In this document: in pieces, positions 1 through 36,018 of the stretch
How the letters are laid out: each line of letters opens with the position of its first letter
Numbering within the stretch: the stretch's first letter is position 1
Assembly (NCBI GenBank): GCA_016208615.1
Contig: JACQXS010000001.1
Coordinates: forward strand, 1 to 36,018
From: Candidatus Stahliibacteriota bacterium
GTDB lineage: Bacteria > Hydrothermota > UBA3073 > JACQXS01
Direction of reading: 5' to 3'
DNA: 36,018 bases
Program-made: the position numbers and the translations under genes
The notes under the pieces: generated by a model
The model's database searches: none
Told to the model about the DNA's origin: nothing
Seen by the model: only the letters and a program-made list of their open reading frames with translations

Positions 1-2
1 TA

Positions 3-479
3 CGACCAGGGATTTTACTCTATGGATTATATCCGGGTGCCCAATGCGACAGAAGAATAGAAGTATCGCCAATCCTTACTTGGTATACAAGGGTATGTCG
101 GGTAAATAATATTCCAAAGGGTGTAGGAATAGGTTATCGTAGGACATATATTACTGATAGGGAACAAAAGGTAGCTACTTTATTAATTGGGTATGGTGAT
201 GGGTATCCGCGCAGTCTATCAAATAAAGGATATGTGCTTATAAGAGCCAAGAGAGCTAAAATTGTTGGCTCTGTATGTATGGATATGGCAGTAGTAGATG
301 TAACAGATATTCCAGAAGTTAATATAGGAGATGAAGCTACTCTGATTGGCAAGAATGGAGATACTCAGATAACGGCTGAGGATGTAGCCGCTCTTGCGGG
401 AACTATAAATTATGAAATCACAACAAGAATAGGACCAAGGGTCGCCAGAGTTTATACACAGAGGATAGATGACAGATAA
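3..479 (+). CDS. alr: Alanine racemase, C-terminal part (cut by window edge)
   Basis: PLP enzyme that interconverts L- and D-alanine for peptidoglycan. The frame is open from base 3, so only the C-terminal ~158 residues are present. They start at the end of the TIM barrel (RPGILLYGLYPGA) and run through the C-terminal beta domain. The catalytic base Tyr (Tyr265 of the Geobacillus enzyme) is in GIGYRRTY, codon 135-137. Other family motifs are IGYGDGYPRSLSNKG, the active-site-entry VGSVCMDM, and the terminal NYEITTRIGPRVARVY. The PLP-lysine domain lies upstream of the window. It is followed after 66 nt of repeat-like sequence (AAATCCCAAATCC words) by mtnA. The identification is secure; the N-terminus cannot be judged. 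Confidence 0.96.
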   Translation, partial: RPGILLYGLYPGAQCDRRIEVSPILTWYTRVCRVNNIPKGVGIGYRRTYITDREQKVATLLIGYGDGYPRSLSNKGYVLIRAKRAKIVGSVCMDMAVVDVTDIPEVNIGDEATLIGKNGDTQITAEDVAALAGTINYEITTRIGPRVARVYTQRIDDR

Positions 480-545
480 CAGAAGACAGATATCCAAAAT
501 CCCAAATCCAAAATCCCAATATCAAGGATAGAAGATAGAAGACAG

Positions 546-1448
546 ATGAGTTTTAGTACTATTGCGTGGGAAGGAGGTATTACCTCAAAGGGTAAGGTCA
601 AAATACTTGACCAAACTATGCTTCCCAATAGTGTCTGCTATAAATATATTCACACCCCGCTTGAGATGTCAGAAGCCATTCAAGCACTTAAAATTAGAGG
701 CGCCCCTCTAATAGGAGTAGCCACAGCATACGGAATAGCTCTTGCATCCCAGAAAGCAAAGAGCAAAAAGGAAATAGAATCTGCTATGGAACTATTAGCA
801 AATACAAGAAAGACAGCGTATAATGTGTTTTCTACTCTTAACCGAATGAAAAAAATTGTAGGGACAGATTATAATCTGTCCCTACTTATTCTTGAAGAAG
901 CACATAAAATAAAGCAAGAAGATGAGCTACTTTGCCAAAAGATAGGCGATGCTCCTATTTATTTAGCAAAAGAGAAAATAAAAATGGTATATGCCGCTGA
1001 AACAAGACCATTGCTCCAAGGAGCAAGACTTACTGCTTGGGAACTTACACAGGCAGGTATCCCTGTGACTTTAATTTGTGATAGCGTAAAAGGAGTGATA
1101 TTAAGAGATAAGAAAGTAGATTTCTGCATTGTGGGAGCGGATAGGATAGCCAAAAACGGTGATACGGCGAATAAAATTGGCACCTATACACTTGCGGTGC
1201 TGGCAAAGAGGCATAATATACCCTTTTATGTTGCTGCTCCTTATACTACTTTTGACCCGACTATAGAATCAGGCGACCAAATCCCTATTGAACTGCGGAG
1301 TGCAGATGAGGTTAGAGAAATAAGGAACTTTGAAATAGCACCCAAGAATATAGAGGTTTTCAATCCAGCATTTGACATAACTCCGAATGAATATATTACA
1401 GCATTTATTACTGAAAAGGGTATAATATATCCGCCATTTTATGATTAA
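546..1448 (+). CDS. mtnA: S-methyl-5-thioribose-1-phosphate isomerase-like, catalytic-Cys segment missing
   Basis: Methionine-salvage isomerase family (MTR-1-P to MTRu-1-P), related to eIF2B subunits. Recognisable motifs are KILDQTMLP (19-27), IRGAPLIGVATAYGIALA (50-67), ETRPLLQGARLTAWEL (152-167), the catalytic-Asp motif VGADRIAKNGDTANKIGTY (196-214, D199) and FYVAAPYTTFD. The protein is 300 aa, whereas the family is about 340-350 aa. The gap falls around residues 134-147: where relatives have the stretch with THCNxGxLAT, which carries the catalytic Cys, this sequence goes from CQKIG almost directly to VYAAETRP. The usual ADETRP is AAETRP. The frame stays open. A 26-bp perfect palindrome sits in the N-terminal domain. 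No clear Shine-Dalgarno is seen. The 3' end overlaps the next gene by 8 nt. It may be inactive, repurposed, or a population or assembly deletion. Confidence 0.9.
   Translation: MSFSTIAWEGGITSKGKVKILDQTMLPNSVCYKYIHTPLEMSEAIQALKIRGAPLIGVATAYGIALASQKAKSKKEIESAMELLANTRKTAYNVFSTLNRMKKIVGTDYNLSLLILEEAHKIKQEDELLCQKIGDAPIYLAKEKIKMVYAAETRPLLQGARLTAWELTQAGIPVTLICDSVKGVILRDKKVDFCIVGADRIAKNGDTANKIGTYTLAVLAKRHNIPFYVAAPYTTFDPTIESGDQIPIELRSADEVREIRNFEIAPKNIEVFNPAFDITPNEYITAFITEKGIIYPPFYD
859..884. repeat. 26-bp perfect palindrome inside mtnA
   Basis: TAGGGACAGATT is followed at once by its exact reverse complement with a central ATAAT, giving 26 self-complementary bases. It is read as part of VGTDYNLSLL in a loop region of mtnA and keeps the frame. 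It resembles the other short palindromes that interrupt genes in this window. Confidence 0.85.
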
Positions 1449-2706
1449 ATCTATACTTACTAATTGTTGTTTATTTCTTACTACTTCTTTATTTGCCGTA
1501 GAAGGGAATGAGCCGGTGCCTTTGCTTGAACTCCCACCACCAACAGTAGAAGAAGAAACCCTAAAAATCACCTCTCCTTACAAATTTCCGTGTCTTTCAC
1601 TTTGGATAGAGGGTGGCAAAAATGAACTCGGCAAGGTATATGAGGTTAGATTGAACGGCTCGCCGGGAATCAATGAATCTTTTGCAATGCGGGGATTAAA
1701 GATTGAAGATAAAATATTATATGCGGGTAAAGGAGAGAAGAGATTTATTGGCAGTCGTAGCATTACAGAAATTGATGCACGGGCTGGGGCTTACAAAATA
1801 AGCGATAGCTGGAATGAGTTTGGAATAGTTAATAGTGCGATAAGTTTGTATTTAGGGGAAAATATATTTAAGTTATTTGGCTCTGGGTGTTATGAATCTG
1901 AATATATATGGGATTTTGGAGTTTTATGGGGCAGAAGTTTTGGGGAATCAGTTTTTGCAGGAGTAGGAATAAGCGGACCGCACTATCTAACACCAATGGT
2001 TCAAATAAATTGGATGCCAAGCCGAGAGTTATCAATAAATATTTCACACAGAAGTAAAGAAGTCACAAATACATTTGATAGCTTATATATGTATCAACCA
2101 TATGTAATCCAAAACTCAGAGTTAGAACACGAACGATGGAATTCATTATCTACAATTAACTTCAACTTTCAGAATAAGGTAACTATGGAATTAACACATA
2201 AAGAGATAGAGAATATAATTTATTGGAATATGTTTACACCTAATGTTATGCCCTTAAATGGCGGCAAGCACCATAAATTGGGAGCTAAATTGGAGTTATT
2301 GCTGTTGAAAATCCCGTTGAAAATCCCGTTGGAAATCCCGCAGCAGGCGGGACTGCAAGCGGGGATGAAAGTTAAAAATATAGCTTCTGTTGAGTATCTA
2401 TTTTTAAGACCTTTAACCTTGAATCTATATTATTTCATTCCATCAGTCTTATTTGCTAATACTTTGTCAATTTTTTTACCTGCACAGATAGAAGTAGGAT
2501 TAGAAAATAAGTATGTTAAAAATGAGTATTTTGGGAGCAGTATGTCTGATTATTGGCTCTTTTCGCTTAAGGGGGCAAAAAAAGTAAATAAAATAGAGTT
2601 TTGGGGTAGGATAAATAATTTAACTAATACAAAATATGAGATTATACCCGGCAGAGATGGCCCCGGGACTTGTTTTCAAATAGGAGTTGAATTAACACTA
2701 CTATAA
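1441..2706 (+). CDS. Outer-membrane beta-barrel protein, TonB-receptor-like C-terminus
   Basis: 421 aa, starting inside the last codons of mtnA (8-nt overlap, suggesting translational coupling). Residues 1-20 form a signal peptide (MIKSILTNCCLFLTTSLFAVEG). The rest is rich in alternating aromatic and polar segments typical of barrel strands. The C-terminal part, GRINNLTNTKYEIIPGRDG ending in GVELTLL, matches the last strands of TonB-dependent receptors (NLtNtkY...pGR). At 421 aa it is too short for a full receptor, and no plug domain or TonB box is evident, so it is a barrel-only or reduced member. Residues around 288-310 (LKIPLKIPLEIPQQAG) come from a repeat element also present in the ppiD-like gene. 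The substrate is unknown. Confidence 0.75.
   Translation: MIKSILTNCCLFLTTSLFAVEGNEPVPLLELPPPTVEEETLKITSPYKFPCLSLWIEGGKNELGKVYEVRLNGSPGINESFAMRGLKIEDKILYAGKGEKRFIGSRSITEIDARAGAYKISDSWNEFGIVNSAISLYLGENIFKLFGSGCYESEYIWDFGVLWGRSFGESVFAGVGISGPHYLTPMVQINWMPSRELSINISHRSKEVTNTFDSLYMYQPYVIQNSELEHERWNSLSTINFNFQNKVTMELTHKEIENIIYWNMFTPNVMPLNGGKHHKLGAKLELLLLKIPLKIPLEIPQQAGLQAGMKVKNIASVEYLFLRPLTLNLYYFIPSVLFANTLSIFLPAQIEVGLENKYVKNEYFGSSMSDYWLFSLKGAKKVNKIEFWGRINNLTNTKYEIIPGRDGPGTCFQIGVELTLL
2304..2370 (+). repeat. ATCCCGTTG/GCGGG repeat element inside the barrel gene
   Basis: Tandem GTTGAAAATCCC units lead into a GCAGCAGGCGGG tail. Bases 2316-2351 (36 nt) are identical to the reverse complement of 8964-8999 in the ppiD-like gene. 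Here it encodes KIPLEIPQQAG; there, in another frame, ENPVGNPAAGG. Confidence 0.9.
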
Positions 2707-2736
2707 GGTGAAAACTGACAATTCTTCAATAGCGAT

Positions 2737-2789
2737 GTGGGAGGGACTTCCCTGTCCCGATATTATCGAGGTTAGGAAACCTCTCCCAC
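2737..2789. repeat. Nested inverted repeat in spacer
   Basis: GTGGGAG at 2737-2743 pairs with CTCCCAC at 2783-2789. Inside the right half is the palindrome GAGGTTAGGAAACCTC (2768-2783), related to the GAGGTnnACCTC palindromes found elsewhere in the window. Confidence 0.75.
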
Positions 2790-3007
2790 AAGGGAATAAT
2801 AGGAGTTGAATTAACAATACTGTAGGGGGCCCCTTGAACTCAAAGAGCAAAACTCAAACCCAAATATATTGCCACGAAGGCAGAGGACAGAAAACAGAAG
2901 ACAGAGGACATTAGACTAAAGACTATAGACCAAAATTCCAAGTCCCAAGCACTAAATCCTAAACAATATCTAAGTACACTCAAAATCCAAGTGAAGTTCA
3001 AAGTTCT

Positions 3008-3036
3008 CCGCCAGAGGCGGATCAGCCTCCGGCTGA
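3008..3036. repeat. Double-hairpin repeat, copy 1
   Basis: CCGCC-aga-GGCGG followed directly by TCAGCC-tcc-GGCTGA. The second hairpin is shared with 16072-16086 and, on the opposite strand, with 12189-12203 inside ribE. Confidence 0.85.
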
Positions 3037-3091
3037 AAATGAAATCCAAATGTCAAGGTTCAAAAGGGAAAGAGGTTATGCGTTTGGTGCG

Positions 3092-3190
3092 TTAGTTTAT
3101 AATTTCGCCGTGGTAGATGGCGGTAGGGATAGAAGTTTTACCATTTTCTGCAATAGTTCTCATTTGTAATCTGATATCGCACCTTTTCAT
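3092..3190 (-). CDS. Possible 32-aa small protein
   Basis: ATG at 3190 opens a 32-codon frame (begins MKRCDIRLQMRTIAENG, ends YHGEIIN). Upstream on the same strand, TTCAAT-N17-CATAAC ends 9 nt before the ATG. That matches the leaderless layout of other genes here, but the hexamers are poor. I do not recognise the peptide. It could be a degraded fragment of a longer gene or chance. Confidence 0.2.
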   Translation of the reverse strand: MKRCDIRLQMRTIAENGKTSIPTAIYHGEIIN

Positions 3191-3307
3191 TGAACTTATG
3201 TTATGTATTTTTATGAATTTTTATTGAATCCTTTTGCGTATAATTGCATCAAAAGAAAGTAGTAAGTTGTCCCGCTGGGTCGGGATTTTCAATAAGGATT
3301 TAGGGAA

Positions 3308-3338
3308 TAGGTTGTCCCGCAAAAAGCGGGACAACCTA
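3308..3338. repeat. GTCCCGC-type hairpin upstream of rpsU
   Basis: TAGGTTGTCCCGC and GCGGGACAACCTA form a perfect 13-bp stem with an AAAAA loop, ending 27 nt before the rpsU start. A degraded copy follows rpsU near 3597-3620. There is no U-tract, so it is a repeat element rather than an obvious terminator. An effect on rpsU translation is possible. Confidence 0.8.
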
Positions 3339-3365
3339 CCCATAGCAAGGAGGGAGGTGATTAAG

Positions 3366-3548
3366 GTGATATTAGAAAAAGTGCGTGAGGGCGAGAATTT
3401 TGAAGAAGCATATCGTCGTTTTAAGAGGGAGTGCGAGAAGGAAGAGCTTTTTTCTGAGATGCGTAAGCATGAGTATTACGAGAAGCCATCAGCGAGGAGA
3501 AAGAACTTTAAGTTGTTAAGGCCGACACGGAATACACGGGGTAGGTAA
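3366..3548 (+). CDS. rpsU: Ribosomal protein bS21
   Basis: 60-aa small-subunit protein involved in initiation. The core [18 protein letters not shown] and the signature [16 protein letters not shown] are bS21. A longer open frame begins at 3234, but its first 44 codons run through the GTCCCGC hairpin. The GTG at 3366 is chosen because a full anti-16S match, GGAGGTGA (3353-3360), sits 5 nt upstream and because the protein then has normal family length. It is the first gene of the rpsU-dnaG-rpoD operon. The C-terminal tail ([11 protein letters not shown]) runs into repeat-like sequence and may be extended. Confidence 0.93.
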
Positions 3549-3665
3549 GTTCAAAAGGGAAAAAGAAGTAGTAAGGATTAAGAATTAAGAGGGAATAGGT
3601 TGTTCTGCAAAAAGCGGGAAAAGACACAAAAGATAACAGAAAACAGGGGACAGATACAAAAATAA

Positions 3666-3687
3666 GGTTGAAGCGAGGGCTTCAACC
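3666..3687. repeat. Hairpin in rpsU-dnaG spacer
   Basis: GGTTGAAG and CTTCAACC form a perfect 8-bp stem around cgaggg, 16 nt before the dnaG start. The operon spacer 3549-3702 otherwise holds AT-rich repeat words and a degraded copy of the 3308-3338 hairpin. Confidence 0.75.
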
Positions 3688-3702
3688 TACCCTATTATAG
3701 AA

Positions 3703-5415
3703 GTGAGGATATCTCAGGATAAGATAGCTCAAATTCTTGCCTCCAATCCCATAGAAGAGGTAATTGGCTCTTATATTGCTTTACATCGTGTAGGCAAAAG
3801 CTATAAGAGTGTCTGTCCTTTTCATTCTGAGAAGTCTGCTTCCTTTTATGTTTCTCCTGAAAAGGGTGTTTATCATTGTTTTGGCTGTGGTAAGTCGGGC
3901 AATGTGATTACCTTTTTAATGTCGTATAATAATTTGGCTTACTTTGAGGCGGTTAAATTTCTTGCCGATAGAAGTGGTATAAGTTTGGATTTAGTAGAAG
4001 ACGAGCATCTGAATTTATATAAAGCGACTGACGAAGTGGCTCAACTTTATCACTCTGTTTTATTAAGTGATAAGGGGTTACCGGGTCGTAAATGGTTAGA
4101 AGGTCGTGGCATTTCGGATACTACGATAAACAAGTTTTTATTAGGGTATGCGGCTGAAGATTCTCTTCTTTTGTCTAAAACAAAGCAAGGGTTAAATAAA
4201 GAAGATTTGGAAGCTTTGGGTTTAGTGCGTAATTTTCGTGACACCTTTTGTCGCAAGGTAATTTTTCCCATCCGTGATAGGTGGGGTAAGGTAGTAGGTT
4301 TTGGTACGCGAGTTTTGGACAATTCAGAGCCCAAATATATCAATTCTTCTGAATCTCCAATCTTTAAGAAGGGTAATTTATTATATGGATTTTCTGATGT
4401 GCGTTCTGATTTAAGATCAGGAGCTGTTCTTGTAGAGGGGTATATGGATTTACTGACAGTTTATCAATCTGGTATAACTAATGTTGTAGCGAGTTTAGGC
4501 ACTTCATTGACACAGGGGCAGGCGCGGCTTTTGAAACTTTATACTCCGCAAGTTATTCTTGCCTACGATGGTGATTTGGCAGGTCGTAAGGCAACAGAGC
4601 GGGCTATAGATATTTTATTTGAAGTGGGGCTTGATGTAAGTATTTTGTCTTTACCTGATGGCGAGGACCCTGATTCATACATAAGGAAGAAAGGGGAGTT
4701 GGATTTTAAGGGAGTGCAAACTTTTATAGATTTCAAATTTCAAAATGCAAAATGCAAAAGAGAAGACCTGAATACATTGCCACGAAGGCACGAAGACACA
4801 AAGGTACACAAAGAAGAAGGTTCAAAGTTCAAAGAGTCAGGAGCTCAACTCCCTGGGTATGCAGAATTTTCAGTAAGTGAAAAGGAAGCATTAGTTCGCA
4901 ATTTTCGTGATACTTTAAGCAAAATAGCCGACCCTATTAAGAAGGAACTTTGGATGGGTGAGGTGGCTCGTAAATTTGGACTTCGTCAGGAGCTCTTTTT
5001 ATCTACTGCTCCGTTAGTTCCGTCAGAGGCGGAACCTAAACTTGGTCCTAAGCGAAGTTTGAAGGAATTAGAAGTAGAGTTATTAGGGATAGCGTCTTCT
5101 GATGTTGGGGCGTGTAAAATTTTAATGGCCAACTCAATAGAGATAAGGACCTCTGAATTGAAGTCAGTATTGGATAAGGTACTAAATGGAGCATCTGAGA
5201 AAGAAGTTATAGACTTATTACCTGATGATGAATTGAAGCAACTTTTTATAGGGCCTTCTTTTTGGGAGGATGCGGATTATGAGCAATTAGCCCACGATTA
5301 TCTAAAATCTATAAGGGACAAAAGAAGTAAAGCCGAGCGTGCCCATTTGTTGAGTAAAATAGAAAAGGAAGGAAATGCGGAAGATTTGAGAAAGTATCAG
5401 GAGTTGAAGAAGTAG
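3703..5415 (+). CDS. dnaG: DNA primase
   Basis: Synthesises RNA primers at the replication fork with DnaB helicase. An N-terminal CHC2 zinc ribbon is intact: C38, H41, C59 and C62 in CPFHSEKS...CFGCGKSGN. The catalytic core follows, with the TOPRIM domain carrying E245 in VEGYMDLL and D289/D291 in YDGDLAG. A C-terminal helical DnaB-interaction domain ends in LRKYQELKK. 570 aa is normal for the family. The start is GTG at 3703, with no convincing Shine-Dalgarno. Residues ~345-385 (FKFQNAKCKREDLN to KESGAQLPG) are low-complexity and are encoded by intergenic-type repeat DNA, inserted between the TOPRIM and C-terminal domains. A second hairpin insert is at 5017-5035. Confidence 0.95.
   Translation: MRISQDKIAQILASNPIEEVIGSYIALHRVGKSYKSVCPFHSEKSASFYVSPEKGVYHCFGCGKSGNVITFLMSYNNLAYFEAVKFLADRSGISLDLVEDEHLNLYKATDEVAQLYHSVLLSDKGLPGRKWLEGRGISDTTINKFLLGYAAEDSLLLSKTKQGLNKEDLEALGLVRNFRDTFCRKVIFPIRDRWGKVVGFGTRVLDNSEPKYINSSESPIFKKGNLLYGFSDVRSDLRSGAVLVEGYMDLLTVYQSGITNVVASLGTSLTQGQARLLKLYTPQVILAYDGDLAGRKATERAIDILFEVGLDVSILSLPDGEDPDSYIRKKGELDFKGVQTFIDFKFQNAKCKREDLNTLPRRHEDTKVHKEEGSKFKESGAQLPGYAEFSVSEKEALVRNFRDTLSKIADPIKKELWMGEVARKFGLRQELFLSTAPLVPSEAEPKLGPKRSLKELEVELLGIASSDVGACKILMANSIEIRTSELKSVLDKVLNGASEKEVIDLLPDDELKQLFIGPSFWEDADYEQLAHDYLKSIRDKRSKAERAHLLSKIEKEGNAEDLRKYQELKK
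4735..4857 (+). repeat. Intergenic-type repeat DNA inserted in frame in dnaG
   Basis: Contains CAAAATGCAAAATGCAAAAG, then ATTGCCACGAAGGCA (4776-4790, identical to spacer 2868-2882), GGTTCAAAGTTCAAAG, and an AGGAG/CTCCCT inverted pair. It adds ~40 hydrophilic residues between conserved primase domains. Confidence 0.75.
5017..5035. repeat. Short hairpin inside dnaG
   Basis: GTTCCG and CGGAAC form a perfect 6-bp stem around tcagagg; read as LVPSEAEP. The loop and stem resemble the CCGCCagaGGCGG half of the double-hairpin family. Confidence 0.6.
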
Positions 5416-5463
5416 TTAAGAGTTTAGGAGTTTAAGAGTTTAAGAGAAAAAGGAGGTTAAGGT

Positions 5464-6996
5464 ATGCGTCAAGAAGTAGAGAAGATCTTAAAACTTGTTA
5501 ATCGGCATAGCGAAATAACCTACGAAAAGCTAAACGATACCCTTCCTGACAATCTTATTTCGGCTCGTGATTTTGAGGAAATAATTACCGAATTAGAGGC
5601 GCTGGGGGTGAAAATAGTAGAAGAAGGGCATCATCATATAGAGGTAGAAAAGCCCCCAACTATAGATACTCGCAAGCTTGAAGACCCTACGCGAATGTAT
5701 TTTCAAGATGTAAGTTCTGTCTATCTACTAACCCGCGAGGAAGAGACTCTGATAGCCAGTATTATAGAGAGAAATTATATTCAAATAGCCAGGCATATCT
5801 TTTCTACGATATATGGGATGGATGAGTTTTTAAGGTATCGTTCCAAAATAGAGAATAGACGCATTCCACCTGAGGAATTTGTTAGAGTAGGCGTACCTGC
5901 TCCATCGGTTACCTTTCTTGACAAAGAGTATAAGCGTATCTTAAAATCTCTGACTTCTATTGAAAGTAAGCGAGATGAAATAGTATCTCTTCGTCGCAAG
6001 AAAAGGACTGCCTCTTTTATTAAGCGGAGGCGTCGCCAAATAAGAAATGAAATAGAGAAACTTAACTTACACTTTGGATATATAGAGGAAATATTAACAA
6101 GAGTTAAAACTTTATACGAGAATACTACCCAAAAAAGAAGTGATTCACCACGGAGTGGTTCTAAAAATAATTATTCTATTAAGCAAGCCGAAGATAAAGT
6201 AGGAATGAGATGGAGCAATTTTAGGAAGTTACTTAAAGAAATAGCAACATATGAGGATGAAATAGTAAAGAATAAGCAATATATGGCGGATTCAAATGTT
6301 AGGTTAGTTATTTCTATAGCTAAAAAGTACATGCATAAGGGGTTAGAGTTTGCTGACCTTGTTCAGGAAGGCAATTCTGGGCTTATGCGTGCCATATTAA
6401 AGTTTGACTATCACAAGGGGTATAAGCTCTCTACATATGCGAGTTGGTGGATTAGGCAAGCTATTACACGCGCAATAGCAGACCAGGCAAGAACAATCAG
6501 GGTGCCGGTGCATATGATTGAAATAATACATCGTGTACTTAAAGAGACCCGCAGTCTTATTCAGGAGTATGGGAAAGAGCCCTCTCCTGAAGAAATTGCG
6601 GATAGGTTAGAGCTTTCGCTACATAAAGTGAAGGCAGTCTATTTGCTTGTGCAAGACATTACCTCGCTTGACCGCCCTGTTGGAGAAGATGGGGATTCGT
6701 TTTTTGGTGACTTTATTGCTGCGGGTACTGAGAACTCGCCCGCATATGCGATTTCAAGGGTTATGTTAAGGGAAAAATTGGAAGAAGTATTAAATGATCT
6801 GAGCAAAAAGGAGCAAAAAGTATTAAGATTGAGGTTTGGCTTACAGGGAGAGACGAGCAAAACATTAGAAGAAGTAGGTATTATATTTGATGTAACCCGC
6901 GAAAGGATTAGGCAGATTGAGGCAAAGGCAATTAAGAAATTAAAATATAAAGAGCGGAGAAAAAAGTTAGAACCCTTACTTGAACTGCTTGACTAA
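5464..6996 (+). CDS. rpoD: Primary RNA polymerase sigma factor (sigma-70)
   Basis: Housekeeping sigma factor, last gene of the macromolecular-synthesis operon, 48 nt after dnaG with a strong AAGGAGGTT site. N-terminal residues 1-60 look like region 1.1. Region 1.2 begins at D74 ([10 protein letters not shown]). A long non-conserved region lies at ~110-270. Region 2 starts at S277 ([26 protein letters not shown] from 298). Region 2.4 contains RTIRVPVHM (343-351), region 3 follows, and the region 4.2 helix-turn-helix contains [17 protein letters not shown]. 510 aa is normal. The non-conserved region contains a small palindrome insert (6147-6159, ACCAC/GTGGT). The consensus-like TTGACA/-10 promoters in this window fit this sigma. 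Confidence 0.96.
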
Positions 6997-7036
6997 TTGA
7001 GGCGTATCTCTTGTTAAATAGAATAACTTTCTGCGT

Positions 7037-7170
7037 GAGGTGCGCCTCTGTCTTTTGTATTCCTTTGTCTATCTCTTCCAGACATTTGTCGGAAAGAAAT
7101 AAACATTTGTTTGGAGGAGATAAACATTTGTCTATTTCTTACAGGTATTAGAATAGCTGAGGTGCACCTC
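7037..7170. repeat. Pair of GAGGTGCRCCTC palindromes flanking the iterons
   Basis: GAGGTGCGCCTC at 7037-7048 and GAGGTGCACCTC at 7159-7170 are perfect 12-bp palindromes. A related GAGGCGTATCTC lies at 6999. The same palindrome family appears inside several genes (dprA, degT, wbqC, PHP, GT4). Confidence 0.8.
7064..7147. promoter_or_regulatory. Four 21-bp direct iterons (TTTGTC) upstream of M23 gene
   Basis: TTTGTC/TTTGTT recurs at 7064, 7085, 7106 and 7127, exactly 21 bp apart. ACA precedes the last three, giving near-palindromic ACATTTGTC cores. The spacer halves alternate in orientation: unit 1 TATCTCTTCC versus unit 3 GGAGGAGATA, and unit 2 AAGAAATA versus unit 4 TATTTCTT. Two-helical-turn spacing puts all copies on one DNA face, as expected for a cooperative regulator. 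The array ends ~47 bp upstream of the -35 box at 7194. It could instead be part of the rpoD 3' region. Confidence 0.6.
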
Positions 7171-7193
7171 ATTGAAATTATGGGATTTTTTTC

Positions 7194-7221
7194 TTGACAT
7201 TGCTGTTATCTGGAGTAGATA
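7194..7221 (+). promoter_or_regulatory. Promoter for M23 peptidase-bactofilin operon
   Basis: TTGACA (7194-7199), 16-nt spacer, TAGATA (7216-7221). The ATG is at 7253 with no clear Shine-Dalgarno. A second -10-like TATAAC at 7242-7247 lies 5 nt before the ATG but has no good -35. Confidence 0.6.
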
Positions 7222-7252
7222 TTTCTAAAAAGAAGTCCTACTATAACTCTAA

Positions 7253-8020
7253 ATGCGTAAAAAGTTTTCTATCCTTATATTATCAGATTCGGGTACAAAT
7301 CGCAGCTATACATTATCATATTTAGTAGCGAAGATATTATTGGGAATAGTAGTTTGTATAGTTATAGGAGCGGTATGGGTAATTTTTAATTACAGCACCT
7401 TGATTAAAAGGAGCATCACAATACAAGCCCTGAGACACGAAAACGATGATATGCGTCAAAAGTATAATAAATTGCGAGAGTTTGAAAATGAGTTCAATGG
7501 GTTCAAGAAGCATCTAACTAAGGTAGCCGATGCACTTGATGTTCATTTCTCTGCAACTGTTATTCATCCCGAAGTTATTTTTAATCCCAAAGATTCGTTC
7601 CCTGAACTTGCTTCCAATCCAAACACACAAGATACATCAACATCACGCAAGGAGGGTAAGGGGGTGCCTTCTATTTATCCTGTAAAGGGCTGGATAACAC
7701 AGAAATTCTCCTCCTCTCATCCTGCTCTTGATTTATCTGCTGAATATGGGGCATCAGTTGTTAGTACGATGGATGGGGAGGTTGAATTTGCTGGCTCCCA
7801 AGATACATTAGGTAAAGTAGTTGAAATTACTCATCCCAATGGGTATCAGACAATTTATGGACATTTAGCAAGGATAAATGTAGTAAGCGGAACAAAGGTT
7901 AAAAGTGGTGATTTAATAGGATATGTGGGCTCAACGGGCGAAAGTTCGGCTCCACATATCCATTATGAGGTAAGGCTGGACGGGATACCGAAAGACCCTG
8001 AACGCTATTTACCTAAATAA
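7253..8020 (+). CDS. M23 family metallopeptidase (LytM-type), membrane-anchored
   Basis: Probable peptidoglycan DD-endopeptidase, acting outside the inner membrane. A short cytosolic N-terminus is followed by one membrane helix (~23-46), a coiled-coil-like segment (~55-95), a linker, then the M23 domain (143-255). The zinc and catalytic residues are all present: H156 and D160 (HPALD), H204 (YGHL), and H235/H237 (HIH). 255 aa. Directly followed by a bactofilin gene (9-nt gap). The M23-bactofilin pairing is a known cell-shape arrangement in which the bactofilin scaffold positions the peptidase, as with Helicobacter CcmA and Csd proteins. Activity against the wall here is inferred from the family. 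Confidence 0.92.
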   Translation: MRKKFSILILSDSGTNRSYTLSYLVAKILLGIVVCIVIGAVWVIFNYSTLIKRSITIQALRHENDDMRQKYNKLREFENEFNGFKKHLTKVADALDVHFSATVIHPEVIFNPKDSFPELASNPNTQDTSTSRKEGKGVPSIYPVKGWITQKFSSSHPALDLSAEYGASVVSTMDGEVEFAGSQDTLGKVVEITHPNGYQTIYGHLARINVVSGTKVKSGDLIGYVGSTGESSAPHIHYEVRLDGIPKDPERYLPK

Positions 8021-8029
8021 GGGGGAGAT

Positions 8030-8386
8030 ATGAAAGAACCGAGAAGTGGAATTACAAATATATTAAGTAAAGGGACAAGAGTAGATGGGAAGCTCAAAGT
8101 AGAAGGTAGTATTCATATAGATGGAATAGTGGAAGGCAATGTAAATGTGACTGAATTGCTCATTATTGGTAAAACAGGCAAGGTTCAAGGTGAGATACAT
8201 ACTAAGGATTGCTTTTGTGGTGGCAAGATTGATGGTAATCTATATTCAGAAGGCAGGGTAGAGTTTAAGTCCGGTGCTTTGCTTAAGGGGGACCTTAAAT
8301 GCAAGCAGCTCATTATAGAAGAAAATGTTATGTTTGATGGCAGCTGCAAAATGAGCGATAAGATTATGGAGGTAATGAAAAAATAG
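8030..8386 (+). CDS. Bactofilin (polymer-forming cytoskeletal protein)
   Basis: 118 aa, the DUF583/bactofilin fold. Residues ~14-105 form a right-handed beta-helix seen as repeating short strands with glycines (GTRVDGKLKVEGSIHIDG, GNVNVTELLIIGKTGKVQGEI, GGKIDGNLYSEGRVEFKSG). Short charged tails flank the core, as usual. A GGGGGAGAT ribosome site lies just before the ATG. Likely cotranscribed with the M23 gene and expected to form filaments that localise it. The convergent ppiD-like gene ends 4 nt away, with no hairpin terminator between them. Confidence 0.94.
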   Translation: MKEPRSGITNILSKGTRVDGKLKVEGSIHIDGIVEGNVNVTELLIIGKTGKVQGEIHTKDCFCGGKIDGNLYSEGRVEFKSGALLKGDLKCKQLIIEENVMFDGSCKMSDKIMEVMKK

Positions 8387-8390
8387 AAGG

Positions 8391-10040
8391 TTAATAAATT
8401 TTATATCTATAATCTTTGATAGTTGCTTTTTCTTTCAACCCTTGTATCCATTCTGTATATATTATTCTGGCTTCCTCTTTCATCCATTTTGCTCCGAATT
8501 GGGGGATAGATTTTTCAATCTCTTCTTTTGCGGGTTCATCTCTTTTTAAGCAATGGATAAGATAGATACCATTAGTCTCTACCTTTGCTATTTTATCCTG
8601 CGGTATATTTAAGGATTTAAGAAATAATTGCCTATCCTCCAATGAATCTTGCTGTGAAAGGGTTTTGGTTTTAACTACTATATTGTTTGCAGCTAAAATT
8701 TCATTAAAATTTGTCCCACTCACTTGTGGTATGAGTAGTTGTGCCATTTCATTTGCCTTGTATTTCCAGTATGTATTATAGACCTCGTCTTTTATCTCAT
8801 AAAAGTCAGGAGTATATGCTTTTTCTACTCCCAGAGTATAGATGACATAAAAGCAATTTTGCCCCTCTATAGGTCCTATGAGTTTGCCTTTAGTTTTTAG
8901 GTCAATATAGGATAGGTCAACAGGGATTTTATTCTTCGTCCCGCTTGATGCCCCGCTTGATGCCCCGCCTGCTGCGGGATTTCCAACGGGATTTTCAACT
9001 ACTATTTTATGGATTTGCAATTTGTAAGATTTGGCAGCCTCTGAGAACCCTTCTTTTGCTGATTCGATAAAACTGGTTGCCTCTTCTTCTGTTCTTGCAA
9101 TAGTTTCATCAGATGGTCGGATGGGAATACATAAATCTATATTTCCCTTGATAATATGGTAGCCGTCTTCTTTTTTGATAGGTCCTGTAAGCAAGTCGGT
9201 GGGCGTAATAGTTTCTTTTATTGGGTATCCGTATTCTATGGCTAAACTTTCAAGTGGGGCACCATTTTTAGCTAATCCCAATACTTCTTTAGCCCCATCC
9301 TCTATGTAAGTTTCATCCTCAGCACGGATGGAGGCATTAAAGACTACATAATTTATAATGGGACTTTCAGTGGCTATGAATTCATTTTTATGGGTATTGT
9401 AGTATTCTAATAACATTGGCTCTGTTATATTGAATTGAGTAGAGTCAATCACCGCATACTCTATTTCAAGTTGAGTATTTTCGACCATATATGCTTCCAC
9501 GAGGTCAGAAGTGGTAGGTCTTGTTGCACTTGTTATAATTTGATACAGTAATTGGCGTGGTACTTGGTCTCTTATTGCGGATTCATAAGATTCTAACCAC
9601 TTGATATTAGCTGGATTAGCTATTATTTCGTGATATTTGTTAATATCAAAATTACCTCCAGTCTGTAGCAGTGTATCTTCTAACAGGGCGGGCGGCGGAT
9701 TATTTTGAATAAGCTCTACTACTTCTTCATCTGAGAGTACTATTTTTCGTTTGTTCAATATTTCATTAAGTAATGCTTCTTCTACAAGTGTATTAAAGGC
9801 AAGGTCTCTACATTTCCACAATGGGACGCCCTGTTTTCTATAATACTCTATAAGATTTGAATAATTGTGATAAGGGATTGAAGATTTGTTGACCATTCCG
9901 ACCATCCCTCTTTCTTGGGGGCTTAATTTTCGTGTTGATGTAGACGACATCCCCCATTCTACGAATATGAAAACTATAAATACCCCTGCCATAAACCATA
10001 AAAAGAAAAACATCTTTGTTCTGAGCTTACGTAATACCAT
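8391..10040 (-). CDS. PpiD/SurA-like periplasmic foldase
   Basis: 549 aa with a PpiD layout: a short basic N-terminus, one membrane helix (residues ~10-30, MFFFLWFMAGVFIVFIFVEW), then a SurA_N-like chaperone domain (~40-190). A parvulin-type rotamase region (~225-300) is recognisable by the C-terminal motif GPIKKEDGYHIIKG but degenerate in its first half. A second such region is near 385-400. PpiD proteins sit at the inner membrane and help fold exported outer-membrane proteins, which fits the neighbouring barrel gene. Residues ~350-375 (ENPVGNPAAGGASSGASSG) are encoded by a repeat element. Its promoter predicts a leaderless mRNA. Prolyl isomerase activity is uncertain. Confidence 0.8.
   Translation of the reverse strand: MVLRKLRTKMFFFLWFMAGVFIVFIFVEWGMSSTSTRKLSPQERGMVGMVNKSSIPYHNYSNLIEYYRKQGVPLWKCRDLAFNTLVEEALLNEILNKRKIVLSDEEVVELIQNNPPPALLEDTLLQTGGNFDINKYHEIIANPANIKWLESYESAIRDQVPRQLLYQIITSATRPTTSDLVEAYMVENTQLEIEYAVIDSTQFNITEPMLLEYYNTHKNEFIATESPIINYVVFNASIRAEDETYIEDGAKEVLGLAKNGAPLESLAIEYGYPIKETITPTDLLTGPIKKEDGYHIIKGNIDLCIPIRPSDETIARTEEEATSFIESAKEGFSEAAKSYKLQIHKIVVENPVGNPAAGGASSGASSGTKNKIPVDLSYIDLKTKGKLIGPIEGQNCFYVIYTLGVEKAYTPDFYEIKDEVYNTYWKYKANEMAQLLIPQVSGTNFNEILAANNIVVKTKTLSQQDSLEDRQLFLKSLNIPQDKIAKVETNGIYLIHCLKRDEPAKEEIEKSIPQFGAKWMKEEARIIYTEWIQGLKEKATIKDYRYKIY
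8938..9000 (-). repeat. GCGGG/ATCCCGTTG repeat element inside ppiD-like gene
   Basis: On the minus strand it reads GTTGAAAATCCCGTTGG... followed by a GCAGCAGGCGGG core and two GCATCAAGCGGG units. Bases 8964-8999 match 2316-2351 exactly in the opposite orientation (36 nt). It encodes a Gly/Ala/Ser-rich linker here. Confidence 0.9.
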
Positions 10041-10047
10041 AATTATG

Positions 10048-10075
10048 ATTTTAAGGTAGATTTCAAAAATGTCAA
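10048..10075 (-). promoter_or_regulatory. Promoter of ppiD-like gene (leaderless type)
   Basis: Minus strand: TTGACA (10075-10070), 16-nt spacer, TAAAAT (10053-10048). Only 7 nt separate the -10 box from the ATG at 10040, so transcription should start at or next to the start codon. No Shine-Dalgarno. Confidence 0.7.
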
Positions 10076-10161
10076 GGTTAAAAATATTTTATCTTGAATA
10101 AAAAACTTGCATTCCATAAATTTGGATGTATAGAAAGACATAAGACTCTTAATTGCTGATT

Positions 10162-10195
10162 TTAATTGCCACGACCTAAAAGTCGTGGCAATTAA
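10162..10195. repeat. 14-bp-stem hairpin between ppiD-like and Wzi-like genes
   Basis: TTAATTGCCACGAC and GTCGTGGCAATTAA form a perfect stem around a 6-nt loop. The stem contains ATTGCCACGA, also in the repeat words at 2868 and 4776. It lies between divergent genes, so it is not a terminator for either. Best read as a palindromic repeat. Confidence 0.8.
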
Positions 10196-10291
10196 GGAAA
10201 AGATTATTTGGGTTTTGTTTAGAATTTGGAGATTAGAATTTATGAGTGAAGATATTAGAAGTTTTGGAAAAACTAAACTATGATGCATTTT

Positions 10292-11725
10292 ATGAAGACC
10301 TATAAAAATTTATTTAAGATTGGGGGATTATTATTTTTGATTTCCAGTAATAGTTATGGTATCTATGTGCCATTAGAAAGCCGGCTTTCACAAGCAATAG
10401 AAGAACTGCGTGTCAGAGGAGTAGAAATAGTTAGGTATCCTGGTGTAAAAAATTATTGGCTGGAAAAGATTCCTAATAAAGATGAAGATGGAGTAAAGGG
10501 GTGGCTTATTTCTAAGATTTATGCTCCTATTTTAGAGTTAACTGCTGCATCTGACAGTGAATCTATGTTAAGGCCGACTGCTTTTATTTGTTATCATAGT
10601 AATCCGGTAAATATAGTTATACAACCCGTAGCTGACTTTGGTAATAATACTATTTGGCCCAATAGTAAATGGGGTAACTTCATTGCGGCTGACTATGAGC
10701 GTGCTTTTATTGACTTGTATAGTAAGAAAGTTTTGATTAGGGTAGGCAGGGAAAGATTTGCTATGGGTCAATCACCAAGATATAATCTTTTGCTTTCCGG
10801 TTATTCGCCTTCTATGGAGGGAATTTTGGCTTCATATGAGGGTGAGAAATTTAAGTTCAGCTTTATATTTTCACGGCTCGAAAATATGGTAGCTGAGACA
10901 TTAAATTTTGCAACCGATACAGTGCATACTGATGTTGCCAATTCTTCTCGCTTCATTTCGGTTCGGAGGTTAGACTTTTCACCTTGGAACTGGATGAACA
11001 TTGGGCTTTCTGAAGTTGCGTTATATGGTGGACCGAGTGGGATTCCCAGTTTCTATTATCTAAATCCCGTAGCCCTAAGTCTGCCATACGAGTTCACTTG
11101 TAAAACTGCTAACCATAATGTGTTTTGGGATATAGATTGGCGACTATATTTACAGGATATTAGTTTTTATGGTGAATTCTTAATAGACGATTTCCAATAC
11201 GGAGTAGATTTACAACACGAGCCCAATCACACAGGGTTGTTAGTTGGGGTTGAAAAAGCTTTATCCCGCTCTTTTATTTTGGCTGAATATACACATATAA
11301 CAAGATGGGTTTATAATCATTATGTTCCTTGGCAAAGATATGAGTTTTTGGGGTATCCTATTGGTCATCCTTTAGGGGGTGATTTTGATAATATTTTCTT
11401 CAAATCTACGCACCATTACAATGCTAAATTTGATTTTCGTCTTACATTGTCATATACACGGCATGGGAATAGTAGAATAGATACTGATTGGCCAGTTCCT
11501 GAGTGGCCTCGTGTACCTGGGACCTATTTTCCGGAACTTAATTTTCTTGTCCATCCTATAACTACTTATCTTGATATACGGACGGGGGTGAGCTTTCTAT
11601 CTATTAGCCATCTGCGGAATATAAAAATCGCCACTACATTGGACGGCGAAGTGGGAGTATGTAAAGTATCTACTGACAATTGGCTCCCCGTATTTAAGAT
11701 AAATATTGTATTAGGGGCGAACTAA
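10292..11725 (+). CDS. Capsule-assembly Wzi-like outer-membrane barrel
   Basis: 477 aa from the ATG at 10292. An in-frame ATG at 10280 would add four residues, but the later start gives a normal signal peptide (MKTYKNLFKIGGLLFLISS). The segment VLIRVGRERFAMGQSPRYNL followed by LLSGYSPSMEGILASYE matches the Wzi/capsule-assembly family, in which a GR..(w)G.g..nLLlS pattern begins the barrel. Many aromatic amphipathic strands follow. E. coli Wzi anchors capsular polysaccharide on the cell surface, so a surface-glycan role is possible. The match is by motif and layout, not close similarity. No clear -35 is seen; TATGAT (10279-10284) lies 7 nt before the ATG. The 3' end overlaps ribE tail-to-tail by 15 nt. 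Confidence 0.7.
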   Translation: MKTYKNLFKIGGLLFLISSNSYGIYVPLESRLSQAIEELRVRGVEIVRYPGVKNYWLEKIPNKDEDGVKGWLISKIYAPILELTAASDSESMLRPTAFICYHSNPVNIVIQPVADFGNNTIWPNSKWGNFIAADYERAFIDLYSKKVLIRVGRERFAMGQSPRYNLLLSGYSPSMEGILASYEGEKFKFSFIFSRLENMVAETLNFATDTVHTDVANSSRFISVRRLDFSPWNWMNIGLSEVALYGGPSGIPSFYYLNPVALSLPYEFTCKTANHNVFWDIDWRLYLQDISFYGEFLIDDFQYGVDLQHEPNHTGLLVGVEKALSRSFILAEYTHITRWVYNHYVPWQRYEFLGYPIGHPLGGDFDNIFFKSTHHYNAKFDFRLTLSYTRHGNSRIDTDWPVPEWPRVPGTYFPELNFLVHPITTYLDIRTGVSFLSISHLRNIKIATTLDGEVGVCKVSTDNWLPVFKINIVLGAN

Positions 11726-12334
11726 ATACTTGGCAAGTATATCAACTTCAATATTTACTAAATCTCCGATTTTCAATTTGTATAGAGTAGTATGTTTTAA
11801 TGTATAAGGAATTAGAGTTATTTCAAGTTTATTGCCTTTAATTGCTGATATAGTTAAACTTACTCCATCTATGGCTACGCTTCCATTGAGGATAAAATAT
11901 TTCATAAGTTCAATGGTCGGAGTGATGGAAAGGGTAGCAGTTTCGTTTAGCATCTTCCGTCCTACTACTTTTGCCACTCCATCTATATGCCCCTGAACTA
12001 AATGACCTCCTATTCTATCTCCTATTCTTAATGCACGCTCAAGATTTACATTACTCCCGGAGGTAAGGCGAGATAAATTAGTAGTTGAAAGTGTGCGACT
12101 ACTAACATAGACTTCAAGCTCATCTTTTAGTGTTTTGCAGACTGTAAGACAGACCCCCTGTACCGCAATACTCTCACCTAATAATATGTCAGCCAAAGGC
12201 TGATGAGCCTCAGGCTCAGAGGTATCGGGATTTGGGATTTGGGATTTGGGATTTTGGATTTTAATTATATTTCCGCCCTTAGTTGTTTGTAATGAGCTAA
12301 CTTTACCAACTGATTGTACTATTCCTGTGAACAT
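11711..12334 (-). CDS. ribE: Riboflavin synthase, alpha subunit
   Basis: Converts two 6,7-dimethyl-8-ribityllumazine to riboflavin plus pyrimidinedione. Two lumazine-binding repeats are visible: MFTGIVQSVGKV at the N-terminus with GVCLTV and NLERALRIGDRIGGHLVQGHID (the family hallmark), then a second half with GVSLTIS and an end of VNIEVDILAKYLVRP. 207 aa against a usual ~195-215. Residues ~26-50 (KIQNPKSQIPNPDTSEPEAH, then QPLAD) do not belong to the family. They are encoded by AAATCCC repeats plus a double hairpin that landed in frame in the first lumazine domain. No other rib gene is nearby. The promoter is leaderless-type and divergent from pilX. Confidence 0.94.
   Translation of the reverse strand: MFTGIVQSVGKVSSLQTTKGGNIIKIQNPKSQIPNPDTSEPEAHQPLADILLGESIAVQGVCLTVCKTLKDELEVYVSSRTLSTTNLSRLTSGSNVNLERALRIGDRIGGHLVQGHIDGVAKVVGRKMLNETATLSITPTIELMKYFILNGSVAIDGVSLTISAIKGNKLEITLIPYTLKHTTLYKLKIGDLVNIEVDILAKYLVRP
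12189..12262 (-). repeat. Double-hairpin and AAATCCC repeats inside ribE
   Basis: Bases 12189-12218 hold TCAGCC/GGCTGA followed directly by TGAGCC/GGCTCA, the same double hairpin as 16056-16086 in the opposite orientation. Beside it (12228-12262) are GGGATTT words in tandem, on the minus strand AAATCCC, the same word family as at 500-520 and inside degT. Confidence 0.85.
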
Positions 12335-12340
12335 ATTAAC

Positions 12341-12368
12341 TTTTTAATCCGTTATTCTATTAAGTCAA
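12341..12368 (-). promoter_or_regulatory. ribE: Promoter of ribE (leaderless type)
   Basis: Minus strand: TTGACT (12368-12363), 16-nt spacer, TAAAAA (12346-12341), then 6 nt to the ATG at 12334. Divergent from the pilX promoter. The two -35 boxes form the inverted repeat GTCAAGTA/TACTTGAC (12364-12385). Confidence 0.55.
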
Positions 12369-12380
12369 GTATCTTTTTAC

Positions 12381-12409
12381 TTGACAAATATTGTTTTATT
12401 GAGTATAGG
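12381..12409 (+). promoter_or_regulatory. Promoter of pilX-like gene (leaderless type)
   Basis: TTGACA (12381-12386), 17-nt spacer, TATAGG (12404-12409), then 9 nt to the ATG at 12419. The -10-to-ATG distance predicts a transcript with little or no leader. Confidence 0.65.
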
Positions 12410-12418
12410 ATAAGTGGA

Positions 12419-12865
12419 ATGAATAAAGGGATGAGTCTTATTCTTGTGATGGCGATATTTGTGGTCTTGGGGATGATAGCTATTACATTTATAACGATGA
12501 GTAGCACGGAACTTAAAATTAGCAAGTTTATAGGGGATTCAAAGATTGCCTTTCATTCAGCGGAGGCGGGGTTAGATTTTGGAATTGCTCGTATCCCCGA
12601 GGAGTTATCAGCATTTCCTGCTTTGCCTGATATATGGATTACAATGGCAAATGTAGCCCAATATAAGAGTGGTCGTGCAGATAGTTTGCCTACTCCTGTA
12701 TTGCTTAGCGGGACTGCATATTTAGTCGGTTATAGTATAGAGCAGGGGACTGATTTTTATAGCTTCCTTTATGATATGATAACAGCAGGTAAAATGAACA
12801 GGTGTACACGGGAAGTAGAAGCAAGAGTTAGATGTGGTCCCATTCCTGGCGGGACACAATATTAA
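12419..12865 (+). CDS. PilX-like minor pilin / pilus assembly protein
   Basis: 148 aa. The frame is open further upstream (from 12314), but that part runs through the promoter, and the ATG at 12419 gives the typical PilX N-terminus: a short basic leader (MNKG), a hydrophobic helix (MSLILVMAIFVVLGMIAITF), then the PilX-type AEAGLDFGIARIP motif after FIGDSKIAFHS. As in PilX-class proteins there is no Glu at position 5 of the mature helix. The short C-terminal domain is not recognisable. It heads the set pilX, LolA-like gene, pilY1. In known systems PilX-type minor pilins prime the pilus together with PilY1. Confidence 0.8.
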   Translation: MNKGMSLILVMAIFVVLGMIAITFITMSSTELKISKFIGDSKIAFHSAEAGLDFGIARIPEELSAFPALPDIWITMANVAQYKSGRADSLPTPVLLSGTAYLVGYSIEQGTDFYSFLYDMITAGKMNRCTREVEARVRCGPIPGGTQY

Positions 12866-12903
12866 AAGGTAAAACGAAAAGTGCAAAATTAAGGAGGTGA
12901 AAA

Positions 12904-13509
12904 ATGAATAGTTTATTTATTATATGCCTTATTTTACAGACTGGCTCAGGTACTAAATCAGTTGAGATAGATGAGCAAAAATTTGGCGTAAAACTTACGC
13001 TTGAGACCACTGTGTATGAGGAAGGGGAAGAGATTAAAAGGGAGATAAAGATTGTGAAATTGGGTGAAAAGTTAAGAATAGACGAAACTTTTCCTAACTC
13101 AGAAGAAATAGGACAAGTGGTTATCTGGAATGGTAAGGAGTGCAAATTATTTCTCCCCAACCATAATCCACAGCTTACTACTCCTATTAGGAATGGAATG
13201 GATTTTATTGGCTTTCGTGAAGATGTTAAGGAAAAGGGAGTGAAATGGGAGATAGATAATGTGACTCGCCTTCCATCAAGAAAAGAGACCGCACACGAGA
13301 TTACGCAGTTTAAGGATTATGTAATGATAGAAGGGTTTGGGCTTTTCCCAAATGTGATTGAAAGATATGAAGCCCAAAAACTGCTACTGCATACTGAACT
13401 CAAACATACAGACAAAGAGATAGATATAAGTCCTAATGTATTTGATATAGAGAGTGTAAAGTTTTCAGAAGCAGCCAAAAAGTTGGCTGATAAAGTGCGC
13501 CCAGAGTGA
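12904..13509 (+). CDS. Exported protein, probably LolA-like fold
   Basis: 201 aa with a short hydrophobic N-terminus (MNSLFIICLILQTGSG). The body alternates beta strands of the type VKLTLETTVYEEGEEIKREI and KIVKLGEKLRIDE with WNGKECKLFLPNHN, and ends with an amphipathic helix (SEAAKKLADKVRPE). This resembles the LolA/LolB half-barrel that binds lipid (lipoprotein sorting family), but no specific signature is seen, so the fold is an inference. An excellent GGAGGTGA site precedes the ATG. It is 38 nt after pilX and ahead of pilY1, so probably cotranscribed. An accessory pilus or envelope role is suggested only by position. Confidence 0.6.
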   Translation: MNSLFIICLILQTGSGTKSVEIDEQKFGVKLTLETTVYEEGEEIKREIKIVKLGEKLRIDETFPNSEEIGQVVIWNGKECKLFLPNHNPQLTTPIRNGMDFIGFREDVKEKGVKWEIDNVTRLPSRKETAHEITQFKDYVMIEGFGLFPNVIERYEAQKLLLHTELKHTDKEIDISPNVFDIESVKFSEAAKKLADKVRPE

Positions 13510-13525
13510 GGGGCTAAATATAAAT

Positions 13526-13571
13526 AGGAGGGAATATGAAGAAAGTATTATTTCTTAGATGGGAGTGCTGA
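13526..13571 (+). pseudogene. Orphaned start of pilY1 (SD, ATG and 11 codons, then stop)
   Basis: AGGAGGG (13526-13532) and ATG 13536 encode MKKVLFLRWEC and then TGA. The pilY1 frame, one base forward, reads FLDGSADYPG over the same bases. Skipping one base near 13554 (TTTC|TTAGAT) would join them, but the joined protein would still lack a signal peptide. Confidence 0.6.
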
Positions 13572-13620
13572 TTATCCGGGCACAGATACTAATGGTGATG
13601 GTTATTCAAATGATTCCAGA

Positions 13621-16017
13621 ATGTATATCATGAATGGTGCTATTAGGAAAATTGTAGCCAAGAGAACAAGTCTTAGGTCGGCGTTTCAAACTTTTCCTTG
13701 GCAAAGACAAAGATGGGTATGGGCATATTGGTACCTGGCACCACCCTATAGGTGGTACGACTGGATTAGAATCCCTTGGCATTATGACGGTGGTTACGGT
13801 AACGGTAATATACAAGTGGGTTTTGCAGAGGGAGAGCCGGCGCATCTTCAGCAAATATATAACTTGGTGGATAATGTTCACCAAATCCAGGAACTGCGTG
13901 CCCAAGGCGGTACACCAATTGGCGGTGCATTGTATCTTGCGAGACAAGAACTAACAGCAGAAATACAGAGAGACCTAAATGGTCAGATGACTTGCCGAAG
14001 ATACTTTTGCATAATTTTGGGTGATGGAGAAGAGACGGGCTATCCTAATAATAATCCGAATAGCCCTTATATAGAGGCAACAAGATTGAGAGATGTTGTT
14101 GTTAGTGGCAAGCACTTTGATATCCAAACATATGTCGTAGGAATAGCAGTAACTGGTGGTACAGGGGCACAGTGTTTGGATTCCATCGCTAAACTTGGTG
14201 GCACCTATCATTATTATCCTGCCACTTCACCGGCGGCTTTGGATTCTATTCTTGATATGCTTACTTCTGATATAGAGCATAAGTCATTTTCATTCGCTGC
14301 CCCTGAAGTGCCCGCAGTACGCACAAAATACTATAATTCCATTTATCTTGCCTCTTTTATGCCGTCTTCTTATCCATTCTGGAATGGCTACTTAAAAGCA
14401 TATAGATTAAATCCAGATGGCACATTCCCGCAAGATTCACTCGGTCAACCTTTGTATCCCGCATTATGGGAAGCAGGAGAACGACTTAAACTAATGTCCA
14501 TTTCCAGTAGGCAGATATACTCTGAGAAAGTCGGTGCACTTGTGCCATTTACGCCATTTTATATAACTTCAACTGACCTCCAAGTGCCGGCGGATTCGGT
14601 GGAGCCATTGATTAACCTTGTACGAGGAAGTAATGGCTATGACTGGAAGTTAGGTGATGTATTTCATTCCTGGCCAATATGTGTAGGAGCGCCTTCGCCA
14701 TATTATTTTGATGACGGGTATAACCAGTTCAAATATGATAAAGCACACAGGGGTAGAGTACTTATAGTCGGGACCAATGACGGTATGCTACATTGTTTTG
14801 ATGCTGGCACATATGTAGCGACAGGCGACTCTTTTACTGCAGGAACGGGAGATGAGAAATGGGCTTTTATACCCAATAATTTATTGCCTAAGTTACAGCA
14901 ACTAAGGACTATACATCAATATTATGTTGATGGTAATCCGGTAGTATTTGATGCCTGGTTCCCATCAGGACCTACTGATAGTACAAAGGAAGTTGATGAA
15001 TGGAAAACAGTACTAATATGTGGTGAGCGGCAGGGTGGGAATCGTTATTTCGCACTTAATATCACTGATACTTATAACCCTGTATTCTTGTGGAACTTTT
15101 CAGATACCAGTTTATCGCAAACATGGTCAAACCCTGCTATCGGGAAGGTGAAAATTGGTGGCAAAGAGAAGTGGATTGCCGTAGTAGGGGGTGGATTTAA
15201 TAAATCCGCAGGTGCCGGTAGAGCAGTATATGTATTAAATGTTATGGATGGAAGTATAATTTGGAAATTCACAGATGCTAATCTGACTTATAGTCTGCCG
15301 TCCGACCCATCAGTTATAGATATGCCATCAGCTATAAATGGACCTCCTGATGGATTTATAGATTATGTTTATATCGGTGACATAGGTGGGCAGATGTGGA
15401 AGCTGGATATAAAGGGTAACTCTGTCGCCCAATGGCAAGGATATAGGGTATTCAAATCCCAACAAGACCAGCCCTTCTACTATCCACCGGCTTGTGCATT
15501 TGATAAGCAGTGGAACTTTTGGCTCTTCTTTGGCGGAGGAGATAGGGATTCTGTGAGGAAAACAAATACATTTAATAGATTTTATGGAATGAGAGATAAT
15601 GGGCAGACTGCTTATTATACAGATGCAGACCTTAAAGATGTTACGGGAGGCGGAACGGCTAATGATAACGGCTGGTACATAAAGTTAAATAAGGACGAGA
15701 AGAGTTTAGCCAAAAGTTTAGTTTTTGGTGAAGTATCTTATTTCACTACATATGAGCCTACTACTGACGACCCCTGCTTAGCATTGGGTATTGCCAGATT
15801 ATATAGAGTCGGATTTACAACGGGTAAAGCACTTGAAGGGGAACCAATTTCAGAGGAAATTGGATATGGATTACCGACATCACCACAAGTTTCCGTAACT
15901 CCTGGTGGCGACTTTGTCGTTACTGTGGGAGCATCAAGAGGAGAGATAATATCTGAACAGATAGAGGGGTCGGGGGCATTTAAGAAAATAATTTACTGGA
16001 AAGAGGAAAAATACTAA
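13621..16017 (+). CDS. pilY1: PilY1 family pilus protein, 5' end disrupted
   Basis: 798 aa from ATG 13621. The N-terminal part is a truncated von Willebrand A-like domain (YIMNGAIRKIV, then VQTYVVGIAV-type strands around 165-185, in this protein FDIQTYVVGIAV). The C-terminal half is the PilY1 beta-propeller: GRVLIVGTNDGMLHCFDAG, EKWAFIPNNLLPKLQQL, YYVDGNPVVFDAW, NRYFALNITDTYNPVFLW, DYVYIGDIGGQMWKLD. An Asp/Asn loop before that last motif corresponds to the calcium-binding loop. PilY1 is the tip adhesin that also promotes pilus extension. The obvious start (ATG 13536 with AGGAGGG) lies in another frame and stops after 11 codons. The pilY1 frame extends upstream to 13540 as FLDGSADYPGTDTNGDG but has no start and no signal peptide. 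Confidence 0.85.
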   Translation: MYIMNGAIRKIVAKRTSLRSAFQTFPWQRQRWVWAYWYLAPPYRWYDWIRIPWHYDGGYGNGNIQVGFAEGEPAHLQQIYNLVDNVHQIQELRAQGGTPIGGALYLARQELTAEIQRDLNGQMTCRRYFCIILGDGEETGYPNNNPNSPYIEATRLRDVVVSGKHFDIQTYVVGIAVTGGTGAQCLDSIAKLGGTYHYYPATSPAALDSILDMLTSDIEHKSFSFAAPEVPAVRTKYYNSIYLASFMPSSYPFWNGYLKAYRLNPDGTFPQDSLGQPLYPALWEAGERLKLMSISSRQIYSEKVGALVPFTPFYITSTDLQVPADSVEPLINLVRGSNGYDWKLGDVFHSWPICVGAPSPYYFDDGYNQFKYDKAHRGRVLIVGTNDGMLHCFDAGTYVATGDSFTAGTGDEKWAFIPNNLLPKLQQLRTIHQYYVDGNPVVFDAWFPSGPTDSTKEVDEWKTVLICGERQGGNRYFALNITDTYNPVFLWNFSDTSLSQTWSNPAIGKVKIGGKEKWIAVVGGGFNKSAGAGRAVYVLNVMDGSIIWKFTDANLTYSLPSDPSVIDMPSAINGPPDGFIDYVYIGDIGGQMWKLDIKGNSVAQWQGYRVFKSQQDQPFYYPPACAFDKQWNFWLFFGGGDRDSVRKTNTFNRFYGMRDNGQTAYYTDADLKDVTGGGTANDNGWYIKLNKDEKSLAKSLVFGEVSYFTTYEPTTDDPCLALGIARLYRVGFTTGKALEGEPISEEIGYGLPTSPQVSVTPGGDFVVTVGASRGEIISEQIEGSGAFKKIIYWKEEKY

Positions 16018-16055
16018 AATATAGCTGTAAGTTATAAACTATAAGAATTAAGCTT

Positions 16056-16086
16056 TGAGCCAGAAGGCTCATCAGCCTCCGGCTGA
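16056..16086. repeat. Double-hairpin repeat, copy 3
   Basis: TGAGCC-agaa-GGCTCA directly followed by TCAGCC-tcc-GGCTGA. Same two-stem element as inside ribE; its second stem is also at 3022-3036. It lies in the pilY1-tsaC spacer. No T-tract follows at once, so terminator function is unproven. Confidence 0.85.
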
Positions 16087-16130
16087 AATTCTTATTACTT
16101 ACCACTTAAAACTTTTTTTCTTATGAATAT

Positions 16131-16706
16131 ATGGATATTATTGATAGGGCTATTTTAGTACTTAAGCAGGGTGGAATAATTGGCTTCCCTACGGATACAG
16201 TATATGGGATAGGATGTGATGCATCTAAAAAGCAATCAATTAGTAAGATTTATGAGCTAAAAAATAGAACCCCATCCAAACCTCTAATCCTTTTTATTAA
16301 AGATAAAACAGAGCTTAATAAGTATGTAGAGGAAATTAGTGATGTCGGAGAGCGGTTAATAGACAAATTTTGGCCCGGTGCTCTAACAATTATTTTTAAA
16401 TCCAAGTTCAACAGGGTAGTGGCAGGTCCCTTGACCTGCCGAATGGATACTGTGGCTATAAGAATACCCAATTATGAACCTATACTTACGATTTTAAGGA
16501 ATTATGCCGCCCCACTTGCTACTACGAGTGCTAATTTAGAAGAAACAGCGGCTCCAAAGAGTGATTTAGAATTAAATATTACACCGGATTTAGTTATCCC
16601 CGGCAAATGTGGGTCAGGAATTGAATCTACAATCGTTGATATAAGTGAAGATAAGTTTGCAATATTAAGGGAAGGGGAAATTAAGTACCAGGAATTAGCT
16701 TATTAG
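16131..16706 (+). CDS. tsaC: Threonylcarbamoyl-AMP synthase (TsaC/YrdC/Sua5)
   Basis: Makes threonylcarbamoyl-AMP from Thr, bicarbonate and ATP for the t6A37 modification of ANN-decoding tRNAs. The family motifs are in order: GGIIGFPTDTVYGIGCDA (14-31), KIYELKNRTPSKPLILFI (40-57), WPGALTIIF, VAIRIPN, ATTSANLEETAAP, then GSGIESTIVDIS and ILREGEI. 191 aa, the short TsaC form without the Sua5 C-terminal domain. VAGPLTCRMD before VAIRIPN is encoded by a perfect hairpin (16421-16440) that lengthens a loop. No Shine-Dalgarno is visible. It stands alone, facing dprA tail-to-tail. Confidence 0.94.
   Translation: MDIIDRAILVLKQGGIIGFPTDTVYGIGCDASKKQSISKIYELKNRTPSKPLILFIKDKTELNKYVEEISDVGERLIDKFWPGALTIIFKSKFNRVVAGPLTCRMDTVAIRIPNYEPILTILRNYAAPLATTSANLEETAAPKSDLELNITPDLVIPGKCGSGIESTIVDISEDKFAILREGEIKYQELAY
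16421..16440. repeat. Perfect hairpin inside tsaC
   Basis: GGCAGGTC and GACCTGCC form an 8-bp stem around CCTT, in frame (AGPLTC). Another member of the in-gene palindrome set. Confidence 0.8.
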
Positions 16707-16747
16707 CTTCTTAGGTTAGAAAATAGGCTTAATACAAGCAACTTTCA

Positions 16748-17602
16748 TTACATAAGTTTAATTATTTCCTGTGTAGTATTAACTTTTATAGCTCCCATTC
16801 GCCATATTTCTTTACCTTTATCCGTATTTATTGGTGGGACGATAAAGGAAGTTTTATTTTGCTGTTTTGCCCACCTAACTGTTGATATAGTGCCACCTTT
16901 GTTACCTGGCTCAACGACTAAAACAGCATTCGCTAAACCTGCGGTTATGCGGTTCCTTAATAATGCTTGTGCGGTTGTCCATTTAGCAGTAGGGAAGAAT
17001 TCGGATAAAATAATGCTTTGTGAAAAAAGAGTACCTATTACAGGATAAAGTTCGCTATGGACTTTGAAATTCAGAATCCCCATAGGTAGCACTATTATTG
17101 TTTTGCCACTCCCCTTAATAGCACCAAGATGAGCTTGAGTGTCTATTCCTTTAGCATATCCCGATACAATTGTAAATCCTTGCTTTGCCAATTCAAAAGC
17201 AAATCTAAATGCTTTTTGTTCCCCGCGCAAAGAAGGGTGAGTTGTCCCAATAATAGCTATAGCTTTGAGATAGTCTAATCTTCCCTGAACATAAATTATA
17301 GGGGGTGGATTTTTAATGTGTTTGAGCAACTTGAGGTTGAACCTCTCGGGATACCCGGAGTCATACATAGTGATTATTTTTATTTGCCTACGCTCAAGTT
17401 CTGCGAGTAATTTATTTATATGTTCAAGGGGTGGTGGAGTGAGTATAGAAGAGGCTAATTTTTCCTTTACTCCTATATTTGTAAGCTCTTTACGGGTAGC
17501 ACTGAATACATTTTGCGGCTCACCAAATACGAGGAGTAATTTTCTAAAAGTAGCTGGTCCTATCCCCGGTATAGAATGCAGAAGCAACCAGTATTTTAGC
17601 AT
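16748..17602 (-). CDS. dprA: DNA-processing protein DprA/Smf
   Basis: Loads RecA on incoming single-stranded DNA during transformation. An N-terminal helix-hairpin-helix-like segment (LLLHSIPGIGPATFRKLLLV) is followed by the Rossmann-type DprA domain: AIAIIGTTHPS, GFTIVSGYAKGIDTQAHLGA, TIIVLPMGI, LRNRITAGLANAVLVVEPG (the RNR-iiaglS motif) and KGGTISTVRWAKQQ. 284 aa, lacking the C-terminal winged helix of longer DprA proteins. With a type IV pilus locus nearby, natural uptake of DNA is conceivable but not shown. A GAGGTTGAACCTC palindrome (17333-17345) is read in frame as RFNLK. The promoter is leaderless-type and divergent from the archease gene. Confidence 0.9.
   Translation of the reverse strand: MLKYWLLLHSIPGIGPATFRKLLLVFGEPQNVFSATRKELTNIGVKEKLASSILTPPPLEHINKLLAELERRQIKIITMYDSGYPERFNLKLLKHIKNPPPIIYVQGRLDYLKAIAIIGTTHPSLRGEQKAFRFAFELAKQGFTIVSGYAKGIDTQAHLGAIKGSGKTIIVLPMGILNFKVHSELYPVIGTLFSQSIILSEFFPTAKWTTAQALLRNRITAGLANAVLVVEPGNKGGTISTVRWAKQQNKTSFIVPPINTDKGKEIWRMGAIKVNTTQEIIKLM
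17333..17345. repeat. GAGGTTGAACCTC palindrome inside dprA
   Basis: Thirteen-base palindromic element, identical to that at 32622-32634 inside the PHP gene. Both are read in frame. Confidence 0.7.
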
Positions 17603-17611
17603 ACTTAAAGT

Positions 17612-17640
17612 TTTGTAATCCGAGAGTTGACAGAAGTCAA
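17612..17640 (-). promoter_or_regulatory. dprA: Promoter of dprA (leaderless type)
   Basis: Minus strand: TTGACT (17640-17635), 17-nt spacer, TACAAA (17617-17612), then 9 nt to the ATG at 17602. Back-to-back with the archease promoter. Confidence 0.55.
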
Positions 17641-17648
17641 CTATAAAG

Positions 17649-17677
17649 TTGACAAACTGGCTTATTGGGTGTAAGAT
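17649..17677 (+). promoter_or_regulatory. Promoter of archease gene (leaderless type)
   Basis: TTGACA (17649-17654), 17-nt spacer, TAAGAT (17672-17677), then 6 nt to the ATG at 17684. The region holds GTTGAC (17626), GTCAAC (17636) and GTTGAC (17648), so the two divergent -35 boxes sit in an inverted-repeat cluster. Confidence 0.6.
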
Positions 17678-17683
17678 AAAAAT

Positions 17684-18094
17684 ATGGACTATAAATTTAT
17701 AGATGACTTAACCTCAGATGTAATGTTTGAAGCCTACGGCAAGACTTTAGTTGAATTACTTGAAAATGCTGCCACTGCTATGTTTTCTGTTATATGTGAT
17801 ATTAAAAATGTAAGTCCTTTACAAGAGATTAAAATCAATATATCCGAAGATTCAGAGGATGCTATACTTCATCGGTGGCTATGCGAACTGCTTACCCAAA
17901 GCGATATACATAATATGTTTTTCAGTAAATTTGAAGCCTCTATCAATGGACAATATGGGATTTCGGGAATCGCACAAGGTGAACCTATTTCACCTAAAAA
18001 GAGCGGCACAGTAGTCAAAGGTGTCACCTATTATGGGTTTAAGTTAGAGAAAACAAATAATGGCTATAAAGCAAGGGTTGCTATTGACATCTAA
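17684..18094 (+). CDS. Archease
   Basis: 136 aa. Archease is the cofactor that activates the RNA ligase RtcB (guanylylation and multiple turnover) in tRNA splicing or RNA repair. The family pattern is seen along the whole length: an N-terminal DLTSDVMFEAYGKTLVELLE segment (family D-H-T-AD...a.G.tleElf), ENAATAMF, HRWLCELL, a central region with GEPISPKKSGT, then VKGVTYYGFKLE and the terminal VAIDI. Metal-binding acidic residues D8/D12 and the final D are kept, but the usual His of DHTAD is Leu. No rtcB is in the window. The next gene, a permease, is unrelated in function. Confidence 0.85.
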   Translation: MDYKFIDDLTSDVMFEAYGKTLVELLENAATAMFSVICDIKNVSPLQEIKINISEDSEDAILHRWLCELLTQSDIHNMFFSKFEASINGQYGISGIAQGEPISPKKSGTVVKGVTYYGFKLEKTNNGYKARVAIDI

Positions 18095-18135
18095 CAAGCT
18101 ATAAGTCATAAGCAATAAGTATTAAGTTTAAAAGT

Positions 18136-20118
18136 ATGGACAATACTTCATTTACCCAAAAGACAAAAAGATTCCTATTAGGAGAACCGCGAGACCTTAG
18201 AGATAAAAAACTATTCCACAAACTTTCGCTTATTGCCTTCTTTGCGTGGGTAGGATTTGGAATAGATGGGATTACTTCTTCCTGTTATGGACCTGCCGAA
18301 GCATATATTGCCTTAGGAAAACACAGTTGGTTGAGCTTATTTTTGGCTATAATGACGGCATTGACGGTATTTATTATAAGTTCAAGCTACAAGCAAATTA
18401 TAGAGCTGTTCCCTAATGGTGGTGGTGGATATATTGTGGCGAGCAAATTACTATCCCCGACTCTCGGAATGGTATCCGGATGTGCTTTACTAATAGATTA
18501 TGTGCTGACAATTGCTGTGTCAGTAGCCGCAGGAACAGAGGCAGTATTTAGCTTTTTGCCATATAATTTACAGGGATATAAGATATTATTTTCAGTATTA
18601 CTGATATTAGTCTTGACCACGATGAACCTGAGAGGAGTAAAAGAATCAATAGTTGCCGTCACACCTATGTTCATCATTTTTATACTTACACATACATTTA
18701 TTATTCTCTATGCTTTTATCACGCACTTCGGGAATATGCCAACAATTGTGAATCATTCTATGCAGGACTTCTCTAATACTACTTCGCAAATTGGGTGGAT
18801 GGGAGCTTTGTTTATCTTATTACATGCATATAGTTTAGGTGGTGGCACCTATACAGGAATAGAAGCTGTGAGCAATGGTATGCCTTTAATTAGGGAGCCA
18901 CGAGTACAAGAAGCGAAAAAAACAATGACCCTTATGGCTATTAGTTTGGCTTTTATGGCAGGTGGTCTTATACTGGCATATCTTTTTTATAATGTGGAGC
19001 CCGTCCATGGCAAAACACTTAATGCAGTGCTATTTGAAAGTATAGCTGGGGGATGGAGATTTGGGAATATATTTGTTATAGTTGCTCTATTATCTTCAGC
19101 GATTCTGCTTTTAGTAGCCGCACAAACAGGGTTTCTGGACGGACCAAGGGTTTTGGCAAATATGGCAGCTGACTTTTGGGTGCCTTCACGATTTACATTA
19201 CTTTCTGAGAGATTAGTAACTCAAAATGGTATAATATTGATGGGACTATCGGCGATAATACTTATCTTAGGGGCTAAGAATTCAGTAGCATTCCTCGTTG
19301 TATTATACAGTATAAATGTGTTTCTAACCTTTTCCCTCTCGCAGATGGGAATGATTAGGCATTGGTGGAAAAATAGAAAATCACAAATTGGATGGCTAAA
19401 ACGATTTGCTATTAACGGGATAGGATTATTATTGACAGGGTTTATTTTAATTACAGTTATAGTAGTGAAATTTTTTGACGGCGGCTGGCTCACTATATTA
19501 GTTACTTCTTTACTTGTGATTTTCTCGCTATACATAAAAAATCAATACCTTACTACACGGAAGCAATTGAAAAGATTAGATGACTTAACCAAAGCCGCCT
19601 ATTCTGACGAGAAATCATTAGAAACAAGAAATGTTATGGAATATGAAGAGGCAAAATATAAAGAAACAGCTATTATATTAGTCAATGGATTCAATGGTAT
19701 AGGTCTGCATACTCTATTTGGAGTTATCAAAGCATTTAAGAATTATTTTAAGAATTTTGTCTTCCTACAAGTTGGTGTAGTAGATACAGGCATTTTTAAG
19801 GGCCAAGAAACATTGGAAGACCTACAAAATTCAATACAAGAAGATTTATCTAAATATGTTAATTTTATGAGGAAGGAGAATCTTTATTCCGACTATCAAA
19901 TGTCTATTGGCACAGATGTAGTGGATGAAGTAGAAAATAATATAGATACTTTAATAAAAAAATACCCTAATTCAAAAATATTTGCCGGACAATTATTATT
20001 TAAGGATGAAACTATAATTACAAGATTGCTGCATAACTATACTGCTTTTGCAGTGGAGAGAAGACTTTATCATAAAGGGATTCCAGTCTTTGTGATGCCC
20101 ATAAGAGTAGATTTATGA
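18136..20118 (+). CDS. APC-superfamily permease, KimA-like potassium importer
   Basis: 660 aa. About 12 membrane helices occupy residues ~30-475: GITSSCYGPAEAYIALGKHSWLSL near the start, the family motifs FPNGGGGYIVASKLL and GGTYTGIEAVSNGMPLIREP, then a ~185-aa soluble C-terminal domain. This layout, and the TGIEAVSNG motif, fit the KUP-like/KimA (YdaO) branch of the APC superfamily, which takes up K+ with protons and in Firmicutes is controlled by c-di-AMP. Amino-acid transport is the alternative. The cytosolic domain may serve regulation. No Shine-Dalgarno is seen. A weak TTGACA-N17-CATAAG (18084-18112) overlaps the archease end. Confidence 0.8.
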   Translation: MDNTSFTQKTKRFLLGEPRDLRDKKLFHKLSLIAFFAWVGFGIDGITSSCYGPAEAYIALGKHSWLSLFLAIMTALTVFIISSSYKQIIELFPNGGGGYIVASKLLSPTLGMVSGCALLIDYVLTIAVSVAAGTEAVFSFLPYNLQGYKILFSVLLILVLTTMNLRGVKESIVAVTPMFIIFILTHTFIILYAFITHFGNMPTIVNHSMQDFSNTTSQIGWMGALFILLHAYSLGGGTYTGIEAVSNGMPLIREPRVQEAKKTMTLMAISLAFMAGGLILAYLFYNVEPVHGKTLNAVLFESIAGGWRFGNIFVIVALLSSAILLLVAAQTGFLDGPRVLANMAADFWVPSRFTLLSERLVTQNGIILMGLSAIILILGAKNSVAFLVVLYSINVFLTFSLSQMGMIRHWWKNRKSQIGWLKRFAINGIGLLLTGFILITVIVVKFFDGGWLTILVTSLLVIFSLYIKNQYLTTRKQLKRLDDLTKAAYSDEKSLETRNVMEYEEAKYKETAIILVNGFNGIGLHTLFGVIKAFKNYFKNFVFLQVGVVDTGIFKGQETLEDLQNSIQEDLSKYVNFMRKENLYSDYQMSIGTDVVDEVENNIDTLIKKYPNSKIFAGQLLFKDETIITRLLHNYTAFAVERRLYHKGIPVFVMPIRVDL

Positions 20119-20126
20119 TTATTAAC

Positions 20127-20155
20127 TTGACAAAATGAAAGAGGCAAGTTATTTT
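20127..20155 (+). promoter_or_regulatory. Promoter of UPF0158 gene (leaderless type)
   Basis: TTGACA (20127-20132), 17-nt spacer, TATTTT (20150-20155), 9 nt to the ATG at 20165. Confidence 0.55.
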
Positions 20156-20164
20156 TGAACTTGA

Positions 20165-20584
20165 ATGATTAACTTAAATTGGGAAGAGCTTTGTGAAGCT
20201 ATTGGAGATTATGCAAAGATAAGGCACTACTTTTTGAACAAAAAGACTGGTGAGATATTGATACTCTCAGATTATATGAGCGAGGCAGCAAAAAATGAAA
20301 TCAAAAAAAGAGTTAAGGGGTCGCAGTTTAGCGATTATGTATTGATACCTACGATGGAATCACGCGACGGATATAGGTTAATGGAAGAATTTATTGAAAA
20401 GTCAGCAGATGAGAAATTAAAAAGCCAACTCACCGAATCGCTTTCAACCGAAGCTCCATTCAAAAACTTCAAAGAGATTGTGTATAATCATCCGGAAGAA
20501 AGGAAACATTGGATAGAGTTTAGGGAACAAAAATTGCTCCAACGTGCCAAAGACTGGCTTAAACAAATAGGAGTCCCCGTATAG
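20165..20584 (+). CDS. UPF0158 family protein
   Basis: 139 aa, soluble. The N-terminal half has the pattern LCEAIGD..KIRHYFLNKKTGEILILSDY (family: l.dA.e......fflD..TGeii.i), followed by a conserved FIPIP-like strand (here YVLIPTMESRDGYRLMEEFI). The C-terminal half has FKNFKEIVYNHPEERKHWIEF with QKLLQRAKDWLKQIG. These match UPF0158 (PF03682) by memory of its pattern. The function is unknown. Single gene with its own promoter; it faces gcvT across a long inverted repeat. Confidence 0.75.
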   Translation: MINLNWEELCEAIGDYAKIRHYFLNKKTGEILILSDYMSEAAKNEIKKRVKGSQFSDYVLIPTMESRDGYRLMEEFIEKSADEKLKSQLTESLSTEAPFKNFKEIVYNHPEERKHWIEFREQKLLQRAKDWLKQIGVPV

Positions 20585-20620
20585 TATAGCATATTAATAT
20601 CCGACTGTAGCTTTCAATAT

Positions 20621-20737
20621 AGTAGAAACAGGTAGAAATTCATAGAGATTGGTGGAAATTAAGTAGAAATTATTTGCGTCGCTATTAATTTCAATAAATT
20701 TCTATTAATTTCCATAAGTTTCTATTAGTTTCAATTC
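20621..20737. repeat. Long imperfect inverted repeat built of ~11-nt TAGAAATT units
   Basis: The left arm (20621-20672) repeats GTAGAAATT-like units at about 11-nt steps. The right arm (20683-20736) repeats the complement (AATTTCTATT, AATTTCCATA, AGTTTCTATT). The loop TTTGCGTCGC lies between them. It fills the gap between convergent genes, so it could serve as a bidirectional terminator, but it lacks the usual GC stem and T-tract. Confidence 0.7.
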
Positions 20738-21841
20738 TTATTTATGTGTTGCGTGTTTGTAGAAGGGTGGGGTAATAATTTTAGCTTTCTCTAATTTGCC
20801 TCGACAATCTATTTCAATTTCTGTATCTACTTTATCATATGGAGTATTCACATATCCCAAGCCAATAGGTTGATTTATAGAAGGCGAAAAATTACCACTC
20901 GTCACTTCGCCTATTATTCGGTTATCGGTGTTCGGTGTTCGGTAAATATGGTAGTGTTGACGCGGAATAGATTTGCTTTCCATCACAAAGGCGACTAATT
21001 TTCTTTTAATTCCAGCTTCTTTTTGCCTAACGAGAGCGGATTTGCCTATGAAATCAGGCTTGTCAAGTTTAGTTATCCAACCCAGTCCTGCTTCAAGCGG
21101 AGTAGTAGTTTTGTCTATATCATTCCCATAAAGGCAGTATTTCATTTCAAGCCGTAATACATCTCTTGCTCCAAGTCCAATCGGCACAACTCCTTGTGCT
21201 AATACTTTGTCCCATAGTTCGGGATGTTTGGCATCAAAGTAGACTTCAAACCCATCCTCACCGGAATAGCCGGTACGGGAAATGAAAGCTGGAATACCCA
21301 CAAATACGCACTCCGCTCCCCAATCTCTGACTTCTACATTTTGATTTTGCAAAGCACAAAAGCCCCCCTTATGTTCACTTATCCATTTCCAATCTTTCTT
21401 TTTATTCGCTCCATTTATGACGAGTAGAAACTTATCTCCTTTATTATCCTTTTGGGGTTGTCCCGTATTTTGCGGGATCCCGCCTTGGCGGGATTGCCCT
21501 TGGGGTTGCAAACAAGGGGTATCCCCTTGTTTTAGCCGATAAACAACAAGGTCATCTACTATGCCACCATCCTCATAACACATACAAGAGTATTGGGCTT
21601 GAAAAATAGCCAACTTGGCAGGGTCATTAGTAGTTATTTGGCTCACAAAGTCGAAAGCACCACTCCCAGTAACTTCTACTCTCCCCATATGCGAGACATC
21701 AAATATACCAACTTTTGAGCGTACACTCTTAACTTCATTCATTATACCCTTATATTGAATAGGCATTTCAAAACCAGCAAATGGAACTACTTTTCCACCT
21801 GCTTTTATATGAGCATCATAAAAAGCTGTCCGCTTTAACAT
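20738..21841 (-). CDS. gcvT: Aminomethyltransferase, glycine cleavage T-protein
   Basis: Transfers the methylene group of aminomethyl-lipoyl H-protein to tetrahydrofolate, releasing ammonia. Motifs are LKRTAFYDAHIKAGGKVVPF at the start, FAGFEMPIQYKG, VGIFDVSHMGRVEV, DGGIVDDLVVYRL, YSGEDGFEVY, GLGARDVLRLEMKYCLYGND, and SGNFSPSINQPIGLGYV. 367 aa is normal, but residues ~106-130 (CLQPQGQSRQGGIPQNTGQP) are a repeat-encoded insert in a surface loop after VVYRL. A GGTGGTG-like site precedes the ATG. No gcvH or gcvP is in the window. It follows nrdD by 86 nt of repeat-word sequence. Confidence 0.95.
   Translation of the reverse strand: MLKRTAFYDAHIKAGGKVVPFAGFEMPIQYKGIMNEVKSVRSKVGIFDVSHMGRVEVTGSGAFDFVSQITTNDPAKLAIFQAQYSCMCYEDGGIVDDLVVYRLKQGDTPCLQPQGQSRQGGIPQNTGQPQKDNKGDKFLLVINGANKKKDWKWISEHKGGFCALQNQNVEVRDWGAECVFVGIPAFISRTGYSGEDGFEVYFDAKHPELWDKVLAQGVVPIGLGARDVLRLEMKYCLYGNDIDKTTTPLEAGLGWITKLDKPDFIGKSALVRQKEAGIKRKLVAFVMESKSIPRQHYHIYRTPNTDNRIIGEVTSGNFSPSINQPIGLGYVNTPYDKVDTEIEIDCRGKLEKAKIITPPFYKHATHK
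21461..21530. repeat. Cluster of three hairpins inside gcvT
   Basis: TCCCG/CGGGA (21461-21477), TCCCGCC/GGCGGGA (21478-21493) and ACAAGGGG/CCCCTTGT (21512-21530) are consecutive perfect stems. Together they encode the Gln/Gly-rich insert of gcvT without breaking the frame. Confidence 0.85.
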
Positions 21842-21927
21842 ATTCCACCACCTTTAACTTAAATCAAAAATCCTAAATCTGAACACTAAATCCTAAACAA
21901 ATTCCAAGCACTAAATTCCAACTGTTT

Positions 21928-24093
21928 TTACTGTACTATAACAGTTTCAGGTTTTGTAACTCCCGATAAATCGGGATTTCCGCTCCCAACCCGTTCTCCT
22001 GACCCCACAACAGTATCTGGACGGGGTCGCTCCAATCTGTATTCTATTCTTTCGCTAAACTCTTCTTGCTTGCCTTCATTCCAGTTAGCCACCGGTCTAT
22101 AATATCCAACTACTCTTGAATATATTTCATTAGTAGCGCCACAAGTTGGGCATATTTCTTGTTTTCCTGCTACATAGCCGTGTGTAGGGCAAATACTAAA
22201 AGTCGGCGTAATCGTAAAATAAGGCACTTTAAAGCTTTCAGCTAACCTACGCACAAGTAGCGCACAGGCATTTGGGTCTTTTATTTCCTCGCCTATAAAT
22301 CCATGTAGCACGGTGCCACCGGTGTACTTATTCTGCAACTCTTCTTGAAGCTCAAAGGTTTCAAAAATATCATCCGTATAATTGACAGGTAGTTGAGTAG
22401 AATTTGTGTAGTAAGGCGCATTTTTGCCTGCGGCAATTATATCAGGCCACCTCTGCTTATCTATTTTAGCCAATCTGTATGCCGTAGCTTCAGCAGGAGT
22501 AGCTTCCAGATTGTAGATATTGCCTGTCTCCTCTTGGAACTTGCGCAACTTTTGCAACATAAAATCAATTACTCTTTTAGCAAACTCACGGCCTTCATTA
22601 GTGCCAATATCTTTACCTATAAGATTAAGGCAGGCTTCATTCATTCCCACTAACCCTATCGTAGCAAAGTGGTTACGCAAAGTCTTTAGATATCTACGGG
22701 TATATGGGAATAGCCCGGTTTCTATATTTTTAGTCACTAACTTACGCTTTGTCTCTAATGAAACCTGTGCCAATTCCATAAGCCGTGATAGCTTATTCAA
22801 AAACTCATCCTCAGTCTTGGCAAGGTAGCCAATTCTGGGCATATTAATCGTGACTACTCCTATGGAGCCAGTAGATTCAGAAGACCCGAATAATCCACCG
22901 GTTATGTTTTTTCTAAGTTCCGCCAAATTTAACTGCAACCTACAACACATAGCCCGTACATCCTGAGGATTGAGGTCCGAATTAACAAAGTTTTGGAAAT
23001 ACGGCAGCCCATATTTGCCGGTCATCTTAAACAAAAGATATGCATTGCGAGATTCATAATCAAAATCACGCGTCAAATTATAAGTTGGAATAGGGAAAGT
23101 AAAGACCCGATTATTCATATCGCCCTCTATCATCACTTCTATGAAGGCACGATTTATTGTATCCATTTCGGGCTTAAACTCTTTGTAGGTACCAAAATTT
23201 GACTGATACTCACCATCCATAGTAACCTTTTCGTCTTTCAGGTCATCCGGCACTTCCCAATCAAATGTAAGATTAGAAAAAGGAGTCTGCCCGCCCCACC
23301 TTGAGGCGACATTTAATGAAAAAATAAATCTCTGGATTGATTGCTTAACTTCGGCATATGTTAAGTTATCTTTTTTTACATATGGGGCGAGATAAGTATC
23401 AAAAGAATTAAACGCCATCGCACCCGCCCACTCATTTTGTAGAGTACCCAGAAAATTTACCATCTGTCCCAGTGCAGTCTCAAAATGCTTTGGTGGAGCT
23501 GCCTCTACTTTTCTTGGCACTCCGTTGAATCCTTCCGCCAATATCTGTCGCAAATTCCATCCCGCACAATATCCCGCAATCCCCATCGCTAAATCGTGGA
23601 TGTGAAAATCACCATCTCTATGGGCATTGGCTACCTCGTGCGAATAAATAGAATCCAATGTATAATTGGCAATGACCGCAGATGCTGAATGCATCATCAG
23701 ACCCGAGAACGAGAAATCAGCATTCGCATTCTCTCTTGCACGCCAATCTGTAAAATCCAAATACCCATTTATAGTGCGGCTAACATCTATAAATACTTCC
23801 TTTGCTTTCCTTATTCTTGCGTGTTCTTCTCTATAAATAATATAAGCTCTGGCTATTTCTACACAACCTGCCTCAATAAGCACTTTTTCTACTAAATCCT
23901 GTATCTCCTCAACCCCCGGTATCCTTCTGCGAACTGTTAATTCCAGCAATTCCGTAACCCTTCGCGAAAGTACATCCGATAGTTCTGCATTTTCCTTGCC
24001 AACTGCCTTCATCGCCTTCAATATGGCCTCGTTTATACGATTCCTATCAAAAGACTCTACCTTACCATCTCTCTTTTTTACCTTGGATAACAT
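21928..24093 (-). CDS. nrdD: Anaerobic ribonucleoside-triphosphate reductase (class III)
   Basis: Oxygen-sensitive glycyl-radical enzyme making dNTPs. An N-terminal ATP cone (residues ~1-95, VKKRDGKVESFDRNRINEAI) is the allosteric domain. The barrel has FHIHDLAMGIAGYCAGWNLR-like segments and the Cys-bearing RAMCCRLQLNLAELRKNITG. The C-terminal zinc site is C635, H638, C648 and C651 (CPTH...CPTC). The radical glycine is G663 in RVVGYYRPV. 721 aa. Its activase NrdG is not in the window. A good AAGGAGAGG site is present. The last ~40 residues (RPRPDTVVGSGERVGSG...) lie beyond the family core and include a TCCCGA/TCGGGA palindrome (21961-21976). The gene suggests growth without oxygen. Confidence 0.96.
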   Translation of the reverse strand: MLSKVKKRDGKVESFDRNRINEAILKAMKAVGKENAELSDVLSRRVTELLELTVRRRIPGVEEIQDLVEKVLIEAGCVEIARAYIIYREEHARIRKAKEVFIDVSRTINGYLDFTDWRARENANADFSFSGLMMHSASAVIANYTLDSIYSHEVANAHRDGDFHIHDLAMGIAGYCAGWNLRQILAEGFNGVPRKVEAAPPKHFETALGQMVNFLGTLQNEWAGAMAFNSFDTYLAPYVKKDNLTYAEVKQSIQRFIFSLNVASRWGGQTPFSNLTFDWEVPDDLKDEKVTMDGEYQSNFGTYKEFKPEMDTINRAFIEVMIEGDMNNRVFTFPIPTYNLTRDFDYESRNAYLLFKMTGKYGLPYFQNFVNSDLNPQDVRAMCCRLQLNLAELRKNITGGLFGSSESTGSIGVVTINMPRIGYLAKTEDEFLNKLSRLMELAQVSLETKRKLVTKNIETGLFPYTRRYLKTLRNHFATIGLVGMNEACLNLIGKDIGTNEGREFAKRVIDFMLQKLRKFQEETGNIYNLEATPAEATAYRLAKIDKQRWPDIIAAGKNAPYYTNSTQLPVNYTDDIFETFELQEELQNKYTGGTVLHGFIGEEIKDPNACALLVRRLAESFKVPYFTITPTFSICPTHGYVAGKQEICPTCGATNEIYSRVVGYYRPVANWNEGKQEEFSERIEYRLERPRPDTVVGSGERVGSGNPDLSGVTKPETVIVQ

Positions 24094-24114
24094 TTTTCCT
24101 CTCCTTCAAAAGGT

Positions 24115-24975
24115 TTATTTCTCTTTAGTTACAAGTTTTGTTTCGCTATTTACATCTGTGTAGACATCTACTGAACCTATTGTAACTACCTCACTTTTTC
24201 CTTCTACTGATGCAGTACTCTTTTCATAGATTTTGTATCCCTCATTTATAGCAAAGTAAATTTCTCCCTTCTCTTTTCCTTTTCCAATAAATTTCACTTG
24301 CATACCCTGTTGGGTTTGATTTTCATTTAATTCAATTTGAGAATCATACATTATCTTTGCACACTCAAAACCTTCTTTTTCTCTAAAATCTTCAAGTCTG
24401 TATTGGGTTTTAACTTTCTTCCCCTCTATTTCTTCATACTCAACATCCCACTTATCGCCTATTTTAAGCATCTTTTCCCCTGAGAATATTTTAAGTTCTT
24501 GCTCTACCTCCTGAACTATTCCCTCCACATATTGTTTCATTTCATCGTCTATATTTGCAATTATTTTCTTGTTCACTACTTTACCATGCACTATAGTCAA
24601 ACTAATTTCCTGCCCCTTCAATTTATCAAGTTTTGGAATAGCCATCAATTGTGCTCCTGTTTTAATGGTACCTTCGGCTTTATCATAAGTAATCTTAAGC
24701 ACTAATGTATCACCTGCAATCCTTTCCACCCCCTTTTTAATCCTAATCCCCATAGAAGTAATAGAACTCTGACCCATACCTTTCATATCAACAGTAGAAT
24801 TTATACTTAGTGTTGTCTTATACCATAGCTCACTACCTTCTATTGGCTTATACTTCAAATACACACCGTTCTCATACTTTTTAGCCCATTCTTCTATCTT
24901 TTTAGTCTTTGTAGCATAGCTTACAGATACCAAGGTTAATGCAAAGAGAATTATAAAATACCATCTTTTCCTAAT
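24115..24975 (-). CDS. Exported protein of unknown function, probable AUU start
   Basis: 286 aa. A signal peptide is clear (RKRWYFIILFALTLVSVSYA). The mature part is beta-rich: WYKTTLSINSTVDMKGMGQS, DTLVLKITYDKAEG, MLKIGDKWDVEYEEIEGKK, GEIYFAINEGYKIYEKS. It resembles outer-membrane or periplasmic proteins with antiparallel sheets, but I do not recognise a family. No ATG, GTG or TTG fits the ribosome site. AGGAGG (inside the last codons of the upstream gene) is followed after TAAT by ATT at 24975, in the same place as the ATG of the transglutaminase gene behind an identical GAGGAGGT. A TTG at 25020 would add a non-signal-like extension. It follows the transglutaminase paralogues, so may work with them. 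Confidence 0.65.
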   Translation of the reverse strand: MRKRWYFIILFALTLVSVSYATKTKKIEEWAKKYENGVYLKYKPIEGSELWYKTTLSINSTVDMKGMGQSSITSMGIRIKKGVERIAGDTLVLKITYDKAEGTIKTGAQLMAIPKLDKLKGQEISLTIVHGKVVNKKIIANIDDEMKQYVEGIVQEVEQELKIFSGEKMLKIGDKWDVEYEEIEGKKVKTQYRLEDFREKEGFECAKIMYDSQIELNENQTQQGMQVKFIGKGKEKGEIYFAINEGYKIYEKSTASVEGKSEVVTIGSVDVYTDVNSETKLVTKEK

Positions 24976-24976
24976 A

Positions 24977-26842
24977 TTACCTCCTCTTAAAGAGCACGAA
25001 TTTATTTTTTGGGGCAACAAATCCCATATATGCTTGTTCTAATTTATTGTAATCTTCTGACTCATACGCTCCTTTTTTAAATCCCCAAACATAATTATAG
25101 CTAATATTCTCTGCTTCGTGTTCGAACTCACATCTTGCAATTACTAAATCATTTTCCATCTCAAAGTTTTCAGGAATATACGATACATTAAACCCATTAG
25201 GTATTTTAACTCTAACTTTGAATTCTGTAATATGCGGTGATAGAGTACTAAAAGGATATTTTCTCTTCTCGCACCCAAAATAACTTGCAATTGGAGCAAA
25301 TCTAAAGATATTGGATGGCAGATTAAATCTCGTTTCTTGTGTTTGTTCCGTAAGATAATTACTTATTTTGAATTCAAGTTCCAAATCTACAGGTGCTAAA
25401 ATACTATCCAGATTGCTTATTTTCCACGAGACAAGTTTTGTTCCTATTCCAATACTTGATGCATATCCTTCAAATGCTTGTTTAATTTCTTTGTCAGTTT
25501 TACCATGTAACTTTTTACGAGCATAAGCTGCATCTATTCCATTAAGTGTACCCATTATTTTACCCGAAAGCGTCCCATCCATAGAAAGCGTAAGTTCTGC
25601 CAATACCTCTGATTTTGATGCCTGATTAGGTATCTGGTAGAAAATAGCCGTATCCTTTTTAACTATGAAACAAGTGCCGGATACACGATTGAAAGGCAAT
25701 GGATAAGTAATTTCACTCTTACCCAGAATATGGCTTATTATTATTGGAAAGAACTGCTTATCGGGGAAGACAGGGTCAAAAAACAGATACTCTTCTCCTA
25801 TAGGTACAGCTACTACTATATCATCAAAATATATAGGTGCGGGCATATCTTTTTCTATTCCATATCTTGCAATATATGATGGATATGCTTCTATTCCAAT
25901 GCTCCTAATCATTGCTATAAGGAGTGCAACTTTATCAAGTGGTGAGCCGTACTTATTTTTGTATATCTTTCCTGTAATTGTTGGTGTAAATCCAATATCC
26001 TCAAATCCTACCGGTATATCTCGCCATCCCGTAGCAACGAACTGACAAATTCTGCCTATATCACCCAAGTCTTTTGCTTTCTCTTGTATCTTATGGTCTA
26101 TTTCAATGCTTTTTTCAAAATTACCCCTCAGCCACCCTGCAAGCTTATTCCATGAATTAAAAGAGGTGTAGATTAATCTTGGTCCAAATGCAGCCATAGG
26201 GAACATATATTTCTCATGTTCCATACGAGCAATTGAGTCGCGGTAAAATTTATAGGTCAGTTCCCCTTTCTCATACACAGAATCTATTTTTATCTCGCCT
26301 ACAAGCTTGTAATTTAACTTTAATTTGTCAGGTAGTTTTAGCACAAATACCTTATGCGATATTGGTTCATCTGATGCAAATACAACATTACCAAACAGCA
26401 CTTTTTGCTCTGTAGGGGTTGTAAATTTTACTGCTGTATATTTGATGAAATCACCAGTCTCTACCCCACCGAATATACAGGTTTTAAGTCTCGCATTTGA
26501 GTACACGGGCGCCATAAATGAACTAACAGTACTCAAATCACCTATACCCTCTGTCTTTGATATTCCAATAGTATCTCCATTTTGTTTAATTGTATGGGTT
26601 TGGGGCAGCAAAATCTCTATCTTATCATTCTTTTTATCATATCGTTGCATAAAGTTGCTGTATATATTGCGACCCCGTACAGTAAATATACGCATTACAA
26701 TATGATGGTAAGTCTCTTGACTAAAATCATTATTTACCATAACACCCATACTATCAAGAGTGTATATTACAGAAGCATCCGGATAATCTTTTGCCTCCGG
26801 TTGTATAATATTTAAGAATGTCCATCCCAAAAGCCACAACAC
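24977..26842 (-). CDS. DUF3857/transglutaminase-like exported protein, catalytic residues lost
   Basis: 621 aa with a signal peptide, an N-terminal DUF3857-like beta domain (~20-240), a transglutaminase-core-like domain (~250-370) and a C-terminal domain (~390-600). It is colinear with the preceding gene pair (26852-28781) and so a paralogue. Where that copy has GVCRDKAALL, this has GSPLDKVALL (numbered from ATG 26845: S301, P302). Its NHAIVAI is DDIVVAV (D342 replaces His). The Asp of FFDP (D357) is kept. It is thus a pseudoenzyme. GTG at 26842 is preferred: GGAGG sits only 2 nt from the ATG at 26845 but 5 nt from the GTG. The upstream stop codon lies in the Shine-Dalgarno. Confidence 0.75.
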   Translation of the reverse strand: MLWLLGWTFLNIIQPEAKDYPDASVIYTLDSMGVMVNNDFSQETYHHIVMRIFTVRGRNIYSNFMQRYDKKNDKIEILLPQTHTIKQNGDTIGISKTEGIGDLSTVSSFMAPVYSNARLKTCIFGGVETGDFIKYTAVKFTTPTEQKVLFGNVVFASDEPISHKVFVLKLPDKLKLNYKLVGEIKIDSVYEKGELTYKFYRDSIARMEHEKYMFPMAAFGPRLIYTSFNSWNKLAGWLRGNFEKSIEIDHKIQEKAKDLGDIGRICQFVATGWRDIPVGFEDIGFTPTITGKIYKNKYGSPLDKVALLIAMIRSIGIEAYPSYIARYGIEKDMPAPIYFDDIVVAVPIGEEYLFFDPVFPDKQFFPIIISHILGKSEITYPLPFNRVSGTCFIVKKDTAIFYQIPNQASKSEVLAELTLSMDGTLSGKIMGTLNGIDAAYARKKLHGKTDKEIKQAFEGYASSIGIGTKLVSWKISNLDSILAPVDLELEFKISNYLTEQTQETRFNLPSNIFRFAPIASYFGCEKRKYPFSTLSPHITEFKVRVKIPNGFNVSYIPENFEMENDLVIARCEFEHEAENISYNYVWGFKKGAYESEDYNKLEQAYMGFVAPKNKFVLFKRR

Positions 26843-26851
26843 CATTACCTC

Positions 26852-27730
26852 CTATTTCCCATTTATTACAAGAATTATTTCCTGCTTACTATGGTTACTA
26901 AGATTTTCCATCACTTCCTTCAAATTCTTATACTCTTCTTGCGGGATACGATGCTCCTTGAATACCATCTTATCAGTAGAAAAGATACTATTTTCCTTAA
27001 CCTTTTGTGAACTCTCAATACTTATATATTTTCCAGAATAAGAGAATGGTTCAGGTAATGTCTTTACACTCATATTTTTGGGAAAGTATAAAATGCTCTC
27101 TGAGTAATTAGCATTCCGTATTTGTAATTCTATCGGATACTTACGTTCATCAAGTGCAAAAATATTCCCCTGTTGCCCTGCACCAAATGACTCTGCTTCA
27201 CCACCGCCTATATGCCACTCATCTCCGATTATTGTCGGATATTCAGGTATAGTGATATAAAAAGTTAGGGTCATTGGAACAGTAAAGTCATCCGGATTAC
27301 CAGATTTTATTGAATCTATCCTTGCCTTGCCATGTTTTGCCCTAACTGATTGCAATATCATTTCCTTGAACTGTTCTTCGGGTACATATTTGAAAAGCTG
27401 TCTGAACGACATATCCATTGTTCCCTTTCCTTGTATAATTATAGATTGTTTCAACTCACCATTTTCATTCAATTCACCAAATGTTTTGACTTCCGTCAAG
27501 TTTGCTTCCGGGGGTTGATTAGGGGTATGAATTATATTTTCACCCCTCTCAGTACAAACAATTGCTGGCTTATCACTTTCAAATGGTGTAAGCCACTCGA
27601 CCGAACCTTCTACCGTAGGGTCAAGCCATATCCAGCCAGTATCAGTTCCTATTGCTACTATTGCATGATTTATTTGACTTAAAGCAGGTACTTCATAAAC
27701 AAACCCCATTATCGGGTTAGTTAGTACCAT
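26852..27730 (-). CDS. Transglutaminase-like protein, C-terminal part (frameshifted from upstream ORF)
   Basis: 292 aa. The first residues (VLTNPIMGFVYEVPALSQIN) continue the transglutaminase core begun in the ORF at 27717-28781. The family order is GVCRDKAALL in the first ORF, then H22 of NHAIVAIG and D37 of WLDPT here. The C-terminal domain (60-292) matches that of the downstream paralogue. No signal peptide or Shine-Dalgarno stands before ATG 27730, so it is unlikely to be an independent gene. The two ORFs overlap by 14 nt and are offset by +1. Either the gene is broken, or a +1 slip in the TATATCTATATGG tract restores it. Confidence 0.75.
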   Translation of the reverse strand: MVLTNPIMGFVYEVPALSQINHAIVAIGTDTGWIWLDPTVEGSVEWLTPFESDKPAIVCTERGENIIHTPNQPPEANLTEVKTFGELNENGELKQSIIIQGKGTMDMSFRQLFKYVPEEQFKEMILQSVRAKHGKARIDSIKSGNPDDFTVPMTLTFYITIPEYPTIIGDEWHIGGGEAESFGAGQQGNIFALDERKYPIELQIRNANYSESILYFPKNMSVKTLPEPFSYSGKYISIESSQKVKENSIFSTDKMVFKEHRIPQEEYKNLKEVMENLSNHSKQEIILVINGK

Positions 27731-28781
27731 ATAGATATATATTTTTAATTCCTGCCTCCCTTAACATACCAACGAGCAATGCCGCTTTATCTCTGCACAC
27801 ACCATATTTATTTTGTAGCGTAAATCCTATAGTCTGTGGCTCATATCCTCCATTTTTGCCAAGCAAATCTGTCTCCACATACCTTATCTTCTTATTGACA
27901 AACTCATAAAGCGTACGCACCGTATCTTCAAAGGTTTTTGCATCTTTTGTTATTGATTTAACTTCTGCCTTTACTGAACTATCAGCTTGTAGATTGGGCT
28001 CACACAAATTATAATACCATTGTGATCCTTGCTCCCAGGATGAGCGTGTAGTTATAACAAGTTTTGTCGCAATATCAAAAATAGGCGGCATAGCTGGCTC
28101 TTCTAAGATTCGTGGAATATGCTCCGCCTTCCAGAGATATACTCTGGTATCCTCTCTATCAAGCTCTTCATGCTGAAGCTGACCATTCACTATTTTATAG
28201 TTTGGCTTCATATTCTTTGGCAGTGATATTTCCAGATATTTTGTCTCTATCGGCTCATTATCCTCAAACATATACCATGAATCAAATGTTGAATCAAAAG
28301 ATGCATCGTGGGTAATACGCTCTGTCTCGTATTCTATACCTCCACCAATATCAAGCCCAGTAAATGTTATGGTAACTATTCGCAAATTAGGAATCAGAAA
28401 AAGTGAGCCCTTCCAAGCAGGCATAGGGTTATCAGTGATATTCTCTTTGGGAACTGTAACTGTTTTACCGTCTGCTGTTATAGAGCGTGCAAATTTAATA
28501 ATTACTGTATCTTCATTTGTAAAGTAATTGAATTTTACCTCTCCGTACTTCTTTTTGCCATATGTAGTAAAAATCTTTGCCAAAAAATGGGTACGCTCTG
28601 TTCCTGTTCCATCTAAATTGCATTTGACAAAAACAGAATCAAACACAGTGACACCGTGAGATTCCGGATAGGTATCTACCGATAGTTTAAAGAAATTATC
28701 TGATATAATGTTTCTCTTTAATGCACAACCCATACCAAAAACAAACATAATCAAACCTACGAAAAATAATCTCTTACCCAT
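27717..28781 (-). CDS. DUF3857/transglutaminase protein, N-terminal part with catalytic Cys
   Basis: 354 aa from ATG 28781. The open frame reaches 28796, but GGAGGT (28790-28785) fits the later ATG. The N-terminus MGKRLFFVGLIMFVFGMGC looks like a lipoprotein or signal peptide with Cys19. A DUF3857-like beta domain follows (~25-230), then the start of a transglutaminase core ending in NKYGVCRDKAALLVGMLREAG, with the catalytic Cys at 329 and the frame ending a few codons later at TN-stop. His and Asp of the triad are in the next ORF. First gene of a probable operon reaching gcvT. DUF3857 proteins are common in Bacteroidota-like lineages; their substrates are unknown. Confidence 0.75.
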   Translation of the reverse strand: MGKRLFFVGLIMFVFGMGCALKRNIISDNFFKLSVDTYPESHGVTVFDSVFVKCNLDGTGTERTHFLAKIFTTYGKKKYGEVKFNYFTNEDTVIIKFARSITADGKTVTVPKENITDNPMPAWKGSLFLIPNLRIVTITFTGLDIGGGIEYETERITHDASFDSTFDSWYMFEDNEPIETKYLEISLPKNMKPNYKIVNGQLQHEELDREDTRVYLWKAEHIPRILEEPAMPPIFDIATKLVITTRSSWEQGSQWYYNLCEPNLQADSSVKAEVKSITKDAKTFEDTVRTLYEFVNKKIRYVETDLLGKNGGYEPQTIGFTLQNKYGVCRDKAALLVGMLREAGIKNIYLYGTN

Positions 28782-28906
28782 AATACCTCCTCTCATTTTA
28801 GAATTACTTGCCTATTACCACACATAAAATTTGTACACTTACAACATATAGCACTATTAATTAAACTTGCTACAATATATTGGGCTTGTCAAGGGTAAAA
28901 AAATAT

Positions 28907-29920
28907 TTATTTTTTCTTATGCATCAGGAAGCTTACTGTAGCAAATATAATAAGGGCTTGAAGGATAAGGAAGGTTACATTTTGTGGTGAAGAGGTAGTT
29001 CTTAAAACAATAGCCCCAAATCCTACTGCTGCACTTAAAAGGCATATAAGTAGGACTGCTTGTCTTTGTGTGAACCCAATATTCATAAGCCGATGATGTA
29101 GATGGTCTTTGCCTACATATTCCAAAATCTCTTTTAAGTTATGGGTCTCACCCTTTACTATGCGGGAAATAGTGATATAGAGCATATCAAATATAAAGAC
29201 CCCAAGAATTAAGATAGGTACAGATAAAGCAATAGCAGGCCCTCTTTCCGACCATTCGCCCATAATGGCAAGCGAGCCAAGCGTAAAGCCCAAAAAGTTA
29301 GCCCCCGCATCACCCAAAAATATTTTCGCGGGATGAAAATTATATATCAAGAACCCCATACAGCTGCCAATCAGAGCAGCAGCAAGATAACTAAAATAGT
29401 ATTGGCGAGTTTGTAGCCCAACAATTAGTAAAAAGAAAGCCGAGACAGCCACAAGAGTAGTTGCCAACCCATCTATACCGTCAAAAAAGTTGACCGCATT
29501 GATAATCCATACAATCCATACCAAGGTGATTAAAAATTCACCTATCTTGCCTATAGTTGTGTTCGGCAGAAAAGAAATCATTACCCCACATCTAAAAAGA
29601 ATAATACAGGCGACTATTTGAACAATAAGCCGTAAATAGGCAGGTAAAGGTTTTATATCGTCAACAAGTCCAACAAGAAATAAAAGTAACCCACCCATCA
29701 CTACGCCTTTCAGTTCAAGGGAGAAATGAAAGCTAAGTAGAATTACAATGCAGAAAGATGCAGCAATAGCAGCACCGCCCAAAAGTGGAGTAGGAGTAGA
29801 ATGAATTTTCCGCTCATTAGGGTAATCTAATATTTTTAGCTTTAAGCCAATTTTCTTGGCTAATGGGGTAAAAATAACAGTAAGAATAAAGCAAAAGAAA
29901 AATAACCTAAAAATAGACAT
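28907..29920 (-). CDS. WecA/TagO-like undecaprenyl-phosphate sugar-1-phosphate transferase
   Basis: 337 aa, ~10-11 membrane helices. It starts glycan synthesis by moving a sugar-1-phosphate (typically GlcNAc-1-P) from UDP-sugar to undecaprenyl phosphate. Motifs are DYPNERKIHSTPTPLLGG (32-49), GLVDD with D87/D88, NAVNFFDGIDGLA (141-153), FLGDAGANFLGF (201-212) and the cytoplasmic HLHHRLMNIGFTQRQAV typical of WecA rather than MraY. Its ATG overlaps the degT stop (TAATG). The neighbours (aminotransferase, deacetylase, WbqC, glycosyltransferase) mark a surface-polysaccharide cluster. Confidence 0.93.
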   Translation of the reverse strand: MSIFRLFFFCFILTVIFTPLAKKIGLKLKILDYPNERKIHSTPTPLLGGAAIAASFCIVILLSFHFSLELKGVVMGGLLLFLVGLVDDIKPLPAYLRLIVQIVACIILFRCGVMISFLPNTTIGKIGEFLITLVWIVWIINAVNFFDGIDGLATTLVAVSAFFLLIVGLQTRQYYFSYLAAALIGSCMGFLIYNFHPAKIFLGDAGANFLGFTLGSLAIMGEWSERGPAIALSVPILILGVFIFDMLYITISRIVKGETHNLKEILEYVGKDHLHHRLMNIGFTQRQAVLLICLLSAAVGFGAIVLRTTSSPQNVTFLILQALIIFATVSFLMHKKK

Positions 29921-31074
29921 TAGACTAAAGAGTTAATTGTATCTATAATAAAGTGAACCTCTTTATCTGTAAGAGAAGGATAGATAGGAATTGAGATTGC
30001 AGAACTATATACTCTATCTGCAATAGGGAATCCTTTTTTAATTCTCCCGCCGGAGCCACCGCTGGAGCGGGGCAATCGGGATTTCTGCTTCGCTTCAACC
30101 ATATACTGATGTAATGGCTTATAGATTGGCTTTTTACACTCTATCCCCTTAAGTCGTAATTTATTAATATATTCTGTAGCATCTTTTTTCGCTCTAATAA
30201 TATATCTATACCAGACCCTATTCCAAATCCCAAATCCCAAATCCTCCCGCAAATGCGGGATCCCGAAAAAAGCGGGACAAATCCCAAATTTTGGGAATTG
30301 GGAATTATATTTTTGAGCTATCTCCTGTCTTCGTGCAATAAACTTGGGCAATTTATTAAGTTGACTAATTCCTATTGTCGCTTGTATATCAGTCATCTTG
30401 TAATTAAATCTAATAGTATAATTATCCTTTTCATCATACTCTCTGAGGTCTCTAATTTTAGCGATGAATTTTTCATCATTTGACAATACCATTCCACCTT
30501 CACCAGTAGTCATCATCTTTGTAGCATAGAACGAAAATATAGAAGCTGCTCCCATACTACCGACCATTTGAGGTCGCACCTCTTGAGGTTGCACCTCTTT
30601 ACTATGATACTTTGCTCCGATAGAATGGGCACAATCCTCAATCACTGGCACACCGAGACTCAAAATTTCATCCATATCAGCAGGCAGACCAAACAAATGA
30701 GGGACTATGATTAACTTAGTTTTGCGGGTTAATTTATTCTTTATATCGCTTACAGAGAGGTTAAAAGTGGATTCCTCTATATCTACAAATACGGGCTTCG
30801 CAGAAATGTAATTTATGGCATGAAGAGGTGCAGTACAGACAAAAGTGGGTAAAATTACTTCATCTTCTGCTTTAATACCCATTCCTATTAGAGCAAGATG
30901 CAAAGCTGCAGTTCCCGATGAAACAGCCACCCCACTTTTTACGCCAATATATGATGCAAGAGCTTGTTCAAATTCTTTTACTTTATTACCCTCAGCAATA
31001 TATTTAGAACTAATGACATCTTTTATAGTGATATAATCTTGCTTATCAAGAGTAGGTCGGGAATGTGGAATCAT
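29920..31074 (-). CDS. DegT/DnrJ/EryC1 family sugar aminotransferase
   Basis: PLP enzyme that aminates nucleotide-keto-sugars for surface glycans. 384 aa. GVAVSSGTAALHLALIGMG (48-66), VIEDCAHSIGA with D147, and the PLP lysine K186 in FSFYATKMMTTGEGGM are all present, as is DIQATIGISQL. An AGGAGATAA site precedes the ATG. Three repeat-derived inserts sit in loops: KEVQPQEVRPQ (30570-30597), a segment at 30229-30300 giving ICPAFFGIPHLREDLGFGI, and RLPRSSGGSGGRI near the C-terminus (30044-30085). The family length without them would be ~350, so the inserts add ~35 residues without touching catalytic motifs. Confidence 0.93.
   Translation of the reverse strand: MIPHSRPTLDKQDYITIKDVISSKYIAEGNKVKEFEQALASYIGVKSGVAVSSGTAALHLALIGMGIKAEDEVILPTFVCTAPLHAINYISAKPVFVDIEESTFNLSVSDIKNKLTRKTKLIIVPHLFGLPADMDEILSLGVPVIEDCAHSIGAKYHSKEVQPQEVRPQMVGSMGAASIFSFYATKMMTTGEGGMVLSNDEKFIAKIRDLREYDEKDNYTIRFNYKMTDIQATIGISQLNKLPKFIARRQEIAQKYNSQFPKFGICPAFFGIPHLREDLGFGIWNRVWYRYIIRAKKDATEYINKLRLKGIECKKPIYKPLHQYMVEAKQKSRLPRSSGGSGGRIKKGFPIADRVYSSAISIPIYPSLTDKEVHFIIDTINSLV
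30044..30085. repeat. GC-rich repeat insert in degT (1)
   Basis: CCGCCGGAGCCACC/GCTGGAGCGGGG tract followed by CAATCGGGATTT. It encodes RLPRSSGGSGG; composition is unlike the AT-rich gene around it. Confidence 0.65.
30229..30300. repeat. AAATCCC and TCCCGC hairpins in degT (2)
   Basis: AAATCCC words flank CCCGCAAATGCGGGA and TCCCGAAAAAAGCGGGA hairpins, then CCCAAATTTTGGG. The AAATCCC words, read here as DLGFGIWNR, are read in ribE as IQNPKSQIPNPD. Confidence 0.75.
30570..30597. repeat. Two GAGGTYGCACCTC palindromes in degT (3)
   Basis: GAGGTCGCACCTC (30570-30582) and GAGGTTGCACCTC (30585-30597), spaced by TT. The same pair occurs in the wbqC-PHP spacer at 32431-32458. Confidence 0.85.
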
Positions 31075-31112
31075 TTATCTCCTAAAAAGCTAATAAGATA
31101 ATTCCTAAAAAA

Positions 31113-31727
31113 CTAAATTTCTACCATATACCTTAAGGCCACAAATCCTTCGGCATACTTTACCTTGCCTTGGAAGCCGCGGAAACTGGCAATTGATTTA
31201 ACGCTTTCAAGCATATCCAGTCCAGTAGGATAGCTTTTACTTACCTGTGACTGATGAAGCCCAAGCAATTTGGCTTTCTCTACAAGTACATCTCCAATAT
31301 CTACAAATACATTGGGCTCAAAATTGCGTGTCGTGTAATCCTCGTAGAGTAATACCCTCTTTTGATACCTACAAGCAGTAATAGTACACTCTGCACAGGC
31401 ACGATGGTCTTGGTGGGCATCATCTGGATAATTTACATATACCTCATCCGGCTGTATCTTACTCATTACGCTATCTATTTTTGATATTAGTTCCCGATTT
31501 GCCACAAGCTCTGTATCTCTAAAACCACCCCAAATAATCTTTTTTACACCAATAAACCGAGCCGCATTGTTCTGTTCATTCTGACGAATAATACTACCTC
31601 CGCTCTTCTCGCCACCTGTAAGTATAAGGAGATATAGTTTATGACCACTATTTTTGTATTTCAGTAGTGTACCTCCGCATCCATACTCTATATCGTCAGG
31701 ATGTGCACCTATTGCCAAGATTTTCAT
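31113..31727 (-). CDS. PIG-L/LmbE family zinc deacetylase
   Basis: 204 aa. Zinc-dependent N-deacetylases of this family act on GlcNAc-containing or similar small glycoconjugates. The signature AHPDD (8-12) with GCGGTLLK follows the N-terminal MKILAIG strand, and the third zinc ligand is in DDAHQDHRAC. DVFVDIGD and the H..Q motif LGLHQSQVS are conserved. The ATG overlaps the wbqC stop (ATGA) with GGAGGT just upstream, so the two are translationally coupled. The substrate, possibly a nucleotide-sugar or glycan intermediate, is inferred from the cluster. Confidence 0.92.
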   Translation of the reverse strand: MKILAIGAHPDDIEYGCGGTLLKYKNSGHKLYLLILTGGEKSGGSIIRQNEQNNAARFIGVKKIIWGGFRDTELVANRELISKIDSVMSKIQPDEVYVNYPDDAHQDHRACAECTITACRYQKRVLLYEDYTTRNFEPNVFVDIGDVLVEKAKLLGLHQSQVSKSYPTGLDMLESVKSIASFRGFQGKVKYAEGFVALRYMVEI

Positions 31728-32380
31728 ATCTTACCTCCACAATTAAACAAATAATCTATACTTGATAAAAATGGTATAAAGCCCTTAAATTGCTGAGTAT
31801 AGGTTGGATGGTTAAACTCCTGAAATTTTAGTTTAATATGCTTAAATTTCTCTACCTCCAGATACTCTTTACCACCAGGTCCAGATAAATAAGTATCCGC
31901 ACCCATCTTCTCGCATATCTCAATAAGTCTATCAGTTGCTTGTGAGTGAATATCCATGAGGTGAACCTCTTCCGAAGCCCTAATCATTTTTGTATTTATT
32001 TCAAATGCATCCATTAGATAAATAATAAAATGTATGTTAATGTCAACAAGATAATTCCATTCCCGGTCTAAACTATTACGAAAAAACTCTTTTCTGTGTT
32101 TAGGGGATTGTGGATAATTTAAGAGAATAGCCTGAATATGTTTATGTCGCCAATTTAGTGTATTATTTATTTTTACTTCATTTATTGATTGCCCAAACCT
32201 CTGAATCACGGGTACGGTTAGCCACTGCCAGCCCTCTTTGTCACGAATACGATTACGGTTCTGCCATTCATTTTTCTTGAATTGGCAATTGTCAAGTAAA
32301 ACAAAAACATCTGCTTGGCGAATTTTGTCAAAAAATCCAAGATAGGGAAGATATTGAGGCTGATGGATGGCACAAATCAT
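31724..32380 (-). CDS. WbqC family protein
   Basis: 218 aa. The WbqC signature MICAIHQPQYLPYLGFFDKI opens the protein, followed by ADVFVLLDNCQFKKNEWQNR and W.W.LTVPV (here GWQWLTVPV), then YLSGPGGKEYL. WbqC-like proteins occur in O-antigen and other glycan clusters; their biochemical role is not well defined. First gene of the cluster wbqC, PIG-L, degT, wecA-like, with its own leaderless-type promoter. A GAGGTGAACCTC palindrome (31958-31969) is read in frame as EEVHLM. Confidence 0.9.
   Translation of the reverse strand: MICAIHQPQYLPYLGFFDKIRQADVFVLLDNCQFKKNEWQNRNRIRDKEGWQWLTVPVIQRFGQSINEVKINNTLNWRHKHIQAILLNYPQSPKHRKEFFRNSLDREWNYLVDINIHFIIYLMDAFEINTKMIRASEEVHLMDIHSQATDRLIEICEKMGADTYLSGPGGKEYLEVEKFKHIKLKFQEFNHPTYTQQFKGFIPFLSSIDYLFNCGGKI
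31958..31969. repeat. GAGGTGAACCTC palindrome inside wbqC
   Basis: Twelve-base member of the GAGGTnnACCTC family, in frame in a conserved gene. Confidence 0.6.
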
Positions 32381-32387
32381 AGAGCAT

Positions 32388-32415
32388 CTATTACTATTAG
32401 AATAATGTTTGTCAA
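32388..32415 (-). promoter_or_regulatory. Promoter of the polysaccharide cluster (leaderless type)
   Basis: Minus strand: TTGACA (32415-32410), 16-nt spacer, TAATAG (32393-32388), then 7 nt to the wbqC ATG at 32380. No Shine-Dalgarno. Confidence 0.65.
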
Positions 32416-32430
32416 CTTAAATCAGCAATT

Positions 32431-32458
32431 GAGGTCGCACCTCTTGGGGTTGCACCTC
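32431..32458. repeat. GAGGTCGCACCTC / GGGGTTGCACCTC pair
   Basis: Near-identical to the pair inside degT (30570-30597), here in the spacer at the 3' end of the PHP gene. Direct evidence that the same element sits both in and between genes. Confidence 0.85.
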
Positions 32459-33706
32459 CTATGGCTTACGGCTTACGAATATGGGGTTCGTTAGTATTTT
32501 ATGAGGATACTGGGTCTCAATGTCCAATCTGTAATAACTTTTTGACCCACTAACCTTTGTCCCTATATAAGTCATATTTACAGGAGTAAGGAGGTTAAAT
32601 TTCTTAACTATTTCGCCATTTGAGGTTGAACCTCTCCGGATTAGTTTTATTGTTATTTCCCGACTTATGCTATCTGAGCATAGAACCTTAAATCTAACTA
32701 TTGGCTTATCTTTACAACAGATTTCCTCTCCCATAACAGCAGAGATGCCGAGGTCATTGCTTACACTAAACTCATCTAATAATAGTGCATATTCTTTGGT
32801 CCGTCGCATAGCATACATCCTACCTTGGCGTAAAGCGTCTAAGATACAACTATCATTAACATTAGAAACAAGAAAAACTGTTTGCACCTCTTCCAAGCTT
32901 TTGCCTCCTGCTTCACCCTCATAATGATAATCTAACTCCCCTATTGTCCAGACAGGATTAGCTCGGCTTTCTGTACAATATTCATTTAGAACTTTATCCC
33001 AAGTCCCACCCGGTCCGCCAGCTTCTCTATATCCTTCATATAAGCCACCAAATCCTGTATAGTTTTTTGTCTCCAATAAGGCAGTAGGATATGGTGGCGT
33101 AAGTACTCTTATTCTACCTACTTTCTCATCAGTAGTGGCTTCAGGGAGCGACCAAAAACATAGTCCGCCTTGTGAAGCTACATAATCAATAACCTGCTGG
33201 TATGGGAAGATGCCTACATCTCCATTATATTGGTTAAAGAGAGTTCTCCTATTCCCTATAATAGGCAGATTTTTGTATAAACTTTCAAGTCCTATTACAA
33301 GTAATCGTCTATGGGCATTGCAAAGCGTAAGTGTCTTATCAAAATAACTACCCGTCCAATAGTAAAAAGGCCGCACCTTAGCACCAGGAATAAGTACCAT
33401 ATCAGGATATAATTTGCTCACTCTCTTAATTTCCGCAAGATACTTTTCAATCCCATAATCCACTATGCAATTTCTTCTTATTGTCTTTTTTATCAAATTC
33501 CTAAAAGGCGGCAACCCGTATGTAAAACGCTCCAAAAAATGGTCAGTGTATATGACAACAGAAATATCTCTACTACGGGCGAGTTTAGCTATATCTTCAA
33601 TAGAATACAAGCCATTGCTTATATTAGTATTGATATGGATGACTCCACTAACCTGTCTATACTCGGCAATACTAATCGCTAAAATAAGTATCAGTTGACT
33701 TATCAT
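32459..33706 (-). CDS. Exported PHP-domain protein
   Basis: 415 aa. Residues 1-15 (MISQLILILAISIAE) look like a signal peptide. The PHP fold is recognised by GVIHINTNISNGLYSIEDIA (21-40) and VVIYTDHFLER (50-60, D55 and H56). The first metal motif is HIN (H24, N26) rather than HxH, and the later GxEv motif appears as GAKV (108-111), so metal binding may be altered. PHP proteins are phosphoesterases or hydrolases; the exported type has unknown substrates. GAGGTTGAACCTC (32622-32634) is in frame. A TTGACA-N16-TACTAT (33732-33706) overlaps the ATG, which makes the start uncertain: either a later codon is used or the element is not a promoter. Confidence 0.75.
   Translation of the reverse strand: MISQLILILAISIAEYRQVSGVIHINTNISNGLYSIEDIAKLARSRDISVVIYTDHFLERFTYGLPPFRNLIKKTIRRNCIVDYGIEKYLAEIKRVSKLYPDMVLIPGAKVRPFYYWTGSYFDKTLTLCNAHRRLLVIGLESLYKNLPIIGNRRTLFNQYNGDVGIFPYQQVIDYVASQGGLCFWSLPEATTDEKVGRIRVLTPPYPTALLETKNYTGFGGLYEGYREAGGPGGTWDKVLNEYCTESRANPVWTIGELDYHYEGEAGGKSLEEVQTVFLVSNVNDSCILDALRQGRMYAMRRTKEYALLLDEFSVSNDLGISAVMGEEICCKDKPIVRFKVLCSDSISREITIKLIRRGSTSNGEIVKKFNLLTPVNMTYIGTKVSGSKSYYRLDIETQYPHKILTNPIFVSRKP
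32622..32634. repeat. GAGGTTGAACCTC palindrome inside PHP gene
   Basis: Identical to dprA 17333-17345. Confidence 0.7.
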
Positions 33707-33769
33707 AGTAAAATCAAAGCGTATAGTGTCAATTTAGCCAATCTTTTTTGTCTTTCATTTTTGATTTTC

Positions 33770-33830
33770 CTCTAACGATAAAGCTCCGTTGCCCTGCTTC
33801 TGCGGGGTCAACTGCAGCGATTGGTTAGAT
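33770..33830 (-). repeat. attC1 recombination site
   Basis: Minus strand: R'' ATCTAAC (33830-33824), a central imperfect hairpin (GCAGTTGACCCC / AGGGCAACGGAGC), and R' GTTAGAG (33776-33770), the last base departing from GTTRRRY. The 47 bases 33771-33817 match 34257-34303 with one difference; only the R'' side differs. It starts 4 nt after the aspartic-protease stop codon. Confidence 0.85.
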
Positions 33831-33834
33831 ATTT

Positions 33835-34227
33835 CTATTTTTTAAATCCTTTTACTATTGAAGATGCAATATTTGGACTTTTGGGATTAACAATTAGTTT
33901 TCTCTGCGCCGGAGAAATTAAGACATCCATATCTTCCATAGGAACTGCACCAAGTAAAATTTCATCTCCCAGTATAATCGCTCCGGTAAAACAACCTCTA
34001 TTCTCAAATTTTACTTCGATAGGACCAACATAAGGACATAAATATTCCTTCCCATCTGCAGTAGTAACATCTCTTTTGTATAATTCTTTCAAATTCAATT
34101 GAATAGCAACTTTCTCTGGTATGCAAAGATGTAATGCCCCTGAATCTACTAACGCTTCAACCTCCATTTCTTTAATTTCATCTTCTTTCGGATTTCTTAA
34201 AATAATTGTAGCCTTCACTAAACCCAT
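33835..34227 (-). CDS. Clan AA (retropepsin-like) aspartic protease, integron cassette gene
   Basis: 130 aa. The catalytic Asp is D28 in ALVDSGALHLCIPE, the single-domain retropepsin-type active site (DSG/DTG), which needs a dimer. Later segments CPYVGPIEVKFENR, FTGAIILGDEILLGAVPMED and LIVNPKSPNIA are typical of a bacterial clan-AA family that I recognise by pattern; the biological role is unknown. A GAGGAGGTGT site precedes the ATG. The gene is bounded by attC2 upstream and attC1 4 nt downstream, so it is the cargo of cassette 2 and probably arrived by site-specific recombination. No signal peptide. Confidence 0.88.
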   Translation of the reverse strand: MGLVKATIILRNPKEDEIKEMEVEALVDSGALHLCIPEKVAIQLNLKELYKRDVTTADGKEYLCPYVGPIEVKFENRGCFTGAIILGDEILLGAVPMEDMDVLISPAQRKLIVNPKSPNIASSIVKGFKK

Positions 34228-34255
34228 AATACACCTCCTCGTATTTGTTTTTTAT

Positions 34256-34316
34256 ATCTAACGATAAAGCTCAGTTGCCCTGCTTCTGCGGGGTCAACTG
34301 CAGTGCCTTGTTATGC
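34256..34316 (-). repeat. attC2 recombination site
   Basis: Minus strand: R'' GCATAAC (34316-34310), spacer AAGGCACT, stem CAGTTG-A-CCC / GGGCAACTG with unpaired G and A on one arm, GAGCTTTATC, R' GTTAGAT (34262-34256, matches GTTRRRY). 61 bp. It begins 3 nt after the stop codon of the membrane-protein ORF. Confidence 0.88.
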
Positions 34317-34319
34317 TCT

Positions 34320-34637
34320 TTAATTTGCGAATTTTGCAGTCACAATTCCAACCCCCGCACCAAGAATTATAGACATTGCCAAAATAGGAATAATACTTTT
34401 GGGGTCTTCTTTTGATACAAGAATTACAATTGGTAGAGCGCTTAATACAGAAATAATTATACCTTTTAGCCAAGGAACCAATGGCATTTCAATGTAAGAT
34501 ATGACAATTCCCAAAATAACCCAATGAACAAAAGCAGAGATACATGCGTATTTATCTAATTTCTGAAATATCATGGGCGTTACATCTATAATACCTGCAA
34601 TAACACCAATAATTAATGAGATAAATAATTTTAGCAT
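34320..34637 (-). CDS. Small integral membrane protein, integron cassette gene
   Basis: 105 aa, nearly all hydrophobic, about four membrane helices: LFISLIIGVIAGIIDVTPMI, ISAFVHWVILGIVISY, WLKGIIISVLSALPIVILV and IIPILAMSIILGAGVGIVTA. Polar or charged residues are confined to short loops (KLDKYA, SKEDPKS). I do not recognise a family; many cassette genes of this size encode such membrane proteins of unknown role. A GGGGGAAC site lies 5 nt before the ATG. The ORF fills cassette 1 between boundary TTATGC (34669) and attC2 and is the first gene behind the strong promoter at 34734-34705. Confidence 0.7.
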   Translation of the reverse strand: MLKLFISLIIGVIAGIIDVTPMIFQKLDKYACISAFVHWVILGIVISYIEMPLVPWLKGIIISVLSALPIVILVSKEDPKSIIPILAMSIILGAGVGIVTAKFAN

Positions 34638-34663
34638 TTTTGTTCCCCCTTTAATTTATTTTC

Positions 34664-34670
34664 GCATAAC
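34664..34670 (-). other. Upstream cassette boundary (GTTATGC core site)
   Basis: GTTATGC on the minus strand fits GTTRRRY and is the exact complement of R'' of attC2, marking the 5' junction of cassette 1 with the chromosome or a former attI. No second attC arm precedes it. Confidence 0.75.
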
Positions 34671-34704
34671 ATTATTTGGTATCTTCCATAGATAATTCGA
34701 CATA

Positions 34705-34734
34705 ATTATAGCATAATTCAAAAGATATTGTCAA
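34705..34734 (-). promoter_or_regulatory. Strong consensus promoter facing the cassette array (Pc-like)
   Basis: Minus strand: TTGACA (34734-34729), 18-nt spacer ending in ATGC, TATAAT (34710-34705). Both hexamers are perfect and TGC before TATAAT is an extended -10. It lies ~35 bp upstream of the cassette boundary and outside the cassettes, as an integron Pc does. Unlike the leaderless promoters it leaves ~60 nt of leader before the ATG at 34637. Confidence 0.8.
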
Positions 34735-34803
34735 GAAAAAATGCTTTGTTGCATAATTTTCTATCACACCTTCAATGACAAAGTGCAAAATAGTTAATAG
34801 ACA

Positions 34804-35973
34804 TTAAGACTTAACTTTTAATGCTGTATATAGTTGGTCTATCTTACTAATCATTTTCTCTAATGTAAATTTTTCTGCCCTTTCTTTGCCTGCACTACCC
34901 ATAGAATGTCGGGTTATAGGAGTATTAATTAATAAACTAATTGCCTTTTCCAATGCTTCAGAAGATTTAGGAGGCACAAGAATACCTGTCTTCCCGTTCA
35001 CTACCACATTAGCTATCCCACAAACATCAGTAGCAACAACTGGTAATCCCGCAGCCATGGCCTCTATAATTGCACGGCACATACCTTCATTAATGGATGA
35101 GATAGCGAAAATATCAGATAGAGCAAGTAATTCTGCCACATCCTTTCGTTCACCGAGGAATAAAATTTTTTGCGTCAATCCAAGCCGCTCTACTTGATAT
35201 TTCAACTCTGCTTTAAGAGGACCGTCGCCAGCAAATAAAAAAGTCACTTCCGAAGAGGTGCACCTCACCCTCGAACTGAGAACCGAATTAGCTGCATCTA
35301 TTAAATACTTATGCCCTTTTATCGGTACCAACCTCGCTACACATATCACGACAAGATTACTCTCTGGAATACCTATTTCTTTACGCTTAGCCATCCTATT
35401 TACTTTTGACTCAAATTTTTTAATCTCTATGCCGCTATGGATAGTTAAAAGCTTCTCCTTGGGTGCAACTTTAAATTTCTCGTAATCTCGTGCCTCGGCA
35501 CCTGTAAGAGCAATAATCTTATCTGTAATAAGAGCCGATACCCGCTCTAAAAGTATAAATACCTGTGTTAGCCAATACCCAAAGTAGCCATAAAATATAT
35601 GCCCGTGTGGTGTGTAAATAATACAAGGGGCGCCTGCCATTTTAGCTGATATACGGCCAATAAATCCCGCCTTTGAAGAATGGGTGTGAACAATATCAAA
35701 TTTTTCCCGGCAGAATAAACGATACAAATTAATTAAGCTTAAGCCATCTTTTAGGGGATTGATATTTCTTTGTAAGTTTGGTGAAATTATAACCCGGTCG
35801 TTTAATTTATTTAAAAATTCTTTTGTTTTAGCACTGGGATATTTACTCGGACCGGTTATCAGCTTTAGATCATAAATCTCGGGATTAAGATGATTAGAGA
35901 TTATCCGTATTATATCCGGCGCTCCGCCCCAGTCCAAACGGGTAATTACTTGGGCAATCTTTATTTTGGGCAT
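34804..35973 (-). CDS. Glycosyltransferase family 4 (GT-B)
   Basis: 389 aa, retaining GT-B enzyme that adds a sugar from a nucleotide donor to a lipid-linked or surface glycan. The N-terminal acceptor domain begins KIKIAQVITRLDWGGAPDII (glycine loop) and includes FDIVHTHSSKAGFIGR and PHGHIFYGYFG. The C-terminal donor domain has VARLVPIKGHKYLIDA, LFAGDGPLKAEL, and the E-x7-E motif EGMCRAIIEAMAAGLPVVAT. A GAGGTGCACCTC palindrome (35255-35266) is read in frame as RVRCTSSE. TATAGG lies 8 nt before the ATG, but no -35 is visible before the window edge. It belongs in role with the glycan cluster interrupted by the integron cassettes. Confidence 0.93.
   Translation of the reverse strand: MPKIKIAQVITRLDWGGAPDIIRIISNHLNPEIYDLKLITGPSKYPSAKTKEFLNKLNDRVIISPNLQRNINPLKDGLSLINLYRLFCREKFDIVHTHSSKAGFIGRISAKMAGAPCIIYTPHGHIFYGYFGYWLTQVFILLERVSALITDKIIALTGAEARDYEKFKVAPKEKLLTIHSGIEIKKFESKVNRMAKRKEIGIPESNLVVICVARLVPIKGHKYLIDAANSVLSSRVRCTSSEVTFLFAGDGPLKAELKYQVERLGLTQKILFLGERKDVAELLALSDIFAISSINEGMCRAIIEAMAAGLPVVATDVCGIANVVVNGKTGILVPPKSSEALEKAISLLINTPITRHSMGSAGKERAEKFTLEKMISKIDQLYTALKVKS
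35255..35266. repeat. GAGGTGCACCTC palindrome inside the GT4 gene
   Basis: Identical to 7159-7170, the intergenic copy upstream of the M23 gene; here in frame in the donor-domain linker. Confidence 0.75.
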
Positions 35974-36018
35974 AATTAATACCTATACAATTCCGTGCAT
36001 CTTAGGCATACGGGAAAA

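Follow-up and report, generated by a model that had tools for sequence, protein, structure and literature searches.

Integrons have been described in many bacterial phyla and in nine archaeal phyla, in the latter mostly as clusters of attC sites lacking an integron integrase, or CALINs (PMC9024848, PMC8618304, PMC9668308). The term is that of IntegronFinder (PMC9024848) and has been applied to archaeal metagenome-assembled genomes (MAGs) as well (PMC9668308). CALINs outnumber complete integrons (PMC9024848, PMC8618304, PMC9668308) and may originate, as has been proposed, by off-target insertion, by the loss of intI or by rearrangement (PMC8618304).

The stretch analysed here, hereafter the window (36,018 nucleotides), is one whole contig of a draft genome of 2.12 Mb (126 contigs, 83% complete) and carries an array with the features of a CALIN, namely, at least two attC sites separated by less than 4 kb, each with a single ORF, all in a common orientation, and no intI gene nearby. 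Nothing essential distinguishes the array from described CALINs; it is small (two cassettes), its attC sites are very similar to each other, and it belongs to a phylum in which no integrase was found in this work. That the array is a real element of this known kind, in a poorly studied lineage, is well supported. The sequence-only reading had already identified integron cassettes forming a CALIN, and our analysis, which found the two attC sites 425 bp apart with no intI alongside, leads to the same assignment. Very probably, the two cassettes once were free circles, which IntI inserted between genes by joining at G^TT.

Table 1. Features of the two-cassette array and its surroundings (window coordinates)
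Feature	Position	Strand	Description
Promoter-like site	34705..34734	-	TTGACA-18-TATAAT, TG before the second hexamer; reads into the array
Gene cassette 1	34262..34669	-	408 bp; starts with TTATGC, preceded by G at 34670
Cassette 1 ORF	34320..34637	-	105 aa, small hydrophobic protein
attC site 1	34256..34316	-	R'' GCATAAC (34316-34310), R' GTTAGAT (34262-34256); the bottom strand, which folds, is the plus strand
Gene cassette 2	33776..34261	-	486 bp; starts with TTAGAT, preceded by G at 34262
Cassette 2 ORF	33835..34227	-	130 aa, clan AA aspartic protease; TIGR03698, PF13975, PF13650
attC site 2	33770..33830	-	R'' ATCTAAC (33830-33824), R' GTTAGAG (33776-33770)
Array flanks		-	AAATAATG and TTAGAGGAAAATC; joined, would read as the empty site

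Read along the minus strand, the region consists of the promoter-like sequence, the G^TTATGC joint, the 105-aa ORF, attC 1 beginning 3 nt past the stop codon of this ORF, the 130-aa ORF, and attC 2 beginning 4 nt past the stop codon of the latter. Both attC sites are 61 bp long, within the range of ~60-150 bp, have complementary AAC/GTT ends and share a 47-nt core with 98% identity. The near-identity of the cores, the positions of the sites and their placement right behind the ORFs all agree with the sequence-only reading, except that site 2 ends at 33770, not at 33771. As that reading had also pointed out, the start of each cassette is exactly complementary to the R'' box of the same cassette, at 7/7 bases in both cassettes and with different sequences in the two; the joints are located at 34670/34669 (G^TTATGC, cassette 1) and at 34262/34261 (G^TTAGAT, cassette 2). 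Cassettes with such edges arise when IntI joins circles at G^TT.

The earlier contention that this match is beyond chance is supported by the E-values of the covariance model (see below), by a scan of shuffled windows and by the probability of the left edge. A strict scan for the R''/cassette-start/R' geometry retrieved cassette 2 from the real window, compared to 0.017 hits per shuffled window. Cassette 1 falls outside the strict pattern because its R'' box is GCATAAC rather than RYYYAAC; the same deviation is present in the plasmid-borne VIM-60 cassette. The RYYYAAC/GTTRRRY pattern missed several genuine control attC sites as well and, therefore, is too strict to be used alone. For cassette 1, the left edge, GTTATGC, has a ~0.2% chance of occurrence in the 33 positions before the ORF.

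Given that an Rfam search of the window yielded no family, we constructed an attC covariance model of our own. The model was trained on the bottom strands of eight plasmid-borne attC sites, all from cassettes of class 1 integrons, with no window sequence included; the attC of aadA5 aligned poorly and was left out of the control alignment. In this check, which had been proposed along with the original observation, both sites were detected, site 1 with 39.4 bits (E 8e-9) and site 2 with 37.9 bits (E 2.3e-8), and the matches run end to end, on the strand recognised by integron integrases. Contig C108 of the same genome contains a third, homologous site, which scored 31.9 bits, likewise end to end and on the expected strand. 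In the window and C108 taken together (52.9 kb), these three places were matched (in four rows, two of the loci overlapping) and nothing else. Under the same model, attC sites of plasmid integrons score from 17 to 87 bits, with the training sites at the upper end, and in ~0.65 Mb of other loci, just three (L077, L054 and L084) exceeded 18 bits, of which two resemble real cassette arrays.

IntI recombination uses attC in the form of a single-stranded, bottom-strand hairpin, so that strand-biased folding is expected. In all three attC sites of this genome, the bottom strand yields the more stable fold; the differences in the inner stem preserve G-T pairs on the bottom strand only and produce mismatches on the other strand. 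The pairing includes single T and C extrahelical bulges and, in site 2, one mismatch in the L arm. Among the sites of plasmid cassettes, those of cmlA1 and its relatives (the ~60-70 bp type) are similar to the window sites in the R''/R' boxes, the bottom-strand hairpin, the extra base in L'', the left arm GCTGCAG...GAC and the right arm CTGAGCT, whereas the window sites have a shorter inner stem, a 4-nt TTCT loop and low overall sequence identity to the cmlA1 type.

As previously noted from the sequence, there is no intI beside the array; neither did any protein of the genome (83% complete) exceed the cut-off of the IntI profile (TIGR02249), and the intI gene that belongs to a complete integron was, accordingly, not found in this assembly. 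With 17% of the genome missing, an intI gene may have escaped detection. The profile search retrieved two tyrosine recombinases from this genome, XerD, which is above its own cut-off, and a XerC-like protein cut by the contig end; IntI1, included as a positive control, scores 508.6 bits on the IntI profile. The IntI cut-off was not reached by any match among the 147 genomes from the phylum. Because this search scores protein pieces apart, the nine best near misses were also read individually, and all nine lack the IntI-specific insertion. Three near misses scored as whole proteins obtained 187-225 bits, against the cut-off of 265, and fit NF040815 (XerA-like) better.

The array is flanked by a glycosyltransferase gene and by a PHP-like gene and interrupts neither these nor any other gene. 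The suggestion that it splits a polysaccharide locus was not borne out: no gene is interrupted, and in the relatives compared, no empty site was found at the array junction, the same-family members being without the PHP-like gene and G139, from the same order, having different neighbours. The promoter-like site, ~35 bp upstream of the array, matches 12/12 bases of the sigma-70 consensus and is the sole such match in 3.7 kb; an attI is not recognisable without its integrase. Judging from this consensus, the array is probably transcribed from this site, which would express the cassettes and, possibly, the downstream genes too.

A DNA search of the genome for more copies of the attC core, a check also proposed with the original observation, yielded one, the site on contig C108. 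This attC follows a different gene for a clan AA aspartic protease and precedes an operon of DUF3467-like, accB and accC genes (names by sequence reading). In 13 relatives, neither an attC nor a protease gene is present within 220 bp upstream of the first gene of the operon (DUF3467-like), so that the insertion on C108 seems to be particular to this genome. A clear left cassette edge matching its own R'' was not detected at the C108 site, where the expected GTTAGCA is absent. On the same contig (L006; G000:C108), the promoter-like stretches before the protease gene (1376-1425) and before the DUF3467-like gene (1955-2010) are ~80% alike by eye, as if such a stretch had been duplicated or borrowed by the insertion.

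The protein encoded in cassette 1, which is probably membrane-bound, had no match in Pfam, NCBIfam, viral contigs or plasmids; 4 further genomes from the phylum encode homologues, with no attC in the loci fetched. The protein encoded in cassette 2 scores 80.9 bits against TIGR03698 (cut-off 57.35) and is above the cut-off for PF13975 and PF13650 as well. The best 80 of its 202 relatives span many phyla, at 52-84% amino-acid identity, and most of these 80 have no attC behind the gene, among them the most similar ones (L032-L034, 81-84% identical); thus, it can be ruled out that this protease gene always bears an attC. In addition to the window, the TIGR03698 family occurs in cassette form in a betaproteobacterial MAG (Burkholderiales; L054, 5001-6188), where the protease gene heads an attC (5398-5484) and a second cassette with a HAD-like hydrolase gene and its own attC (6114-6188), indicating that at least one other bacterium carries the family on a mobile cassette. 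Cassettes would thus be one route for the spread of a family that spans many phyla and includes a cassette-borne member in at least one array from proteobacteria. Upstream of the protease gene of a Planctomycetota MAG (L077, 1000-1861), there are two attC-like sites, with scores of 27.8 and 22.1 bits. The genome under study encodes three more paralogues of the protease, none with an attC; directly downstream of an attC-less paralogue (L132, 310-520; G000:C109), there is a ~26-bp tandem repeat (acttttcacttgcattagtga...).

If the array formed as we propose, each cassette was at first a free circle, and IntI, either resident and then lost, or supplied in trans, would have recognised the bottom-strand hairpin of attC and inserted the two cassettes at a G^TT located between genes. 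Of the proposed origins of CALINs, off-target insertion and loss of intI both fit the evidence. With no IntI at hand, the array would now be stable, and stranded unless an integrase returns in trans. As to the source of the integrase, the sequence-only reading favoured an integron of this lineage with a single home platform. The three homologous attC sites on two contigs are in line with this view; the lack of intI and of any large array is not, and because, furthermore, attC sites elsewhere in the phylum are unlike those in the window, the data can equally well be read as delivery by an external integrase. A version of the same scenario, incompatible with delivery in trans, is that the array is the remnant of a resident chromosomal integron, in which intI and attI were lost or reside in the unassembled part of the genome, and the promoter is the former cassette promoter. 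The promoter with its full consensus match right before the insertion point and the completeness of only 83%, along with the homologous attC sites, would fit such a remnant, whereas the absence of IntI from all 147 genomes of the phylum, the dissimilarity of the other attC sites, and the flanks of the array, which consist of a glycosyltransferase and a PHP-like gene with no remnant of intI, speak against it; we consider this origin possible, albeit somewhat short of an even chance.

Two other explanations were weighed. The hairpins might be elements of another type that accompany these genes, for example, terminators of transcription or members of a transposition-borne repeat family, as could be surmised from the strength of the hairpins and from the presence of three copies only, two of these behind related protease genes. 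However, no terminator-like site was found in the region, and terminators were rejected on this ground; R'' and the cassette start covary between the two cassettes; the independent attC model yields an E-value of 8e-9; and the other three protease paralogues lack a copy of the element. Altogether, this makes an origin of the hairpins outside integrons highly improbable. The draft state of the assembly (126 contigs), and the finding of attC sites in binned genomes in general, call for a check of contamination, that is, of whether the contig comes from another, integron-bearing organism. The estimated contamination is 0.8%, however; the WbqC, PIG-L, aminotransferase, WecA-like and PHP-like genes are also found together in G139, from the same order; and the DUF3467-like protein encoded next to the third attC shares 74-82% identity with its counterparts in genomes of the same family and order, so that a binning artefact appears very unlikely. 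The two-cassette CALIN, assembled by IntI, thus is the reading that we retain.

Searching the phylum with the plasmid-attC model, we identified attC sites in 15 of the 147 genomes. Several of these sites form arrays with about one ORF per attC (G008:C68, G143:C49 and G144:C60), and their sequences differ widely from one another and from the window sites. Cassettes, then, circulate in the phylum, mostly as lone attC sites or small CALINs. The phylum, which has been little studied, shares in the pool of cassette genes, with none of the 15 genomes showing an IntI. A DNA match in G114 was discarded as an attC candidate because it lies inside a repetitive coding stretch. A DNA search with the attC core against viral contigs, plasmids (by blastn) and phages found nothing, and a literature search under a single guess at the phylum name, WOR-3, found no integron paper, which proves little. 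Should a closed genome also lack intI, it would provide a clean case for how cassettes reach integrase-free genomes.

A XerA-like recombinase (NF040815 type, without the IntI insertion) is encoded in 6 of 14 attC-bearing genomes (G133, G142, G143, G144, G025 and G085), compared to 1.4 expected (hypergeometric p 0.0008 by genome and 0.015 by genus). This overlap was noticed post hoc, the related genomes are not independent, and the genome containing the window lacks a XerA-like recombinase; hence, we take the association as a lead only. The chance appears slim that the attC cassettes of the phylum owe their mobility to a tyrosine recombinase distinct from canonical IntI, for example, of the XerA-like type (NF040815), in what would amount to an integron-like system without IntI. 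In one relative from the phylum, a 5.9-kb contig (L173; G008:C68:1-5891) is a CALIN with about four attC sites and ORFs without a Pfam match, a possible store of uncharacterised cassette genes.
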